64,000 nucleotides of DNA from an uncultured Lachnospiraceae bacterium. GTDB lineage: Bacteria; Bacillota; Clostridia; Lachnospirales; Lachnospiraceae. The notes beneath the pieces were generated by a model, which was not told the DNA's origin, searched no databases, and was given only the letters and a program-made list of their open reading frames with translations. Positions 1 to 64,000 of this stretch are shown here, in pieces. Position 1 is the first letter of the stretch; each line of letters opens with the position of its first letter. A program made the position numbers and the translations under genes. The stretch is taken from contig CANOFW010000003.1 in assembly GCA_947565425.1 (NCBI GenBank), positions 62,001-126,000 on the forward strand, in the 5' to 3' direction.

Positions 1-33
1 ACAAAGGAATCTAAGGAAGGGAGCGATAAATAA
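1..33 (+). CDS. rpsC: Ribosomal protein S3, C-terminal end (partial)
   Basis: Only ten codons and the TAA stop are present ([10 protein letters not shown]). A charged Lys/Glu tail directly before rplP is what the S10 operon order (rpsC then rplP) predicts for S3. The last A of the stop codon is the first base of the rplP start codon, so the two genes are translationally coupled. The identity rests on gene order, not on a recognisable domain. Confidence 0.7.
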
Positions 34-470
34 TGTTAATGCCAAAAAGAGTAAAACGCCGTAAACAGTTCCGTGGCTCCATGTCAGGCAAGGCGTTAAG
101 AGGTAATAAAATTTCAAATGGTGAATACGGAATCGTAGCTTTGGAGCCTTGCTGGATTAAATCAAACCAGATTGAGGCAGCCCGTATTGCAATGACACGT
201 TATATCAAGCGTGGTGGTAAAGTTTGGATTAAGATTTTCCCGGATAAACCGGTTACTGCAAAGCCGGCAGAAACTCGTATGGGTTCTGGAAAGGGAACAC
301 TGGAGTATTGGGTAGCCGTAGTGAAACCGGGACGCGTAATGTTCGAGATTTCCGGCGTACCTGAAGAAATAGCTCGTGAGGCATTACGTCTTGCTACACA
401 CAAATTACCTTGTAAATGTAAAGTAGTTTCACGTGCAGACTTAGAAGGCGGTGAATCAAATGAAAACTAG
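33..470 (+). CDS. rplP: 50S ribosomal protein L16
   Basis: Large-subunit protein that binds 23S rRNA near the A-site tRNA elbow. It has 145 residues, the normal length, and begins [15 protein letters not shown], the standard basic L16 start. The central [13 protein letters not shown] and the RMGSGKG stretch are L16 hallmarks. The start overlaps the rpsC stop by one base, and the 3' end overlaps rpmC by 11 bases, as expected for a compact S10 operon. Confidence 0.98.
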
Positions 471-666
471 TAATTATGTAAATGAGTTAAGAGAAGAGAA
501 TGTAGCTTCATTACAGGAGCGGTTAGTGGCTGCGAAAAAGGAATTATTCAATTTGAGATTCCAGAATGCAACGAATCAGTTAGATAATACCGGAAGAATC
601 AAAGAAGTTCGCAAGAACATCGCTAGAATTCAGACGATTATCACTGAGAAATCCAAACAGGCTTAG
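460..666 (+). CDS. rpmC: 50S ribosomal protein L29
   Basis: Small helical-hairpin protein beside the polypeptide exit tunnel, where trigger factor and SRP dock. It has 68 residues from the ATG at 460. A GTG nine bases upstream is in frame, but the ATG matches L29 proteins that begin MKT and has the purine-rich AAGGCGG in front of it. [18 protein letters not shown] is the conserved L29 core. It lies in the usual place between rplP and rpsQ. Confidence 0.96.
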
Positions 667-805
667 AGCACACAGGGAAAATGAGCAAATGCGAATTTGA
701 GTTTCTTGTGCAAGCCGTTCTTTGAGATTAGCAAAGCCGTCTGTTTGTGAGAAGGCTACGCTTAGCGAAAAGAACTTCCATATTGAAGAAAGGAGATTCT
801 ATATC
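667..805. repeat. Intergenic repeat copy, degenerate, between rpmC and rpsQ
   Basis: This 139-bp spacer is long for a ribosomal operon and carries a diverged copy of the element seen at 2537, 8196, 15041 and 15829. Shared pieces are GTTCT near 717 and the closing CTTAGCGAA(C)AGAACTTCC-type end at about 770-789. The rpsQ ribosome binding site AGGAG (791-795) follows it. No coding capacity is evident on either strand. Confidence 0.5.
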
Positions 806-1063
806 GTGGAAGAAAGAAATCTTAGAAAGACACGTACCGGTGTTGTTGTAAGCGATAAGATGGATAAGACCATTGTTGTTGCCGTAAGAGATAATGTAAG
901 GCATCCACTTTACAACAAAATCGTTAAGAAAACTTATAAACTGAAAGCTCATGACGAGAACAATGACTGCAACATTGGCGATACTGTCAGAGTAATGGAG
1001 ACGAGACCTTTATCAAAAGATAAAAGATGGAGGCTTGTAGAAATCGTTGAGAGAGCGAAATAA
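806..1063 (+). CDS. rpsQ: 30S ribosomal protein S17
   Basis: Primary 16S rRNA-binding protein of the small subunit with an OB fold. From the GTG at 806 it has 85 residues, the usual S17 size. The reading frame is open further upstream, but that stretch is repeat sequence, and GTG 806 has AGGAG ten bases ahead. [16 protein letters not shown] and [20 protein letters not shown] are diagnostic. It is followed after 14 bases by rplN. Confidence 0.96.
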
Positions 1064-1077
1064 AGGAGGCTGCCAGC

Positions 1078-1446
1078 ATGATTCAACAGGAAAGTAGACT
1101 GAAAGTAGCCGATAATACAGGAGCAAAAGAATTGCTGTGTATCCGTGTTATGGGCGGTTCTACCAGGAGATATGCGAATATCGGAGATATCATTACTGCT
1201 ACGGTTAAAGATGCAACACCAGGCGGCGTTGTTAAAAAAGGCGATGTAGTAAAGGCTGTAGTAGTTCGTACCAAGAAGGGTGCTCGTCGTAAAGACGGTT
1301 CATATATTAAATTTGACGAAAATGCGGCTGTTATCATCAAAGATGACAAAACTCCCAGAGGAACCCGTATCTTTGGACCAGTTGCTAGAGAGCTTCGTGA
1401 AAAACAGTTTATGAAGATTGTTTCCTTAGCTCCGGAAGTATTATAG
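1078..1446 (+). CDS. rplN: 50S ribosomal protein L14
   Basis: Beta-barrel protein of the large subunit at the subunit interface (bridges B5/B8). It has 122 residues, exactly the family length, starting [18 protein letters not shown]. The [16 protein letters not shown] and [15 protein letters not shown] segments are conserved L14 sequence. AAAGGAGG lies directly upstream, and gene order (rpsQ-rplN-rplX) is canonical. Confidence 0.98.
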
Positions 1447-1457
1447 GAGGTGGGAAT

Positions 1458-1769
1458 ATGGCAACAATGAAGATTAAAAAAGGCGATACCGTGAAAGTAA
1501 TTGCCGGAAAAGATAAAGAAAAAGAAGGCAAGGTAATTGCTATTAACAGGAAGAAAAATACCGTTTTGGTAGAGGGCGTCAACATGATTACCAAGCATAT
1601 GAAGCCCAGCATGGCAAACCAGCAGGGTGGAATTGTGCATCAGGAGGGCCCCATCCATATTTCTAACGTAATGTATGTCCACAAAGGAAAACCAACCCGG
1701 ATAGGCTTCAAGATGGACGGAGACAAGAAAGTACGTTTTGCCAAATCCACTGGCGATACTATTGATTAA
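1458..1769 (+). CDS. rplX: 50S ribosomal protein L24
   Basis: Early assembly protein of the large subunit. It has 103 residues with an N-terminal KOW motif: [18 protein letters not shown] followed by [25 protein letters not shown] precedes the ATG. It sits between rplN and rplE in the standard order. Confidence 0.97.
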
Positions 1770-1792
1770 TTCAGGAGAGGAGGTCCATTCAG

Positions 1793-2335
1793 TTGAGTTG
1801 TAGATTAAAAGAAACTTATCGGAACGAAATCGTAGACGCTCTGATGAAAAAGTTCGGATATAAAAACGTTATGCAGGTACCCAAGCTTGAAAAAGTAGTT
1901 ATCAACATGGGTGTTGGTGAAGCGAAAGAAAATGCAAAGATTTTAGATGCTGCTGTCAGCGATATGGAGACCATCACAGGACAGAAAGCTGTCATCACGA
2001 GGGCGAAGAAATCTGTGGCTAACTTTAAAATTAGGGAAGGCATGCCGATTGGTTGCAAGGTAACATTAAGAGGCGAAAAGATGTATGAGTTCGTTGACCG
2101 CCTGATTAACCTTGCATTGCCACGAGTGCGTGACTTCCGCGGCGTAAATCCCAATGCTTTTGACGGCAGAGGAAATTACGCACTGGGAATCAAAGAGCAG
2201 CTTATTTTCCCGGAAATCGAATATGACAAGATTGACAAAATCCGCGGCATGGACGTTATTTTTGTTACCACGGCAAAGACAGACGAGGAAGCACGTGAGT
2301 TGTTGGCGCAGTTCAATATGCCATTTACGAAATAA
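1793..2335 (+). CDS. rplE: 50S ribosomal protein L5
   Basis: Central-protuberance protein that binds 5S rRNA and contacts P-site tRNA. It has 180 residues and is read from a TTG codon placed 8-9 bases after GAGAGGAGG. No ATG nearby gives the conserved MSxRLKETY start, so the rare TTG is accepted. [28 protein letters not shown] and [19 protein letters not shown] are signature segments. Confidence 0.95.
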
Positions 2336-2350
2336 TAGGAGGGAATTTTA

Positions 2351-2536
2351 ATGGCAAAGAAATCAATGAAAATTAAACAGCAGCGCAAACAGAAATTCTC
2401 TACCAGAGAATACAGCCGCTGTAGGATTTGTGGACGTCCACATGCATATTTAAGAAAATACGGAATCTGTAGAATTTGCTTCCGTGAGTTGGCATATAAA
2501 GGACAGATACCAGGTGTGAAAAAGGCAAGTTGGTGA
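2351..2536 (+). CDS. rpsZ: 30S ribosomal protein S14, zinc-binding type Z
   Basis: Small-subunit head protein. The short form (61 residues) carries two CxxC pairs (CRIC and CRIC, separated by [12 protein letters not shown]) that bind one structural zinc ion. This 'C+' version is typical of Gram-positive bacteria; zinc-free paralogues are longer. AGGAGG precedes the ATG. The next gene, rpsH, starts only after a 135-bp repeat-bearing spacer. Confidence 0.97.
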
Positions 2537-2638
2537 CCGGAGACTGGAAGCACTTAACGAAAACAAGCTGTCAGGCGCAGCTTAAGTTTAGTGTGAAGTC
2601 GTTCTGTGACGCATTGAACACTTAGCGAACAGAATTTC
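2537..2638. repeat. Hairpin-forming intergenic repeat between rpsZ and rpsH
   Basis: Copy of the ribosomal-spacer repeat. AAGCTG (2565-2570) pairs with CAGCTT (2578-2583), flanked by CACTTAA and TTTAGTG arms. TTCTGT (2602-2607) pairs with ACAGAA (2629-2634). A run of 22 bases at 2599-2620 is identical to 8237-8258. It lies in the same orientation as the other copies. Function unknown; an mRNA processing or stability element is possible. Confidence 0.7.
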
Positions 2639-2671
2639 ATCTGATTAGAAAAAACAGGAGGAAAATATATC

Positions 2672-3073
2672 ATGACAATGAGTGATCCAATCGCAGATAT
2701 GCTTACAAGAATCCGTAATGCAAACACTGCTAAACATGATACAGTAGATGTTCCAGCTTCCAAGATGAAAGTTGCAATTGCCGACATTCTTGCTAATGAA
2801 GGATACATTGTAAAATATGACATCGTGGAAGGCGAAAGTTTTAATACAATTCGCATTACTTTAAAATATGGCAAAGATAAGAATGAGAAAATCATTACCG
2901 GACTTAAGAGAATTTCCAAACCGGGACTTCGCGTATATGCCGGCAAGAATGAGATTCCAAGAGTTCTGGGCGGACTGGGGATTGCAATTCTCTCCACGAA
3001 CCAGGGCGTTGTAACTGATAAAGAAGCAAGAAAATTAGCAGTAGGCGGTGAAGTATTAGCTTACGTGTGGTAA
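2672..3073 (+). CDS. rpsH: 30S ribosomal protein S8
   Basis: 16S rRNA central-domain binding protein; in E. coli it also autoregulates the spc operon. It has 133 residues. The ATG at 2672 is chosen over the in-frame ATG at 2678 because AGGAGG ends ten bases before it. [14 protein letters not shown] at the start and [19 protein letters not shown], then [18 protein letters not shown], are diagnostic of S8. Confidence 0.98.
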
Positions 3074-3085
3074 GGAGGTACGGGC

Positions 3086-3625
3086 ATGTCACGAATCGGA
3101 AGAATGCCAATCGCAGTACCGGCAGGTGTTACTGTCGACATTGCAGAAAATAATCATGTGACTGTAAAAGGTCCTAAGGGAACATTGGAAAGAACACTTC
3201 CCGCAGAGATGGATATCAAGCTGGAGGATTCTCAGGTACTTGTAACAAGGCCGAACGACTTAAAGAAAATGAAATCCCTGCATGGCCTGACAAGAACACT
3301 TATCAACAACATGGTTGTTGGTGTAACGGAAGGATATACCAAAGAACTGGAAGTAAACGGTGTTGGTTACAGGGCTTCCAAGTCAGGGAAAGACCTGACA
3401 TTGAATCTGGGATTCTCCCATCCGGTAGTTATGACAGATCCGGAAGGGCTGGAGTCTAAGGTAGAGGGCAACAAGATTACCGTTTCCGGTATTGATAAAG
3501 AAAAAGTTGGCCAGTACGCAGCGGAAATCAGAGATAAGAGAAGGCCGGAGCCCTACAAAGGCAAAGGTATCAAATATGCTGATGAAGTTATCAGGCGTAA
3601 AGTTGGTAAGACTGGTAAGAAATAA
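3086..3625 (+). CDS. rplF: 50S ribosomal protein L6
   Basis: Large-subunit protein near the sarcin-ricin loop and the factor-binding region. It has 179 residues with the two repeated L6 domains. [15 protein letters not shown] opens the protein, and the C-terminal signature reads [20 protein letters not shown] ribosome binding site (AAGGAGG) sits in the 12-base gap after rpsH. Confidence 0.98.
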
Positions 3626-3642
3626 TATAGGAGGAACAAAAA

Positions 3643-4011
3643 ATGGTTAATAAAAAATCAAGATCCGAAGTTCGTTTGAAAAAACACAGAAGAATGCGCA
3701 ATCGTTTCTCCGGTACTGCCGAAAGACCACGTTTAGCTGTGTTCAGAAGCAATAATCATATGTATGCGCAGATTATTGATGATAACGCGCAGCATACGCT
3801 TGTTTCCGCGTCTACACTTCAGAAGGATGTAAAAGCAGAGCTGGAAAAGACCAATAATGTAGAAGCAGCAGCACATTTAGGAACTGTGATTGCAAAGAGA
3901 GCGTTAGAGAAAGGTATTACCACAGTTGTCTTCGACAGAGGCGGTTATATCTACCAGGGTAAGGTGAAAGCTTTAGCTGATGCAGCCAGAGAAGCTGGAT
4001 TAGACTTTTAA
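3643..4011 (+). CDS. rplR: 50S ribosomal protein L18
   Basis: 5S rRNA-binding protein of the central protuberance. It has 122 residues. [20 protein letters not shown] and the C-terminal [19 protein letters not shown] are the family signatures. It is preceded by TAGGAGGAACAAAAA and followed after 17 bases by rpsE. Confidence 0.98.
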
Positions 4012-4028
4012 TAGGAGGAGACAGATAC

Positions 4029-4538
4029 ATGAAACGTACAATCATTGATGCTAGTCAATTAGAATTAACAGAAAAAGTGGTATCAATTAAGCGTGTAACA
4101 AAAGTTGTTAAGGGCGGACGTAATATGCGCTTTACAGCTTTGGTTGTTGTCGGTGACGGCAATGGTCATGTAGGTGCAGGTTTAGGCAAGGCAACAGAAA
4201 TTCCTGAGGCAATCCGCAAAGGGAAAGAAGACGCCATGAAGAAGCTGATTTCTGTAAAATTAGATGATAACAACAGTATTACGCATGATATTTCCGGAAA
4301 GCATACCGGGGCATCTGTGCTGCTGAAAAGAGCTCCTGAAGGTACCGGTGTAATCGCGGGCGGCCCAGCACGTAACGTGTGCGAGCTTGCCGGAATCAAG
4401 AACATTCGTACCAAATCTTTGGGCTCCAACAACAAGCAGAATGTAGTTCTTGCTACAATTAATGCTTTGAGCCAGTTGAAATCTCCGGAAGAGGTAGCGA
4501 AACTCCGCGGGAAATCTGTGGAAGAGATACTCGGTTAA
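4029..4538 (+). CDS. rpsE: 30S ribosomal protein S5
   Basis: Small-subunit protein involved in mRNA entry and decoding fidelity. It has 169 residues. The S5 double-stranded-RNA-binding-like domain is clear ([20 protein letters not shown]), as is the C-terminal domain with [19 protein letters not shown]. The N-terminus is short and starts directly with a basic tail. Confidence 0.98.
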
Positions 4539-4552
4539 GGAGGATATAGAAA

Positions 4553-4735
4553 ATGGCAGATAAATTAAAAATTACACTTGTGAAGTCTACAATCGGTGCT
4601 GTTCCTAAGAACCGCAAGACCGTAGAGGCGCTTGGTTTAAGGAAATTAAATCATTCCGTAGAACAGCCAGATAATGAGGCAATCAGAGGCATGATTCGTC
4701 ATGTCAGACATTTAGTGAAAGTAGAAGAAATTTAA
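4553..4735 (+). CDS. rpmD: 50S ribosomal protein L30
   Basis: Small large-subunit protein of 60 residues, the short bacterial form. [19 protein letters not shown] and [15 protein letters not shown] are characteristic. AAGGAGG lies upstream. It sits between rpsE and rplO as in most Firmicutes. Confidence 0.97.
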
Positions 4736-4758
4736 CACAAAAGTAAGGAGGTGTCAGA

Positions 4759-5199
4759 ATGGACTTATCAAATTTAAGACCGGCAGAGGGTTCCAAACAC
4801 AGTGATAATTTCAGAAGGGGACGCGGGCACGGCTCAGGAAATGGTAAGACGGCAGGCAAGGGACATAAGGGTCAGAAAGCTCGTTCCGGCTCACCAAGGC
4901 CAGGGTTCGAGGGTGGCCAGATGCCATTATACAGAAGAATTCCTAAGCGTGGATTTACAAATAGAAATTCCAAAGAAATCATTGCTATCAATGTAGATAG
5001 GCTGGAAGTATTTGACAATGATGCTGTTGTAACAGTGGAAGATTTATTGGAGCGCAGAATCATCAGAAAAACCGGAGATGGCGTTAAAATTCTGGGTAAT
5101 GGTGATTTAACCAAGAAACTCACAGTTCAGGTAAATGCCTTCAGTGCAGGTGCAAAGGAAAAGATTGAGGCTCTGGGCGGAAAAGCAGAGGTGATCTAA
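4759..5199 (+). CDS. rplO: 50S ribosomal protein L15
   Basis: Late-assembly large-subunit protein. It has 146 residues. The Gly/Arg-rich extended N-terminus ([20 protein letters not shown]) threads into 23S rRNA, and [17 protein letters not shown] is the family signature. It ends two bases before the secY ATG, indicating translational coupling. Confidence 0.98.
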
Positions 5200-5201
5200 G
5201 A

Positions 5202-6521
5202 ATGCTGGAGACACTTCGTAAAGCGTTTAAAATCAAAGATATCAGAAATCGTATATTTTATACATTTTTAATGTTGGTTGTCATCAGGCTAGGTTCCCAG
5301 TTACCTTTGCCTGGTGTCAAAGGTGACGTAATTGCGGAATGGTTCGCAAGTCAGGGAGCTGACGGCTTCAATTTCTTTAATGCCATCACGGGTGGTTCCT
5401 TTGAACAGATGTCAGTGTTTGCGCTGAATATCACACCGTATATCACATCTTCCATTATTATGCAGCTTTTGACGATTGCGATTCCGAAATTGGAAGAGAT
5501 GCAAAAAGATGGTGAAGATGGCAGGAAAAAGATTGCTGAGATTACACGTTATGTAACAGTTGCTCTCGCGCTGATTCAGTCTATTGCTATGGCAATCGCT
5601 TTTGGACGCGGCGGTTATCTGGAGAGATTTGACGCTATGCAGGTAATTATGATGGTTGCAACTTTGACGGCAGGTTCCGCAGTGTTGATGTGGATTGGTG
5701 AGAGAATCACTGAGAAAGGCGTCGGTAACGGTATATCCATTGTATTGACAATTAACATTATTTCAAGAATTCCGGAGGATTTGCTGACTCTTTATAATCA
5801 GTTTATCAAGAATGCACCAAACGTAGGAAATGCAGTAATTGCAGCTCTTGTAATTCTGGCAGTAATCTTGGTGACGGTTGTGTTCGTTATCTTCCTTCAG
5901 GATGGAGAGCGCAAGATTCCGGTGCAGTACAGCAAGAAGATTCAGGGACGCAAGCAGGTAGGCGGGCAGTCCAGCCATATTCCGCTCAAGGTAAATACAG
6001 CGGGTGTTATTCCAATTATCTTTGCGCAGTCTATTTTGCAGTTTCCAGTAGTAATTGCAAGCTTAATGGGTAAAGGAAATGGAAACGGCATTGGCAGCAA
6101 GATTCTCCATGGACTTTCCCAATCTTACTGGTGTGACCCAGAGCAGCCGATTTATACGATCGGTTTAGTGGTATATATTGTGCTTATTGTAGCATTTGCA
6201 TATTTCTATACCTCAATTACGTTTAACCCGCTGGAGATTGCCAACAATATGAAGCGCCAGGGAGGATTTATTCCTGGAATCAGGCCAGGAAAGCCTACCA
6301 GCGATTATCTGGCAAAAATTTTGAATTATATTGTATTCATCGGAGCAGTAGGGCTTACGATTGTGGCGGTTATTCCAATTTTCTTCAACGGAGTATTCAG
6401 TGCGAATGTATCGTTCGGTGGGACATCCATCATCATTATTGTGGGAGTTATTATCGAAACGCTTAAGCAGATTGAATCTCAGATGCTGGTACGCTACTAT
6501 AAAGGATTTTTAAATGATTAG
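5202..6521 (+). CDS. secY: Protein translocase subunit SecY
   Basis: Channel-forming subunit of the Sec translocon in the cytoplasmic membrane. It has 439 residues with ten predicted membrane segments. Signatures include RLGSQLPLPGV in the first helix, a plug region, and the cytosolic loops GERITEKGVGNGIS and PVQYSKKIQGRKQ. It is placed after rplO in the spc operon. The start lies only two bases past the rplO stop, with the ribosome binding site inside rplO. Confidence 0.98.
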   Translation: MLETLRKAFKIKDIRNRIFYTFLMLVVIRLGSQLPLPGVKGDVIAEWFASQGADGFNFFNAITGGSFEQMSVFALNITPYITSSIIMQLLTIAIPKLEEMQKDGEDGRKKIAEITRYVTVALALIQSIAMAIAFGRGGYLERFDAMQVIMMVATLTAGSAVLMWIGERITEKGVGNGISIVLTINIISRIPEDLLTLYNQFIKNAPNVGNAVIAALVILAVILVTVVFVIFLQDGERKIPVQYSKKIQGRKQVGGQSSHIPLKVNTAGVIPIIFAQSILQFPVVIASLMGKGNGNGIGSKILHGLSQSYWCDPEQPIYTIGLVVYIVLIVAFAYFYTSITFNPLEIANNMKRQGGFIPGIRPGKPTSDYLAKILNYIVFIGAVGLTIVAVIPIFFNGVFSANVSFGGTSIIIIVGVIIETLKQIESQMLVRYYKGFLND

Positions 6522-6537
6522 AAACTGAGTATGTGTG

Positions 6538-6566
6538 CCTGGGAGACGCCGTAAGGCGTCTCCTAT
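6538..6566 (+). other. Stable hairpin after secY
   Basis: GGAGACGCC and GGCGTCTCC form a perfect 9-bp stem with a GTAA loop (about 6542-6563). No T-tract follows, so this is unlikely to be a full intrinsic terminator. It may block exonucleases or mark the boundary between the spc ribosomal genes and adk-map-infA. Confidence 0.5.
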
Positions 6567-6598
6567 GGTGCACTAACTTAATATTAGGAGGAAGGCAA

Positions 6599-6670
6599 AT
6601 GCGAAGCATTTTTATAAGGCCTTCCGACGATGTGGCAGGTGTCGCAAAGCGACGCGTGCCGTTACCTTAG
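6599..6670 (+). CDS. Putative 23-residue mini-ORF, repeat copy 1
   Basis: ATG five bases after GGAGGAAGG, open for 23 codons to TAG, encoding MRSIFIRPSDDVAGVAKRRV plus PLP. The Shine-Dalgarno match is as good as that of adk. However, the AUG sits in a predicted stem, and the ORF may be a by-product of a structured repeat. No similarity is recognised. It could serve as a translational coupling leader. Confidence 0.3.
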   Translation: MRSIFIRPSDDVAGVAKRRVPLP

Positions 6671-6685
6671 TTAGGAGGAAGGCAA

Positions 6686-6757
6686 ATGCGAAGCATTTTT
6701 ATAAGGCCTTCCGACGATGTGGCAGGTGTCGCAAAGCGACACGTGCCGTTACCTTAG
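6686..6757 (+). CDS. Putative 23-residue mini-ORF, repeat copy 2
   Basis: Second copy of the mini-ORF, identical except for an Arg to His change at residue 19. Its TAG lies three bases before the GGAGG of adk, so a ribosome terminating here would be placed at the adk ribosome binding site. The near-perfect conservation may only reflect a recent duplication. Confidence 0.3.
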   Translation: MRSIFIRPSDDVAGVAKRHVPLP

Positions 6758-6773
6758 TTAGGAGGAAGTTTGT

Positions 6774-7418
6774 ATGAAAATAATCATGTTGGGTGCACCG
6801 GGGGCAGGAAAAGGTACACAGGCAAAGCAGATTGCAGATAAATATTCGATTCCCCATATTTCTACCGGGGATATTTTCCGTGCAAATCTCAAAGCGGGCA
6901 CGGAATTGGGAAAGAAAGCGAAAGAATATATGGATCAGGGGCTTTTGGTGCCCGATGAGTTGACTTGCGATCTTGTTATGGACCGCATTGCCCAGGACGA
7001 TTGCAAAAATGGATTTGTATTGGATGGTTTTCCGAGAACCATTCCGCAGGCAGAGGCCTTGGATGCAGCTCTCACTAAAATTAATCAAAAGATGGACTAT
7101 GCAATTGATGTGGATGTCCCGGACGACAACATCATCAACCGTATGTCCGGCAGACGCGCTTGCTTAAACTGCGGCGCAACGTATCACATTGTTTCTATTC
7201 CTACAAAACAGGAAGGTATTTGTGATCGCTGTGGCAACCCGGTAGTGTTGAGGGACGACGACCAGCCGGAAACTGTGAAAAAACGTCTCAATGTATATCA
7301 TGAGCAGACGCAGCCGTTGATTGACTATTATCAGAAACAAGGCATTTTAAAGAGCGTAGATGGAACGCAGCCAATGGAGAGTGTATTTGGAGCCATTGTG
7401 GAAATATTGGGGGCGTAA
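6774..7418 (+). CDS. adk: Adenylate kinase, zinc-binding LID type
   Basis: Catalyses ATP + AMP <-> 2 ADP in the cytosol. It has 214 residues. The P-loop is GAPGAGKGT (residues 7-15), the NMP-binding part contains STGDIFR, and DGFPRT is present. The long LID carries Cys130, Cys133, Cys150 and Cys153 in two CxxC pairs, the structural zinc site of Gram-positive adenylate kinases. It lies between secY and map as usual. Confidence 0.98.
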
Positions 7419-7421
7419 ATT

Positions 7422-8195
7422 ATGTCGGTATCCATAAAATCAGCCAGGGAAATAGAATTGATGCGAGCAGCAGGTAAGATCCTGGCAAAAGTCCATGAAA
7501 ATCTAGGGAAGGAGCTAAGGCCGGGAATGTCCACCCTGGACATAGACCACCTAGGCGATGATATCATCCGTAGTTATGGATGCATCCCATCTTTCAAGAA
7601 TTACAATGGCTATCCGGCGTCTGTGTGTGTTTCCGTGAATGATGAAGTTGTTCACGGGATTCCCACCAAGAAACGCATTATACGGGAAGGTGACATTGTA
7701 AGCCTTGATATTGGAGTGATTTACAAGGGCTATCATTCGGATGCGGCACGCACCCACGGAATCGGCGAGATTTCCAAGGAGGCTGCATTATTAATAGAAA
7801 GAACACGACAGAGTTTTTTTGAAGGCATAAAGTATGCGTTAGAGGGGAATCACCTGCACCAGATTTCCAATGCGATTAGCGCGTATGCGGAAAGCTTTGG
7901 TTATGGAGTTGTGCGAGACCTGGTAGGACATGGGATTGGCACTCATTTGCATGAAGATCCGCAAATTCCCAACTTTGCGCAGAGAAGCAGGGGTGTGCGG
8001 TTACGGGCAGGGATGACATTGGCGATTGAACCCATGATCAATGCAGGGCGTTTTGATGTGGAATGGCAGGATGATGACTGGACTGTGGTAACACAGGATG
8101 GCTCCCTGTCTGCTCATTACGAAAATACGATTCTGATCACATCCGGCGAGCCGGAGATTCTGAGCCTTACGGAGGGCGAGACCGAGAGCATCTAG
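7422..8195 (+). CDS. map: Methionine aminopeptidase type I
   Basis: Removes the N-terminal methionine from nascent proteins. It has 257 residues with the pita-bread fold and no N-terminal extension. Metal ligands are visible in SLDIGVIYKGYHSDAART (two Asp), GHGIGTHLHEDP (His) and AIEPMI (Glu). A further Glu lies in SAHYENTILIT. It starts three bases after the adk stop. Confidence 0.97.
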   Translation: MSVSIKSAREIELMRAAGKILAKVHENLGKELRPGMSTLDIDHLGDDIIRSYGCIPSFKNYNGYPASVCVSVNDEVVHGIPTKKRIIREGDIVSLDIGVIYKGYHSDAARTHGIGEISKEAALLIERTRQSFFEGIKYALEGNHLHQISNAISAYAESFGYGVVRDLVGHGIGTHLHEDPQIPNFAQRSRGVRLRAGMTLAIEPMINAGRFDVEWQDDDWTVVTQDGSLSAHYENTILITSGEPEILSLTEGETESI

Positions 8196-8293
8196 CAATT
8201 GGCAAGCAGTAGGCGAAGCCAGAGCGTGATGCGAGGTCGTTCTGTGACGCATTGAACGCTTAGCGAGGTTCAAGTTAAACGAACAGAACTTCC
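8196..8293. repeat. Hairpin-forming intergenic repeat between map and the KOW gene
   Basis: Same family as 2537-2638. GTTCTGT (8239-8245) pairs with ACAGAAC (8283-8289), enclosing a CGCTTAGCGAGG segment. The run 8237-8258 is identical to 2599-2620. It lies in the operon orientation, in a spacer that otherwise needs only a ribosome binding site. Confidence 0.65.
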
Positions 8294-8317
8294 TTGAATA
8301 AAAACGGAGGCAATTGG

Positions 8318-8587
8318 ATGGATATTAAATTAGCAGTTTCCAGATCAGGACATGACAAAGACAGTCTTTATGTAATTATAAAGGAAGAAGCCAATCTGGT
8401 TTATTTGGCGGATGGGAAATTAAAACCCATAGAAAAGCCAAAAAAAAAGAACAGGAAACATATTCAAATTATCAAAAATCTTCCGAAAGAGATTACAGAA
8501 GTCTTTACGCAGCAGGATTTTCGGAATGAAGAAATAAAAAGAGCGATTAAGCTATATCAAAAACAAACTGGATTCAGGAGGAAGTAA
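8318..8587 (+). CDS. KOW-domain RNA-binding protein (L14e-like)
   Basis: An 89-residue basic protein between map and infA, a position where many clostridia encode a KOW-domain protein. The N-terminal 35 residues ([20 protein letters not shown]) resemble the KOW fold of archaeal/eukaryotic L14e. A lysine-rich linker ([10 protein letters not shown]) follows. The ATG at 8318 has GGAGG seven bases ahead and is preferred to an upstream in-frame TTG. A role in ribosome or RNA binding is inferred. Confidence 0.8.
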
Positions 8588-8588
8588 A

Positions 8589-8807
8589 ATGTCAAAAGCA
8601 GATGTTATAGAAGTAGAAGGAAAAGTGGTTGAGAAGTTGCCCAATGCCATGTTTCAGGTGGAGTTGGAGAATGGACATCAGATTCTAGCGCATATCAGCG
8701 GTAAACTCAGGATGAACTTTATCCGCATCCTGCCAGGGGATAAGGTGACGATTGAGATGTCTCCCTATGATTTGACAAAAGGTAGAATTATCTGGAGGGA
8801 TAAATAA
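8589..8807 (+). CDS. infA: Translation initiation factor IF-1
   Basis: OB-fold factor that occupies the ribosomal A site during initiation. It has 72 residues, the exact family length. [39 protein letters not shown] and [10 protein letters not shown] are diagnostic. It follows the KOW gene after one base. It is normally followed by rpmJ, but here a terminator and about 6 kb of unrelated genes intervene. Confidence 0.98.
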
Positions 8808-8854
8808 CAGAAGTGGCGGGGATATTCTTCAATGGAAGATACCTTTACATGAGA

Positions 8855-8898
8855 CAAAAGGGCATGTGTGCTTAAAGTGTGGCACACATGCCCTTTTG
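8855..8898 (+). terminator. Intrinsic terminator after infA
   Basis: A 17-bp perfect stem: 8855-8871 (CAAAAGGGCATGTGTGC) with 8882-8898, and a 10-base loop. The outer pairs are A/T (AAAA against TTTT), so it can act on both strands. It ends the spc-adk-map-infA transcript and separates it from the accessory block. Confidence 0.85.
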
Positions 8899-8960
8899 CT
8901 TACGGCAGTTGTTTTACAAAAAATTTTTGTCCTCATATGAAAAACTGTCCATATTTAGCA

Positions 8961-9030
8961 ATAACTAATAATGATTTGCGTGAACTCCTTATTACTGATA
9001 GTAATGTACTTTAAAATTACTAATAATAAG
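8961..9030 (+). promoter_or_regulatory. Repeat-rich candidate operator upstream of the XRE gene
   Basis: The palindrome ATTACTGATAGTAAT (8991-9005) is flanked by the direct repeats ACTAATAAT at 8964-8972 and 9019-9027. A weak promoter may be TTGCGT (8976-8981) with AGTAAT (9000-9005). This is the usual layout for an XRE repressor that controls itself. Binding is inferred, not shown. Confidence 0.4.
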
Positions 9031-9050
9031 AGAGAAACGGAGATGATGCA

Positions 9051-9383
9051 ATGACGGATTTAAATTTTCAGTTAATCGGACAAAAAATCAAAGAACGGAG
9101 AAAGTATCTTCACATTACCCAGGAAGCCATTGCAAATTACCTGGATGTAAACCCAAGCCATATATCTAATATAGAATGTGGCAGGGCCAATCCGTCTCTT
9201 ACAGTATTAGTTAAAATTGCTAACTTTTTGGAATGCAGCGTTGATTGTTTCATTAGCCATGAATATTTGTTTGACGTTGATGCCCATAAACCGGAAACTT
9301 TAGACGATAAGATCATGGAGAAGCTGAAGTACAGCACTGCAGAGAAAAAAGTTAAAATTTTACAGATGATGGATATTCTTTAA
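9051..9383 (+). CDS. XRE-family transcriptional regulator
   Basis: A 110-residue protein with an N-terminal Cro/C1-type helix-turn-helix (residues about 9-63): IGQKIKERRKYLHITQEAIA, then the recognition helix NPSHISNIECGRANPS. A short helical C-terminus follows. It starts at the ATG eight bases after CGGAG. It is the first gene of the block between infA and rpmJ and overlaps the convergent small gene by four bases. Targets are unknown; self-regulation through the upstream palindrome is plausible. Confidence 0.85.
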   Translation: MTDLNFQLIGQKIKERRKYLHITQEAIANYLDVNPSHISNIECGRANPSLTVLVKIANFLECSVDCFISHEYLFDVDAHKPETLDDKIMEKLKYSTAEKKVKILQMMDIL

Positions 9384-9628
9384 GGATATATTTTTGATAA
9401 AAATACTTTAATTACGTACTTTAGTCCTAGAAAAAAACCTTCCCGTTCTGAAATTTTTGTTATTTCATAGAGAAGGTTTTTTAATTCTTCAATTTCTTCG
9501 CTGTTCATGTTCTTTATATATTCTGTTATATATTTGTCGATTTCTTTATTGATTTCCGCATCCATTTCTATATAATCTTTTTCGTAAATTATTATCTCGT
9601 CAAATATTTTTCTCAAAAGTCTTTTCAT
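9380..9628 (-). CDS. Small helical protein, DUF6809-like
   Basis: An 82-residue acidic helical protein from the ATG at 9628, which has AAAGGAG on the minus strand. The C-terminal EREGFFLGLKYVIKVFL resembles the GFxLG...E/KxF ending of small clostridial proteins annotated DUF6809; this is by eye only. It is convergent with the XRE gene. A terminator-like hairpin for the opposite strand lies within its coding sequence. Function unknown. Confidence 0.55.
   Translation of the reverse strand: MKRLLRKIFDEIIIYEKDYIEMDAEINKEIDKYITEYIKNMNSEEIEELKNLLYEITKISEREGFFLGLKYVIKVFLSKIYP
9432..9484 (+). terminator. Terminator for the XRE gene, inside the convergent gene
   Basis: AAAAAACCTTC (9432-9442) pairs with GAAGGTTTTTT (9472-9482), with inner TGAAAT/ATTTCA pairing. 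It ends in a T-run in the plus direction about 50 bases after the XRE stop. It lies within the 3' part of the minus-strand gene, so it must also be tolerated as coding sequence. Confidence 0.55.
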
Positions 9629-9682
9629 TACAAGTTTCTCCTTTGTGTAGGCAACAGTCAAATTTCCCAGGTGCAGTGTCAT

Positions 9683-9909
9683 ATTACTTCCCCATGTTTC
9701 CCCAATATTAGATTATTCTTGCTAGTTTTGACAATAGTGGAAAATATAAGATTAGAAAAGGGGGAAGCATTCCCGGTGGACTGGCATCATAGTTTGCATC
9801 TCTGCTTCCTGCAATGGACTTTTTTAGGAATATGGAAAGGGAACAGCCAAGATATAAATACACTTTATTGCCTAAAATATTATTAATAACTAAAATATTT
9901 AATTATAAC
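9683..9909. other. AT-rich spacer with no recognised gene
   Basis: AT-rich sequence between the small minus-strand gene and the first flagellin. Short open frames lack a plausible start and composition. No clear sigma-A promoter was found for the minus-strand gene; TTGACA at about 9729 has no -10 element at proper spacing. Confidence 0.5.
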
Positions 9910-9936
9910 TAAGATTTTTAAGAAAATTACCGAAAT
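9910..9936 (+). promoter_or_regulatory. Candidate sigma-28 promoter for flagellin 1
   Basis: TAAG (9910-9913), 15 bases, then ACCGAAAT (9929-9936). Compared with TAAA-N15-GCCGATAA/T it matches 3/4 and 6/8. Its position about 95 bases before the flagellin start is right. It is weaker than the other flagellar promoters in this window. Confidence 0.45.
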
Positions 9937-9972
9937 AACATATAAGTGAACAATGAGATAAAGGATGGAGCG

Positions 9973-10004
9973 ATACGCATGGCAGATTTATCGGCCATGT
10001 GTAT
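9973..10004 (+). other. Leader hairpin of flagellin 1
   Basis: ATACGCATGGC (9973-9983) pairs with GCCATGTGTAT (9994-10004) through 11 bp including one G-U pair, with a 10-base loop. It is preceded by AAAGGATGG, which resembles a CsrA site (core GGA). It lies 26 bases before the flagellin start. FliW/CsrA control is an inference. Confidence 0.4.
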
Positions 10005-10030
10005 ATCTTAATAGTCAGGGAGGACAAAGC

Positions 10031-12004
10031 ATGCAAGTAGTTGCACATAATTTATTAGCACAGTTTACAGACAGGCAGCTGAATATTACAAATAAGAATA
10101 AGGAGAAATCCACAGAGAAGCTTTCCTCGGGATACCGTATCAACCGTTCAGCGGACGATGCGGCGGGACTGCAAATTTCTGAAAAACTACGATGGCAGAT
10201 CCGCGGGCTGGACCGTGGGGCAAAAAATATAGAAGATGGCATTGCGATGGTTCAGACAGCAGACGGTGCAATGTCAGAGATGCACAGCATATTGCAGCGT
10301 GTCAGGGAGCTGTCAATCCAGGCTTACAATGACTCAAATACGACAGAAGACCGGGAAGCTATCCAGGATGAGGTTGACCAGTCTCTGACAGAGCTTCAGC
10401 GGATAGCGGAGACGACAACATTTAATACAAAGCCGCTGTTAGGGGGAAATCCGGTTACTATAGTGAAGATTACCCCGGATCAGAAAGTAAAGGTCCGGCA
10501 GACGGAAGTGAGAAGCGTGCCGGATTGGTTATATAACAATATGGACCATGAGCTGACAGTACATGCTGGATATACGCAGGGAGGTCAGGAAAAGGAAAAT
10601 ATGTTAGTAACAAAGTCAGACAAAGATCCTACTCCAGACAAATACTATGGAGCACGGAATCCATCTCTGGAAGCACTTGGTTACCGCCATGAAAAGGAAT
10701 GGACGGATACTATAGCAGACAATCCTTCCGCCCGAATTGATTTTAGCGGGTTAATCTCGGCGTCAACGACAGCAGTGGATTTATATAATAATATATTTGA
10801 TTTAATTGGTTCTAAAATTTCATTTGGATGTGGAACCTGTAGCAGTATTTTGAATTCTATTACGTTTGGGGGAAATGAATCGGCACTGGAGATTGTAGGG
10901 TTTGATAAGACCCCGGGAGTAATGGAAGAAGTCTATGGAAATGTGAACTTGTCGGATTTAGGGTATTTTGATGCGATAAAGGAATTGCTCAACAAATATG
11001 GGGAAGATTACGACAAAGGGCAGGGTGGTTCTGCTGCGGAACAGGCAGAGGTTAAGGCTCTTGCGGAAAAAATAGCAGGCGGGCTGCGTGATGCGGTTGC
11101 AAATACATGGCAGCAGACGATGGGAGGCCACTTTGACAGAGTCATGAAACAAAATGGTAACGATTATGCGCTGTATGTATATGATTACAGGGATGCAGAT
11201 GCATTAATACACAGCGAGGATGCTGATACGGCGATTAAGACAAGCGCTACGATAACATATCTTGTAGACTCTGATATGGTCCAAAAGGGGCAGACGATGG
11301 CTGTCGTATCCCCTGTTATGATTGAATGCGGGGCATTATCACCGAATGCGATTCCGATTGATTTTCCGAATGTAACACTTTCAGCACTGGGTATTTCAGA
11401 TTATAAAATTAATAGGTATCAGGAAATCCAGACATACAGTGATTCTTATAAGCAGAAGTGGCAGGAATACTATGATACCAAACAGGTTTCGACAACAACG
11501 GTTACAGAAACGGAACGGTATATCAAAAAACCTGGAAAGGCGCCGGTATATGCAACGTACAAGACTTATGTGAATGGAGAGGAGAAACAGAATACTGTAC
11601 AGGTGCAGCCTGGCGAAGCGGCAGAATACGGTACACGTACGGTAACAAGTACTAGAATAAAAATCACCTATGATGAATCAAAAAGACCGGTGGCTCAGGC
11701 AGGAGATATCCAAAAACATTCTATCTATGATCCGGATCCGGTTGAGATGATTGATGGGGCAATCGCAAAAGTATCTGCGGCGAGATCGCGTATGGGGGCG
11801 ATACAGAACCGTTTGGAACATGCATACAAAATGAACACAAATACTTCAGAAAATACCGGGAGTGCGGAATCACGTCTGCGCGATACAGATATGGCGGATG
11901 AAATGGTAAATTATGCAAAGCACAATATCTTGCAGCAGGCGGGACAAAATATGCTTGCACAGGCAAACCAGCAGCCACAGCAGGTACTCAGCCTGTTACG
12001 GTAA
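10031..12004 (+). CDS. Large flagellin with cysteine-containing central domain
   Basis: A 657-residue flagellin, more than twice the main one. The N-terminal D0/D1 region (residues 1 to about 150; EKLSSGYRINRSADDAAGLQ) and the C-terminal D1/D0 region (about 570-657; RMGAIQNRLEHAYK, ending ANQQPQQVLSLLR) are intact, so polymerisation should be possible. The roughly 400-residue centre has no HExxH motif. It contains Cys267 and Cys270 in a CGTC motif and another Cys in MIECGALS, unusual for a secreted filament protein. The start at 10031 follows AGGGAGGAC and matches MxVxHN-type starts. It lies between infA and rpmJ, next to flagellinolysin. Confidence 0.9.
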   Translation: MQVVAHNLLAQFTDRQLNITNKNKEKSTEKLSSGYRINRSADDAAGLQISEKLRWQIRGLDRGAKNIEDGIAMVQTADGAMSEMHSILQRVRELSIQAYNDSNTTEDREAIQDEVDQSLTELQRIAETTTFNTKPLLGGNPVTIVKITPDQKVKVRQTEVRSVPDWLYNNMDHELTVHAGYTQGGQEKENMLVTKSDKDPTPDKYYGARNPSLEALGYRHEKEWTDTIADNPSARIDFSGLISASTTAVDLYNNIFDLIGSKISFGCGTCSSILNSITFGGNESALEIVGFDKTPGVMEEVYGNVNLSDLGYFDAIKELLNKYGEDYDKGQGGSAAEQAEVKALAEKIAGGLRDAVANTWQQTMGGHFDRVMKQNGNDYALYVYDYRDADALIHSEDADTAIKTSATITYLVDSDMVQKGQTMAVVSPVMIECGALSPNAIPIDFPNVTLSALGISDYKINRYQEIQTYSDSYKQKWQEYYDTKQVSTTTVTETERYIKKPGKAPVYATYKTYVNGEEKQNTVQVQPGEAAEYGTRTVTSTRIKITYDESKRPVAQAGDIQKHSIYDPDPVEMIDGAIAKVSAARSRMGAIQNRLEHAYKMNTNTSENTGSAESRLRDTDMADEMVNYAKHNILQQAGQNMLAQANQQPQQVLSLLR

Positions 12005-12013
12005 GAGAAACAT

Positions 12014-12040
12014 TAAGTTTTGCCATGGATAAGCCGATAA
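12014..12040 (+). promoter_or_regulatory. Sigma-28 promoter for zinc-ribbon/flagellinolysin pair
   Basis: TAAG (12014-12017), 15 bases, then GCCGATAA (12033-12040), a perfect -10 element for the flagellar sigma factor. It lies 40 bases before the zinc-ribbon ATG and nine bases after the flagellin 1 stop. The downstream flagellinolysin is probably on the same transcript. Confidence 0.8.
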
Positions 12041-12079
12041 ATAACAAAATATATCTATTTGGGCATAGGAGGAATCGCT

Positions 12080-12463
12080 ATGGGAGACATAATTACATTT
12101 TCCTGTAAAAAGTGTGGTTACGAGATGAAAGCTCCAGTCGGGGTTGGCCTTGCAAGCTTTAATCCAACTGTAATTGGGGAGCTTTTGCATGGTGAGGAAC
12201 GGGAAGAATGGAAAACTCTCTCAGATAAAGGCGTACTTGAGCGGTGTTTGGGAGAACAGGTAATGGCAAGCTGCGAGCATTGCGGCGGTTTGAGCAATAT
12301 ATACTGTGTCAGCGGGCAGACAGCGGAGCGTAAGTATTTGTGGGGGAACAAATGTCCCCAATGCGGCAGGGAGCTTACACTGCTGAAGGATATCCAGGCA
12401 ATTACCTGTCCTGCATGTGCTGGCAGCCTGCTTGATGCGAAGCGGACTGGTCTCTGGGATTAG
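12080..12463 (+). CDS. Zinc-ribbon protein in the flagellin block
   Basis: A 127-residue cytosolic protein with four CxxC pairs: CKKC near the N-terminus, CEHC in the middle, then CPQC and CPAC. This suggests two zinc ribbons. No signal peptide or membrane segment is seen, and no enzymatic domain is recognised. ATG 12080 has TAGGAGGAA ahead; the open frame extends upstream without a ribosome binding site. It is transcribed from a sigma-28-type promoter and sits between two unusual flagellins. A role with the adjacent zinc peptidase or as a regulator is speculation. Confidence 0.75.
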   Translation: MGDIITFSCKKCGYEMKAPVGVGLASFNPTVIGELLHGEEREEWKTLSDKGVLERCLGEQVMASCEHCGGLSNIYCVSGQTAERKYLWGNKCPQCGRELTLLKDIQAITCPACAGSLLDAKRTGLWD

Positions 12464-12544
12464 GGAAATGTCTAAGCCGGGTTTGTCCGAGTTGGTTTGT
12501 TAGAGGTTCAGGGAAGAATATGACTTTTCATGGAGGAAGAATGT

Positions 12545-14494
12545 ATGATTGTTAATCATAATATGTCATCAACGAATGCATCACGTATGCTCGGACAGGT
12601 CGTCGTGAATGTCGGAGATACAGCGGAGAAGCTGTCTTCGGGACATCGAATCAACCGTTCGGCGGACGATGCGGCAGGACTTTCTATTTCGGAGAAGCTG
12701 CGCTGGCAGGTAAGGGGGCTTAACCGTGCTTCCCGCAATGCGCAGGATGGAATTTCCTTTATTCAGACAGCGGAGGGTGCGCTTGATGAAATACATAGTC
12801 TTTTGCAGCGCGCAAGGGAGCTCAGTGTGCAGGCTGCAAATGATACGAATGAGGTCGAGGACAGGGAAGCACTTGCCAAAGAAATTGAAGCATTAGGCAA
12901 GGAAGTTGACCGCATTGCGAAGGATACGGAGTTTAATACGCTCAAAATTTTTGACTCTTCCGATGCTGTCTCATCTTCCAGGGTCGGGCCCGAGAGAGTT
13001 TCTGCCAGAGGAAATGATGCACCCATGGTTACGCTGGATGGAACGGATATCATGCAGTACGGTATAGAGAATATCCAGGATGCAATAAACACAGCAAAAG
13101 CGGCGGGCAAAGTTTTTACCGTAGGTGGGTTAGAAAAGTTTGGGCAGGATTTAAAGGATACATATCTTCCAAAGCTTCTCGGTCGGATTCAGAGTGCGTT
13201 TAATGATTCCGCAACACCTACTGTGTCAGGTATGAAAATAGGGCTTAAGCTTTATCATGCAAACAACAGTACGTTAGCATATGTAAGCTCAAACGGCGTA
13301 GGGTTTGAACTTGGTGTCAATCTAAATTATCTGGCTGAAAATGGCGGCAATATTAATATGACGGATGATTTGGCGACGACGATTGCACATGAGATGATGC
13401 ATGCCGTCATGTTTGATGTTACAACGAATGGAATGTTGGGGTCCGGCGGCGGTGACAGTTTCCCTTCCTGGTTTGTGGAAGGCGTGGCGCAGTCAGTGGG
13501 CGGTGCTATGAATTACCTGGCGCTTATGCCATCTGTTAATGATGCGGATGCCATGAAGAAATGGATGTCCCAGCTGACAAATACATCGGACAGCTATAAC
13601 GCCTATGCACAGGGGTACCTGGCGAGTATGTATCTTGGATATCAGGCGGGGGGCAAGAATGTAAGCGCTTCTGCGATTGCGGATGGTCTCGATACCATTT
13701 TAAAAGATATATCTGACGGATATTCCCTTGGCCAGGCGATAAGCAGGCATACGAGTTATGCGGATTTGGCAGATTTTGAGAGGAATTTTGCAAGCGACGA
13801 AGGCGTGAAATTTATCAAGGACTTAATGGCGGCCACTGGATCAGGAGCTGGTTCCATAGTTTCGCCGAATGGACTGTCAGGCAGCAAGGCTTCGCTTTTG
13901 CAGGGCGGCGGTACGAGCAATTTCTTTGAACTGGATCTGGATCATAATTTTGTTACGAATAACATGGGCGGCAAGAATCCTTATTCTGGCGGCGGTGCAA
14001 CCACAACGAGCGGTACAGACCGCAATGGGAATAAGAATCCAGATGCACAGCCGACGTGGGGTTCCAAACTGGGGAACACTGGCGGGAAGGGAAGCGTAGC
14101 CAGGAATCTCAAGCTTCAGATTGGATCTTTGAGCGGACAGGGTGTCCAGCTGAATTGTTACAAACTGTCACAGCTTGATTTGGGTATCAATAATGTCAAT
14201 GTAGACAGTTATGGGAATGCTGGATTGGCAATCAATAGCTTTGATAACGCCATTAGTATTGTTTCGGACATGCGCTCTTATTATGGTGCAATACAGAACA
14301 GGCTGGAACATACGATTGCCAATCTTGATAATACATCTGAGAATATAGCGTCGGCGGAATCGAAGCTGCGTGATACGGACATGGCGGAAACGATGGTTGC
14401 GTATTCCAAGGAAAATATCCTTATGCAGACTGGACAGACTGTTCTGGCACAGGCGAACCATTCCAAGGACGGCATTTTAAGTTTGTTGCAGTAA
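12545..14494 (+). CDS. Flagellinolysin: flagellin with a metallopeptidase domain
   Basis: A 649-residue flagellin. N-terminal D0/D1 (about 1-150; EKLSSGHRINRSADDAAGLS) and C-terminal D1/D0 (about 550-649; YGAIQNRLEHTIANLDN, SESKLRDTDMAE-like region, end SLLQ) are intact. The variable centre is a zinc peptidase: His282-Glu283-x-x-His286 in TTIAHEMMHAVM, and a second Glu at 312 in SWFVEGVAQSVGG, the HExxH...E pattern of gluzincins. This matches the known flagellinolysin family, in which active peptidase domains decorate the filament. After about residue 450 a Gly/Asn-rich linker precedes the C-terminal helix. ATG 12545 follows GGAGGA; an in-frame ATG at 12530 precedes that ribosome binding site and is rejected. 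Confidence 0.92.
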   Translation: MIVNHNMSSTNASRMLGQVVVNVGDTAEKLSSGHRINRSADDAAGLSISEKLRWQVRGLNRASRNAQDGISFIQTAEGALDEIHSLLQRARELSVQAANDTNEVEDREALAKEIEALGKEVDRIAKDTEFNTLKIFDSSDAVSSSRVGPERVSARGNDAPMVTLDGTDIMQYGIENIQDAINTAKAAGKVFTVGGLEKFGQDLKDTYLPKLLGRIQSAFNDSATPTVSGMKIGLKLYHANNSTLAYVSSNGVGFELGVNLNYLAENGGNINMTDDLATTIAHEMMHAVMFDVTTNGMLGSGGGDSFPSWFVEGVAQSVGGAMNYLALMPSVNDADAMKKWMSQLTNTSDSYNAYAQGYLASMYLGYQAGGKNVSASAIADGLDTILKDISDGYSLGQAISRHTSYADLADFERNFASDEGVKFIKDLMAATGSGAGSIVSPNGLSGSKASLLQGGGTSNFFELDLDHNFVTNNMGGKNPYSGGGATTTSGTDRNGNKNPDAQPTWGSKLGNTGGKGSVARNLKLQIGSLSGQGVQLNCYKLSQLDLGINNVNVDSYGNAGLAINSFDNAISIVSDMRSYYGAIQNRLEHTIANLDNTSENIASAESKLRDTDMAETMVAYSKENILMQTGQTVLAQANHSKDGILSLLQ

Positions 14495-14532
14495 CTATGG
14501 GCAGGGAAAAGAACGCAAAGTCATTAATGGCA

Positions 14533-14580
14533 ATACAGGCATTGAAAAATAAGGGGTTTTTCAATGCCTGTATATTATTT
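14533..14580 (+). terminator. Terminator after flagellinolysin
   Basis: 17-bp perfect stem: 14533-14549 (ATACAGGCATTGAAAAA) with 14557-14573, a 7-base loop, then ATTATTT. It ends the sigma-28 transcript before the alpha operon promoter. Confidence 0.85.
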
Positions 14581-14721
14581 AAGAATAAATGTGCAGTGGC
14601 AGCAAGTTGCAAAAAACGAAGTAACTCAAGGGGGTAATCTATTGAGAAATAAGTGGCGGTATAATACAATTTCATTTATATTATTAAGCCCATATAAAAC
14701 CGGAATAGGAGATAAATTACT

Positions 14722-14757
14722 ATGAAACCGTTATTTTATAGATATGATTTCGCATGA
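14722..14757 (+). other. Possible 11-codon leader ORF upstream of rpmJ
   Basis: ATG at 14722 with AGGAGA nine bases ahead, encoding MKPLFYRYDFA then TGA. It lies upstream of the rpmJ promoter, so it would belong to a different transcript. The rest of 14581-14797 shows no gene. The TATAAT at 14660 has no -35 element at suitable spacing. Confidence 0.2.
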
Positions 14758-14797
14758 ATGAGCGAAAACGGCGATTTCGGGAAAATGAAAAAAACCC

Positions 14798-14826
14798 TTG
14801 ATTTTTCAAGGGTTAGATGGTATACT
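14798..14826 (+). promoter_or_regulatory. Sigma-A promoter of the alpha operon
   Basis: TTGATT (14798-14803), 17 bases, TATACT (14821-14826): 4/6 and 5/6 matches at ideal spacing, about 100 bases before rpmJ. An inverted repeat (AACCCTTGA 14793-14801, TCAAGGGTT 14806-14814) overlaps the -35 element. A perfect palindrome TTTTGCGCGCAAAA (14856-14869) lies in the leader. It frees the alpha operon from the blocked spc transcript. Confidence 0.75.
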
Positions 14827-14926
14827 GTTAGCTGAATGCTTTTGGAGCATAGTATTTTTGCGCGCAAAATTGCGTAAAAGTCAGTTTAGAAAGTCCCTTT
14901 GGACAGAGCAGAAAGGAGGAAGTGCT

Positions 14927-15040
14927 GTGAAGGTAAGATCATCAGTAAAACCTATTTGCGAAAAGTGCAAGATTATCAAGAGAAAAGGAAGCATCCGGGT
15001 AATCTGCGAGAATCCGAAACACAAACAGAGACAGGGGTGA
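14927..15040 (+). CDS. rpmJ: 50S ribosomal protein L36
   Basis: Smallest ribosomal protein, 37 residues, bound in 23S rRNA near the L16 site. It is the zinc-binding form, with CEKC, a further Cys in VICENP, and a His in KHKQRQG. It starts at a GTG six bases after AAAGGAGGA; the frame is open upstream but unrelated. It is separated from infA by about 6 kb, which is unusual. Confidence 0.96.
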
Positions 15041-15163
15041 CCGGAAACACTTAACGAACACTAGCATTTATGCGAAGTGTGAGTTTAGTGTGAGGTCGTT
15101 CTGTGCGCTTAGCGAAAACAAGCTGACAAGCGTAGTTTGAGGTTAGCAAACAGAACTTCCTTA
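15041..15163. repeat. Hairpin-forming intergenic repeat between rpmJ and rpsM
   Basis: Copy of the ribosomal-spacer repeat. GTTCTGT (15098-15104) pairs with ACAGAAC (15150-15156), enclosing CGCTTAGCGAAAACAAGCTG. The left part, with CACTTAACGAACACT, repeats the CACTTAACGAA seen at 2551. Confidence 0.65.
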
Positions 15164-15245
15164 TTTACTAAATTGTTTGTGAAGATTTGTTATTATTTAT
15201 GTGCGGCTGTAGCAAGACAATCAGAGATTGTACTTGCTATTCATA

Positions 15246-15279
15246 ATAACCAGCGTGCACGGCTGGATTTTTGTTTTTT
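15246..15279 (+). terminator. Possible attenuator in the rpsM leader
   Basis: CCAGC (15250-15254) pairs with GCTGG (15262-15266) around a GTGCACG loop, followed by ATTTTTGTTTTTT. This is a short but plausible intrinsic terminator 180 bases before rpsM. The 15164-15459 stretch has no gene, so regulated read-through into rpsM-rplQ is possible. Confidence 0.4.
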
Positions 15280-15459
15280 ACCGAGGGAACAAGAATAAGA
15301 CAGTGCCAAAGACCAGCAGACAGTATACACACATTTCAGGACGAGCAACCGTAGCTGTATATGGTTGGCTGATGTCAGGCAGATTTTGTTGCGAATTTTG
15401 CCAAGCATTTTATATTATAAAAAATAGAAAAGAAAATTTTATGGAGGTGCACAACACAC

Positions 15460-15828
15460 ATGGCTCGTATTGCAGGTGTAGATTTACCAAGAGAAAAACG
15501 TGTTGAGATTGGGTTGACTTATATTTACGGCATCGGAAGAGCTAGCTCAAACCGCATTCTTGCCGAGGCAAAAGTAAACCCTGATACTCGTGTCAGAGAC
15601 TTAACTGACGAAGAAGTAAAGAGAATTAGCGAAGTGATTGACCAGACTCAGACCGTAGAAGGTGATTTGAGAAGAGAAATCGCTTTAAATATTAAGAGAT
15701 TACAGGAAATCGGATGTTATCGTGGAATCCGTCATAGAAAAGGACTTCCGGTTCGTGGACAGAAGACAAAAACAAATGCAAGAACCAGAAAAGGTCCTAA
15801 GAGAACTGTTGCTAATAAGAAAAAGTAG
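15460..15828 (+). CDS. rpsM: 30S ribosomal protein S13
   Basis: Small-subunit head protein contacting P-site tRNA. It has 122 residues. [35 protein letters not shown] and [20 protein letters not shown] are the family signatures. The start follows TGGAGGTG. It is the second gene of the alpha operon. Confidence 0.98.
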
Positions 15829-16095
15829 AGCACTTAGCGAAAGCAAGCTGAAAAGCGCAGCTTGAGATTAGTGCGAACTTTGTTACCGAGACTTAGCGGT
15901 GGCGAGCTGGTAGGCGAAGACAGCGTGTTAGTCGAGCGTAACTACCTATTAAAAGCTTAGCGAAAGCAAGCTGAAAAGCGCAGCTTGAGATTAGTGCGAA
16001 CTTTGTTACCGAGACTTAGCGGTGGCGAGCTAGCAGGCGAAGACAGCGTGTTAGTCGAGCGTAACTACCTTGTAAAAGTTTAGCGAACAGAACAA
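15829..16095. repeat. Tandem 123-bp repeat between rpsM and rpsK
   Basis: Two head-to-tail copies of about 123 bp (15833-15955 and 15956-16078) with only a few differences, then a partial third start (TTAGCGAACAGAAC). Each contains AAGCTG/CAGCTT and GTTAC/GTAAC arms. The unit includes the core of the ribosomal-spacer repeat plus a second module (CTTAGCGGTGGCGAGCT). All frames hit stops, so it is not coding. Confidence 0.85.
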
Positions 16096-16153
16096 TATTA
16101 ACAGTGAAATGTAACGATTATATTAAATATGAAGAAAGTAGGTTAGTTTAGAA

Positions 16154-16549
16154 ATGGCGAAAAACACTGCAAAAAAAGTGACAAAAAAGCGCGTAAAGAA
16201 AAACGTTGAACGCGGACAGGCGCACATTCAGTCATCTTTTAACAATACAATTGTAACGATTACAGATGCTGAAGGAAATGCTTTATCATGGGCAAGTGCA
16301 GGCGGTCTTGGTTTTAGAGGTTCAAGGAAATCTACTCCGTATGCTGCACAGATGGCAGCAGAGACTGCAACAAAGGCAGCTCTTATCCATGGTTTGAAAA
16401 CAGTAGACGTTATGGTAAAAGGACCCGGTTCAGGACGTGAAGCAGCTATCCGTGCGCTTCAGGCATGCGGACTTGAAGTAACCAGCATCAAAGACGTTAC
16501 TCCGGTACCTCACAACGGATGTCGTCCACCAAAACGCAGAAGAGTCTAA
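16154..16549 (+). CDS. rpsK: 30S ribosomal protein S11
   Basis: Platform protein of the small subunit facing the Shine-Dalgarno helix. It has 131 residues. [33 protein letters not shown] and [15 protein letters not shown] are diagnostic. The ribosome binding site is weak (AAGTAGGTTAG), unlike those of its neighbours. Confidence 0.98.
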
Positions 16550-16568
16550 TTAGGAGGTATAGGTTAAG

Positions 16569-17162
16569 ATGGCAGTAAATAGAGTTCCAGTTCTCAAGAG
16601 ATGCAGATCTCTTGGTTTAGATCCCATTTATTTGGGAATAGATAAGAAGTCCAATAGGCAGTTAAAAAGAGCAAACAGGAAAGTTTCTGAATATGGTCTT
16701 CAGTTGAGAGAGAAACAGAAAGCAAAATTCATCTATGGTGTATTGGAGAAGCCTTTTCATAACTACTATCTGAAAGCAGATAGAATGAAAGGCATGACGG
16801 GTGAGAACCTGATGATTCTTCTGGAGAGAAGATTGGATAATGTCGTATACCGTCTGGGTCTGGCAAGAACCAGGAAAGAGGCAAGACAGATTGTCGGCCA
16901 CAAGCATGTGCTGGTAAACGGTAAGCAGGTGACAATTCCTTCTTATCTGATTAAAGCAGGAGATACGATTGAAATCAAAGAGAAATGCAAAGGTTCTCAG
17001 AGATACAAAGATATCCTTGAGGTGACAGGTGGAAGACTGGTACCGGAATGGCTGGATATTGACCAGGAAAACCTCAAAGGTGCCGTAAAAGAATTGCCAA
17101 ACAGAGAGGCAATTGATGTTCCGGTTGATGAAATGCTTATCGTCGAGTTGTATTCTAAATAA
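16569..17162 (+). CDS. rpsD: 30S ribosomal protein S4
   Basis: 16S rRNA 5'-domain binder that nucleates small-subunit assembly; in many bacteria it represses its own operon. It has 197 residues and lacks the N-terminal zinc cysteines (zinc-free form). The S4 RNA-binding domain reads [20 protein letters not shown] then [13 protein letters not shown]. An AGGAGG precedes the ATG. Confidence 0.97.
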
Positions 17163-17203
17163 TAAGTGACAAGCAACGGTATCCGAAAAGGAGGGACTTT
17201 GTA

Positions 17204-18163
17204 GTGTTCGATTTTGAAAAACCGAAAATTGAAATTGCGCAGATTTCAGAAGACAAAAAATACGGCCGATTTGTCGTAGAACCACTTGAAAGAGGCTATG
17301 GAACTACACTTGGGAATTCGTTGAGGAGAATTATGCTTTCTTCCCTTCCAGGTGCAGCGGTCAGCCAGGTAAAAATCGAAGGTGTCCTGCACGAATTCAG
17401 TTCCATCCCGGGCATTAAGGAAGATGTGACTGAGATTATCATGAACATCAAGAATCTGGCTCTTAAAAACACCAGCCAAACAAACGAGTCTAAAGTTGCT
17501 TATATTGAATTTGAAGGTGAAGGCGTAGTTACGGCGGCAGACATACAGGTCGATCCGGATATCGAGATTATGAATCCAGATTTGGTGATTGCCCACCTAA
17601 ATGGCGGAGCAGATTCCAGGTTATATATGGAATTGACGATCACCAAAGGCAGAGGCTACGTTAGCGCTGACAAGAACAAAGGGGAAGATGTGCCAATCGG
17701 TGTAATTGCAGTTGATTGTATTTATACGCCGATTGAGCGAGTAAATCTTTCTATTGAAAATACCCGTGTAGGGCAGATTACAGACTATGATAAGCTTACG
17801 CTGGACGTATATACGAACGGCACTTTAGAGCCGGACGAGGCAGTCAGCCTTGCGGCAAAAGTTCTGAGTGAGCACTTGAATCTGTTTATTGATTTGTCCG
17901 AGAATGCTAAGACGGCAGAAGTTATGATTGAGAAAGAGGACAATGCCAAAGAGAAAGTCCTTGAGATGAATATCGACGAGCTGGAATTGTCTGTGCGTTC
18001 TTACAATTGCTTGAAACGTGCTGGGATCAACACGGTAGAAGAATTGACGAACAGGACGCCGGAAGACATGATGAAAGTCCGGAATCTTGGTCGCAAATCA
18101 TTAGAAGAAGTGCTGGCAAAATTAAAAGAGCTAGGCTTACAATTAAACCCTGGCGAGGAGTAA
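17204..18163 (+). CDS. rpoA: RNA polymerase alpha subunit
   Basis: Assembly platform of RNA polymerase. It has 319 residues. The N-terminal dimerisation domain includes [21 protein letters not shown] flexible linker and a C-terminal domain ([32 protein letters not shown]) contact UP elements and activators. GTG 17204 follows AAAGGAGGG. The final 14 bases plus downstream sequence are repeated 71 bp further on. Confidence 0.98.
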
Positions 18164-18245
18164 TCCGAGACAGGGTGCTACCAAACGAACTGCTAACGTT
18201 CGTTTGGGTTCCGCTTTGTTCTGGCGAGGAGTAATCCGAGACAGG
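18150..18245 (+). repeat. Direct repeat of the rpoA 3' end, with hairpin
   Basis: A 25-bp sequence covering the last rpoA codons and stop (18150-18174) is repeated exactly at 18221-18245. Between the copies lies a perfect 10-bp hairpin: CCAAACGAAC (18181-18190) with GTTCGTTTGG (18198-18207). There is no coding function. Confidence 0.85.
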
Positions 18246-18254
18246 ACAACATGG

Positions 18255-18373
18255 CAGGGTTTGTAAGACCAAAAGGCGAAGCCCTGTATATCCTGATAGC
18301 AGGATATTTCCATAGTGAGTAGTAACAGAAAGAAAATAATGTCCGGTGAGTAAGGCCAAAAGGCGTTGCCGGG
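18255..18373. repeat. Paired hairpin repeats before rplQ
   Basis: Two related 30-40-bp elements, each with CCAAAAGGCG and GCC flanks: 18255-18286 (CAGGG pairs with CCCTG) and 18343-18373 (CCGG with CCGGG-type closure). Both are followed by TATATC. A third small hairpin, TCCTG-ATAG-CAGGA, lies at 18291-18304. They make the rpoA-rplQ spacer unusually long (235 bp). Confidence 0.55.
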
Positions 18374-18398
18374 TATATCACAAATGGAGGATTTAGAA

Positions 18399-18935
18399 AT
18401 GGCAAAATATAGAAAACTAGGCAGAACCTCTGATCAGAGGAAAGCGTTAATTAGAAATCAGGTAACGGCTTTGTTATACAACGGCAAGATTGTAACCACG
18501 GAGGCTAAGGCAAAAGAAATTCGTAAAGTGGCTGAAGGTTTAATTGCTTTGGGTATCAAAGAGAAAGATAACTTTGAAGAAGTGACTGTGACGGCTAAGG
18601 TTCCCCGCAAGGATAAGGACGGCAAGAGAGTCAAAGAAGTTGTGGATGGCAAGAAAGTTACCGTTTATGATGAAGTAGAAAAGACAATTAAGAAAGACCT
18701 TCCTTCCCGTTTACATGCTAGGCGTCAGATGCTCAAAGTATTATATCCTGTAACATCTGTCCCAACAGAAAACAAAGGAAAGAAGAAGAACACCAAGAAA
18801 GTTGATCTCGTAGCTAAAATTTTTGACGAAATTGCTCCAAAATATACAGGTCGAAATGGTGGTTACACCAGAATCGTCAAGATTGGACAGCGTAAAGGCG
18901 ATGGCGCTTTAGAGGTTCTTCTTGAATTAGTATAA
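18399..18935 (+). CDS. rplQ: 50S ribosomal protein L17 with internal insertion
   Basis: Exit-tunnel-side large-subunit protein. It has 178 residues, longer than the usual 115-130. The core is intact ([20 protein letters not shown] at the start, [17 protein letters not shown] near the end). A lysine-rich insert of about 50 residues (from [19 protein letters not shown] to [13 protein letters not shown]) interrupts it, as seen in related Lachnospiraceae. ATG 18399 follows ATGGAGG; an upstream in-frame ATG has no ribosome binding site. Last gene of the alpha operon. Confidence 0.95.
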
Positions 18936-18960
18936 GAATCGGAATAAGCAATATAATTTA

Positions 18961-19010
18961 AGGTCACAGGAAAGAATATTTGAAATGTATTTTTTTCCTG
19001 TGACCTAATT
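18961..19010 (+). terminator. Terminator after rplQ
   Basis: 13-bp stem: AGGTCACAGGAAA (18961-18973) with TTTCCTGTGACCT (18994-19006), followed by AATT. It lies between the alpha operon and putP. The T-run is poor, so partial read-through is possible. Confidence 0.6.
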
Positions 19011-19028
19011 TATAGAAGGAGAAAATTT

Positions 19029-20570
19029 ATGAGTACAGCATCCATTTGTATTTTAATTACTATCGTAGTGTATCTCATTGGCATGCTGGCAATTGGTTTT
19101 TATTTTGCCAGGAAGAATGAGTCTGCTTCGGACTTCTATCTTGGAGGCCGCAGGCTTGGTCCGTTAGTAACTGCGATGAGTGCAGAGGCATCTGATATGT
19201 CTGGCTATCTGTTGATGGGATTGCCTGGTCTGGCGTATGCTTCTGGTCTTGCCGATGTTGGCTGGACCATTGTAGGTCTGGCGGCGGGTACATATCTTAA
19301 CTGGCTGTTTACGGCAAGGCGCCTGCGCCGTTATACACAGATTACAAATTCCTTTACGCTTCCTCAGTTTTTTTCTAATCGTTTTCACGATAAGAAAAAT
19401 ATTCTGACGGTGATTGCAGCGTTAATTATTATGATATTCTTTGTACCATATACTGCGTCTGGTTTTGCAGCCTGCGGAAAACTTTTTTCTTCACTGTTTG
19501 GCGCAGATTATATGATGGCAATGATTATCTCAGCAATTGTTATTGTAGGATATACGGCGGCGGGAGGATTCCTTGCGGCGTCTACAACGGACTTTATACA
19601 GAGTATTATCATGTCGATTGTGATTATATTTGTGTTGGCCTTTGCTACTATTTCTGCTGGTGGAATTGGTGCAGTTATGGAAAATGCTCAGGCGTTGCCG
19701 GGATATTTGTCTGCGACTAGCACTTATGTAGCGGACAGCGGCACGTCACAGCCTTATGGCTTGCTTAAAATCATTTCTACTTGTGCCTGGGGATTTGGAT
19801 ATTTCGGAATGCCTCATATTCTGTTGCGATTTATGGCGATTGAAGATGAAAATAAATTGAAATTATCCCGTCGCGTGGCTTCTGTGTGGGTTGTAATTGC
19901 CATGGCCATGGCAGTATTTATTGGTATTGTTGGAAATGCTCTCAGCAAACAGGGAATAATTGCAATGCTTGCTGGCAGCGATACGGAAACCGTAATTGTC
20001 CGTATTGCGGATTTACTATCCAAATACGGAGTTTTCCCGGCATTGATGGCAGGATTGATTCTTGCCGGTATTCTGGCGAGTACCATGTCAACCGCGGATT
20101 CTCAGCTTTTGGCGGCTTCCTCCAGTGTTTCACAGAATATCTTGCAAGATACGATGCATTTAAAATTATCTTCCAAGACAAGTATGTTGATTGCCAGGGC
20201 AACGGTTATCGTGATTGCCGTTCTTGGTGTAATTATCGCTCGTGACCCCAACAGTTCTGTTTTTGGCATTGTTTCGTTTGCCTGGGCAGGATTCGGTGCA
20301 GCGTTCGGCCCTGTAATCATCTGCGCATTGTTCTGGAAACGCACAACATTACCTGGAGCGATTGCTGGTATGGTTGCAGGCGGTGCAACTGTATTTGTAT
20401 GGAAGTATTTGGTTGCTCCCCTGGGAGGTGCGTTTGCCATCTACGAGCTGCTTCCGGCATTCCTGATAGGAACGGCAGCAATTGTCATTGTTAGCCTGCT
20501 CACGAAAGAGCCGGACAAAGAAATTCTGGCGGAATTTGAAGCAGCAAAAGGCAATAATGTTATCAAATAG
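19029..20570 (+). CDS. putP: Sodium/proline symporter
   Basis: Solute:sodium symporter family (SSS), importing proline with Na+. It has 513 residues and about 13 membrane helices. FYLGGRRLGPLVTAMSAEAS then DMSGYLLMGLPG is the strongly conserved PutP sodium-site region. FILAGILASTMSTADSQLL-like sequence lies in the later helices. It is preceded by GAAGGAGAAAA. It stands alone between terminators, apart from the next secreted-protein gene. Confidence 0.93.
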   Translation: MSTASICILITIVVYLIGMLAIGFYFARKNESASDFYLGGRRLGPLVTAMSAEASDMSGYLLMGLPGLAYASGLADVGWTIVGLAAGTYLNWLFTARRLRRYTQITNSFTLPQFFSNRFHDKKNILTVIAALIIMIFFVPYTASGFAACGKLFSSLFGADYMMAMIISAIVIVGYTAAGGFLAASTTDFIQSIIMSIVIIFVLAFATISAGGIGAVMENAQALPGYLSATSTYVADSGTSQPYGLLKIISTCAWGFGYFGMPHILLRFMAIEDENKLKLSRRVASVWVVIAMAMAVFIGIVGNALSKQGIIAMLAGSDTETVIVRIADLLSKYGVFPALMAGLILAGILASTMSTADSQLLAASSSVSQNILQDTMHLKLSSKTSMLIARATVIVIAVLGVIIARDPNSSVFGIVSFAWAGFGAAFGPVIICALFWKRTTLPGAIAGMVAGGATVFVWKYLVAPLGGAFAIYELLPAFLIGTAAIVIVSLLTKEPDKEILAEFEAAKGNNVIK

Positions 20571-20611
20571 AAAAAGTAAAAAATCGAAGAAAAGTTCAAA
20601 TAGATGAAATA

Positions 20612-20664
20612 AAAGTACCTCCTTATACATTTACTGTTTATCAATAAATTAAAGGAGGTACTTT
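20612..20664 (+). promoter_or_regulatory. Hairpin that masks a ribosome binding site
   Basis: AAAGTACCTCCTT (20612-20624) is the exact complement of AAGGAGGTACTTT (20652-20664), giving a 13-bp stem and a 27-base AT-rich loop. The right arm contains the whole ribosome binding site of the gene starting at 20668. The hairpin could shut translation when folded, or act as a weak terminator for putP. Confidence 0.65.
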
Positions 20665-20667
20665 CGT

Positions 20668-21321
20668 ATGAAAAAAAGAAATTTAAAAGGGATCGCAGCA
20701 GGAGTATTAGCACTAACCATGATGGTGTCGGCACCGACTGTAGCATTTGCACAGGATGGTGGCGTAGCAGCGTATACGCAGACACAGGCAGCAAAGAAAA
20801 CAGAGACGGTAAAAAAGGCAAAACCCAAGGCTCAGGAAGTTGGCAAGGTAACGTGTACATCCGCCGGCAAAGTAAATATTTCCTTTAAACAGAAGGTGAC
20901 GTACACAGATGCTCTGAAAGCAGTGATTAAGGACGAAGATGGAAAAGAGATTTTTTGTAAAATCTCCAAGAAGAACAAGAGCCTGTTGACTGTTTCAGTA
21001 AGCGGTCTGGTAAAAGGACAGAAGTATACGCTTGTGATTGAGGGAATTCTCGGCAAAGATTCAACGGAAGCAGTTGTAGTGAATAAGGTTTTCACAGCAA
21101 AAGGTATGAAGACGCAGAGCAAGGTTGGCAAGGCGTCCGTAGAGAAGAAGAAATTTTTAGTTTTGAAAATGAAATCTTCCGCGTATTACAAAGATGCAAC
21201 AGTTACTGTAAAAGATGCTGACGGCAAAATCTGTGATGCAAAGATCGTGAAGAAAGCAAAAGGAAATGTTAAGGTCCAGATTACTGGTATGAAGAAAGGT
21301 ATAAATAATCCAATCGGTTGA
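20668..21321 (+). CDS. Secreted protein with two beta-repeat modules, likely shortened
   Basis: 217 residues. A signal peptide (residues 1-29; ALTMMVSAPTVAFAQ) precedes a Lys/Thr-rich stretch and two similar modules. Module 1 (about 55-145) has KVTYTDALKAVIKDEDGKEI and LVKGQKYTLVIEGI. Module 2 (about 150-213) has ATVTVKDADGKICDAKI but stops at GMKKGINNPIG, where module 1 continues KGQKYT. The C-terminus therefore seems cut by deletion or recombination. The fold resembles S-layer/Ig-like modules; function unknown. Its ribosome binding site lies in a 13-bp stem. Confidence 0.7.
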   Translation: MKKRNLKGIAAGVLALTMMVSAPTVAFAQDGGVAAYTQTQAAKKTETVKKAKPKAQEVGKVTCTSAGKVNISFKQKVTYTDALKAVIKDEDGKEIFCKISKKNKSLLTVSVSGLVKGQKYTLVIEGILGKDSTEAVVVNKVFTAKGMKTQSKVGKASVEKKKFLVLKMKSSAYYKDATVTVKDADGKICDAKIVKKAKGNVKVQITGMKKGINNPIG

Positions 21322-21356
21322 AGGCGTCTGTGAGAAATACACAGGCGCTTTCTTCT
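21322..21356 (+). terminator. Terminator after the secreted protein gene
   Basis: GCGTCTGTG (21324-21332) pairs with CACAGGCGC (21340-21348), 9 bp with one G-U, then TTTCTTCT. It starts right after the stop codon. Confidence 0.65.
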
Positions 21357-21459
21357 ATAAGAGAGGTCTTGTCCACACTGATGTGTGAAGGTATATTTCC
21401 TATTAGGACAAAAGTAAGATGCACACTCGTGCAAGGGGAAGAATCGCTCTCATATAAAA

Positions 21460-21497
21460 AATCAGACCTTATCAAAATAAATTTGAAAGGTCTGATT
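21460..21497 (-). terminator. Terminator of the Big_2/NlpC gene
   Basis: On the minus strand AATCAGACCTT (21497-21487) pairs with AAGGTCTGATT (21470-21460), followed by TTTTT. It lies 18 bases after the stop of the minus-strand gene. Confidence 0.8.
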
Positions 21498-21514
21498 CTA
21501 TAGAAGCGCTGAAC

Positions 21515-24037
21515 CTAACGTACAGGTCTTGCAATCATTACGATATTTCGCTCTTGGTAATAGGCGCGCAATGGCTTTTCCAAACGATAACCGTCGCCAT
21601 AGTACATGGAGACATGGTAAATATTTTTATATCGTCCATTGGAGTAAGGAGCTTTGTAAAATATCAAATCACCAGGTCGCAGCTTGGACACATCCAGACC
21701 GCGGTAAGAAATTACTTTTCCGGTACGCTCCAGGTAAGAAGCCATAGATGCCGCAGTTGGCGCCCAGGAGGAGATACCGCCTAAAAGCGCGGTATCGCAG
21801 CCGTAGGAGCGGAACACCAGGGAGCTGCAATCATAATAGCCTTTGCTCATACGTCGCGCCTGGCTATAAGATGAGCTATACATAATGTTGTAGCCGGTTT
21901 TACAGGCGTCAATCGCGCGCTGTGGAATGACATCTACCTGGAATGTGAAACGGTTGCCATCGGCTGTAATAGCGATTTTGGTAGTTCCACATTTTTGTCC
22001 TTTGATAACGCCAACTTTATTCACTGTTGCGATAGATTTCTTCATGGAATGATATGTAATATTGCTTTGAGCACAGACGCCGGATAATTTAATCTTAGTT
22101 GTTTTTTTCGGCGCCAATAGGGTGCTGGTCGTTTTCAGCTTGGGATTGGTGACGATAATCGTATGTTTTATCGTCTTGCCGTCTGCCTCAATCGTTAAGG
22201 TAGTTTGTCCAGTTTTCGTGCCTGCCGTTACAGTTCCATCAGGGGCAATGGATGCCAGAGATTTCTTTTTCAGCTTCCAGGTTGCATTGCTGTAGGACGT
22301 CAAACCACTCAGACTCACTTTTTGCGAATGTCCCAGCGATACGACCGTATTTTTGTTGTTCGTCTTAGGATGCGATACCTTTAAGCTAGTAACGTATTCT
22401 TTGACAGTATCATCTGAATAGCTGACAGTTGCCGTGATTTTCACAGAGCCGTATTTCTTGCCCGTAACGTTGCCGGAATGGGGATTTATAGTGGCAATTC
22501 CCGGATTGGAGGAAGTCCATTCCGTGCCGGTAATGGTCTCCCCAGATTTCTCAACGTGCACTAAGGTCATAGTCTTGTGTGCGCCGATGGCAAGGGCTTC
22601 CTGTTGCTGTACGATGCCGGAGCCTATAACTTTGATGCTGCAAGATTGCTCACAGGTAACCGGTTGGCCGTCCACGTAGGTTGTATAATATGCGTGTAAT
22701 GTAGCTTTGCCGGTTTCACGTGCTGTAATGGTGCAGACGTTTTTATTGACATCTAGCTTGGCAACAGAAGGATTTGACAGTTCATAAGTGACATTGTCAT
22801 TCGCAGAAGTGTCAGACATATAAATCGTCGTGCTGGCTCCAACCATCAATGTTTGTGAGGAGCGGTTGATTTTATGGCTGTTCTTCAGTACGGTCACTTC
22901 ACAGGAAACTTTAGCGCCAGGTACAGATGCCGTGACGGTAGCTGTGCCAGAGCGGACGCCCGTAATCCTTCCATTCTTAGAGACCTTTGCCACCTTTGGA
23001 TTAGAAGAACGGAACGTAAGCTTCGAGGATGGATGTGCCGAGGCATTTAAAGTATGGTCACTTTCTGCAAAGAGAATGACATTTTCTGTGCTCATCTTCA
23101 CGGATGGCTTTCTCACGGTGACTTTACAGGTTTTTTTCAGACCATGAAAGGAAGCTGTAATGGTAACAGTTCCACGCTTTTTGGGCGTCACCTTGCCCTC
23201 AGAGTTTACTTCTGCAATCGTTTCGTCAGAGGATTTCCATGTAATGTCGCCCTTTGGAGTGGCTTTAAAATCTAATTCCACCGGATTTTTCAAATAAACT
23301 CTTTTGGTAGATTCCAATTCCAGTGTAGGTTTTTTGACGGTAATCTTGCAGGAAGCTGATACACCATTTGTCGTGGCTGTAATAGTGGCAGAACCCGTTT
23401 TGAGAGGACTCAGTTTGCCCTTTTTACTTACGGTGACAACAGACTTATTGGAAGATTGCCATTTTACCGTGCCAGAAGGGATGGCAGTTGCCTTTAACTG
23501 CGGACTTTGGCAGGTATATACGGTCAGTTTCTTCTTATTTAATGTAATCGTATTTGTCACAGTAACGGTACAGGAAGAAGTAGCGGTATAGGTATTGTCC
23601 GCGTACTTGAGGGTGGCAGTAGCAGTAATCACTGCTTTTCCAGCCTTATGTGCAGTTACCAGTCCTTGAGGGGAGACGGAGACGATGTCTGGTTTGTCGC
23701 TAGACCAGGAAATTTGTAACTGATTGTCTGTGATAGAGGTATCATAACCGGAAACGGAGGACTTTAACTGTAAGACAGATCCGGCAGTAAGCTTGGCGCT
23801 GCTCTTGTTTAGATTGACAGACAGTTTGGAGGTTGTCTGTGTAGAGCTGCCTTGAATATTGGTATTATCTTGCCCAGCGCCATACAAAAGATTGCTGTCA
23901 TCCTGCATAGTCGCCTCATCCTGCAAAGATACGTCCACAGACGGCCTCTGTGAAAATTCGGCTGCTTGAGAGATAACGGGTGTTTCCAGTATCAACAAGC
24001 AGCTCAATGCGACGGGAAAAAGTTTCTTGAGTTTCAT
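21515..24037 (-). CDS. Secreted Big_2-repeat protein with NlpC/P60 domain
   Basis: 840 residues: signal peptide (1-26; ALSCLLILETPVISQA), eight Big_2-type Ig-like repeats (about 70-700; recurring WxSSNPxVAxVxxxGxVTxxxxGxxTITAT pattern), then an NlpC/P60 cysteine peptidase (about 705-840). The catalytic Cys is in YYDCSSLVFRSYG and the His in YHVSMYYGDG. The family cleaves peptidoglycan stem peptides; the Ig repeats probably hold the enzyme at the wall. The promoter and terminator are its own, so it is monocistronic. Confidence 0.9.
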   Translation of the reverse strand: MKLKKLFPVALSCLLILETPVISQAAEFSQRPSVDVSLQDEATMQDDSNLLYGAGQDNTNIQGSSTQTTSKLSVNLNKSSAKLTAGSVLQLKSSVSGYDTSITDNQLQISWSSDKPDIVSVSPQGLVTAHKAGKAVITATATLKYADNTYTATSSCTVTVTNTITLNKKKLTVYTCQSPQLKATAIPSGTVKWQSSNKSVVTVSKKGKLSPLKTGSATITATTNGVSASCKITVKKPTLELESTKRVYLKNPVELDFKATPKGDITWKSSDETIAEVNSEGKVTPKKRGTVTITASFHGLKKTCKVTVRKPSVKMSTENVILFAESDHTLNASAHPSSKLTFRSSNPKVAKVSKNGRITGVRSGTATVTASVPGAKVSCEVTVLKNSHKINRSSQTLMVGASTTIYMSDTSANDNVTYELSNPSVAKLDVNKNVCTITARETGKATLHAYYTTYVDGQPVTCEQSCSIKVIGSGIVQQQEALAIGAHKTMTLVHVEKSGETITGTEWTSSNPGIATINPHSGNVTGKKYGSVKITATVSYSDDTVKEYVTSLKVSHPKTNNKNTVVSLGHSQKVSLSGLTSYSNATWKLKKKSLASIAPDGTVTAGTKTGQTTLTIEADGKTIKHTIIVTNPKLKTTSTLLAPKKTTKIKLSGVCAQSNITYHSMKKSIATVNKVGVIKGQKCGTTKIAITADGNRFTFQVDVIPQRAIDACKTGYNIMYSSSYSQARRMSKGYYDCSSLVFRSYGCDTALLGGISSWAPTAASMASYLERTGKVISYRGLDVSKLRPGDLIFYKAPYSNGRYKNIYHVSMYYGDGYRLEKPLRAYYQERNIVMIARPVR

Positions 24038-24087
24038 TTGTAACGCCTCCTAAAATGTAAAAATAAATCAACACGACACATATCTAT

Positions 24088-24116
24088 ATGATAATCTCTT
24101 TGGGCGTTATAATCAA
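24088..24116 (-). promoter_or_regulatory. Sigma-A promoter of the Big_2/NlpC gene
   Basis: Minus strand TTGATT (24116-24111), 17 bases, TATCAT (24093-24088), about 50 bases before the start codon at 24037. Confidence 0.65.
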
Positions 24117-24169
24117 GAGGAGATTGTACAATTTAGGAAATAATTTAACAGGGCATTAGATTTTTTAAC

Positions 24170-24198
24170 TTGCTTTTTGGGAAGGATAATGTTATAGT
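24170..24198 (+). promoter_or_regulatory. Sigma-A promoter of nrdDG
   Basis: TTGCTT (24170-24175), 17 bases, TATAGT (24193-24198). Transcription should start near 24205, inside the first NrdR box. Confidence 0.7.
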
Positions 24199-24201
24199 GG
24201 G

Positions 24202-24248
24202 TAAGCATATATAGTGTTTATAAACTAAATATACACTATATTTAGTTA
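24202..24248 (+). promoter_or_regulatory. Tandem NrdR boxes upstream of nrdD
   Basis: Box 1 at 24202-24217 contains ATATAGTGT, a perfect right half of the NrdR consensus acaCwATATaTwGtgt. Box 2 at 24233-24248 (ACACTATATTTAGTTA) matches 13 of 16. They are 31 bp apart, the spacing known for paired NrdR boxes. They cover the start point, as expected for repression when dNTP/ATP levels are high. Confidence 0.75.
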
Positions 24249-24265
24249 TTTTGGAGGAGATTTTG

Positions 24266-26428
24266 ATGAAGATTATCAAGAGAAGCGGTAAAGAGACGGG
24301 GTTCGACAAAAGCAAAATCGTGGATGCAGTCGCAAAAGCGAATCAAGAGGTAGCGGAGAGCGACAGGTTGTCAGAGGCTCAGATTGACAAGATTGCGCAG
24401 CATATCACTGAAACATGCGCATCCATGGAGCGGATATACAATGTAGAAGAGATTCAAGATATGGTAGAGAATGAGATTATGGCATGCAAGGCGTATGAAG
24501 TGGCAAGGAAATATATCACTTATCGCTACAAACGTGCACTGGTGCGCAAATCTAATTCTACGGATCAGCAAATTTTGAGCTTGATCGAATGCGACAATGA
24601 GGAGATTAAACAGGAGAATTCCAATAAAAATCCGATTGTCAACAGCGTGCAGAGGGATTACATGGCGGGAGAGGTCAGCAAAGATATTACCAGGCGTTTT
24701 TTGCTGCCAGAAGATATTGTCCAGGCGCATGAAGAAGGGGAAATTCATTTCCATGATTCTGACTACTTTGCCCAGCATATGCATAACTGCTGTCTTGTAA
24801 ATTTGGAGGACATGCTTCAGAATGGCACGGTTATCAGTGAAACTATGATTGAACGCCCTAAGAGTTTCTCTACGGCGTGTAATGTGGCAACCCAGGCGAT
24901 TGCGCAGATTGCCAGCTCGCAGTATGGCGGACAGAGTATTACGCTTTCACATCTTGCACCCTTCGTAGAGGTAAGCCGGCAGAAGTTAAGGAAAATGGTA
25001 CGCCGCGAATATATGGCGGCTGGGCTTCCGCTTGTGGAAGAGAAGGTCAACGAAGTAGCGGAAATGCGTGTCAAAGAAGAGATACGCCGCGGCGTGCAGA
25101 TGATTCAGTATCAGGTGATTACGCTAATGACGACCAATGGGCAGGCGCCATTTGTGACCGTATTTATGTATCTGAATGAGGTTGAGGAAGGCAGGCTTAG
25201 AGACGACTTAGCGTTGGTAATCAAAGAGATGTTATTGCAGCGGATGCAAGGTGTGAAAAATGAGAAAGGCGTATATATAACGCCGGCATTTCCCAAGCTG
25301 ATTTATGTGCTTGAGGAGGATAATATATGTGAGGGAAGCCGTTACTGGGATTTAACGAGATTAGCGGCAAAATGTACCGCGAAACGCATGGTGCCAGATT
25401 ATATTTCTGAGAAGGTCATGAAGGAAAATAAGCAGGGCTATTGTTATCCCTGTATGGGGTGCCGTTCTTTTCTAACCGTGTATCATGACGCCGAGAACCG
25501 GCCGAAATTTTATGGCAGATTTAATCAGGGAGTTGTGACGCTTAATCTGGTAGATATTGCCTGTTCCTCCAAGGGAGACAGGGACAAATTTTGGCGTATT
25601 TTTGATGAAAGGCTGGAACTATGCAGGCGGGCGTTGATGCTTCGCCATGAGCGTTTGAAAGGAACGCCATCGGACGTGGCGCCGATTTTGTGGCAATATG
25701 GCGCGCTTGCGCGTTTGAAAAAGGGAGAAGTGATCGACGAACTTCTTTATCATGGGTATTCCACAATTTCTCTGGGCTATGCGGGGCTTTGTGAATGTAC
25801 CAGGTATATGACCGGCAAATCCCACACAGATCCGGCGGCAACGCCCTTTGCCTTGAAGGTTATGGAGCATATGAATGCGGCATGTCAGCGGTGGAGGGAA
25901 GAGACAGACATTGATTTCAGTCTGTATGGAACGCCGCTTGAGTCCACCACATATAAGTTTGCCAAATGTTTGCAGCGCAGATTTGGCGTGATTGAAGGCG
26001 TAACGGACAAGAATTATATCACGAACAGTTACCATATTCATGTGACAGAGGAAATTGACGCATTCAGTAAATTGACGTTTGAGGCGCAGTTTCAGAAACT
26101 TTCACCGGGTGGCGCGGTCAGTTATGTCGAGGTGCCAAATATGCAGGGTAATATCGACGCGGTTCTGACTGTTATGCAGCATATCTATGAGAATATTATG
26201 TATGGGGAACTGAATACCAAGAGTGATTACTGTCAGGTATGCGGTTATGAAGGCGAAATTAAGATTGTATCGGACAAGCATGGAAAACTGGTATGGGAAT
26301 GCCCTAACTGTCAGAACCAGGACGAGAGTAAAATGAACGTGGCGCGCAGGACATGCGGCTATATTGGCACGCAGTTCTGGAACCAGGGAAGGACTCAGGA
26401 AATCCAGGAGAGAGTGATGCACTTGTAG
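24266..26428 (+). CDS. nrdD: Anaerobic ribonucleoside-triphosphate reductase
   Basis: Class III ribonucleotide reductase that makes dNTPs without oxygen using a glycyl radical. It has 720 residues: an N-terminal ATP-cone (residues about 1-95; IIKRSGKETGFDKSKI), the catalytic barrel, a zinc site (CQVCGYEG and CPNC), and the radical loop RRTCGYIGTQFWNQGR near the C-terminus. ATG 24266 follows GGAGGAG; the open frame before it overlaps the ribosome binding site. It pairs with nrdG 60 bases downstream. Confidence 0.97.
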   Translation: MKIIKRSGKETGFDKSKIVDAVAKANQEVAESDRLSEAQIDKIAQHITETCASMERIYNVEEIQDMVENEIMACKAYEVARKYITYRYKRALVRKSNSTDQQILSLIECDNEEIKQENSNKNPIVNSVQRDYMAGEVSKDITRRFLLPEDIVQAHEEGEIHFHDSDYFAQHMHNCCLVNLEDMLQNGTVISETMIERPKSFSTACNVATQAIAQIASSQYGGQSITLSHLAPFVEVSRQKLRKMVRREYMAAGLPLVEEKVNEVAEMRVKEEIRRGVQMIQYQVITLMTTNGQAPFVTVFMYLNEVEEGRLRDDLALVIKEMLLQRMQGVKNEKGVYITPAFPKLIYVLEEDNICEGSRYWDLTRLAAKCTAKRMVPDYISEKVMKENKQGYCYPCMGCRSFLTVYHDAENRPKFYGRFNQGVVTLNLVDIACSSKGDRDKFWRIFDERLELCRRALMLRHERLKGTPSDVAPILWQYGALARLKKGEVIDELLYHGYSTISLGYAGLCECTRYMTGKSHTDPAATPFALKVMEHMNAACQRWREETDIDFSLYGTPLESTTYKFAKCLQRRFGVIEGVTDKNYITNSYHIHVTEEIDAFSKLTFEAQFQKLSPGGAVSYVEVPNMQGNIDAVLTVMQHIYENIMYGELNTKSDYCQVCGYEGEIKIVSDKHGKLVWECPNCQNQDESKMNVARRTCGYIGTQFWNQGRTQEIQERVMHL

Positions 26429-26488
26429 AATATGCTATTTGCAAGAGCAGATTTGATTTTAATCTAAGAAAGGGGCGATGCGTTTACT

Positions 26489-27010
26489 GTGAACTATGGG
26501 CAAATAAAAAAGACAGATATAGCGAATGGTCCGGGTGTGCGTGTTTCGCTGTTTGTGTCAGGATGCACCCATCACTGCGAGGGATGCTTTAATGCAGAGA
26601 CCTGGGATTTTAATTATGGGTGGGAATTTACCGAGGTAACGCAGGATGAGATTTTCAGGCTTTTAGAGCCCGATTTTATTGCAGGTTTGACGGTGCTTGG
26701 TGGAGAGCCGTTTGAGCCGGCAAACCAGCGTGCGCTGCTGCCGTTTCTGAAGAAGGTAAGGACGCGGTATCCGCAAAAGACGATTTGGTGCTATACAGGT
26801 TATCTCTTAGATGAGCAGCTTTGGAAGGAAAGTGCAGCGAGATGCGAGGTTACGGACGAAATGTTGTCACTTCTCGATGTTCTGGTAGATGGGGAATTTG
26901 TGCAGGAAAAGAAGGATATTTCCCTGCAATTTCGCGGTTCTAAGAATCAGCGTATTATTGATATTCCCCGAAGCCTTGCAAGGACAAAAGTATGCCTGTA
27001 TAGCTTATAA
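26489..27010 (+). CDS. nrdG: Anaerobic RNR-activating radical SAM protein
   Basis: Installs the glycyl radical on NrdD by splitting S-adenosylmethionine. It has 173 residues. The [4Fe-4S] ligands are Cys26, Cys30 and Cys33 in SGCTHHCEGCFN, and LGGEPFEPAN is the radical-SAM GGE motif. It begins at a GTG with AAGGGG about 12 bases ahead. It is cotranscribed with nrdD. Confidence 0.95.
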   Translation: MNYGQIKKTDIANGPGVRVSLFVSGCTHHCEGCFNAETWDFNYGWEFTEVTQDEIFRLLEPDFIAGLTVLGGEPFEPANQRALLPFLKKVRTRYPQKTIWCYTGYLLDEQLWKESAARCEVTDEMLSLLDVLVDGEFVQEKKDISLQFRGSKNQRIIDIPRSLARTKVCLYSL

Positions 27011-27061
27011 TGTTTCAACCGTACATACGCAAATGGCATACTGTCATGCACAGTTGTTGTG

Positions 27062-27090
27062 TTTACGAGGTATAGTTGAGCTGTTATAAT
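27062..27090 (+). promoter_or_regulatory. Sigma-A promoter upstream of gene 27182
   Basis: TTTACG (27062-27067), 17 bases, TATAAT (27085-27090), 90 bases before the ATG. The -10 is perfect and the -35 matches 4/6. Confidence 0.6.
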
Positions 27091-27181
27091 AAATTAAGAA
27101 AAGCATAAGAAAATCTTTGCAAAAGATGCATTACCTTGCCGGGGAGCAAGTGGTATTATTAGAAAAGGGAAGTATAGCAGC

Positions 27182-27607
27182 ATGGAATATCAGACAAATC
27201 ATGGGATACCAAAGTATTATAAGATTATGCTGGTATCCTTGAAACCAGACGGATGCCGGATTTTAAAAGGACCAAGAGAGGAGAAAAAGCTGGCAGAAAT
27301 TTTGAGAGATGACTATCATATCGGCAGATATGAAAAGATGATTCAGCTTGTAGTGCGTGAGATGGTGGAAGAGAATGACAGGGAGCGTATCTCCCAGTTG
27401 CTTTCACCGCAGAATCTACAGGAAAGATTTTGCAATGGGGAGACAAAAGTGACATGTTCTTATAGGCGGAAAGTCGATGGAAATATGCAGCCAGTATCGG
27501 TAACAGTATTTCCCAGAAGCTTTGGAGAACAGGGGGAGCTGGAAGAATTTATGCTCTATGTCAGAGCGTGTCAGAAGTCCTGGGAAGACGGCAATCGAAC
27601 TGATTAA
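27182..27607 (+). CDS. Unknown 141-residue protein, possibly PAS-like
   Basis: Cytosolic, acidic, with no signal or membrane segment. The second half (TKVTCSYRRKVDGNMQPVSV, then a closing MLYVRACQKSWED) resembles the strand pattern of sensory PAS domains in clostridial signalling proteins, where a 'R...DG...W/V' strand pair precedes a linker helix. This is an impression, not a match. It precedes the L,D-transpeptidase gene by 51 bases and may share its promoter. Confidence 0.6.
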   Translation: MEYQTNHGIPKYYKIMLVSLKPDGCRILKGPREEKKLAEILRDDYHIGRYEKMIQLVVREMVEENDRERISQLLSPQNLQERFCNGETKVTCSYRRKVDGNMQPVSVTVFPRSFGEQGELEEFMLYVRACQKSWEDGNRTD

Positions 27608-27658
27608 AATGACCGCAGAATTATTGAGGGAAACATTATCAGGAATTGAGGGATGCAT

Positions 27659-29146
27659 ATGGGAAGACGAGGACGCAGAAGAAAACAGAAACAAAAAGTC
27701 ATCATTGTGAGCGTTGCCTTGGCGGTGACATTGCTGATAGGATTGTATTTTGCAATTTCTCTCTACTTCAGCAGCCATTTTTTCCTTCGTACCAAGATTA
27801 ACGGCTGGCGAGTGGGTGGTATGGATCTTTCAGCAGCGGAGGAAAAAGTCGGTGACGGCGTGGAAGATTATCTTTTGACGGTATTTGACCGGGACGGTGG
27901 AAAGCATCATGTGTATGGGACAGACATTGAATGTTCGTATGTGCCGGACGGTTCCGTGGAGAAATTGCTTAACGCACAGAATCCGGTTCAATGGGTGGGG
28001 GCAATGATAGCTCCGCGCAACGGCGAAGTTCCTATTACCATGGAATATAAGGAAGAGCTGATTTCCCAGGCGGTGAAAAGCATGGATTGTTTTCAGGAAG
28101 AAAACATTACGGAGCCGGAAAGCGCACGCATTGAGCTTGGGGAAGATGGTTACTATATAGAAAAAGAAACGCTGGGCAGCCGCATGGACTTTGAGCGCGT
28201 ACTTGCAAAGGTAAAGCAGGCGGTATCGGCCGGAGAGACGTCTGTGCAGCTTACAGATGAAGATTATGTGAGTCCAGAGTACACCAGCGAGAGTAAAGAA
28301 ATTGTGGAAACGATGGAGCGCATTGAGAAATACGAGAATGCGACTATCAATTATGAAATCAAAGATTCTGAGGAACAATTGAGTAAAGAGCAGATTCGCG
28401 ATTTTTTGACAGTAGACGGTTTTAACGTTTCCTTGAAAGAGGACAAGATTACCGATTATGTACAAATGCTTGCCAGCAAGTATAACACATACGCAGATGT
28501 ACGCCAGTTCCGAACCTCATCCAACGATACGATTGAGATTGGTGGCGGCGATTACGGCTGGATTGTAAATAAGCCGGGAGAGGCAGAACAGTTGAAAGCA
28601 GATTTAGAAGCCGGTAAACCGGTAAGCCGTGAGCCTGTTTATTCTCAGCGCGCATATGTGGAAGGCAAGGATGACATTGGCAATACATATGTTGAGATTG
28701 ACTATACGAAGCAGCATATGTGGTATTATAAGGATGGCGAATTAGTTGTCGAGAGCGATGTAGTTACAGGAAACATTAACAGGAATAACGGTTCGCCGGA
28801 CGGTGTGTTTAAGATTGTATACAAAGACAGCCCGGCAGTATTGAAGGGCGAGGATTACGAGTCGGATGTCACTTATTTCATGCCGTTTGCTTACAATGTA
28901 GGCATTCATGATGCTTCCTGGCGCGGTGGCAAGTTTGGCGGAGAAATCTACAAGAGCAGCGGTTCTCATGGCTGTATCAACGCGCCGCTTGAGGTGGCGG
29001 ATACCATTTATAAGAATATCGAAGTAGGGACGCCGGTAATTGCCTACTATCGGGAAGAGGTAGAATTGACAGCGGAGAATGCCAAGATTTCCAATGCCTA
29101 CTCTTATAAGGACCCGGAGAAAAAGGATGAAAATGAGCAGAATTAA
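27659..29146 (+). CDS. L,D-transpeptidase (YkuD) with membrane anchor
   Basis: Cross-links peptidoglycan through 3-3 bridges or anchors proteins to it. It has 495 residues: a basic N-terminus, one membrane helix (about 14-37; IIVSVALAVTLLIGLYFAIS), an extracellular region resembling PG_binding_4 (about 60-300), and a C-terminal YkuD domain (about 345-470). The catalytic motif SSGSHGCINAP has His437 and Cys439. ATG 27659 is six bases after GAGGG; the ATG at 27653 touches it and is less likely. Confidence 0.92.
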   Translation: MGRRGRRRKQKQKVIIVSVALAVTLLIGLYFAISLYFSSHFFLRTKINGWRVGGMDLSAAEEKVGDGVEDYLLTVFDRDGGKHHVYGTDIECSYVPDGSVEKLLNAQNPVQWVGAMIAPRNGEVPITMEYKEELISQAVKSMDCFQEENITEPESARIELGEDGYYIEKETLGSRMDFERVLAKVKQAVSAGETSVQLTDEDYVSPEYTSESKEIVETMERIEKYENATINYEIKDSEEQLSKEQIRDFLTVDGFNVSLKEDKITDYVQMLASKYNTYADVRQFRTSSNDTIEIGGGDYGWIVNKPGEAEQLKADLEAGKPVSREPVYSQRAYVEGKDDIGNTYVEIDYTKQHMWYYKDGELVVESDVVTGNINRNNGSPDGVFKIVYKDSPAVLKGEDYESDVTYFMPFAYNVGIHDASWRGGKFGGEIYKSSGSHGCINAPLEVADTIYKNIEVGTPVIAYYREEVELTAENAKISNAYSYKDPEKKDENEQN

Positions 29147-29180
29147 ACGGGAAGCAAATTGAAAATAGCGTAAGGAATGC

Positions 29181-29211
29181 AGATGGGAAGCCGTTATGTG
29201 GCTTCCCATCT
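29181..29211. terminator. Hairpin between convergent genes
   Basis: AGATGGGAAGCC (29181-29192) pairs with GGCTTCCCATCT (29200-29211), 12 bp. The stop codon of the minus-strand methyltransferase lies in the loop. There is no T-tract on either side, so termination strength is doubtful. Confidence 0.45.
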
Positions 29212-30054
29212 TCCACTTGCACCGCAAGGCAGGACTAAATGGCTGGAAGTGACTGGAAGGCCAATTTCCTGAGCGTCAATATGTCCTGGGAACTTATGCA
29301 GCGCAGTGCCAAGCATATAGGCGAGTACTGCCGGTTGCAAACCGGTTGTGTAAGAGTTAATCAGGAAAAACAGCGGTTTATCGGATAAAAGCTGTGTGCA
29401 AAGCTTTACCAGTGGATAGATGGCGTCTTCAATTTTCCAGATTTCTCCTTTGGGGCCCCTGCCGTAAGAAGGCGGGTCCATAATGATCGCGTCATAATGG
29501 TTGCCGCGGCGAATTTCCCGCTCTGTAAACTTCACGCAGTCGTCTACAATCCAACGAATCGGCGCATCGCCAAGGTTGGAGGAGACGGCGTTTTCTTTTG
29601 CCCAAGTTACCATGCCTTTGGACGCGTCTACATGGGTGACACTTGCACCTGCCGCTGCCGCAGCGAGCGTTGCGCCGCCAGTGTAGGCGAAGAGGTTCAG
29701 TACCTTGATGGGGCGGCGTGCCTGCCGAATTTTATCGCCAAACCAGTTCCAATTTACCGCCTGTTCGGGGAATAATCCCGTGTGCTTGAAACTGAAAGGC
29801 TTGAGGTGGAAGGTCAGGCTGTCGTAATGGACGTCCCATTGTGAGGGGAGGTTAAAAAATTCCCACTCACCGCCTCCTTTGCTGCTTCTGTGGTAGTGAC
29901 CGTTCTTTTTCTTCCATCCCGCGTGTGCCCTGGGGGTATCCCAGATTACCTGCGGGTCCGGCCTTACCAGAATATAATCTGCCCAGCGTTCCAGCTTTTC
30001 GCCCTCTGAGCAGTCGAGTACTTCATAATCTTTCCATTTATCTGCAATCCACAT
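29194..30054 (-). CDS. Class I SAM methyltransferase, RlmI/RlmK-like
   Basis: 286 residues. SAM-binding motif I is KVLNLFAYTGGATLAAAAAG, the acidic loop is HVDASKGMVTWAKENA, and the catalytic MDPPSYGRGPKGEIW resembles the DPPxF of rRNA (cytosine-C5)/RlmI-type enzymes. It lacks the N-terminal PUA domain of RlmI. An rRNA target is likely but unproven. ATG 30054 is preferred, with AAGGAGGA 12 bases ahead. Confidence 0.8.
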   Translation of the reverse strand: MWIADKWKDYEVLDCSEGEKLERWADYILVRPDPQVIWDTPRAHAGWKKKNGHYHRSSKGGGEWEFFNLPSQWDVHYDSLTFHLKPFSFKHTGLFPEQAVNWNWFGDKIRQARRPIKVLNLFAYTGGATLAAAAAGASVTHVDASKGMVTWAKENAVSSNLGDAPIRWIVDDCVKFTEREIRRGNHYDAIIMDPPSYGRGPKGEIWKIEDAIYPLVKLCTQLLSDKPLFFLINSYTTGLQPAVLAYMLGTALHKFPGHIDAQEIGLPVTSSHLVLPCGASGRWEAT

Positions 30055-30098
30055 AGTTATGTGTTTCCTCCTTGTTTCGATTGTATCATATATGTATC

Positions 30099-30127
30099 TT
30101 GCAATCAACGCGGAAATTCCGTATAAT
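30099..30127 (+). promoter_or_regulatory. Sigma-A promoter of lgt
   Basis: TTGCAA (30099-30104), 17 bases, TATAAT (30122-30127), 37 bases before the lgt ATG. Confidence 0.75.
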
Positions 30128-30163
30128 CGTAGACAGATTAGGAAGAAAAGCGAGGAACAAAAT

Positions 30164-30955
30164 ATGATTAATACGATACAATTAGGCCCGCTGACACTGC
30201 ACGTTTACGGCATTATGACAGCGCTTGGCTATTTGAGTGCATTTATTATCAGTGAAATAAGGGCCAAAAAGAAAGGGCTGGATACGGACATCCTATATGG
30301 TATTTTCTGGTGTGCCGTGCTTGGCGGTTCGCTTGGCAGTAAACTTCTTTATTATCTTGTGAGTATACCGGATATCATAAAAAACCCATCTATTTTATGG
30401 GATTTCCAAAATGGCTGGGTGGTTTACGGAGGAATCATCGGAGGCGTGCTGACGAGTTTTGTTTACTGTCGTCTGAAAAAGGCAGATTTTATCAGCTATT
30501 TGGATTTGGTGCTTCCGGCAGTGGCATTTGCGCAGGGGTGTGGAAGAATTGGTTGTTTCTTCGCCGGATGCTGTTACGGCAGGGAAACAGATTTCCCATT
30601 GCACATTGAGTATTGGCAGTCGGAGTACGCGCCCAATGGCGTGAAGCTGATTCCGACGCAGATTTATTCCGGTATCGGAGACTTTGCCATTGCTTTTGTG
30701 TTGATGGCGTATGCAAAGCGCGCGCCGAAAAAGGGCAAGGTTGCCGCCGGGTACTGCATCCTTTACAGTATTGGAAGGTTTGTGATTGAAATGTTGCGCA
30801 ATGATTACCGGGGGGCCATTGGATTCCTCTCTACGTCGCAGATTATCTCCATTTTCATTCTGATATTGGGGGTGGTGATGTATGTCCGCGCTCAAAAAGC
30901 CGGAGAACAGACTACGGTACAAGAGGACGTGGAATCTGAGGAGGAAGGACATTGA
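30164..30955 (+). CDS. lgt: Prolipoprotein diacylglyceryl transferase
   Basis: Transfers diacylglycerol from phosphatidylglycerol to the lipobox cysteine of prolipoproteins. It has 263 residues and seven membrane helices. GWVVYGGIIGGV, the signature GRIGCFFAGCCYGR and PTQIYSGIGDF are conserved. ATG 30164 follows GCGAGGAA; upstream in-frame codons overlap the promoter and are rejected. Confidence 0.96.
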   Translation: MINTIQLGPLTLHVYGIMTALGYLSAFIISEIRAKKKGLDTDILYGIFWCAVLGGSLGSKLLYYLVSIPDIIKNPSILWDFQNGWVVYGGIIGGVLTSFVYCRLKKADFISYLDLVLPAVAFAQGCGRIGCFFAGCCYGRETDFPLHIEYWQSEYAPNGVKLIPTQIYSGIGDFAIAFVLMAYAKRAPKKGKVAAGYCILYSIGRFVIEMLRNDYRGAIGFLSTSQIISIFILILGVVMYVRAQKAGEQTTVQEDVESEEEGH

Positions 30956-30974
30956 TTCTTAAATAATTAGGAAA

Positions 30975-30998
30975 TAAATTTTGTTTCTATGCCGATAT
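30975..30998 (+). promoter_or_regulatory. Candidate sigma-28 promoter of gene 31032
   Basis: A perfect -10 GCCGATAT at 30991-30998, 33 bases before the ATG. The -35 is imperfect: TAAA lies at 30975-30978 with only 12 bases between, while the 15-base position reads AAAT. It is still the only promoter-like element in the gap. Confidence 0.5.
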
Positions 30999-31031
30999 AA
31001 CTATAAGAAAGATAATCAGGAGGGATAGAAG

Positions 31032-31679
31032 ATGAATGCAGGAATGGACGCGAAGGTTACGGTGGGAAAGGTTACCGTAGATGTCGGACAGGTCATCCGC
31101 AACGTGACTGGTGTGGAGACGGATAAAGAGAAAAAATCATTTTTACAGAGAATTTTAGAGCCGGAAGAAGTAGACGATAGCAGTAGCGAAGTGAAAAAAG
31201 CAGAAAAGATTGCCCGCAAAATTGCCAGGGGGGAGTCTGTTACGCCGCAGGAGAAGGCGTTGCTGATGCGTGTAGACCCGAAACTGGCACAGATGGCAGA
31301 ACTTGCCCATGAACAGGGCGAGCGGATAAAACATGCTTTGCAGCAGGCGTCTTCTAAGACAGAGCAGCAGAATATTATTCAGCAGGCATACCAGATGGTG
31401 ACCCAGGTGAGCAAGAAGAATCCACAGTTTGGCGAGCTTCTTGGGGAGGCTGTGAAAGCTGCCGTACAGGACAGCCGCAAGAAGGGAGTGCTCAAAGAGG
31501 ATGAACCTCTTGAGATTTGCGACGAGGATGCGAAGAATAATGCAAAGGCATCGTCGGATGAGGATTCCGCTAAAGCAAGCCTGGTAGGGGAGAAATTGTC
31601 TGGACAGGAGCAGCAGCAAGCGCTGTTGGAACAATTCTTTCCAGAGGAGTGGGCGTCTATGATGGATTGCAGGGGGTAA
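31032..31679 (+). CDS. Unknown protein under a flagellar-type promoter
   Basis: 215 residues, helical and charged, with no signal peptide. The N-terminal 30 residues are strand-like (AKVTVGKVTVDVGQVIRNVT). A central helical region (SVTPQEKALLMRVDPKLAQM, AQEQGERIK-like) and a Ser/Asp/Lys-rich C-terminus follow. No known family is recognised. A GCCGATAT element upstream and AGGAGGGAT before the ATG suggest expression with the motility genes. Confidence 0.7.
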   Translation: MNAGMDAKVTVGKVTVDVGQVIRNVTGVETDKEKKSFLQRILEPEEVDDSSSEVKKAEKIARKIARGESVTPQEKALLMRVDPKLAQMAELAHEQGERIKHALQQASSKTEQQNIIQQAYQMVTQVSKKNPQFGELLGEAVKAAVQDSRKKGVLKEDEPLEICDEDAKNNAKASSDEDSAKASLVGEKLSGQEQQQALLEQFFPEEWASMMDCRG

Positions 31680-31719
31680 CAATAGGTTTGCTTTTTCCAT
31701 GCAAGCAGGCAAGAAATAA

Positions 31720-31748
31720 TTGTATTGCTTTTTGATTTGTGCTATACT
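31720..31748 (+). promoter_or_regulatory. Sigma-A promoter of the surface-protein operon
   Basis: TTGTAT (31720-31725), 17 bases, TATACT (31743-31748). This would give a leader of about 220 bases. A possible second, sigma-28-like -10 (GCCGAAAA, 31823-31830) lies inside the leader. Confidence 0.6.
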
Positions 31749-31754
31749 CTAATG

Positions 31755-31978
31755 GAAAATACATGATATTCATGTTAAATATAGGAAATATAGGTTAAGA
31801 TATAATTTTTTTCTGGTGTTAAGCCGAAAAAATATTAATAATGAGTAGTATCTTAATCATCCTAATGTATAACTGTTTAGAACCGTGCAGGCGTCAGCCG
31901 GGATAATTAAGCGCCGTTTTGAATAGTTATTGATATAGAAAGCTTACAGGATAAAGACAAGAGCAGGAGGGAAAAACT
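31755..31978 (+). other. Long 5' leader of the giant surface protein
   Basis: No gene. Nested arms ATAACT (31868-31873)/AGTTAT (31925-31930), AAC/GTT and GGCG/CGCC enclose a 60-base domain ending 50 bases before the ATG, suggesting a structured leader RNA. It does not match any riboswitch consensus I recognise. Confidence 0.4.
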
Positions 31979-34900
31979 ATGTACAGGGATCTGACCAAGA
32001 GAATATTGGCGTTGGCGCTCAGCGTCTGCATGATAGCCGGGATGGTAGATCTGTCCGGGCTTACTGTGCATGCGGCGGACGATGCGGATAACTTGATTAG
32101 CATCGGTTCTGATGTTACAGTTGACAGGAGTTCGCCTATCGAGTATGACGGAAGCGCCAAGACGCCGAACGTAACAGTGGTAGCCAGGGAGAGTGGGGCT
32201 ACGCTGGCACAGGGCACGGATTATCGTCTTGAGTATGATAATAACGTGAATGCCGGTTCAGCAGGAGTGACGGTTATTAATCTTAACAACGAGGCGGATA
32301 GGAAGCGCGCGACTTTTACAATTGCGCAGAGGGATATCAATTCCGGCACGTTTCCAAGCAGCGCGGATTTGGCGCAGGAGATTTCTAACAGTGACGCGAC
32401 GGTCACTCCGGCGATAGACATTACGGACAGCGGCAACAAAGACCATACAGATTTGGTGGGAATAATGTCGTCCACTTCCGTAGCCGATGTGGATTATACT
32501 TATACTTTTTTGAACAATCGAGGTCCTGGTACGGCGACAGTCAGGATAAACGGAAGAAATAATTATACGGGAACAAAATCTATAGATTTTGAAATTTCTT
32601 TGTTAGACGCTGCTAAATTAAGCTTTGACTTTGTTCCGGCTATTCCGGCGAGAGGTAAAGTATATACGGGACAGGATATTGAGCCTACGGTGGGGAATGT
32701 CAAATACGATGGCACGCCGTTGACAACGGATCAGTATGAAGTGCGTTATGCGAACAATTGTTATGCAGGCGATGAAGCAGAGGCATGGATTGTGGGCAAA
32801 GGAAGCAGGTTTGGCGGTCTTGAGAGTGAGCATAAGACGTTCCGTATTTCAAAAAACATTAGCAAAAGCTATGCTTCTGATATAAATATTTGGGCGGAAG
32901 ATATTGAGCCTCAGTCTTATGCTGGCGGGACGGATGTTGAGTTGGACGGAGCAAAAGATATCAAGCTGCACGATCCTGATTATAAAAATAAACTCTTAGA
33001 ATTTGGAAAAGATTTCGAGATTACTGGTTATGCGAATCATCAAAATGAAGGTATTGCGACGGTTACGCTTCATGGCATTGGGTGTTATAGCGATTACCTA
33101 GATTTACATTATGAGATTATTGCTACACAGCTTTCATCCGGCATGGTTGATACGACTGGAGCCACCTATGTATATGACGGCACGGATCAGTTTGATAAGG
33201 TAAAAGCGGCGATTGTTGTCAGCAACAATGGCGTAGAATACAAGCAGGGTGTGGATTATTCCGTTTCCCGTGTGGCGGGAGACGCCGGTACTTCCGCAGG
33301 GAAGCACAAGATTGCGGTAACGCCTCTTCCAAGCGGCCAGTTGACAGGAAATACGGTGGAAGCGACGTATACCGTAGAACAGAAGGATCTCTCGGATTCC
33401 AGGACAATAAAGATTGATATTGTCAACTATACGGACAAAGAATATACCGGCCAACAGAAGAAGCCGGAGGTGGAGATTGTTTATACGCCTCAGAATGGCC
33501 GTGCAATGACCCTGAAAGCAGGCCAGGACTATGAAGCGGCTTTGAGCTATAATAACAATATCAATGCGACCACTGACACCAGCAAGGCGACGGTATGGGC
33601 AGTGGGAAAAGGGAACTTTAAAGGCAGTACGGCAAGGCGTGAGTTTGATATTGAGCCAATCCAATTGACGGATCAGAATACGACGATTACCGGTTTTGCG
33701 GACAACGCAGAATTTACATACACCGGCAATGCTATCGAGCCGAATGTAAATGTTGTGCACAGTACGAAGGGCACGCTGCGAAAGGGCACAGACTACACGG
33801 TAACTTACGAGAATAATACGGACGTCGGCTCTCCTGGGACTGCGCTCGTGAAGATTGCCGGTACGGGCAATTACCAGGGACAGTTCCAGAAGCGCTTTAC
33901 AATTGTCCGGTGTGATATCAGCACGATAACGGTCAGTGTTCCGGCTTCCGTGCAATTTACGGGAACACAGCTTATGCCGGAAGTCACAGTCAGACATGGG
34001 ACTAAGACGTTGGTGGAGGATACGGATTATACGTTGGAATATGGCCCAAATATCGACAAAGGTTCCGGAAGCGTTAAGGTATTGGGTATCGGCAATTATA
34101 AAGGGGAAGTGAATAAGACCTTTGCAATTACGGCGAGAAGCATTACCAGTGGAACGCTGAGTATGCGGGCTAAGAACGAGCCGTACTATGATTTCACGAT
34201 CGGAACGGCAAACGACCATTATTATCCTTATACGGGAGAACAGGTTACGTTTGAACTGACGGTAAGCTATACGAATGCCGAAGCAGGAATGCAGAATATT
34301 GAATTGACGGCTGGCGTCGATTATGACCTGGAATTCAAGCCGGGGGTAACTGCCATTGGCACGGCGCAGGCGACGATCCGGGCAAAGGGCAATTATACTG
34401 GAAGCAAGCCTGTAAACTTTACAGTCAAAGGAAACCTTGCCGACTACGGTAACCCGAGTGCGTTTACTTCCGTGCAGATCCCAGAGCAGATTTATACCAG
34501 TAACCCGATTACGCCGAGCAACGCAGAAGTTATTTTTGCCGGCAAGACGTTGACGAACGGCAAGGATTATGAAGTTGTCTGTGAGAACAACGACAATACG
34601 GACGCTGGAATCGCTTCAGCAAAGATTGTCGGAAAAGGCGATTATTATGGAGCAGCGGAACCGGTACAGTTTGATATCCGCAAGTTTAATCTTGCTACCG
34701 ATGATTTTGCAGCGAATAATTTTGTTATCAATAATGTAAAAGACAGTTACGATTTTATTGAGGTAAACGAGTCTATTCAGCCGGTGCCCAAGATAACGCA
34801 TAATGGGAACGACAGGACGCAGGATCTTCATTACTATGTTGAGTATGGCGACAATAATAAGATTGGCAAAGGAAGCCTTACGATCAAAGGTGATGACGTC

Positions 34901-37900
34901 AACTATGAAGGCGAGCACAAAATAGAGTTTGATATTACGCCGTATGATCTTGGAAAAGGCGAGACGGCAGGGCATGTAGAGGTGCAGGGCGTTGAGGATG
35001 TAATTCTTGATGCGGTAATTGCAGGGGAAGACGTCAATGCTGAGATGTTGGAGAATGCAGTCGTCATGTCGAATTTACGGGTTCAGTATACTGCGCTTGA
35101 TATCAATGGCGCGGAGATGGGAACCAGAGAACTAGACTTAGGGACGGAGTACTCCATCTATTATCAAGATAATACCAGAATTGGCGAGGCTACCATTACG
35201 ATTAACGGTGTTGGCAATTTTGGCGGAACGATTACGAAGACGTTTAAAATACGCGGAGATTTGTCTTCTGACAGAACAGAGATGACAATAGAAGACTGTG
35301 ACTATTCTCCTACCGGGAATACGCCGGAGCCGACGGTAACATATACTTACGACAGCGGTGTGAAAGAGACTCTTACAGCGGGCGTGGATTATGTAGTCAA
35401 TTATGAGAACAACACAGATGCTACTGCTAAGAGCGGCGCTAAGGCGAAAGCGGTTATTACTCCGGTAATGGAAGCAGACGGCGTGACCGTTAAAGGCAAC
35501 TATGCGCAGAGCGGCGACGCCAAGGAAGCGGAGTTTGAGATTCGTCAGAGAGACCTTACCAATGCAATAGAGTCAGAGGGAATTGAAAAAGACCCGGCGC
35601 TTGATGTGACTGGCTTGGTTGAGGAAGGTTATGAATTTAATGGATTAAACATTATACCGGAACTTGTGATTTCATGCAATAAATTGAATCTGGGCGTGGG
35701 TACGGATTACAAGATTTCAGCCATCAACAATAAGAATGTATATACATTTGCTGAGAGCGAAGATGGAGGCCGAGGCGAGCGCCTAATGCCGACCGTTATC
35801 GTTCAGGCGACACAGGATGAAGATGGAAATTATACGGGGAATTACAAGGGCGGATTCCAGATGGAATTTAAGATTAATCCCAGAGAAATTTCCGCTGACA
35901 CTGTGAAGACGCTGCTGCGTGTGAATGGAGAAAGTTTTGATGATACGCGTGTGCCAGAGGTGGATTATAAGGTGGGAGAGACGATTACATTCCCCTTAAA
36001 TCCGGCGGATCCTACAAATACGAAGAACGATATTGCGGTAACCTGGAGCAAACAGATTCAGGGAACTGTACAGAGTACACCGTTGGTGGAGGATCAGGAC
36101 TACAGCGTTACTTATGAGGACAATAATAGAATCGGTGAAGCAAAAATTATCATGTCAGCGGTAGAGTACAGCAACTATACCGGATCGTATGAGAGAACCT
36201 TTAAGATTATGGCGAGCATTGCGGAAGCAGATGTGGAGAACTCTTATATCAGACTTGATTATGACCATAATGTTCCTTTTGGTATTGTGGACGTTTACCC
36301 CGATTTGATATTTACAGATACATCTGCCGGGGCAGATGTAGAGCCTTACATTTTAGAGAAAGATAAAGACTTTGAGATTGTTACAGCGGCAAATCAGGGT
36401 ACGGCTACAGAAATCAGCCGCAACAACCGCAATGTAGCAAGCGAGACATTAGCAGAAGACGAGAGACCGACGGTAATTATCCGGGGAATCGGCTGTTACC
36501 GCGGTATCATTAAGAGATATTATAATATTACCCCTAAGAATTTGAGCACAGACGAGGGTGATATCACAATTACCTTTGAAGGTGCGATTAATTCCGAGGA
36601 ATATGAGAATGCGTTTGTATATACGGGTTCTGCAATTGAGCCAGTAGTTAAGGTTTATAATCATGGGCAGCTTATGCAGCCGGATGTTGATTACACGGTG
36701 GCAGGATTTGTGAACAATACGGCTATTTCTACTGAGAGCCGCAAAGCAAGTGTAATTATACGAGCAGTTGATGGAGGCAATTACCTGGGACAGAAGACGT
36801 TTGAATTTAATATCATTCGTCGTCCGATTGAGGGTATGCATGCAGAGCTTGTAGGCGATAACCCGGTTTACAGCCGGACGGCAAAGACGCCGAATGTAGA
36901 AGTCTCCTATATGAATGGTACCGAGAAAGTAGTTCTTACTAAGAACGACTATGATATTACGTATGAGAACAACATTAACGCTGCTACGCAGTACGCAGGC
37001 GATGATGCTCCGGTAGCTATTATTACTGGTAAGAATGCTTACGGCGGAAGCCTGAAATTGAAGTTCACAATCGAGCCAGAGCCAATTGATGAGAGCAATG
37101 ACGACTTTGATATGAAAGCGTCACCGGCGCCTTATACGGGAATGGCGGCGAGCACCACAGTTACCGTGAAAGCGAAAGACGGTACACTCCTGGAAGAAGA
37201 GAAGGATTACCTTATTTCTGGTTACCGAGATAACGTGAGTGCGGGAACAGGTTATGTTACAATTCGTGGTAATGGCAATTATACTGGAACAAGAGACATT
37301 CCATTCCAGATTGTACCGCCAGATGTATCACAGGATTTCCGTGTGACAGAGATTCCGGAACAAACCTTTACCGGTAAGCCGATTGAGCCTGAGGTGATTG
37401 TAACCCTGGCTGTGGGTGACCAAGAAATTCCGCTGACAGAAAATGATTATGAATTACTATATGAGAACAATACGGATGCAGGCACAGCGACATTGATTGT
37501 AAAAGGAGCCGGGAATTTCGCCGGTGAGAAGCGAGTAGAGTTTACAATTTTGCCAAAGAGCATTGGTACAGAAGAGGGTATAGATGCTGACATGTTGCTT
37601 GCTCCTATCGAAGATCAGCTTTATACGGGTATGGGCGTTACGCCGGATGTAGATTTGCGGTTACGAAGTCAGGTACAAGGTCAGGCGGAAGGCGCCGATG
37701 ATGGAAACACGGATGATGATGAAAACGTCGGTGGAGACGACGAGAATCCCGGTGGAGACGGCGATGACAATCCTGGTGGAGACGGCGATGACAATCCTGG
37801 TGGAGACGACGAGAATCCCGGTGGAGATGGCGAAGACGAAAATGCTGGCCGTTTGGTGCTCGGCAAGGACTACACGCTCTCCTATCTGACGAATGTAGCA

Positions 37901-39199
37901 GTAGGAACCGCAAGCGTAAATATTGTTGGTATTGGGAATTATTCTGGAAATATCAATACACAGTTTAGGATTCTTGGACCGATGAATCTGGCGGAAGTTT
38001 CCAGTATTCCACCACAGCCATATACCGGAAGTGAAGTGAAACCGGTACCGGAAGTGTATTTTGCAGGTAAGAAACTGACAGAGGGTGAAGAATATACGTT
38101 AGCTTATGCAGACAATATTGCACAAGGAACGGCAACGATTACCATCACCGGAATGGGTGAATGGTATACAGGAGAAAAGTTGGTTACGTTTGAGATAGCC
38201 AGAGACTTCTCCGAGGAGACTATCATCAAGGGTCTGGCGTCCGCATACACGTTCACCGGAAAAGCAATTACACCGGCTATCCTGGTAGAAGACCATGGAA
38301 GAATCCTCTCAAAAGACGTAGATTACACAGTAAGTTACAGCAATAATATAAATGTGGGAACAGCAACCGTTACGATTAAGGGCGCTGGAAGGTATGATGG
38401 AACGGCGAGCGCTACGTTTAAGATTGCGCCTCAGAATATCGGCAGAGCGACGACAAACAAAATTGCAGACCAGACATATACCGGTAAGAAATTGAACCCT
38501 TCCGTTACCATTAGCAGTGACGGCATTGTCTTGAAGAATGGAACAGATTATAGCATTTCCCATGTAAACAGCCAGAATCCTGGTAAGGCGAGCGTTGTCA
38601 TCAAAGGCAAAGGCAACTTTACAGGAACAAAGACGATAAACTATAACATTATCGTACCGAAAGTGACAGGTGTAAAAGTCTCTAGCTATACGGCTTCCAG
38701 CATTACATTTTCCTGGAAGCAGAATAAGGTGGTAACCGGCTACGAGATTTATAATTCCAAGAATAGACGGGTTGCTTTTGTGAGGAAAAACAGTACCTTG
38801 AAGGCGACGGTCTCCAAATTGAAAGCGGGTACTTCTGCAAAATTCCGTGTGCGTGCATATGTAAATCAGGGGCAATACTATTACAGCAGTTTTGTTACTA
38901 TTACAGCCAGCACAGCTCCTAAGGCAACGAAAATTACAAGTATTTCTTCCACGAAGCCGAAACAAGTAGCTCTCAAATGGAAGAAGGTTGCCAAGGCAAC
39001 AAATTATCAGGTATACCGCAGTACCAGTAAAAAAGGAAAGTATAAGAAGATTGCTACAACCAGTAAGACCTCTTATACAGACAAAAAAGCAACCAACGGA
39101 AAGACATACTACTATAAGATTCGCGCAAGCAAAAAGGTTGGTTCTAAGACGTATAACAGTAAATACTCGTCAGTAAAATCCGTCGCTGCGAAAAAGTAG
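31979..39199 (+). CDS. Giant secreted MBG-repeat protein with C-terminal Fn3 domains
   Basis: 2406 residues. A signal peptide (1-35; RILALALSVCMIAGMVDLSG) precedes more than 20 Ig-like modules of the MBG type, each with 'Y(T)G..I.P.V.V...G..L..G.DY...Y.NN...G.A.V.I.G.GNY.G....F.I'. At about residues 1905-1960 is an acidic Asp/Gly/Asn-rich linker with tandem DNA repeats. The C-terminus (about 2220-2406) is two fibronectin-III-like domains (WKKVAKATNYQVYRST). No LPxTG motif or membrane anchor is seen. It starts an operon with a class B sortase and a sortase substrate. Adhesin or fibre role inferred. Confidence 0.88.
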   Translation: MYRDLTKRILALALSVCMIAGMVDLSGLTVHAADDADNLISIGSDVTVDRSSPIEYDGSAKTPNVTVVARESGATLAQGTDYRLEYDNNVNAGSAGVTVINLNNEADRKRATFTIAQRDINSGTFPSSADLAQEISNSDATVTPAIDITDSGNKDHTDLVGIMSSTSVADVDYTYTFLNNRGPGTATVRINGRNNYTGTKSIDFEISLLDAAKLSFDFVPAIPARGKVYTGQDIEPTVGNVKYDGTPLTTDQYEVRYANNCYAGDEAEAWIVGKGSRFGGLESEHKTFRISKNISKSYASDINIWAEDIEPQSYAGGTDVELDGAKDIKLHDPDYKNKLLEFGKDFEITGYANHQNEGIATVTLHGIGCYSDYLDLHYEIIATQLSSGMVDTTGATYVYDGTDQFDKVKAAIVVSNNGVEYKQGVDYSVSRVAGDAGTSAGKHKIAVTPLPSGQLTGNTVEATYTVEQKDLSDSRTIKIDIVNYTDKEYTGQQKKPEVEIVYTPQNGRAMTLKAGQDYEAALSYNNNINATTDTSKATVWAVGKGNFKGSTARREFDIEPIQLTDQNTTITGFADNAEFTYTGNAIEPNVNVVHSTKGTLRKGTDYTVTYENNTDVGSPGTALVKIAGTGNYQGQFQKRFTIVRCDISTITVSVPASVQFTGTQLMPEVTVRHGTKTLVEDTDYTLEYGPNIDKGSGSVKVLGIGNYKGEVNKTFAITARSITSGTLSMRAKNEPYYDFTIGTANDHYYPYTGEQVTFELTVSYTNAEAGMQNIELTAGVDYDLEFKPGVTAIGTAQATIRAKGNYTGSKPVNFTVKGNLADYGNPSAFTSVQIPEQIYTSNPITPSNAEVIFAGKTLTNGKDYEVVCENNDNTDAGIASAKIVGKGDYYGAAEPVQFDIRKFNLATDDFAANNFVINNVKDSYDFIEVNESIQPVPKITHNGNDRTQDLHYYVEYGDNNKIGKGSLTIKGDDVNYEGEHKIEFDITPYDLGKGETAGHVEVQGVEDVILDAVIAGEDVNAEMLENAVVMSNLRVQYTALDINGAEMGTRELDLGTEYSIYYQDNTRIGEATITINGVGNFGGTITKTFKIRGDLSSDRTEMTIEDCDYSPTGNTPEPTVTYTYDSGVKETLTAGVDYVVNYENNTDATAKSGAKAKAVITPVMEADGVTVKGNYAQSGDAKEAEFEIRQRDLTNAIESEGIEKDPALDVTGLVEEGYEFNGLNIIPELVISCNKLNLGVGTDYKISAINNKNVYTFAESEDGGRGERLMPTVIVQATQDEDGNYTGNYKGGFQMEFKINPREISADTVKTLLRVNGESFDDTRVPEVDYKVGETITFPLNPADPTNTKNDIAVTWSKQIQGTVQSTPLVEDQDYSVTYEDNNRIGEAKIIMSAVEYSNYTGSYERTFKIMASIAEADVENSYIRLDYDHNVPFGIVDVYPDLIFTDTSAGADVEPYILEKDKDFEIVTAANQGTATEISRNNRNVASETLAEDERPTVIIRGIGCYRGIIKRYYNITPKNLSTDEGDITITFEGAINSEEYENAFVYTGSAIEPVVKVYNHGQLMQPDVDYTVAGFVNNTAISTESRKASVIIRAVDGGNYLGQKTFEFNIIRRPIEGMHAELVGDNPVYSRTAKTPNVEVSYMNGTEKVVLTKNDYDITYENNINAATQYAGDDAPVAIITGKNAYGGSLKLKFTIEPEPIDESNDDFDMKASPAPYTGMAASTTVTVKAKDGTLLEEEKDYLISGYRDNVSAGTGYVTIRGNGNYTGTRDIPFQIVPPDVSQDFRVTEIPEQTFTGKPIEPEVIVTLAVGDQEIPLTENDYELLYENNTDAGTATLIVKGAGNFAGEKRVEFTILPKSIGTEEGIDADMLLAPIEDQLYTGMGVTPDVDLRLRSQVQGQAEGADDGNTDDDENVGGDDENPGGDGDDNPGGDGDDNPGGDDENPGGDGEDENAGRLVLGKDYTLSYLTNVAVGTASVNIVGIGNYSGNINTQFRILGPMNLAEVSSIPPQPYTGSEVKPVPEVYFAGKKLTEGEEYTLAYADNIAQGTATITITGMGEWYTGEKLVTFEIARDFSEETIIKGLASAYTFTGKAITPAILVEDHGRILSKDVDYTVSYSNNINVGTATVTIKGAGRYDGTASATFKIAPQNIGRATTNKIADQTYTGKKLNPSVTISSDGIVLKNGTDYSISHVNSQNPGKASVVIKGKGNFTGTKTINYNIIVPKVTGVKVSSYTASSITFSWKQNKVVTGYEIYNSKNRRVAFVRKNSTLKATVSKLKAGTSAKFRVRAYVNQGQYYYSSFVTITASTAPKATKITSISSTKPKQVALKWKKVAKATNYQVYRSTSKKGKYKKIATTSKTSYTDKKATNGKTYYYKIRASKKVGSKTYNSKYSSVKSVAAKK
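37690..37845 (+). repeat. Low-complexity acidic linker repeat
   Basis: In-frame tandem repeats of GGTGGAGACGGCGATGACAA type and variants, encoding repeated GGDGDDNP / GGDDENP units in the giant surface protein. Likely prone to length change by slippage. Confidence 0.85.
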
Positions 39200-39228
39200 C
39201 GGCGGATAGAAAGGAAGTTGATATCGAT

Positions 39229-40389
39229 ATGGATAAAATATACTGTATTGGAAAGTTCCAGTTTGAGTCCAAAGAGAAATATCAGGAAGCGCTGGACGAT
39301 ATTGAAAAGATCAAATATATATCCAAAAAAATGGATATCAATGAACCGGGCGTGGCACAGAGGCTTTATTCTCTGGTCCGTGAGGGAAAGATTATCTTTC
39401 ACAGTGTAATAGGAGATGATTACCTGTTGTACCTTTCGGACATGATGGTGGAGGACTATCGTGCCCTGTCCCGGGATTCCTTTACAAAGAAAATAATAGG
39501 CAGGCTGCGCCAGATATCGCCCCGTCAGGTTATCGGAGCAATTTGTATGGCTGGTGCAGTTGTCTGCTTCCTGATATTTTTGGGGAGTGAGTACAATGAT
39601 CGCCAAAAGACTAAGGCATTAGAGAAAATGAAAAGTGAGCAGGAAATTTCGGCGGCTTCTGACTGGTTATCGGCAAAGTTACTTGATGTGCTGGGAACAG
39701 ATGAAGCAAAAGATACGAAGAAACGAGAAGTTGTGGTGGCTGAGAGTGAGACGGTGGACAATGAAGTGTATGCCGCAGAACCAATACAGGAGATCGGACC
39801 ACCAGTATTGCCGGAATATCAGGCGTTATATGAGAAGAACTCCGACTTTGCAGGCTGGCTTACAATAGACGGGACAGAGATTGACTATCCAGTAATGCAG
39901 GCTGTGTCAGAGAGCAGTAATTTTTATCTGGATCATGATTTTGACGGAAAAGAGGATATTAATGGTTCCATTTTCCTTGATTCCAGAAATAGTTTGAAAG
40001 AACCCAACGACAATATGATTATTTATGGACATAACATGAAATCAGGCATGATGTTCGGTGGGCTCAAGGAATATTTAGAACCGTCATTTTGGAAAGAACA
40101 CAAAAAGCTTACCTTTAATACAATTTATGACAAAGCGGAATATGAGATTGTGGCGGTATGTTTATCTAAAGTAGCAAAAGAGGGCAATGGAGAATTTAAA
40201 TATTATAATTTCATTGACGCAGGCAATAAGAAGACATTTAATCGCTTTGTGAAGACGGTAAAAGAATTGAATATAATGGACGAGAAACTAGAACTCTCGT
40301 ATGGAGATAAATTATTAACGCTTTCAACCTGTAATAGTTATACAGAAGACGGCAGACTGTTTTTAGTAGCTAAGAAATGTAAAAAGTAA
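39229..40389 (+). CDS. Class B sortase with N-terminal cytosolic domain
   Basis: 386 residues. Unlike ordinary SrtB (membrane helix at the N-terminus), about 98 residues precede the single membrane helix (about 100-118; VIGAICMAGAVVCFLIFL). The catalytic domain (about 200-386) has GWLTIDGTEIDYPVMQ, His268 in YGHNMKSG, Cys368 in TLSTC and Arg376. The enzyme joins surface proteins to the wall. The downstream neighbour carries a TPKTG sorting signal, making it the natural substrate. The gaps of 29-30 bases on either side indicate one operon. Confidence 0.92.
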   Translation: MDKIYCIGKFQFESKEKYQEALDDIEKIKYISKKMDINEPGVAQRLYSLVREGKIIFHSVIGDDYLLYLSDMMVEDYRALSRDSFTKKIIGRLRQISPRQVIGAICMAGAVVCFLIFLGSEYNDRQKTKALEKMKSEQEISAASDWLSAKLLDVLGTDEAKDTKKREVVVAESETVDNEVYAAEPIQEIGPPVLPEYQALYEKNSDFAGWLTIDGTEIDYPVMQAVSESSNFYLDHDFDGKEDINGSIFLDSRNSLKEPNDNMIIYGHNMKSGMMFGGLKEYLEPSFWKEHKKLTFNTIYDKAEYEIVAVCLSKVAKEGNGEFKYYNFIDAGNKKTFNRFVKTVKELNIMDEKLELSYGDKLLTLSTCNSYTEDGRLFLVAKKCKK

Positions 40390-40419
40390 AAGGGAAGGCA
40401 ATGCAAGGAGGACAAGAAG

Positions 40420-41934
40420 ATGAAAAAATTGTTTAGCAAGTGTTTCAATGCAGTACTGATTGTGGCACTCGCCCTGGCTATGTGTCCTATCATGGAAACA
40501 ATGGCGGAAGAGGAAGTAAGCGAGTTTGTCATGGAGGGAACAATGATTACAGGCTATAATGGAGGCGGTGGTGATATTACGCTTCCGGCGACTGCAACAG
40601 CAATCGCAGATTATGCCTTTGCTGGAAATGGCAGCATTACAAGTGTAGTCATTCCGGCAAACATTACCAGTGTAGGTTCTTACAGTTTTTCCGGGTGCGG
40701 CGCTTTGGGCAGCGTTGTCTTTGGCGGAAGTGTAAGTCTTGGCAGCGGTGTATTTTATGGATGTAGCTCTTTGGGATATGCAGAGCTTCCAGGCGGCATA
40801 TCATCCATTCCGGAGGAAATGTTTGATGGATGTGGCAGCCTCGGTTCGGTAGCAATTCCTGATAGCGTTGCATCCATCGGCGCAAGGGCGTTTGCAGGTT
40901 GTAGCAGTCTTGGTTCTGTGACAATTCCTTCTAGCGTATCGGAAATTGGTAGCAGTGCGTTTAACGGATGCGTAAGTTTATCGTCAATCGTGATTCCCGA
41001 CTCCGTAACTTCTATGGGAAGCGGTGTTTTATCCGATTGCAGCGGTCTTGGTTCTGTAAGCCTTTCCGGTGGAATGGGCAGCATTCCGGATTTGACTTTG
41101 TATGGATGCAGCGGTTTAGGAGAAATCAGCATTCCAGGCTCTGTGGGAAGCATTGGTTCCCAGGCATTTGGAAATTGTTCTGGGCTTTCTTCTATCTCCA
41201 TTCCCGCAGGAACTACTTCTATAGATTTCAGCGCGTTTGACGGATGCAGTAATTTGTCAGCAATTAACGTAGACAGTGGAAACGGCAGTTATAGTTCACA
41301 TGATGGCGCAGTTTATAATAGCGGCCTGTCGCAGCTTTTGTACTGTCCGATGGGCAAGTCCAGCTTAGAACTTCCCAAAGGGATGACAACGATAACCTCT
41401 TCTGCATTTGCCAACTGTCCTTATGTATATAACTTGAAGATTCCAGAGGGTGTAACCACGATTGAGGCGGATGCATTTACCGGAAGCGGTATTGGAACCG
41501 TTACAATTCCTAACAGCGTAACTTCAATTGGCGCGCAGTCTTCTTGGACTCCAGATGTGATTTATGGCGTCAGCGGCTCTGAGGCAGAGCGTTTTGCAGA
41601 CGAAAATGGATATATTTTTGAGTCAACCGGAGGGGAAAAACCACAGAAACCAGTCGATCCTGAGCCCGGTGATGGCCCTGGTGATAAAAAACCAAACGAT
41701 ACTGATGATAAGAAGACTAACCCAACAGGAACTACGACAAAAACGGCGGGGACTACTACCGTGGCAAGAGCTGGCGGAAGTTCTGCATCAAAGAGTGTGG
41801 GAACTGCACAGGTACAGAGCGGTACGCCCAAGACAGGAATTGCTTTTGATGCAAGATATATGCTTTGCGCAGGATTCTTCCTTGCAGGGGCATGCCTGTT
41901 CATTACCAGAAAGAAAAAAGGCATTAAGGCCTAA
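40420..41934 (+). CDS. BspA-like leucine-rich-repeat surface protein, sortase substrate
   Basis: 504 residues. A signal peptide (1-29) precedes about 13 LRR_5 repeats (residues about 45-400; recurring AFxGCSxLxSVxIPxSVTSIGxxAF). After a Pro/Asp/Thr linker, the sorting signal TPKTG (469-473) is followed by a hydrophobic stretch (ARYMLCAGFFLAGACLF) and the basic tail RKKKGIKA. It follows the class B sortase directly. Confidence 0.93.
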   Translation: MKKLFSKCFNAVLIVALALAMCPIMETMAEEEVSEFVMEGTMITGYNGGGGDITLPATATAIADYAFAGNGSITSVVIPANITSVGSYSFSGCGALGSVVFGGSVSLGSGVFYGCSSLGYAELPGGISSIPEEMFDGCGSLGSVAIPDSVASIGARAFAGCSSLGSVTIPSSVSEIGSSAFNGCVSLSSIVIPDSVTSMGSGVLSDCSGLGSVSLSGGMGSIPDLTLYGCSGLGEISIPGSVGSIGSQAFGNCSGLSSISIPAGTTSIDFSAFDGCSNLSAINVDSGNGSYSSHDGAVYNSGLSQLLYCPMGKSSLELPKGMTTITSSAFANCPYVYNLKIPEGVTTIEADAFTGSGIGTVTIPNSVTSIGAQSSWTPDVIYGVSGSEAERFADENGYIFESTGGEKPQKPVDPEPGDGPGDKKPNDTDDKKTNPTGTTTKTAGTTTVARAGGSSASKSVGTAQVQSGTPKTGIAFDARYMLCAGFFLAGACLFITRKKKGIKA

Positions 41935-41960
41935 AATATTGTGCAATAGATTGGATATAG

Positions 41961-42003
41961 AGAAAGTGTTCAAGTCCCTTGGGATTTGGACGCTTTCTTT
42001 TTA
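41961..42003 (+). terminator. Terminator of the surface operon
   Basis: 41961-41978 pairs with 41981-41998 over 18 bp if G-U pairs are allowed (AGAAAGTGTTCAAGTCCC against its partner), followed by TTTTTA. Confidence 0.75.
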
Positions 42004-42040
42004 TCATATAGGAAATTTCTCCGAATTTCCTATATGATAA
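42001..42040. terminator. Second perfect hairpin, possibly bidirectional
   Basis: TTATCATATAGGAAATT (42001-42017) pairs with 42024-42040, 17 bp, loop TCTCCG. A-run on the right and T-run on the left allow minus-strand termination as well. Confidence 0.6.
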
Positions 42041-42050
42041 AAAGAATTAT

Positions 42051-42160
42051 GCACACTCGCACAGAGGTAACTATTGCTTCGCAATTGTGCTCAGCACGGC
42101 AAACCGTCTAAGTCCCTCAGCAATGAGAAATTTAGGGAGCCTCAGCGGACTTATCCGTTT
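42051..42160 (+). other. Cluster of small hairpins upstream of flgM
   Basis: No gene. Three consecutive foldable units: GCACA/TGTGC (42059-42090) with an inner ATTGC-TTC-GCAAT; ACGG-CAAA-CCGT (42096-42107); TAAGTCC/GGACTTA (42109-42153) with inner CTCA/TGAG. It ends 30 bases before the sigma-28 promoter. May be a remnant repeat element or an RNA from the upstream operon. Confidence 0.4.
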
Positions 42161-42191
42161 TGTTCCGATTTGTGAAGTTTTTCCAAACTTC

Positions 42192-42218
42192 TAAAGTTTC
42201 CTTTGAAACAACCGATAA
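42192..42218 (+). promoter_or_regulatory. Sigma-28 promoter of the flgM operon
   Basis: TAAA (42192-42195), 15 bases beginning GTTT, ACCGATAA (42211-42218). It matches the flagellar sigma consensus at all but one base. It drives flgM-flgN-flgK-flgK-flgL and perhaps fliW-csrA. Confidence 0.9.
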
Positions 42219-42283
42219 ATACAGTAGATAAAGCACACAATATTGCAATAAGATAAATTTATTTATAGAAGGGAGAGATCCGA

Positions 42284-42559
42284 ATGCGCATAGAAGCATA
42301 CAATCAAGTTACGCAGATTTACAGCAATAGCAAAGCAGCTAAGTTAAAGAGTACGGATAATGTGAAGAAGCGGGATGAAGTACAGATTTCCCGGGTAGGC
42401 CGTGACTACCAGGTTGCGAAGCAGGCGGTAGCAGATGCGCCCGATATCAGGGAAGACAGAGTCATCCAGGTAAGAGGCCGTATAGCATCCGGCAATTATA
42501 AGGTGGATAACGGAGATTTTGCAGCAAAATTACTTGAAAAATATGATGCATACTGCTAG
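42284..42559 (+). CDS. flgM: Anti-sigma-28 factor FlgM
   Basis: Binds sigma-28 until the hook is complete, then is exported. It has 91 residues. The C-terminal sigma-binding part has SGNYKVDNGDFAAKLLEKY, and the middle has DEVQISRVGRDYQVAKQAV, both typical of Firmicutes FlgM. Transcription from a sigma-28-type promoter gives negative feedback. Confidence 0.93.
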   Translation: MRIEAYNQVTQIYSNSKAAKLKSTDNVKKRDEVQISRVGRDYQVAKQAVADAPDIREDRVIQVRGRIASGNYKVDNGDFAAKLLEKYDAYC

Positions 42560-42574
42560 AAATGAGGTTTTTGC

Positions 42575-43087
42575 GTGGCGAGCTTAATGGAAGATTTTAT
42601 GAATATTTTAGAAGAAGAGAATAAGGGATATCAACGTCTAACGGAGTTGTCGCATGAGAAGAGGCAGATTATCATAGACGGTGATATTCCTGCTCTTGAG
42701 GCGATTACAGATCGGGAACAGGAAATTACCAGCCGCCTGAAGAATTTGGAAAATAAAAGAAGCGAAGTAGTGAATGATATGTCTATCGTACTTAGTAAAC
42801 AGCCAGAAGAACTGACGGTTACTAATATGATAGCATTTTTAAATAAACAGCCGCAGGAACAGAGCAAGTTGATTGATTTGCGGGATCGGCTGAAAGAGAC
42901 ACTCCGTGGGATGGCAGAGATCAATGCGCAGAATGATACACTGCTCAAGCATGCTATGGAGATGGCGGAATTTGACTTGACACTGTTCCGCAGTATGAGG
43001 CAGGCGCCAACGACGGCGAACTATGATAACCGGGCGAATAATACCGGGGATCTGTTGGGAAGCGGCGGTTTCGACGCCAAACAATAA
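42575..43087 (+). CDS. flgN: FlgN-type export chaperone
   Basis: Cytosolic chaperone for hook-associated proteins FlgK and FlgL. It has 170 residues, nearly all helical and coiled-coil (RLTELSHEKRQIIIDGDIPA, ITSRLKNLENKRSEVV), with the FlgN-family layout. It starts at a GTG eight bases after TGAGG. It lies between flgM and flgK as in other Firmicutes. Confidence 0.88.
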   Translation: MASLMEDFMNILEEENKGYQRLTELSHEKRQIIIDGDIPALEAITDREQEITSRLKNLENKRSEVVNDMSIVLSKQPEELTVTNMIAFLNKQPQEQSKLIDLRDRLKETLRGMAEINAQNDTLLKHAMEMAEFDLTLFRSMRQAPTTANYDNRANNTGDLLGSGGFDAKQ

Positions 43088-43126
43088 GACGAAGCAATCA
43101 AAAGTGCTTTAACACTTTTATGTAAA

Positions 43127-43201
43127 AGAGAAGGGAATCTCATGACACCCGGCAGTAAGAGAGAAGGGAATCTCTTAGAACCCGGCAGTAAAGGAGAATA
43201 G
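43127..43201 (+). repeat. Tandem 33-bp repeat before flgK
   Basis: Two units at 43127 and 43160 (AGAGAAGGGAATCTC then ACCCGGCAGTAA), each with a GAGA/TCTC mini-hairpin and a ribosome-binding-site-like AGAAGGG. An ORF (43142-43201, 19 codons, MTPGSKREGNLLEPGSKGE) spans them, since 33 bases keeps frame. It ends four bases before the flgK ATG. Translation is uncertain. Confidence 0.7.
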
Positions 43202-43205
43202 TAAG

Positions 43206-44906
43206 ATGGCAAATGGAATGGGAAGCCTGTATATCGGTGCATCCGGCTTACAGAATAGTCAGAACGCATTGAATACGACGGCGAATAATCTTTCAAATGT
43301 AGAGACGAAAGGTTATGTCAGACAGCAAGTGTTGTTTGAAGACAGACAATATGTGACCTTTGACAAAAAAGCGGCAATCAGTTATCAGCAAGCAGGGCTT
43401 GGTGTAAACATTGCAGATGTAGTACATACCAGGAATGCTTTTTTAGATCAGTATTACCGCACAGAGAATGGCAGACAGAATTTTTACGAGGCATGTGCAG
43501 AATCTGCAAGAGAAGTAGAGAATCAATTTCAGGAATTAGAAGGAGAGGAATTCCAGACGGCAATTCAGGAGTTTTGGGAGTCTTTTGAAGAATTTGCCAA
43601 GGGCCCGGAAACAGGTATTTATCAGACTTTGGTTATCCAGAAGGCAACCCTGTTTTTGGATAGAGCACAGAAAGTACAGGAAAGCCTGAAAGAGTATCAG
43701 AAAAATCTTAATTATAAAATTAATAAGAACATTGATAGAATTAATGATATTGGCAAGAGGATCCGTGATTTAAATATTGAGATCTTGAGAATAGAGTCTG
43801 GCGGTGTGGAGACGGCAATGACGTTGCGTGATGAGCGTGACAATCTGTTGGATGAGCTTTCCGGACTTGCAAAGGTAGATTTCAAGGAACGCGCAGACGG
43901 AACGGTTAGAGTGAAGCTGGAGAACGTGGAGTTTGTAGATGAGATTCATGTGTATGAGGTAGGAGGCCATACCGACCCAGTCACAGGATTTGTAACTCCT
44001 TATTGGCCGCAGCTCTCAGACGTAGGCAGAGAACAATATACTTATATGTTTGACTATAAGAGCGGGGATATTGCCGCAGAGTTGAATACAGACATCGGCG
44101 CGCTTAAAGGGCTTATCGTTTCCAGAGGAGATAGACCGGCAGATTATCGTGATATTACTGGCTTGGATCAGCAGAAATACGAGGATACGACAGGAATGTC
44201 TGTAGTTATGACAGCGCAGGCGGAATTAGACCAGCTCATTCATGAAGTCGTAACTTCCATCAATGATATTTTCAGTCCATTGACTACGGCGACATTTACA
44301 GCGAAGGACGGTACGGTATATCGGAACGTCAAAGTATGGGATGAAGAGAACGGCTGTGTGGGCACCGATGGGCAGAAACCGGGCCGCGAGCTTTTTACCA
44401 GGAGAGGCTGCGATCGTTATACGAAAGTTACAGCGCAAGATAATACCGTCTATTATGTTTATAACGAAGAAGACCTGAAAGACCCGGCCAAAATGTATAC
44501 GACTGGCGGTATGGTAATTAACGAAGACTTGTTACAATTGGAGAATGCGCTTCCCCATCTGAAGAAAGACGGGGAGCCGGCGCAGGCAATGGCGCAGGAG
44601 TTGGTGGCATTGTGGAGCCAGAAGAGACAGACCATCAATCCCAGCAATACAGATCCATGTACATTTAAAGAATATTACCGAAGGATGATTCAGGATGTCG
44701 GCACATCTGGTAATGTATATGAGGGATTGGCAAAGGGACTTAGTGCTGAGGTTGAGAGTATTGATAACAGTCGTCAGCAGGTCATCGGCGTTTCATCCGA
44801 TGAGGAATTACAGAACATGATCAAATATCAGAATGCTTACAATGCAGCCAGCCGGTTCATCAATGTGATTTCCGAGATGCTGGAACATATCGTAACCCGC
44901 TTGTAA
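43206..44906 (+). CDS. flgK: Flagellar hook-associated protein 1 (FlgK), copy 1
   Basis: First junction protein between hook and filament. It has 566 residues. The N-terminus GSLYIGASGLQNSQNALNTT, then NLSNVETKGYVRQQ, is the FlgK rod/hook signature. The C-terminus (MIKYQNAYNAASRFINVISE) forms the paired D0 helix. AAAGGAG precedes the ATG. A second, diverged FlgK follows after 29 bases. Confidence 0.93.
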   Translation: MANGMGSLYIGASGLQNSQNALNTTANNLSNVETKGYVRQQVLFEDRQYVTFDKKAAISYQQAGLGVNIADVVHTRNAFLDQYYRTENGRQNFYEACAESAREVENQFQELEGEEFQTAIQEFWESFEEFAKGPETGIYQTLVIQKATLFLDRAQKVQESLKEYQKNLNYKINKNIDRINDIGKRIRDLNIEILRIESGGVETAMTLRDERDNLLDELSGLAKVDFKERADGTVRVKLENVEFVDEIHVYEVGGHTDPVTGFVTPYWPQLSDVGREQYTYMFDYKSGDIAAELNTDIGALKGLIVSRGDRPADYRDITGLDQQKYEDTTGMSVVMTAQAELDQLIHEVVTSINDIFSPLTTATFTAKDGTVYRNVKVWDEENGCVGTDGQKPGRELFTRRGCDRYTKVTAQDNTVYYVYNEEDLKDPAKMYTTGGMVINEDLLQLENALPHLKKDGEPAQAMAQELVALWSQKRQTINPSNTDPCTFKEYYRRMIQDVGTSGNVYEGLAKGLSAEVESIDNSRQQVIGVSSDEELQNMIKYQNAYNAASRFINVISEMLEHIVTRL

Positions 44907-44935
44907 GACGTCGGGATATTATTAGGAGGTAGAAT

Positions 44936-46765
44936 ATGGCATCAACATTTTTTGGATTGACCATTGCAGGTTCCGCGCTGAATTCTTTTCAGGCAGCGGT
45001 GAACACAACGGCAAATAATATTTCAAATGTAAATACAAAGGGATATACAAGACAGCAGGCGGTGCGCCTTGCGGCTGAGGCATTACGAGTAAACGACCGT
45101 TACGGTATGGCAGGAAGTGGTGTTACAACTACAGAAATTATACAGACCCGTGATTTCTATTATGATGTGAAATACTGGGATAACAGCGCAAGACTTGGTT
45201 TGTTTGAAGCAAAATTATATTATTCACAGCAGGTAGAAGACTTTCTCCTCAATGATGATACAGTAAAAGGCTTTACGGATATTTTGGATGAAATGTTCGA
45301 TGCTTTGGATGATGTGCAAAAAACACCGGAGGATGTTGACGCCAGGCAGTCATTTATCAGTAAATCTCAGAATTTAGCCAATTTCTTTGGCAGCATGAAT
45401 GTAGGATTTTTGCAGATTCAGGAGGATTGTAATCAGGAAATTTGTACACAGGTGGATCAGATTAACGGTATTGCACAAAAGATTGCACTTCTCAACAAGC
45501 AGATAAACGTGATTGAGCTTCAGGGTGTGAACGCCAATGAGCTTCGAGACCAGAGAGCATTGCTGGTCGATGAACTGTCAGATTTGGTTGAGGTAGAAGT
45601 CAAGGAAACGGACGTAGTTGATCCACAGCATCCAGATGTATATACCGGCGCTACCAACTATCTGTTGAAGATTAATGGGCAGACGTTAGTCGATTCGTTT
45701 GATTATAATACGCTGAAATATGTGGCACGCGATAAAAAAGTGAATCAGAGTGATGCAGACGGTCTCTACGATCTTTACTGGGAGAGAGATAATATTCCCT
45801 TTAACGTGACGGGGAAAGGCTGCACAGGCAGGCTGAAAGGACTGTTTGATACGCGTGACGGTAATAATGATGAAGGATTTAGCGGAATTATAGAGTCTGT
45901 GAGGGAAGGCGTAACGGGAGACATCGTTACCATCAAGAATCCGAGCATTACGGATATTAACAGCATGACGATGCCGGATGACGGAATTATCACGCTTAAC
46001 AACAAGGATTACCGTTATTCTGGATTTACTTATGATGCCGAGACCCAGACTTATGAGTTTCATTTGAAGCGCACGCTTTCTGTGGATGAGCGGGAAGACC
46101 TGAATAACCGTAAGGCGAATATCGGTGAGAGCATTGATGCGATGGGTATTCCTTATTATCAGTCTCAATGCAACAATTTTCTTCGTGAGTTTGCCAAGCA
46201 GCTCAATAACCTTCAAAAATCCGGCGTTAATCTGCAAGGCGATGAGGCGGGGGCGTTCTTTGTGGCAGCAAACGCTGCGGATGGAACCGAGTATGATTTC
46301 TCAGATTATGATGCAGACGGCAGCATGAGTACTTTTAAAAATGATTATTATAAACTGACGACTGCCAATGTCAAAGTGGCTGCGGATGTGATGAAGGATC
46401 CAAACAAGATAGCCACTATCGTAAAAGAGGATTATGCAAATGGTGTGGCAAACCAGAAGTTAGTAGAAGAGATGTTGAAACTGAAATCGGATGTGAAGTT
46501 GTTCCGCGGCGGCGCGGCGACAGAATTCCTCAAGTGTTTGATTACGGACAATTCTGTTGATACACAGAAGGCAGAGACATTATATAAGAATTACAGCAAC
46601 CTTTCCGAGACGATTATACAGAAAAGAATGTCGATTTCAGCAGTAGACGAGGATGAAGAAGGGCTTGACATGCTTAAATTCCAGAATGCATATAATCTGG
46701 CGTCTAAGATGATTCAGACCTTGACGGAGATGTACGATAGACTGATTTTGCAGACCGGTGTATAA
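44936..46765 (+). CDS. flgK: Flagellar hook-associated protein 1 (FlgK), copy 2
   Basis: 609 residues. The N-terminus (TIAGSALNSFQAAVNTTANN, ISNVNTKGYTRQQ) and C-terminus (MLKFQNAYNLASKMIQTLTE) are again FlgK. The central region shares little obvious sequence with copy 1, so the two may form different junction layers or replace each other. AGGAGGTAG lies upstream. Tandem flgK genes occur in several motile Lachnospiraceae. Confidence 0.92.
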   Translation: MASTFFGLTIAGSALNSFQAAVNTTANNISNVNTKGYTRQQAVRLAAEALRVNDRYGMAGSGVTTTEIIQTRDFYYDVKYWDNSARLGLFEAKLYYSQQVEDFLLNDDTVKGFTDILDEMFDALDDVQKTPEDVDARQSFISKSQNLANFFGSMNVGFLQIQEDCNQEICTQVDQINGIAQKIALLNKQINVIELQGVNANELRDQRALLVDELSDLVEVEVKETDVVDPQHPDVYTGATNYLLKINGQTLVDSFDYNTLKYVARDKKVNQSDADGLYDLYWERDNIPFNVTGKGCTGRLKGLFDTRDGNNDEGFSGIIESVREGVTGDIVTIKNPSITDINSMTMPDDGIITLNNKDYRYSGFTYDAETQTYEFHLKRTLSVDEREDLNNRKANIGESIDAMGIPYYQSQCNNFLREFAKQLNNLQKSGVNLQGDEAGAFFVAANAADGTEYDFSDYDADGSMSTFKNDYYKLTTANVKVAADVMKDPNKIATIVKEDYANGVANQKLVEEMLKLKSDVKLFRGGAATEFLKCLITDNSVDTQKAETLYKNYSNLSETIIQKRMSISAVDEDEEGLDMLKFQNAYNLASKMIQTLTEMYDRLILQTGV

Positions 46766-46777
46766 GGAGGTTCTTAA

Positions 46778-48307
46778 ATGAGAGTTACAAATAGCATGAT
46801 TAGCAGAAACAGCATGTCAAATATGAACGGCAATAAGGTAAATGTCGATAAATTGAATAATCAGATGACATCACAGAAGAAAATTTCCCGTCCCTCTGAG
46901 GACCCTGTGATTGCCATTCGTGCGTTGCGTCTGCGAAGCAACTTGAGCGAGTTAAACCAGTACTATGAGCGCAATATTCCGGACGCCAGATCATGGATAG
47001 AGGTAACGGAAGGCGCGCTCAAAAATATGGAGACCATATTAGGAGATATTTATAAGGAATGCAATAACGGTGCAACGGATACGCTGACACAGGAAGACCG
47101 CAACGCCATCCTCAAGAATATTCAGTCATTGAAAGAGCAGGTATATCATGAAGGCAATGCAGATTGTGCGGGAAGATATGTATTTACCGGTTATAAGACC
47201 AATAAACAGCTAACGTTTGCGGAGAATGAAATAGATACTACGTATGAAATTACAGAAAAGCTCTCCTATTCCGATATAGAGGAGAAGCGTTACTACAGCA
47301 ATGAAGTCGTCGTGCCCGATACGCTTGCCGATGTGCAGGCTGGCGTAGACTTGGCGGATATGCCGCAGGAGCATATTCATAAGCGCATTCGTCTGTCCTA
47401 TGAAGCGACAGAAGAACTTGATATTGCGAATTTAAAATATTATAACGAAGCCGGCGGACGTTGGGAAGAGTTGGGAGAAATGATTGTCGACGGCGATTAT
47501 GTTGACGTTAAGTCTGACTTGTCCTATGACGATTGGGCAGCAATGGATTATGCAGTCGGTGACAAACAAGTACTCTACTTTAAGGAGACCGGGGAACTGG
47601 TTGTGGGCAAGGAGATTGCAACTCAGATGGCGAGTCAAAAAACGGAGCTTTCCATTACTTATACGAAGAAAGGGTTTGATAAAGGAGAGTTACGGCCAGA
47701 GCATTACTTTGATTGCAAAGACGTCACGGATCCAGATCCGGCGAACCATATTGAATACACGAAAGAGAATCAGGAAATTAAGTTTACCGTTGCCTTTAAC
47801 CAGCAGCTTACCGTAAACACGCAGGCAAGCGACGTCTTAGATTCCTCTATCGGCAGAGATATTGATGAGTTGACCAATGCAGTTCAGGCAGCAATTGCAG
47901 CGCATGACAAAGTAACAAAAATTGAAGAGATGCAAAAGCAGGCGCAATATTCCGACCCGGCGGCGCAAGAGGGACTCAAACAATGGCTTGAGGCGGCAGA
48001 GAAGGAAGCAGCATATGCGGATGACTATATGCAAAAACTATATTCCAGAGGCATCGGCAAATTTAGTAATTATAAGAATAATGTGACGCTTGCCAGGACA
48101 GATCTTGGAGCCAGAGAAGATAGATTGAATCTGACGGAGAACAGGATGTCCGACCAACAGACGACGTTTGAGACGCTCAAGTCCAGAAATGAAGATATGG
48201 AATTATCGGACATCATCATTGAGTACACAGCGGCATACAATGCTTACCAGGCATCCTTGCAAGCTTCTTCCAAGGCGAACGGACAGACGTTGTTGAATTA
48301 CCTGTAA
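46778..48307 (+). CDS. flgL: Flagellar hook-associated protein 3 (FlgL)
   Basis: Second junction protein, contacting flagellin. It has 509 residues, longer than the usual about 300, from an enlarged variable centre. The N-terminus MRVTNSMISRNSMSNMNGN, with KISRPSEDPVIAIRALRLRS, and the C-terminus (IIEYTAAYNAYQASLQASSK) are diagnostic. It starts 12 bases after flgK copy 2. Confidence 0.93.
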   Translation: MRVTNSMISRNSMSNMNGNKVNVDKLNNQMTSQKKISRPSEDPVIAIRALRLRSNLSELNQYYERNIPDARSWIEVTEGALKNMETILGDIYKECNNGATDTLTQEDRNAILKNIQSLKEQVYHEGNADCAGRYVFTGYKTNKQLTFAENEIDTTYEITEKLSYSDIEEKRYYSNEVVVPDTLADVQAGVDLADMPQEHIHKRIRLSYEATEELDIANLKYYNEAGGRWEELGEMIVDGDYVDVKSDLSYDDWAAMDYAVGDKQVLYFKETGELVVGKEIATQMASQKTELSITYTKKGFDKGELRPEHYFDCKDVTDPDPANHIEYTKENQEIKFTVAFNQQLTVNTQASDVLDSSIGRDIDELTNAVQAAIAAHDKVTKIEEMQKQAQYSDPAAQEGLKQWLEAAEKEAAYADDYMQKLYSRGIGKFSNYKNNVTLARTDLGAREDRLNLTENRMSDQQTTFETLKSRNEDMELSDIIIEYTAAYNAYQASLQASSKANGQTLLNYL

Positions 48308-48493
48308 CATATCTATTCAGAACCCCATGGAAATAGAAAGTCAGACCGTTCAAATTTATTTGAAAAGGGCTGAATTACTATTTCCATGAGGGGGATAATC
48401 CCCCTCAGCCACAGACAAAAGCCTCGTCAGAGGCGAATGACAGCTCTGCTGGCATGTCTGTGGCGTGGGGTTCTGGATAGATAATATGTAACA
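48303..48493. repeat. Four-way-junction element with flanking direct repeats
   Basis: Outer arms 48310-48327 and 48466-48483 (TATCTATTCAGAACCCCA with partner) pair over 18 bp with one G-U. Inside, three hairpins abut with no gap: 48328-48386 (TGGAAATAG/CTATTTCCA), 48387-48407 (TGAGGGGGA/TCCCCCTCA), 48408-48464 (GCCACAGACA/TGTCTGTGGC, itself branching into GCCTC/GAGGC and CAGC/GCTG). Only one base (48465) is unpaired at the junction. TGTAACA flanks it directly (48303-48309, 48487-48493), like a target-site duplication. A MITE-like element or a structured RNA; no protein encoded. Confidence 0.8.
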
Positions 48494-48530
48494 ATTAAAT
48501 AGAGGCATCCCGAATAGCGAGGAGTAAAAA

Positions 48531-48995
48531 ATGCAGTTAAATACAAGATTATTTGGAGAGATAGAAATAGAAGACGAAAAAGTGATTTTCTTTGAAAAAG
48601 GAATTATTGGTTTTCCGCATTGTCAGAGATTCACATTGATTTATGACGAGACGGAGGATGGGAAGCGTAAAAATATTTCCTGGCTTCAGTCTATTGAGGA
48701 ACCGGGGTTTGCGCTTCCGGTTATGGATCCGCTGATTGTCAAACCAGATTACGATCCTCAAGTGGAACATGATTTACTCAAGGGACTTGGAACATTGACA
48801 GAGGAGAATCTCTATGTCTTGGTGACAGTGACGGTGCCTACCGACATCAAAAAGCTCAGTGTGAATCTCAAGGCTCCGATTATTATCAATGTTACCGAGC
48901 GTAAGGCGGAACAACTTATCGTGGAAGATAGTTTTCCAGTGAAATACCCCATTTATGACATATTGCAGGACAGAAAAGAAAAGGCGGGTGAATAA
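48531..48995 (+). CDS. fliW: Flagellar assembly factor FliW
   Basis: Antagonist of CsrA and binding partner of flagellin. It has 154 residues. GEIEIEDEKVIFFEKGIIGF and the FALPVMDPLIVKPDY region are FliW signatures. It is followed one base later by csrA, the classic partner-switch pair. Confidence 0.95.
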   Translation: MQLNTRLFGEIEIEDEKVIFFEKGIIGFPHCQRFTLIYDETEDGKRKNISWLQSIEEPGFALPVMDPLIVKPDYDPQVEHDLLKGLGTLTEENLYVLVTVTVPTDIKKLSVNLKAPIIINVTERKAEQLIVEDSFPVKYPIYDILQDRKEKAGE

Positions 48996-48996
48996 G

Positions 48997-49212
48997 ATGC
49001 TGGCGTTGACCAGAAAAAAGGGAGAATCCATTGTTGTTAATAATGATATAGAAATCAGTATCTTAGATATTCGTGGAGAACAGGTCAAAGTCGGAATCAG
49101 TGCGCCTAAGGACGTTCCGGTGTACCGGAAGGAAGTATATCTCCAGATTCAGAAAGAGAATGAAGCAGCCGTCAGCCTGGATAGTGTTGAGATGCTGAAA
49201 AATATTTTATAG
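48997..49212 (+). CDS. csrA: Carbon storage regulator CsrA
   Basis: RNA-binding protein that blocks translation at GGA sites; in Bacillus it represses flagellin. It has 71 residues. MLALTRKKGESIVVNNDIEI and VGISAPKDVPVYRKEVY are the two RNA-binding edges. ATG 48997 follows the FliW stop; an upstream in-frame ATG lies inside fliW and is rejected. Confidence 0.96.
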   Translation: MLALTRKKGESIVVNNDIEISILDIRGEQVKVGISAPKDVPVYRKEVYLQIQKENEAAVSLDSVEMLKNIL

Positions 49213-49216
49213 AGCG

Positions 49217-49243
49217 TAAATATTTGTAAAAAAATACCGATAA
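49217..49243 (+). promoter_or_regulatory. Sigma-28 promoter of flaG-fliD-fliS
   Basis: TAAA (49217-49220), 15 bases, ACCGATAA (49236-49243), five bases after the csrA stop and 87 before the flaG ATG. Confidence 0.88.
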
Positions 49244-49330
49244 TCATTATAAGATAAAGGATTTTATAGAGAAGGGACAGTTGGAAACTGCCAGTCCACC
49301 TGTCTTCGATATCACATGGAGGTGATCACA

Positions 49331-49870
49331 ATGGCAATGGAAGCATTGAAATCTGCCGGGATTAAGGCATATCAGGGAAGTAGCCTGAAGCCCGCAGTAC
49401 AGACAGTTGAGACAGCGGTGCAGCCGCAGGCTTCCGCAGCAGTTAAGACGCTCAAGACGGCAGAGAGAGTAGCCGACGTGGTGGAGATGAAGTCTGAGCG
49501 TAAAGTGGAAGCGAAGCCTGAGAAGAGAACTGCCAGAGTTATGCCGGATAAAGGGAACGGCAGTAGAGTGCAGGAAATATCTCGAACGAAAGAAGCGGTT
49601 AAAACAGCAGAGCCAGTTCTTCCTGAGAATAAGGAAGCCGAAGGCGTGGCTGCGAATGACAAGCTCAAACGTGCAGTCGAAGAAATGAACAAGAAAGCTG
49701 CCAATTCAGAGGCAATTTTTGGGGTCCATGATTCGACAAATCGCGTTACAATTAAGATTGTGGATAAGGAAACGAAAGAAATATTGAAGGAATATCCACC
49801 GGAGAAGACGCTTGATATGATTGCGAAGGTGTGGGAACTGGCTGGATTATTAGTGGATGAAAAGGGATAG
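49331..49870 (+). CDS. flaG: FlaG family protein
   Basis: 179 residues. The C-terminal 70 residues are the FlaG domain (VTIKIVDKETKEILKEYPPE, then KVWELAGLLVDEKG). The N-terminal half is an Ala/Lys/Val-rich extension not seen in short FlaG proteins. FlaG affects filament length in some bacteria. ATG 49331 lies five bases after GGAGGTGAT, a full anti-SD match; the ATG at 49316 precedes that site and is rejected. Twelve bases from fliD. Confidence 0.88.
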   Translation: MAMEALKSAGIKAYQGSSLKPAVQTVETAVQPQASAAVKTLKTAERVADVVEMKSERKVEAKPEKRTARVMPDKGNGSRVQEISRTKEAVKTAEPVLPENKEAEGVAANDKLKRAVEEMNKKAANSEAIFGVHDSTNRVTIKIVDKETKEILKEYPPEKTLDMIAKVWELAGLLVDEKG

Positions 49871-49881
49871 GAGGAATTATT

Positions 49882-52200
49882 ATGGCAATTAGAGTATCAG
49901 GTCTTGCATCCGGTTTGGACACCGATTCCATTGTCCAGGAGTTGGTTTCCGCTTATAGCAAGAAGAAGGATAAGCATGTGAAGGCGCAGACCAAATTGGA
50001 ATGGAAGATGGACGCCTGGAAGGAACTGAATAAGAAAGTGAAAAGCCTTTATTCGAGACTGGGCAACATGAAGTTGAGTACTTATTATAACAAGAAAACA
50101 ACTACGATCTCAGATAGCACGAAAGCGACAGTTACCGCCAGCAACAGTGCGATGAATGGGACGCAGACGCTGAAGATTAATGCAGTTGCAGCAACGGGTT
50201 TTCTTACTGGCGGCCAAATCAAGGATGGTGTCACGGCAAGCTCGACGTTAAAGGACATTGGCCTTGCGGACGGTGATAAGGGAAGCATTGCAGTTAAGAC
50301 AAAGAAAGGCACGGTCAACATTGATATTAGCTCAGACATGAAGGTATCAGAGTTTGTGAATAAGCTCAAAGATGCCGGCGTGTCTGCTAATTACGATTCT
50401 ACTTATAACCGAATTTACATTACGGCGAAGGATAGTGGTGAGACGAATGACTTCGCGTTGACGGCGACAGATGAGAATGGTCTTAAAGCGCTCAAGGGAT
50501 TGGGGCTCTATGTCGATTCCCAGGCCAATAAGGAAGCGTATAAGCAGTGGAATAAGTATGGCGTAGATAAGGATGGCAATCCGACCACAGACCCGGCGAA
50601 GCTGAAAGAAAATTTTGAAAACATTTTAAATACGATTGATAAATATCAGGGCGATGGAGCCGGCAGCATCAAAGAATTACAGGATAAGAACGCCGGTTTG
50701 AAGACGGATATAGCGAATCTTCAGGCGGACCGCAATTATGCAATTGCCTTTATGTCCCTCAAAGGCGCGCTTGCTGTCAAGGACGATGCCGGTGCAGAGA
50801 AATTGACAGCGGCAGAGCAGGCCGAGATGGAGGCAATGCTTAAGAAGACGGATGCCGAGCTCAAAGATGATAATGAGACAGACCGTTTCAATGAACTGAA
50901 AGAAAAGCTTGGCTATAGTGATAAAGATTTTGCACAGCTCAGGACCAATGCAAGGGCAGTTGCCAATTTTGAAGCAGACTCCGAGAATGCTCAGGTAGTG
51001 TCAGAGATTGATACAGCTTTCAAAGATCCAGATAGCACAGCCAAATTACAGGAGTGGGTTAATAAGAATGCGGATGATATTAAGGACTTATCGAACCAAA
51101 TGCAGGCGAACAATGAGTCGATTGAAGAGAAGAAAGCATATATCAAGGACAATGCTCTTTTGACGTCTTCTGCTCCAGCGGCGAAATTGACGGAAGAGCA
51201 GTTAAAGACCATGACCGAAGCCGAGATTGCAGCGTTTAAGGCGCAGGACAACGAAAAGCGTGCACAGACCTTAACAGACAAATATCAGTATATACAGAAT
51301 ATTAAGAATGATACCGGTTCTTTCACGGCTGACGCAGTCAGGGTCAACGGCTCGAATGCTGAGATTGAGCTGAATGGCGTGAAGTATAAATCTGAAAGTA
51401 ATAATATTAGCGTAAATGGTATTACGATTACTGCTTTACAGACCACAGCAAAAGGCGCGACGCCGGATCAGGATGAAGTTCTTACGATTACAACTCAGGC
51501 AGACGTGCAAGGAATCTATGATAGTATCAAGGATTTCCTCAAAGAATACAATGCATTGATCAAAGAGATGGATGAACTTTATAATGCGGATTCGTCGAAG
51601 GGTTACGAGCCTCTGACAGATGAAGAGAAAGAGTCAATGGGCGATAAAGAGATTGAGAAGTGGGAGGAGAAGATTAAAAAATCTATCCTCAGAAGGGACG
51701 ACAATCTCTCTAGCGTCATGAACATGATGACTACCGCTATGGCAAAGGGCTTTACGCTGAGCGACGGCAAGACATACAGTTTGTCAAGCTTTGGCATCCA
51801 TACGCAGGGTTATCTTGACGCTGCTGAGAATGAAGGTTATCTGCTTCATATCGACGGAGACAGCGAGGATGAAGTTACTGCAGGTAAGAGCGACAGACTG
51901 CTTGCTGCTATTCAGAAAGATCCTGACATGGTACAGGAATTCTTCCAGAAATTGTCTGATAATCTCTGGACGAAGCTGGACAAGAAGATGAAGAGTACTA
52001 CCATGAACAGCAAGTATAGCATTTACAATGACAAGAAGATGCAGAGAGATTACGATGACTACACGAAGACTATTAAGAAATGGGAAGAGAAAGTCACCGC
52101 AATGGAGGATTACTACTATAAGAAATTTACTGCAATGGAGAAGGCACTTGCTACTTTGCAGAACAGTACCAGTGCATTAAGCGGCTTATTAGGTTCCTGA
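49882..52200 (+). CDS. fliD: Flagellar filament cap FliD
   Basis: Caps the filament and folds incoming flagellin. It has 772 residues. The N-terminus IRVSGLASGLDTDSIVQELV is diagnostic, and the C-terminus has coiled-coil helices with the ending YYKKFTAMEKALATLQNSTS. A long central coiled-coil insert (about 225-480, Glu/Lys/Asp-rich) enlarges it. GGAGGAATT lies upstream. Confidence 0.95.
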   Translation: MAIRVSGLASGLDTDSIVQELVSAYSKKKDKHVKAQTKLEWKMDAWKELNKKVKSLYSRLGNMKLSTYYNKKTTTISDSTKATVTASNSAMNGTQTLKINAVAATGFLTGGQIKDGVTASSTLKDIGLADGDKGSIAVKTKKGTVNIDISSDMKVSEFVNKLKDAGVSANYDSTYNRIYITAKDSGETNDFALTATDENGLKALKGLGLYVDSQANKEAYKQWNKYGVDKDGNPTTDPAKLKENFENILNTIDKYQGDGAGSIKELQDKNAGLKTDIANLQADRNYAIAFMSLKGALAVKDDAGAEKLTAAEQAEMEAMLKKTDAELKDDNETDRFNELKEKLGYSDKDFAQLRTNARAVANFEADSENAQVVSEIDTAFKDPDSTAKLQEWVNKNADDIKDLSNQMQANNESIEEKKAYIKDNALLTSSAPAAKLTEEQLKTMTEAEIAAFKAQDNEKRAQTLTDKYQYIQNIKNDTGSFTADAVRVNGSNAEIELNGVKYKSESNNISVNGITITALQTTAKGATPDQDEVLTITTQADVQGIYDSIKDFLKEYNALIKEMDELYNADSSKGYEPLTDEEKESMGDKEIEKWEEKIKKSILRRDDNLSSVMNMMTTAMAKGFTLSDGKTYSLSSFGIHTQGYLDAAENEGYLLHIDGDSEDEVTAGKSDRLLAAIQKDPDMVQEFFQKLSDNLWTKLDKKMKSTTMNSKYSIYNDKKMQRDYDDYTKTIKKWEEKVTAMEDYYYKKFTAMEKALATLQNSTSALSGLLGS

Positions 52201-52272
52201 TAAGCATGAGCAGCAGATGTCCGGGCAGATTTCCGGGCATCTGTGAAATGTTATTTCAAGGAGGAAATAAAA

Positions 52273-52647
52273 ATGATTGCCAACCAGGGTTACGCAGCTT
52301 ACAACAAGAATAAAATTATGACAGCATCCCCCGGAGAACTTACTTTGATGTTGTACGAAGGAGCGATTAAGTTCTGTAATATTGCGATTGTTGCTGTTGA
52401 GCAGGGAAATGTTCAGAAAGCGCATGAGAATATTGTCAAGGTAGAGAATATCATAGAGGAGTTTCGGGCAACCCTGAATCACAAGTATCCGGTAGCGGAA
52501 GATTTTGAGAATGTCTATGTGTATATATATGACAGGCTTGTCGAAGCGAATATTAAAAAGGATAAAGAAATTTTAGAGGAGGTGCTCACGCATCTCCGTA
52601 CGATGCGTGATACTTGGAAAGAGGTCATGCAGAGAGCGAAGGAGTAA
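52273..52647 (+). CDS. fliS: Flagellin export chaperone FliS
   Basis: Binds the C-terminus of flagellin and keeps it unfolded until export. It has 124 residues. MIANQGYAAYNKNKIMTASP and ELTLMLYEGAIKFCNIA are FliS signatures. ATG 52273 follows AAGGAGGAAATAAAA. Confidence 0.95.
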   Translation: MIANQGYAAYNKNKIMTASPGELTLMLYEGAIKFCNIAIVAVEQGNVQKAHENIVKVENIIEEFRATLNHKYPVAEDFENVYVYIYDRLVEANIKKDKEILEEVLTHLRTMRDTWKEVMQRAKE

Positions 52648-52690
52648 GCGCGACCAATTTGAAGGGGACTGGCGCACTAACAGCTATGAT

Positions 52691-52819
52691 TCGTTCAAAC
52701 GGTTTTCATTGGGAAGCAATGCCTGACATGCACAAAAATTATCTTGGGAAGCTAGCTTCCCAGAATAATTTTTGTGCATGTCAGGCATTGCCTTATAAGT
52801 GGCAAGAGCTTTTGAACGA
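52691..52819. repeat. Long near-perfect palindrome after fliS
   Basis: A 76-bp palindrome at 52716-52791 with 38-base arms matching at 36 positions, centred at 52753/52754 (GCTAGC). An outer pair, TCGTTCAAA (52691-52699) and TTTGAACGA (52811-52819), is centred almost on the same point. No T-run follows, so it is not a standard terminator. It could be a palindromic mobile element, a cruciform, or a very stable RNA hairpin closing the fliD-fliS transcript. Open frames through it are by-products. Confidence 0.85.
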
Positions 52820-52877
52820 GTAAATAAGTAGTGTGACAGCTCCTTTTTCATTCTATTATTATATTAAAGGAGGTAAT

Positions 52878-53357
52878 ATGCAGGATAAAGAATATATAGC
52901 GGTGCTCATTCAAAGTCTGGAGAAAAAGAGTGAATTATTAGATAAGATTATCGCAAAGAACAAAGAGCAGAAGATCTTGTTTACAGAGGAAGGTTCTGAT
53001 CCGGACAGACTGGAAGAAAATATGCAGGAAAAAAGTGGGTTGGTGGATCAGCTCAACGAGCTGGATGCTGGATTCCAGCAGATTTATGATAGGGTCAAAT
53101 CAGCGTTACAGGGGAACAAGGAATCTTATAAAGAAGAGATTCGTAGGATGCAGAAGTTAATTACAGAGATTACAGAGAAGAGCACTACTGTACAGGCGCA
53201 GGAAAAAAGAAACTATGAACTTGCGGGGAAGAAATTTGCTTCGGTGAAAAAGGGAATACGTAAGGCTCGCACCAGCACTAGAGCGGCAAGCCAATATTAC
53301 AAGAGTATGGCGAATCTTAATGTTGTGGATGCACAGTATATGGATAAAAAAAATTAA
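52878..53357 (+). CDS. Putative FliT/FlgN-like flagellar chaperone
   Basis: 159 residues, entirely helical with a coiled-coil middle (IQSLEKKSELLDKIIAKNKE, EENMQEKSGLVDQLNELDAG). The layout resembles FlgN-type chaperones, and its position after fliS is where fliT is usual. No decisive motif. ATG 52878 follows AAAGGAGGTAAT. It may be cotranscribed with fliS across the palindrome or have its own promoter. Confidence 0.65.
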   Translation: MQDKEYIAVLIQSLEKKSELLDKIIAKNKEQKILFTEEGSDPDRLEENMQEKSGLVDQLNELDAGFQQIYDRVKSALQGNKESYKEEIRRMQKLITEITEKSTTVQAQEKRNYELAGKKFASVKKGIRKARTSTRAASQYYKSMANLNVVDAQYMDKKN

Positions 53358-53454
53358 AGGAATCTGCCTGGTAATTTTTGCGATGGTAATATAATGTAAA
53401 ATTTTATAAGGTTTTTGGACAATAAAAATATTTTAAAAAATTTAAAATTAGGTG

Positions 53455-53481
53455 TAAAGTATCAAAGAAAGTCTCCGATAT
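53455..53481 (+). promoter_or_regulatory. Sigma-28 promoter of the main flagellin
   Basis: TAAA (53455-53458), 15 bases, TCCGATAT (53474-53481). The leader from here to the ATG is about 130 bases. Confidence 0.9.
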
Positions 53482-53576
53482 ATGTTACAAGTAAAGAAAA
53501 TAAATTACTTAAAACTTCAGTGATTGACTCTGACGGAGCGTACGGCCAGAAGAGAAGATCACAACCCAATTATCAA

Positions 53577-53609
53577 TGCAGCATGGAAGCTGCAGTACAT
53601 TCAAGGAGG
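53577..53609 (+). promoter_or_regulatory. Candidate CsrA sites in the flagellin leader
   Basis: TGCAGC (53577-53582) and GCTGCA (53589-53594) form a 6-bp hairpin with loop ATGGAA, presenting GGA in the loop. A second GGA lies in the ribosome binding site AAGGAGG (53603-53609). This mirrors the two-site layout of the Bacillus subtilis hag leader. fliW-csrA lies 4.5 kb upstream. Confidence 0.6.
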
Positions 53610-53617
53610 AATATATT

Positions 53618-54430
53618 ATGGTAGTACAACACAATCTTACAGCGATGAACGCAAACAGACAGTTAGGTATCACAACAAGCGCACAGGCTAAGTCAACTGA
53701 GAAATTATCATCTGGTTATAGAATCAACCGTGCAGGCGATGACGCTGCTGGATTATCTATTTCCGAGAAGATGAGAAGCCAGATCAGAGGCTTGAACAAA
53801 GCTTCTTCTAACGCTCAGGACGGCGTTTCCTTAATTCAGGTAGCTGAGGGTGCTCTGAATGAAGCTCATTCTATCTTACAGAGAATGAACGAGCTGGCTA
53901 CACAGGCAGCTAACGATACCAATACTAGTCTGGACAGAACTGCTATCCAGAACGAGATTGACCAGTTACAGTCTGAGATCACAAGAATCCAGTCTACAAC
54001 ACAGTTCAACTCCATGAACTTGTTAGATGGCTCCTTCACAGGCAAGAACCTTCAGGTTGGTTCCTTATCTGGACAGAAGATCGGCATCAACATCAGCAAC
54101 ATGGACGCTGCTTCCTTAGGTGTAACAGGATTGAGCGTAAGCTCTTACTCAAGTGCTGGTTCCGCTATGAATGCTATCCAGAGCGCTATCAACAAAGTAT
54201 CTGATCAGAGATCCTTACTTGGTGCTCTTCAGAACAGATTAGAGCATACAATCTCTAACTTGGATAACATCTCTGAGAATACATCTGCTGCTGAGTCCCG
54301 TATCCGTGACGTTGATATGGCAGAAGAGATGGTTGAGTACAGCAAGAACAACATTCTTGCACAGGCTGGACAGTCTATGCTTGCACAGGCTAATCAGTCT
54401 AACCAGGGCGTATTGTCCTTACTTGGCTAA
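53618..54430 (+). CDS. fliC: Main flagellin
   Basis: Filament subunit of 270 residues, mostly the conserved D0/D1 helices with a short variable region (about 150-185). N-terminus MVVQHNLTAMNANRQLGITT then EKLSSGYRINRAGDDAAGLS; C-terminus ALQNRLEHTISNLDN and SNQGVLSLLG. Codon use is strongly biased, as expected for a very abundant protein. ATG 53618 follows AAGGAGGA. Flanked by sigma-28 promoter and terminator. Confidence 0.97.
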   Translation: MVVQHNLTAMNANRQLGITTSAQAKSTEKLSSGYRINRAGDDAAGLSISEKMRSQIRGLNKASSNAQDGVSLIQVAEGALNEAHSILQRMNELATQAANDTNTSLDRTAIQNEIDQLQSEITRIQSTTQFNSMNLLDGSFTGKNLQVGSLSGQKIGINISNMDAASLGVTGLSVSSYSSAGSAMNAIQSAINKVSDQRSLLGALQNRLEHTISNLDNISENTSAAESRIRDVDMAEEMVEYSKNNILAQAGQSMLAQANQSNQGVLSLLG

Positions 54431-54449
54431 TCTAATTAGTGACTATCAT

Positions 54450-54483
54450 AAAATGAGACCGGTTTTGCCGGTCTCATTTTTTT
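54450..54483. terminator. Bidirectional terminator between flagellin and GT genes
   Basis: AAAATGAGACCGG (54450-54462) pairs with CCGGTCTCATTTT (54468-54480), 13 bp, then TTT. It serves the flagellin on the plus strand and the minus-strand glycosyltransferase operon, whose last gene stops at 54484. Confidence 0.92.
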
Positions 54484-55653
54484 CTACAGCTCAGTAATGC
54501 GTAGCATTTCTCGAAAACATTTCTCAAAACTATGATTTTCCCGTACCTTACGGTGTCCGTTCTCAGCAATTTCCTTTCGCTCTTTGTCGTGAGAGAGATA
54601 ATACTCAATTTTATTCAGTAAATCTTCGGTATCATTGTAATAGACAAAATCTTCGTCCGGGACAAAGTAATCCAAGAAGTCTGCCTGGAAATTCGTGAGC
54701 AGAAAGCCACCGGCGCCCATAATGTCCATTGCTCGTAAGGGAATGCCGGATTGAATACTCTTTAAGGTGATATTAAGATTAATCTTGCTGTTGGCAAAGA
54801 CGTAAGGCATTTCGGCGTAATAGTCTGTAGCGCCCATATTGTGTACATGAGGAATCTTTGTCTCTTTGTTCAGCGTAAAAAGCTTGAGTTGCTCTGGGAA
54901 ACGCGCTCCAATGGCGGTCAATAAACGGATGCGCTCTAAGGAGGTTACTTTACGTCCCAGGTAATAATTTGCATAAATGTACTGTGGAGTTTCTACACCG
55001 TATCTATCATTTGCATAAGGGGACACTCGGAGCATTTCAGCCAGAATTTTGTCGTTTAGCACTTCTTCCAGGAAATTATAGCCATAAATTTTCAACTGTG
55101 CTTCCATCACTGCATCCAGATAACCTCTGGTATAATCGTTGACGTTGGCGAGACGCTCGTAGAAATTGTGCGCCTCATTGTACAAGGCGCCCACGAATGA
55201 GATATCACAAGTGCACTTGGTGCGGTCAAACTCCTTTTTGGCAAGGAAATCAATGATGGTGGCATTGACTGGAAGCGGCGTATAGTATACAGTGCGAATG
55301 CCCATATTCTGCAATTTCAGGTATTCCTGTTTATCGAAGAGGAATACATGGTTGGTGGGATAAATGATAGTGTAGGAATACAGAGCAACATAGGGGCTGT
55401 CATACACTAGGGCAAGATACGGAATATCATTCCTTTTACAACCCTCGGCTACGACTGGATAGAAATTAAAGGAAAAGCAGAACTTGAAGTTTTTATCGCG
55501 CACAGCATTATCAAATGAGTTATCAAAATCGGCGCTCAATCGTTCCTGATAATCCTTATGTGAAAACATGGTAAGCTTATAGCCCATTTGTTCTAATGTG
55601 AAGATGGCGTCCACTTTACCGAAACATGCCCAATCTATAAATAAAACATTCAT
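54484..55653 (-). CDS. CgeB-like glycosyltransferase, paralogue 3
   Basis: 389 residues. The N-terminal half is DUF3880-like (NVLFIDWACFGKVDAIFTLE, YDSPYVALYSYT). The C-terminal half is a GT-B transferase half of the CgeB type (MGAGGFLLTNFQADFLDYFV, then SHDKERKEIAENGHRKV). Related to the next two genes. It is third in a minus-strand operon next to the flagellin gene, so flagellin glycosylation is the likely job. Sugar and acceptor unknown. Confidence 0.85.
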   Translation of the reverse strand: MNVLFIDWACFGKVDAIFTLEQMGYKLTMFSHKDYQERLSADFDNSFDNAVRDKNFKFCFSFNFYPVVAEGCKRNDIPYLALVYDSPYVALYSYTIIYPTNHVFLFDKQEYLKLQNMGIRTVYYTPLPVNATIIDFLAKKEFDRTKCTCDISFVGALYNEAHNFYERLANVNDYTRGYLDAVMEAQLKIYGYNFLEEVLNDKILAEMLRVSPYANDRYGVETPQYIYANYYLGRKVTSLERIRLLTAIGARFPEQLKLFTLNKETKIPHVHNMGATDYYAEMPYVFANSKINLNITLKSIQSGIPLRAMDIMGAGGFLLTNFQADFLDYFVPDEDFVYYNDTEDLLNKIEYYLSHDKERKEIAENGHRKVRENHSFEKCFREMLRITEL

Positions 55654-55713
55654 TAAAAAATCCTCCTGAAAATTTTCTCATATTGTGCAAATGTAACTAT
55701 AAAATAAGCGGGT

Positions 55714-56904
55714 TTATGGCTTTCCTTGTTTGCCAAAAGCAACCTCCATCATCTGCGCAAGACGAATAGGATATGTGTGGTAGTCCTTCACGCGTGCAAA
55801 ACCGTTCTCAGCAATTTCTCTGCGCTCGGTCTCATGGCGGAGAAAATAATCTGCCTTTTCCACGAGATCGTCAAGATTTTCGTAGTATATCAAATCTTCG
55901 CCTGGCACAAAAAAATCCGTCAGTTCTGGCTGAAAATTTGTCAGCACAAATCCACCGCATCCCAGAATATCAAAAATTCTCAAGGGCAGACCGCTGCGAA
56001 TGGGTTTGGAGGTAATATTCAAGTTAATCTTGCTGTTCTGGAAGATAATAGGCATTTCTTCCAGGGTCTTTGCCAACCCGCGGTTGTGAATCTGAGGAAG
56101 GTGAGAAGTATCGCTTGCAGTGTAGAGGTCAACGGAAAAACGGGTAGATAACAATTCCATCACCCGCAATCGTTCCATAGCGGAAATTTTATTTCCAATG
56201 TATAATTCTGACATTGTTTTGCGGTCTGTCAGATAGGAGTCAAAAGGATACTGAAAAAAGCCTGGCAGGTGCGTTTTAAATTCCTCGACAATCTCATCTG
56301 TCAGCATATCTTCTACGATATAGCCGCCGTAAATCCGAAGCTGAGCTTCCATCAACCCATCCAGATAACCGGAAAGGTAAGCCGGCGCGTCGGTAAGTCT
56401 GTCATAAGGGCACTTTTCCGTATATAGAGAACCAACAAAGGAAATATCGGAGGTAAATTTCTTGCGTACAGCGGCAGAAGCGGATCGTACACAGCGCTGC
56501 TTCTGTTTGACGTTGGCGGCGAGAGGCAGGTGAAATACATGTCCGGGGTTAAGAGGAGATATTTCCTCATATTGTGCCCGGTCAAAAAGGAAAATGAGGT
56601 TGTAGGGATTTGCAATCGAAGTTGCAAATAATTCCATTACCGGCGAATCTACAGTCCAACAGAGGTAAGGCAGTTTAAAAATCTTGCAGACTTCGCTCAG
56701 AAATGGAAAAAAGTTAATGCTGAACACAAAATCTACCGGGTGTTCCAATAGTGCATTGCTGACAATTTGTATCGACTCCTGAGGGGTTAAAGATTTGTTC
56801 GTGATTTCTGTGGTAATTTCTTGTATGGTATGTCCCAACTCCTGAAAGCCATCCATAACATCTGGCTCACAAATACTTCCATAACGGTAAAATAGCAGCT
56901 TCAT
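55714..56904 (-). CDS. CgeB-like glycosyltransferase, paralogue 2
   Basis: 396 residues with the same two-part plan: an N-terminal DUF3880-like part (LLFYRYGSICEPDVMDGFQE, WTVDSPVMELFATS) and a C-terminal GT-B part (ILGCGGFVLTNFQPELTDFF, HETERREIAENGFARVKDYH). Its ATG overlaps the TGA of paralogue 1 by four bases (ATGA), so translation is coupled. Confidence 0.85.
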   Translation of the reverse strand: MKLLFYRYGSICEPDVMDGFQELGHTIQEITTEITNKSLTPQESIQIVSNALLEHPVDFVFSINFFPFLSEVCKIFKLPYLCWTVDSPVMELFATSIANPYNLIFLFDRAQYEEISPLNPGHVFHLPLAANVKQKQRCVRSASAAVRKKFTSDISFVGSLYTEKCPYDRLTDAPAYLSGYLDGLMEAQLRIYGGYIVEDMLTDEIVEEFKTHLPGFFQYPFDSYLTDRKTMSELYIGNKISAMERLRVMELLSTRFSVDLYTASDTSHLPQIHNRGLAKTLEEMPIIFQNSKINLNITSKPIRSGLPLRIFDILGCGGFVLTNFQPELTDFFVPGEDLIYYENLDDLVEKADYFLRHETERREIAENGFARVKDYHTYPIRLAQMMEVAFGKQGKP

Positions 56905-58070
56905 ATGGAATCCTCCTTCACTTTCTGTAAAATAAGCTTTAATTGATGTGTGTAGGAGAAATTGTCCCGTACTTTTATATAGCCGTTCATGGCGATTCGC
57001 AGTCGTTCTTCTTCGTGAGATAGATAATACGCCGTTTTCTCCATTAGCTCGTCCAAGTCGCGAAAGACTTCAATTTCCTTGCCAATTTCAAAGTATTCTT
57101 CAATTTCTTGCTGGTAGTTTGTTAATACAAAGCCGCCGGAACCCATAATATCCAGAATGCGTTGGGGCATGCCGGTCTCAATGGAGGGCAGCGTAATGTT
57201 GAGGTTAATCTTGCTGAGATAAAATATTTTATTCATTGCCGTATAGTAGTCGACACCTTGATGCACCTGTACATTGCGGATATAGGCGCAGCTACTTCTC
57301 GTATATAAGTCAACGGTATATTTTTCGGCGAGGGTGTTCAGCACAGTAATCCGATCCATCTCAGCGAGCTTGCGGGACAAAAGTAGAAGTCCCATGTATA
57401 AATCAAAGTCCATTTTCTGCCGATTCCAGGCGTTTGCGCCAAAGGTCTGCGTCATGAAGTCCATCGTTTTTTGTGATACTCTGGGCCAAGGTTTGACTGC
57501 GTGCCAATTACAGAGGTTGTGCAGAAGGTAAACTTTTAATTCTGCGGCGACATCTTCCGGAAAACGGGAGACAAAACTGTTGTAGGAATTATCCTCATAG
57601 AGATTGCCGATGAAAGAAATGTCACAAGTGAATGTTTCTTCGTCTTCAGGGCTGATGTTTAATGCGCCGGTGCGGGAAAGATTTACTCCCATGGGTAGAT
57701 AATACAGATGAGGAATATCCAGGGATTGTAAATGCTCATATTCCGCGCGGTCAAAAATAAAGAGATAATTACAAGGATTTTTCACTGCCGGATGGAAGAG
57801 TGAAACCAGAGGAGAGTCGTAGACCCAGCCAATATATGGAAAATGATATTTCTGGCACAAATCTGAAATTTCCGGTACAAAGAGGTAGGAAATCAGGCAG
57901 TTAAAATCGTGTTCAGATAAAAATTTATCTAACTTTTCAAACTCTTCTGCTACAGGTGCAAGAGGGTCAAATTCTGCGTACTCATAAAAGGCAACTTTTT
58001 CGCCCATTTCCAGCAATGCCCAGGGAATATCAAAGCTGGAGTTTTTTATGCGGATAAATAAAAAATGCAT
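56901..58070 (-). CDS. CgeB-like glycosyltransferase, paralogue 1
   Basis: 389 residues, first gene of the minus-strand operon. N-terminal DUF3880-like part (SFDIPWALLEMGEKVAFYEY, VYDSPLVSLFHPA) and C-terminal transferase part (DIMGSGGFVLTNYQQEIEEY). A TTGGAGG site precedes the ATG at 58070. A possible minus-strand promoter is CTGCAT (58133-58128), 17 bases, TATAAT (58110-58105), overlapping the divergent gene's leader. Confidence 0.85.
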   Translation of the reverse strand: MHFLFIRIKNSSFDIPWALLEMGEKVAFYEYAEFDPLAPVAEEFEKLDKFLSEHDFNCLISYLFVPEISDLCQKYHFPYIGWVYDSPLVSLFHPAVKNPCNYLFIFDRAEYEHLQSLDIPHLYYLPMGVNLSRTGALNISPEDEETFTCDISFIGNLYEDNSYNSFVSRFPEDVAAELKVYLLHNLCNWHAVKPWPRVSQKTMDFMTQTFGANAWNRQKMDFDLYMGLLLLSRKLAEMDRITVLNTLAEKYTVDLYTRSSCAYIRNVQVHQGVDYYTAMNKIFYLSKINLNITLPSIETGMPQRILDIMGSGGFVLTNYQQEIEEYFEIGKEIEVFRDLDELMEKTAYYLSHEEERLRIAMNGYIKVRDNFSYTHQLKLILQKVKEDSI

Positions 58071-58137
58071 AGCGTACCTCCAAGAAGTAGTGTATAATAA
58101 AGTTATTATAACACAATTTATAGGAAAATGCAGAGAA

Positions 58138-59181
58138 ATGAACGCAAAGAAAATGAAGAAAATATCAATGGTTGTTCCTTGTTTTAATTCAGCAAGCTAT
58201 TTGGAAGAATGTTTTGCTTCTATCAAAAATCAGACGATTGGCCTGGAAAATATACAGGTGATTTTTGTCGATGATGCCTCCACAGATAATACACTGGAAT
58301 GCCTAAGAGAATTTGCGAGGGCTTATCCGCAATCGGTGGAAGTTGTCTCTCTACCAGAGAACCGCAGGCAGGGCGGCGCCAGGAATGCAGGGCTTGCCAG
58401 AGCGGTTGGTGAATATGTCATGTTTCTCGATTCAGATGACTGGCTGGATGATAGCATGTGTGAGAAAACATATGGCAAAGCAGCAGAGTATCGTGTGGAT
58501 ATTTTGCAGTTTTGCTTTATTCATGTATATCGGCAAGGCAGTACAAAAGATTCTGCCAGCCGTTATGGTTTTCTGGACGGCACGTTGCCAGAGATAAGAA
58601 AAGGTATGTTGTTGGGCACGTTGTTTACTTTTGGTAGCCAGAATAAGCTTTACCGCACAAGTTTCCTCAGAGAACAGGAAGCAGTATTTCCGGAGGGCGT
58701 TGTCTATGAGGAACCATATTTTGTTTATCCGCTGCTGTTTGAAGCGGAACGCTTTTACAGTATGGAAGAAGGAGTGTATTATTACCGGCAAACAGAGCCG
58801 AGTACCACAGTAAAGCATATGAAGGAGAAAAATACGTTCTATAACCATCCATTTGTACAGTTGGAGTTGTTGAAAAAATTGATATCTCGGAAAAGGTATA
58901 TAGAAGAATATTACAGCGAGATAGAATTTCATTTTCTACATAGTTATTACATAGAAACGATATATTTTGCTGGGAAAGATAACAAGTATCTGGGAGCGGA
59001 TTATTTTCACAATATGCAAAGAACCATATTGGAGCTATTCCCGGAATATAAGAAGAATCCCTACTTGCAACTAAAATGTTTTGAAACGCTTGGTTGGATA
59101 CTGGCATCCCTGCAACGGGAGTTTACGCAGCAAGAGTTGGAATTATATTGTCAGGAAGTCGTGAAAACTCTTGATAGTTGA
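58138..59181 (+). CDS. Family 2 glycosyltransferase
   Basis: 347 residues with an N-terminal GT-A domain: SMVVPCFNSASYLEECFASI, the nucleotide-sugar motif VIFVDDASTDNTLE, then RQGGARNAGLARAVGEYVMF and the metal-binding LDSDDW. The C-terminal 140 residues are helical. First gene of the plus-strand glycan operon, divergent from the CgeB-like genes. ATG 58138 has only a weak ribosome binding site; the frame is open upstream but without one. Confidence 0.88.
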   Translation: MNAKKMKKISMVVPCFNSASYLEECFASIKNQTIGLENIQVIFVDDASTDNTLECLREFARAYPQSVEVVSLPENRRQGGARNAGLARAVGEYVMFLDSDDWLDDSMCEKTYGKAAEYRVDILQFCFIHVYRQGSTKDSASRYGFLDGTLPEIRKGMLLGTLFTFGSQNKLYRTSFLREQEAVFPEGVVYEEPYFVYPLLFEAERFYSMEEGVYYYRQTEPSTTVKHMKEKNTFYNHPFVQLELLKKLISRKRYIEEYYSEIEFHFLHSYYIETIYFAGKDNKYLGADYFHNMQRTILELFPEYKKNPYLQLKCFETLGWILASLQREFTQQELELYCQEVVKTLDS

Positions 59182-59269
59182 TGGTAGAGTGTATGCGCGG
59201 AATTTGGAAAAATGTAAGGCATAAAATAGGTAGTGCGAATTGCTATTTTTAGGAGAATAGAAGGGCAGG

Positions 59270-60373
59270 ATGGAAATGGATTTGGAGCAGAAGGTAGTGG
59301 ATTTAGAACAAAAGATGCATGAACTTCAAGCAGAGAATCATGCACGAAAAAAAGAAAATGAATCAATGGTGAAGCTGATCCGTGAATTATATTCTATCAA
59401 TAGTCAGGTAATGAATGAACTGGGAACAATTACTGAAAATTTCAACGCGCTCAATATCAATCAGATGTTGAGCAAAGCCCATCTGGGAAATTTGAAGTAT
59501 GAACTGATGGATCCTACACTTCAAAAGGAAGAGTATCATTATCCTGTGATTCGCGATGCAAATGAGACATTGGAAGAAATTATCAAAGGGAAAAAGTCAA
59601 TCGCTCGTTTTGGCGATGGTGAATTTGCACAAATTAGTAAGCTGGAGAGACATAAATTCCAGAAATTAAGCGATACATTGGCAGTCCGATTAGAGGAAGT
59701 GCTGCACAGCCATCATCCGCGTATGTTAATTGCGCTTGCCGATAATTATGGAGCCCTGGAGAGGTTTACAGAAGACGCTGCAAATGCGATACGCCTTTAT
59801 ATGATGAGAGAAAATGCCAGAATGAAACAAATAGAGCTTTTGGAGCATGACAGAGTTTATTATGACGCCTATGTCTCACGGCCATATGTGATGTTTAAGG
59901 ATCATCAGACGGATGCGCCGCGAAAGCGGTTTAAAGCGATAAAAGAAATATGGCGGGGACGTAATGTAATTATCGTGGAGGGTGCACAGACCAGAATGGG
60001 CGTTGGCAACGATTTGATGGAGGGAGCTCGGGAGATAAAACGTATTCTTGCTCCGGCGACCAGTTCTTTTGATCGTTATGACGATATTTTGAAAGCATCC
60101 TTAGAGTATGCCGACGCTGATACGCTCTTCTTGATTGCCATGGGACCGTCGGCAGGCGTGCTTGCCTATGATTTGACGGTGGAAGGTTACCAGGCGATTG
60201 ATATTGGACACCTGGATTTGGAATATGAGTGGTTCCTTGCCGGGAAAGGCGAGAGAGTTGCAGTAAAGTATAAATATAATAATGAATTGGAAGGCGATGA
60301 AGAGGCAGAAGAACTTCATGATCCAGTTTATGAAGCACAAATTATAGCAGATTTATCCAGTGTTCAAGTTTAA
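59270..60373 (+). CDS. GT-D-fold glycosyltransferase (DUF1792-like)
   Basis: 367 residues. The N-terminal about 75 residues are a coiled coil (EQKVVDLEQKMHELQAENHA). The following domain has SIARFGDGEFAQISKLE, RNVIIVEGAQTRMGVGND and IAMGPSAGVLAYDL, the pattern of GT-D transferases such as those that extend glycans on streptococcal serine-rich-repeat adhesins. A protein O-glycosylation role near flagellin fits. Confidence 0.8.
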   Translation: MEMDLEQKVVDLEQKMHELQAENHARKKENESMVKLIRELYSINSQVMNELGTITENFNALNINQMLSKAHLGNLKYELMDPTLQKEEYHYPVIRDANETLEEIIKGKKSIARFGDGEFAQISKLERHKFQKLSDTLAVRLEEVLHSHHPRMLIALADNYGALERFTEDAANAIRLYMMRENARMKQIELLEHDRVYYDAYVSRPYVMFKDHQTDAPRKRFKAIKEIWRGRNVIIVEGAQTRMGVGNDLMEGAREIKRILAPATSSFDRYDDILKASLEYADADTLFLIAMGPSAGVLAYDLTVEGYQAIDIGHLDLEYEWFLAGKGERVAVKYKYNNELEGDEEAEELHDPVYEAQIIADLSSVQV

Positions 60374-60390
60374 AAAGTGGAGGACATAGG

Positions 60391-61479
60391 ATGGTTGAAG
60401 AAAAAGATTATAAGTCAACGGAGCAGGAAGCGTTGGCGGAAGAGCAAAGAGAGCAGGTATGGCAGGGGACTTGGGGGAAAGATGTAAATTTGTACCTTGG
60501 AAAGATTGACAATCTTCTAGCACAAGGAACCCGCGAGAGCAGGATGCAAATAAAGGCAATGTTCATGGATAGGGAATTTTTTGAGCATTATAAGCAGGTG
60601 GATGCGTTTGCAATGATGTTTGTTATTATGAGCATCTACGAGATGGAAGACGCCAGAGGCATTTCACCGACAATCTTAGAACAGGCGGATACGGTGGAGG
60701 GGCTGTTGGATGTAATGTTCCAATTTAAAATGATTCTCTACCGTCTGGATTTTGGGGTTGGTCAGGAGACGAGAACAGAGTTGCTGTCGTTTATAAAGGA
60801 ACGTTCGGTATCATCAACCTGGATGAGTGTAATGCTGACAACATCCGTTTTTCGTCCGCTGACGATGGCCTTGAAGTTGGAGAAAATTTTTGCTGATGAG
60901 GGGTTGCAGCAATTATGGCTTTCCATATTGTTCTTTCTCGAGGAATATTTACCGGGGAATTATCGGATTATTGCCAGAATTGCGGCTATTTACCGGGAGA
61001 ATGGGCGACCGGAGGTAGCAGCGGACTATCAAAAGAGAATTCCTGAGATTCCAGAAAAACTGCAAGCGCAAAAGGAACTCATCTTTGAGTGCCAGGAGTT
61101 ATTATGGAAAATGCAATATAAGGAAGCCGGTGCGGACAGGCTAATTGTAAAGTTTATGAAGAATAAGAAAATGGAAGATGTCTTGTGGGAATTCGTGTTG
61201 GAACATTGCACTGTGGAAGACAAAGAATATTATCTGCGCATTGCGGAACTTCTTCTGGAGGCAGAAGAACCAGAGAAAGTAGGGAGCGTCTTAAAACGTT
61301 CTTTGAAGTCGGCACCGGGGGATGAGATAGCATTATGTCTTTTGGCAGAAATTGCGGTAAACTGTGGCAATATAGATGATGCGCTGGCATATTTATCGCA
61401 GATTGAAAATCCTGGCAAATTGGCGATGAAGTTCCAGAGGACTTGCGTGCAGTTAAAGGAGAGAAGGCAGCATGAATGA
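60391..61479 (+). CDS. Unknown helical-repeat protein of the glycan operon
   Basis: 362 residues, entirely helical, with TPR-like pairs in the second half (IIARIAAIYRENGRPEVAAD, LRIAELLLEAEEPEKVGSVL, LLAEIAVNCGNIDDALAYLS). No signal peptide. Probably a scaffold for the glycosyltransferases. Overlaps the next gene by eight bases. Confidence 0.6.
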   Translation: MVEEKDYKSTEQEALAEEQREQVWQGTWGKDVNLYLGKIDNLLAQGTRESRMQIKAMFMDREFFEHYKQVDAFAMMFVIMSIYEMEDARGISPTILEQADTVEGLLDVMFQFKMILYRLDFGVGQETRTELLSFIKERSVSSTWMSVMLTTSVFRPLTMALKLEKIFADEGLQQLWLSILFFLEEYLPGNYRIIARIAAIYRENGRPEVAADYQKRIPEIPEKLQAQKELIFECQELLWKMQYKEAGADRLIVKFMKNKKMEDVLWEFVLEHCTVEDKEYYLRIAELLLEAEEPEKVGSVLKRSLKSAPGDEIALCLLAEIAVNCGNIDDALAYLSQIENPGKLAMKFQRTCVQLKERRQHE

Positions 61480-62149
61480 TAAGAAAATATGTTTTATCGC
61501 CTGTGTGAACCATGATAAATATGAACGGGAGATGTTGAAGTATATCAATCACTTGGAGGTTCCGGAAAACTATACGGTGGAATGCATGTCTATCCGTGGG
61601 GCGAAGTCCATGGCGGCAGGATATAATGAAGGAATGCAAAGCAGCGATGCCAAATATAAAATCTATCTTCATCAAGACGTTTTTATTGTCAATCCGCATT
61701 TTATCAGGGATATGTTACATATCTTTGCAGATGAACGTATCGGTATGCTGGGGATGGTCGGCGCGCCGAAGATGCCGGAGAATGCTATTATGTGGAATGC
61801 GCCGCGGGTAGGTAAGATTTACTATAACGCCATATACGAGTCGAAGGAAAGTGAAATTGGCCGGATAGAGGGAAACTACTGTGAGGTGGAGGCTGTTGAC
61901 GGTTTACTGATGGCAACGCAGTATGATTTGAAATGGCGCGAAGATTTATTTCACAATTGGGATTTTTATGACGCATCTCAAAGTCAGGAGTTTATACGGC
62001 AGGGATATAAGGTGGTGGTGCCAAACCAGGAACAGCCCTGGTGCATTCACGACGATGGCTTTTATAATCTCAAGAATTATTATGAATCAAGGAAAATATT
62101 TAACGCGTACTATAGAGGCGAAAAAACAATGAGAATGCAGGAGGAATAA
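61472..62149 (+). CDS. Glycosyltransferase, GT2-like (PF13712 type)
   Basis: 225 residues. SIRGAKSMAAGYNEGMQSSD and YKIYLHQDVFIVNPHFIRDM show the family layout in which an HQD replaces the usual DxD. Later VDGLLMATQYDLKWREDLFH and WDFYDASQSQEFIRQGYKV are conserved. The start overlaps the preceding gene by eight bases. Confidence 0.8.
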   Translation: MNDKKICFIACVNHDKYEREMLKYINHLEVPENYTVECMSIRGAKSMAAGYNEGMQSSDAKYKIYLHQDVFIVNPHFIRDMLHIFADERIGMLGMVGAPKMPENAIMWNAPRVGKIYYNAIYESKESEIGRIEGNYCEVEAVDGLLMATQYDLKWREDLFHNWDFYDASQSQEFIRQGYKVVVPNQEQPWCIHDDGFYNLKNYYESRKIFNAYYRGEKTMRMQEE

Positions 62150-62151
62150 AG

Positions 62152-63858
62152 ATGTACCATGAACTGATCGAAAAGTTGAACCCCAAACCGACATTTAACC
62201 TTAAATGGTATAAGGATGGGGACTTGTATTCAGATGGAGATGTTGAGGACTTACTCATTAAGTTGATAGCCGAGAATGAACCGGAAAAATATTCAGATAT
62301 AATCCTGGCAAATATGAGCTGGCCGACTTACTACCATTTGACGCATCTGCGGAAAAATATTTTGAATTGGTATCCGTTTGAGAAGGAGAACAGCGTATTG
62401 GAAATCGGTTGCGGTATGGGCGCCATTACCAACATGCTCTGTGAGAAGTGCCATGATGTAACGGCAGTAGAGCTCTCAAAGCGGAGAGCGACAGCAACGC
62501 TGCTGCGCTGCCGCGAGAAGGAGAATCTGGAAATTATTGTCGGTAATTTAAATGATATCCAGTTTGACAAGAAGTTTGACTATATTACGCTGATTGGCGT
62601 GTTGGAATATCAGGGAACTTATACGAATACAGATAATCCCTACCTTGATTTCCTGATGGAGATTAAGAAATACTTAAAACCGGGCGGAAAGCTTCTCATT
62701 GCCATTGAGAATAAATATGGCCTCAAGTATTGGTGCGGCGCCAGGGAGGACCATACCGGATTTCCGTTTGAGGGGATGAATCAATATTCTATCACCAATA
62801 AGGGTGTAAGGACCTTTTCTAAAAAGGAACTGGAAAATTTGGTGAGGGACAGTGGGTTTGCACATTCCTTCTTTTATTATCCACTACCGGATTATAAGCT
62901 GCCGACGGTGCTTTACTCGCAAAAGCAGTTGCCTAAGAATGAGAACATGCATAACTTGCAGCCATATTATATTCCAGATAGAACCACATTAGTTGCCGAC
63001 GAGATGGGTGCTTATAAGGATGTCATTGAAAACGGTGTGTTTGAGTTTTTTGCCAATTCTTTCCTTGTAGAGTGTTCAGATGACGAGCATTTGGGCAGGG
63101 TTACGTTTAGCTGTTTCAGTACGGAGAGAAAGGAAAAGTACCGGATTGCCACGGTGTTTACCGATGAGGGCAAGGTGGAAAAAATACCGCTCAATGAGAC
63201 GGAAGGGGCGGCCCATATATGGCAAAGTGTGAAGAATGGACTTGCCCTGCAAAAAGCAGGGAAGAACGTGCTGCCGATGCAGCTTAAAAATGGGAGGCTG
63301 GTGTCTGAGTTTGTACAGGGGCAGTCGCTGGAAGAGCGGGTACTGGCAGCAGTAGAACGGAAAAATAAATTTGAGGTATGTCGGATTTTGGATCAGATGT
63401 ACCAGGAAATCCTCACATCTTCAGAACATATCGGGGCAGAGGAGAATATTTTCTATACGATGGAAATTGACAAAGATGTAAATGCGGACAAATATGGCCC
63501 CATATTAAAGGTTGGGTTTATTGATATGATTTTGCGCAATGCGTTTTATGTTGATGGGCAGATTCAATGGTTTGACCAGGAATGGGTGTTAGAGTGCGTT
63601 CCGGCGGGATTTGTTTTCTACCGATTGTTGACTTCCTTGTATCCGTCATTCCCCTATGTGGATAAGGTTCTTCCAGTCGGTGAAATTGCCAATAAATATG
63701 GTCTGCTTGCGGCATGGAACGAGTACAATATGATGGAGCGCTTGTTTGCAGATATGGTCATTGACTATGCGCATGTTACGGAGAGTAATGTTTACCGCAA
63801 AGGAGACAGAGCGGCTTGTTTGAATAATATCCAGAAGTTGTTGGGGATGGCGCCATAA
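62152..63858 (+). CDS. Methyltransferase with a kinase-like C-terminal region
   Basis: 568 residues. Residues about 70-235 are a class I SAM methyltransferase: NSVLEIGCGMGAITNMLCEK, VTAVELSKRRATATLL, YITLIGVLEYQGTY and LKPGGKLLIAIENKYG. Residues about 330-520 have the strand pattern of aminoglycoside-phosphotransferase-like folds (LVSEFVQGQSLEERVL, and FIDMILRNAFYVDGQIQWFD with QEW). Such fusions occur in glycan clusters. It starts two bases after the preceding stop. Confidence 0.75.
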   Translation: MYHELIEKLNPKPTFNLKWYKDGDLYSDGDVEDLLIKLIAENEPEKYSDIILANMSWPTYYHLTHLRKNILNWYPFEKENSVLEIGCGMGAITNMLCEKCHDVTAVELSKRRATATLLRCREKENLEIIVGNLNDIQFDKKFDYITLIGVLEYQGTYTNTDNPYLDFLMEIKKYLKPGGKLLIAIENKYGLKYWCGAREDHTGFPFEGMNQYSITNKGVRTFSKKELENLVRDSGFAHSFFYYPLPDYKLPTVLYSQKQLPKNENMHNLQPYYIPDRTTLVADEMGAYKDVIENGVFEFFANSFLVECSDDEHLGRVTFSCFSTERKEKYRIATVFTDEGKVEKIPLNETEGAAHIWQSVKNGLALQKAGKNVLPMQLKNGRLVSEFVQGQSLEERVLAAVERKNKFEVCRILDQMYQEILTSSEHIGAEENIFYTMEIDKDVNADKYGPILKVGFIDMILRNAFYVDGQIQWFDQEWVLECVPAGFVFYRLLTSLYPSFPYVDKVLPVGEIANKYGLLAAWNEYNMMERLFADMVIDYAHVTESNVYRKGDRAACLNNIQKLLGMAP

Positions 63859-63900
63859 GCTTGCGCCGGTAGTTTGGAGACGGAAGTGGAAGCGGGTATG

Positions 63901-63939
63901 GATAGGAGTAGAAATAACAGGTACAGATAGGAGTGGAAA
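63901..63939 (+). repeat. Duplicated ribosome-binding-site segment
   Basis: GATAGGAGTAGAAA (63901-63914) and GATAGGAGTGGAAA (63926-63939), 25 bp apart, the second serving the gene at 63941. Another case in this window of a duplicated Shine-Dalgarno region. Confidence 0.6.
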
Positions 63940-63940
63940 A

Positions 63941-64000
63941 ATGAAAAAAGTTTCTGTAATATGTGTAGATTGCGATAGCAGTTATATTGACAGGATGTTA
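63941..64000 (+). CDS. Start of next gene in the glycan operon (partial)
   Basis: ATG after ATAGGAGTGGAAAA; 20 codons are open to the window edge (MKKVSVICVDCDSSYIDRML). The VSVICV strand opening is common in glycosyltransferases, but too little is present to name it. Confidence 0.6.
   Translation, partial: MKKVSVICVDCDSSYIDRML

Follow-up and report, generated by a model that had tools for sequence, protein, structure and literature searches.

The infA and rpmJ genes of an uncultured Lachnospiraceae bacterium are separated, within the S10-spc-alpha ribosomal gene cluster, by a block of genes that is probably a horizontally acquired flagellin/zinc-ribbon/flagellinolysin cassette lodged in an apparently insulated operon seam. 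This cluster is a textbook example of conserved gene order, and one of its junctions appears to act as a gene-exchange slot in a single genus. This reading builds on the break in the window (the whole 64,000-nt stretch of DNA analysed here), a seam that varies across the genus, a promoter older than the insert, the patchy distribution of the cassette and the recurrence of the zinc-ribbon/protease-flagellin neighbourhood in other genomes.

Gene content of the infA-rpmJ interval

The gene that closes the upstream transcription unit, infA (8589..8807; TIGR00008, 126.9 bits), and rpmJ (14927..15040; TIGR01022, 83 bits) both score above the curated profile cut-offs and lie 6,119 nt apart, deep inside a contig of 203,483 bp from a 65-contig assembly, which confirms the split of about 6 kb reported in the preliminary description. 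All features described here are on the forward strand, except for one ORF. Upstream of infA is a small conserved gene (8318..8587), used as the query for collecting the locus in named genomes; its product, for which a Pfam search returned no match, is presumably a KOW-type protein. The gene set named earlier is present in full, consisting of an XRE-type (HTH_3) regulator of 110 aa (9051..9383; PF01381, 49.7 bits), a convergent 100-aa ORF on the reverse strand (9380..9682) with only sub-threshold family matches, flagellin 1 (10031..12004), a zinc-ribbon companion of 127 aa with CxxC pairs and a WD at the C-terminus (12080..12463), and flagellin 2 (12545..14494). Profile, repeat and recombinase searches of the block found no integrase, transposase or attachment-site repeats, as had been the impression from inspection, and GC3 in the block shows no difference from its neighbours, leaving base composition uninformative as to a foreign origin.

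Based on its sequence, flagellin 2 is probably a protein-cutting subunit of the flagellum. The helical ends match both the N- and C-terminal flagellin domains (PF00669, 137.3 bits; PF00700, 78.9 bits) and the core possesses the HExxH motif HEMMH at residue 282 (numbered from 12545), followed downstream by WFVEGVA, which contains the third zinc ligand, a Glu, with an Ala three residues on. The protein spans positions 2-384 of the 384 in the profile NF033876 and is termed flagellinolysin-like because its score of 174.6 bits falls under the cut-off of 205. Flagellin 1 (PF00669/PF00700) has a variable core of ~420 aa without HExxH, so the label of proteolytic flagellin, previously applied to the block, fits the second protein and not the first. 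Its start codon was set at 10031, where the flagellin domain begins and a GGGAGG resembling a ribosome-binding site lies just upstream. The protease core occurs in at least 22 of 397 family genomes, with the best match (53%) in another genus and the closest protease relative only about 52% identical over its length, and the flagellin 1 core in at least 4 of the 397; the core and zinc-ribbon searches scored 4, 4 and 11 first-look candidates per genome, making these counts lower bounds. A search of solved structures with the protease core returned one chance match, and a 35% full-length match in a sibling genome (G022) was set aside, its translation being without HExxH. A sigma-28 scan upstream of the two block flagellins matched no more than 8 and 7 of the 11 positions, with no convincing promoter. 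The flagellin at 53606 reached 10 of 11 in the same scan and other flagellins 7 to 10, so the scan is poorly informative.

The infA-rpmJ junction across the genus

Among 29 genomes of the genus (one per species), infA and rpmJ are on one contig in 21, and in 14 of these the gap exceeds 800 nt and holds varied cargo, while all 29 linked genomes outside the genus have a gap of ≤446 nt. Of the 23 junctions measured in the superoperon, infA|rpmJ is the sole one to exceed 652 nt (at 13 of the 22 linked loci from the genus and its sister clade and at 0 of 42 outside), with cargo turnover far above that of the neighbouring intervals, as in a hotspot flanked by core genes. Parsimony placed 11 cargo states on 34 tips with at least 12 changes; the states were assigned by hand, one locus whose contig ends within the gap (L056) was omitted, another with too few genes (L057) is not on the tree, and support at two deep nodes is 0.0 and 0.63. 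The two genes are apparently fully separated in G010 and G018, and rpmJ was not found in G001. The junction has thus acquired and shed unrelated cargo on many occasions in the genus, much of it for surface proteins, and the one-off event envisaged in the preliminary description gives way to a junction that carries other cargo in most linked members.

The block in the window is one of the insertions in this variable seam. On the gene tree, the sister species (G011, also labelled L055; support 1.0) has a gap of only 269 nt, and the gap is 290 nt in G004, which had too few usable genes (3 of 12) for the tree; the block is accordingly not at this place in all relatives and, since the nearest sibling species is compact, represents a local gain. 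Homology with these siblings resumes at ~14779, and the right flank (14779..14926) aligns over 148 nt at 90% identity to G004 and over 134 nt at 89% to G011. The clean empty site anticipated in relatives is therefore clear at the right edge only, as ~130 nt after infA fail to align even between the compact siblings. No integrase, target duplication or repeat was found at the edges of the block. The best reading of the sequence comparisons is that the cassette was gained from outside the genus after the split from the sequenced siblings.

The block is flanked by 17-nt inverted repeats of 100% complementarity (8855-8871/8882-8898 and 14533-14549/14557-14573), the basis for the earlier view that perfect 17-bp terminators close it on both sides. 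The second (14533..14573), terminator-like at the cassette end with a T-rich tail, was picked up by the terminator scan; the stem-loop after infA (8855..8898) is also terminator-like but has a short T run and is absent from the scan, its loop of 10 nt exceeding the limit of 8 nt. Across relatives, a relaxed scan detected a stem after infA in 20 of 26 loci, compared to 28 of the 100 control windows that follow other genus genes, and a stricter setting, at which the stem in the window is itself missed, in 16 of 26 compared to 10 of 100; this constitutes weak evidence for the stem. The six loci in which the relaxed scan found no stem (L067, L071, L072, L073, L075 and L080) include three with a compact gap (L073, L075 and L080).

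The separate rpmJ promoter described previously is present (14798..14826; TTGATT-17-TATACT with a TG extension). Promoter-like sites are no more numerous across the region than in shuffled sequence (19 vs 19.2), so that support for this promoter comes from its conservation in relatives, where a promoter scoring at least 10 precedes rpmJ at 17 of 17 linked loci within the genus and at 23 of 42 beyond it. Compact relatives are among these, which makes the promoter older than the insert and does not support the suggestion that it compensates for the break. The rpmJ leader is also conserved in sequence among relatives; a structured leader RNA was considered and rejected, the predicted structure having only 4 pairs (1 with a compensatory change) and Rfam giving 0 matches in 8 sources. 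The infA transcript would usually end at the terminator-like stem and transcription would begin anew for rpmJ at its own, older promoter, and as a consequence DNA placed between the two need not disturb ribosomal gene expression. Such transcriptional insulation is the likely reason that this junction may serve as an exchange slot.

The zinc-ribbon gene and the probable origin of the cassette

Of the 29 genus genomes, 1 carries the protease core and the zinc-ribbon gene. Elsewhere, the zinc-ribbon gene adjoins the protease core in 15 of 22 core-bearing genomes, a count from a lower-bound search in which 7 of the 15 had built the profile, and the order flagellin, zinc-ribbon, flagellinolysin seen in the window recurs in G244 and G408. 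Seven of the 22 have no zinc-ribbon neighbour and some zinc-ribbon relatives are located elsewhere. A search of solved structures with the zinc-ribbon profile gave generic zinc-ribbon matches (E of 0.006 or worse). The protein may be an export helper or a means of protease control, which would make its gene a candidate helper for protease-bearing flagella; how such a protease is regulated ahead of export is left unsettled in the portions of the flagellinolysin literature consulted. The term “zinc ribbon” has 0 occurrences in the main text available for PMC5595980 and PMC7643111, and the matches listed by literature queries on flagellin with zinc ribbon and on the infA|rpmJ locus held nothing on the junction or the gene pair beyond PMC8046335, one locus query being swamped by ‘infa’ words such as infant.

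Several other origins for the block can be weighed against acquisition of a cassette. A seam that passively tolerates insertions, with a common small zinc-ribbon gene nearby by chance, would explain the very mixed cargo at the junction and the zinc-ribbon relatives in other settings (G099, G033 and G377), but is quite improbable because, of the 12 zinc-ribbon matches outside the profile set at E≤1e-10, eight adjoin a protease-core gene on the same strand, in both orders. It is likewise improbable that the genus ancestor had the cassette at this position and nearly all descendants lost it. The gap in G019 also holds flagellin genes, with an N-domain that gives the best match to flagellin 1 from another genus member (63%, 177 bits), though this match is barely above that of a paralog in the genome of the window itself (172.7 bits), the G019 gap opens with a shortened sigma-factor gene and has neither the core nor the zinc-ribbon gene, the core and zinc-ribbon pair is confined to one genus genome, and the outgroups are compact.

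A site-specific element that targets the junction could have used as its integrase the ~190-aa tyrosine recombinase that several siblings carry in the gap (G014, where it is split, G022, G024 and G025 and, in broken form, G017 and G028). In four of these loci, however, inverted sites of its own enclose the recombinase (~800–970 nt across), similar enclosed modules occur beside flagellin genes elsewhere, resembling a DNA inversion switch and not an integrase, and the searches for sites and recombinases were both empty in the window, so that this origin is decidedly unlikely. The least probable explanation is an artefactual join of distant pieces, for which the 65 contigs of the assembly could be cited; the block is well inside its 203-kb contig, its right flank runs into sequence 89–90% identical to siblings, and other assemblies hold inserts at the same junction on contigs of 0.75 and 2.2 Mb (Lachnospiraceae bacterium 3-1 and Eubacterium sp. 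14-2) and 4.2 Mb (G028).

Under acquisition of a cassette, the cargo in the window would be largely a transferable unit with a regulator upstream, brought in through homologous recombination in the conserved genes on either side or an illegitimate event that left no scar. Flagellin 2 would join the filament and cut extracellular protein, and the zinc-ribbon protein may be a dedicated cytoplasmic partner that keeps the protease from acting or helps to export it. We tentatively propose, as a possibility somewhat short of even, that proteolytic flagellins have in the zinc-ribbon protein a dedicated partner, new to the portions of the literature examined, which either controls expression of the protease or, up to the time of export, keeps it unfolded or free of metal in the cytoplasm, that the set moves as a unit from one Lachnospiraceae genus to another, and that the spc/alpha seam in this genus is an exchange slot for surface-protein genes.

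Comparison with known systems

The cargo of the siblings recalls the clostridial flagellar phase-variation switches (RecV), described in the sections consulted of PMC5386303 as a site-specific recombinase with invertible DNA near flagellar genes; the sibling recombinase gene differs in being inside the inverted pair, and the block in the window has no such module. Flagellinolysins, according to the available text of PMC5595980 and PMC7643111, possess a gluzincin core between flagellin ends, in which HExxH is followed downstream by a zinc-ligand Glu and, three residues after that, an Ala, and have a scattered, transfer-like distribution that in H. gracilis includes positions outside flagellar gene clusters. 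Flagellin 2 shares the ends, the HExxH core, the Glu and Ala and the patchy distribution, but scores under the NCBIfam cut-off and is found in the ribosomal superoperon with an adjacent zinc-ribbon gene. Rapid turnover of cargo between fixed core genes at infA|rpmJ resembles the gene-turnover hotspots in the consulted part of PMC5635113, many without recognisable mobile elements; those hotspots are within species, whereas the turnover here is across species and inside a ribosomal-protein cluster. In the portion consulted of a study of ribosomal operons in 204 genomes (103 Gammaproteobacteria and 80 Bacilli), every operon pair was affected save spc-alpha, with small sets of genes inserted into the cluster and, in some lineages, subsequent full separation, as apparently has occurred here in G010 and G018. 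The break between infA and rpmJ lies one gene upstream of the spc-alpha boundary of that study and recurs within one genus.

Variability of the infA-rpmJ junction

The junction between infA (window 8589-8807) and rpmJ (14927-15040) is variable within the genus of the window. Both genes were searched for in 61 genomes, 29 from the genus and 32 others, sampled as one genome per species with many of them metagenome assemblies. The pair shared a contig in 21 of the 29 genus genomes, with the remainder having the genes on separate contigs (G010, G017, G018, and G025), infA without an rpmJ match (G001, G009, and G016), or neither gene recovered (G007). The gap exceeded 800 nt in 14 of the 21 linked genomes (range, 820-12,573 nt) and was compact in seven (143-297 nt); outside the genus, the genes were linked in 29 of 32 genomes and every gap was ≤446 nt. 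The synteny comparison across Lachnospiraceae proposed in the preliminary description returns compact junctions outside the genus and compact relatives within it, including G011, which sits beside the window in a 12-gene tree. Four named mouse-gut isolates belong to the genus, namely Petralouisia muris (G014), Eubacterium sp. 14-2 (G024), and Lachnospiraceae bacterium 3-1 (G023) and A2 (G013).

Among 23 adjacent gene pairs from rplP to rplQ, compared in the window and in the best 80 of 186 loci retrieved from named genomes, only infA|rpmJ showed spacing >652 nt, with locus flanks of ≤10 kb such that a bigger insert at any junction would be visible only as a missing pair (here, G014 and G022). 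This spacing was >800 nt in 13 of 22 linked loci from the genus and its sister clade (L055-L084 and the window) and in 0 of 42 linked loci elsewhere (maximum, 361 nt; median, 78 nt). Repeats occupy other intervals of the window, with two 99% identical tandem copies of an 87-nt repeat between secY and adk (6584-6757) and an intergenic family, CTTAGCGAAAACAAGCTG...GTTCTGTG, in several ribosomal-gene gaps, at 2539-2628, 8211-8295, 15036-15163, and 15819-16093, which includes two tandem 123-nt copies (15833-16078).

Gap content and its turnover

The 6.1-kb gap of the window, from a genome of 3.36 Mb in 65 contigs, holds an XRE regulator, a 100-aa ORF on the minus strand, flagellin 1 (10031-12004, +), a zinc-ribbon protein (12080-12463, +), and flagellin 2 (12545-14494, +), an inventory that agrees with the preliminary description, as do its two perfect 17-bp inverted repeats, both found in a repeat search. 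Based on Pfam scans of 30 selected gap proteins, the siblings carry different cargo here. It includes sigma factors that have Sigma70 regions 2 and 4 and form a single similarity cluster from nine genomes; a polysaccharide deacetylase whose choline-binding repeats are weak (one member scanned from a cluster spanning six genomes); Big_2 surface proteins; BspA-type repeats; G5, MBOAT, and AlgX proteins; a sortase adjoining a protein of 2,473 aa; type I methylase and specificity genes; DUF3781; and a penicillinase-repressor-type regulator. The gap of G019 (L020 2607-6192) holds fragmented flagellin genes behind a shortened sigma-factor gene, and two sister-clade loci have different gap genes, with functions assigned by eye only. 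At least 12 changes are required to place 11 cargo states on 34 tips. The junction appears wholly split in G018, where the gene after infA encodes chorismate synthase (G001 has a 78% identical protein in that position), and in G010, where secA precedes rpmJ.

A tyrosine recombinase gene (~190 aa) boxed by an inverted site pair, 765-968 nt across, recurs near flagellin and surface-protein genes and resembles a stand-alone phase-variation switch that acts by DNA inversion. Four modules lie within infA-rpmJ gaps (L018 3871-4690, L023 3542-4337, L025 4426-5256, and L028 3995-4962), of which L018 and L028 carry a split or broken recombinase, and three lie beside flagellin genes (L002 2375-3147, from the window's own genome; L049 233-997; and L051 2411-3178). 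The gap modules have sites of the form ATGTAACCTTT-7 nt-AAAGGTTACAT, with variants in modules elsewhere.

The predicted protease flagellin and its zinc-ribbon neighbor

In flagellin 2, HEMMH precedes WFVEGVA, and the protein aligns with the flagellinolysin model over its length, although at 174.6 bits it stays below the cut-off of 205; the HEMMH-type protease motif is absent from flagellin 1. Flagellin 2 would leave the cell by way of the flagellar channel and become part of the filament, as described for the Clostridium haemolyticum flagellinolysin (PMC5595980). The protease core of flagellin 2 occurs in one of the 29 genus genomes and, in a family-wide sample of 397 genomes, in at least 22. 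The nearest relative among the candidates scored, from another genus (G116), is 52% identical over almost the entire protein and preceded by a homologous zinc-ribbon gene (31%, 2.7e-20).

The zinc-ribbon gene is immediately upstream of the core gene in seven of 24 neighborhoods (including the window), and the seven aligned proteins share invariant M-G, G-x-G, C65, C95, C-P-x-C, and W-D end positions. A profile built from them and run on the same 397 genomes, with ≤11 candidates scored per genome, returned at least 12 additional matches (E ≤1e-10), and had no match in the 28 siblings at E 0.001. From coordinates, eight of the 12 lie within ~200 nt of a core gene on the same strand, upstream in G149 and downstream in G083, G159, G334, G352, G357, G389, and G421 (side by side in the neighborhood reading as well for G083, G334, G352, and G357); the others are cut by a contig end (G292) or located elsewhere (G099, G033, and G377). 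Collectively, 15 of 22 core-bearing genomes have this neighbor, the exceptions being G132, G144 (short contig), G327, G329, G344, G353, and G431. Some copies look damaged, with a frame lacking HExxH (G334), stops in both genes (G389), or a flagellin in two pieces (G083). G244 and G408 share the gene order of the window, with a flagellin ahead of the zinc-ribbon gene; the core of this flagellin is unrelated to the flagellin 1 core within the sensitivity of the search made with the latter.

Adjacency in both gene orders argues for a functional link between the zinc-ribbon protein and the protease flagellin. Similarity searches with the former returned generic zinc-ribbon likeness and nothing more; it is most likely a cytoplasmic helper for folding, zinc loading, or export, and less likely a regulator.

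Transcription signals and the operon boundary

The preliminary description held that a separate promoter would compensate for the break. A promoter of the type TTGnnn-17-TGnTATAAT is present upstream of rpmJ, scoring ≥10 in all 17 linked loci of the genus, all five sister loci, and 23 of the 42 loci outside (shuffled controls, 4% for the genus and 1% outside), and its occurrence in the outside loci speaks against an origin as an offset to the break. The alpha-side transcript thus had its own start prior to insertion. In the window, L057, and L065 the top-scoring site is elsewhere, yet the conserved promoter is recognizable by eye; 13 of the 19 outside loci under 10 have gaps <70 nt. Shortly after the promoter, the leader (window 14833-14926 and the equivalent place in 23 other loci) has an invariant TTTTGGAG block, and structure analysis of its alignment supported no RNA structure.

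A terminator-like stem follows infA in 16 of 26 genus loci versus five of 49 outside in the stricter scan (10 of 100 control windows, placed after other genes of the genus) and in 20 of 26 versus six of 49 at looser settings (28 of 100), and the stem GGGTATAAAA...TTTTATACCC, with close variants, is common to distant genus members. As evidence for a terminator after infA, these stems are only suggestive.

A previous study of 204 genomes named spc-alpha as its unaffected boundary and counts rpmJ within spc under E. coli naming; by that naming, the infA|rpmJ break falls one gene upstream of the spc-alpha boundary.
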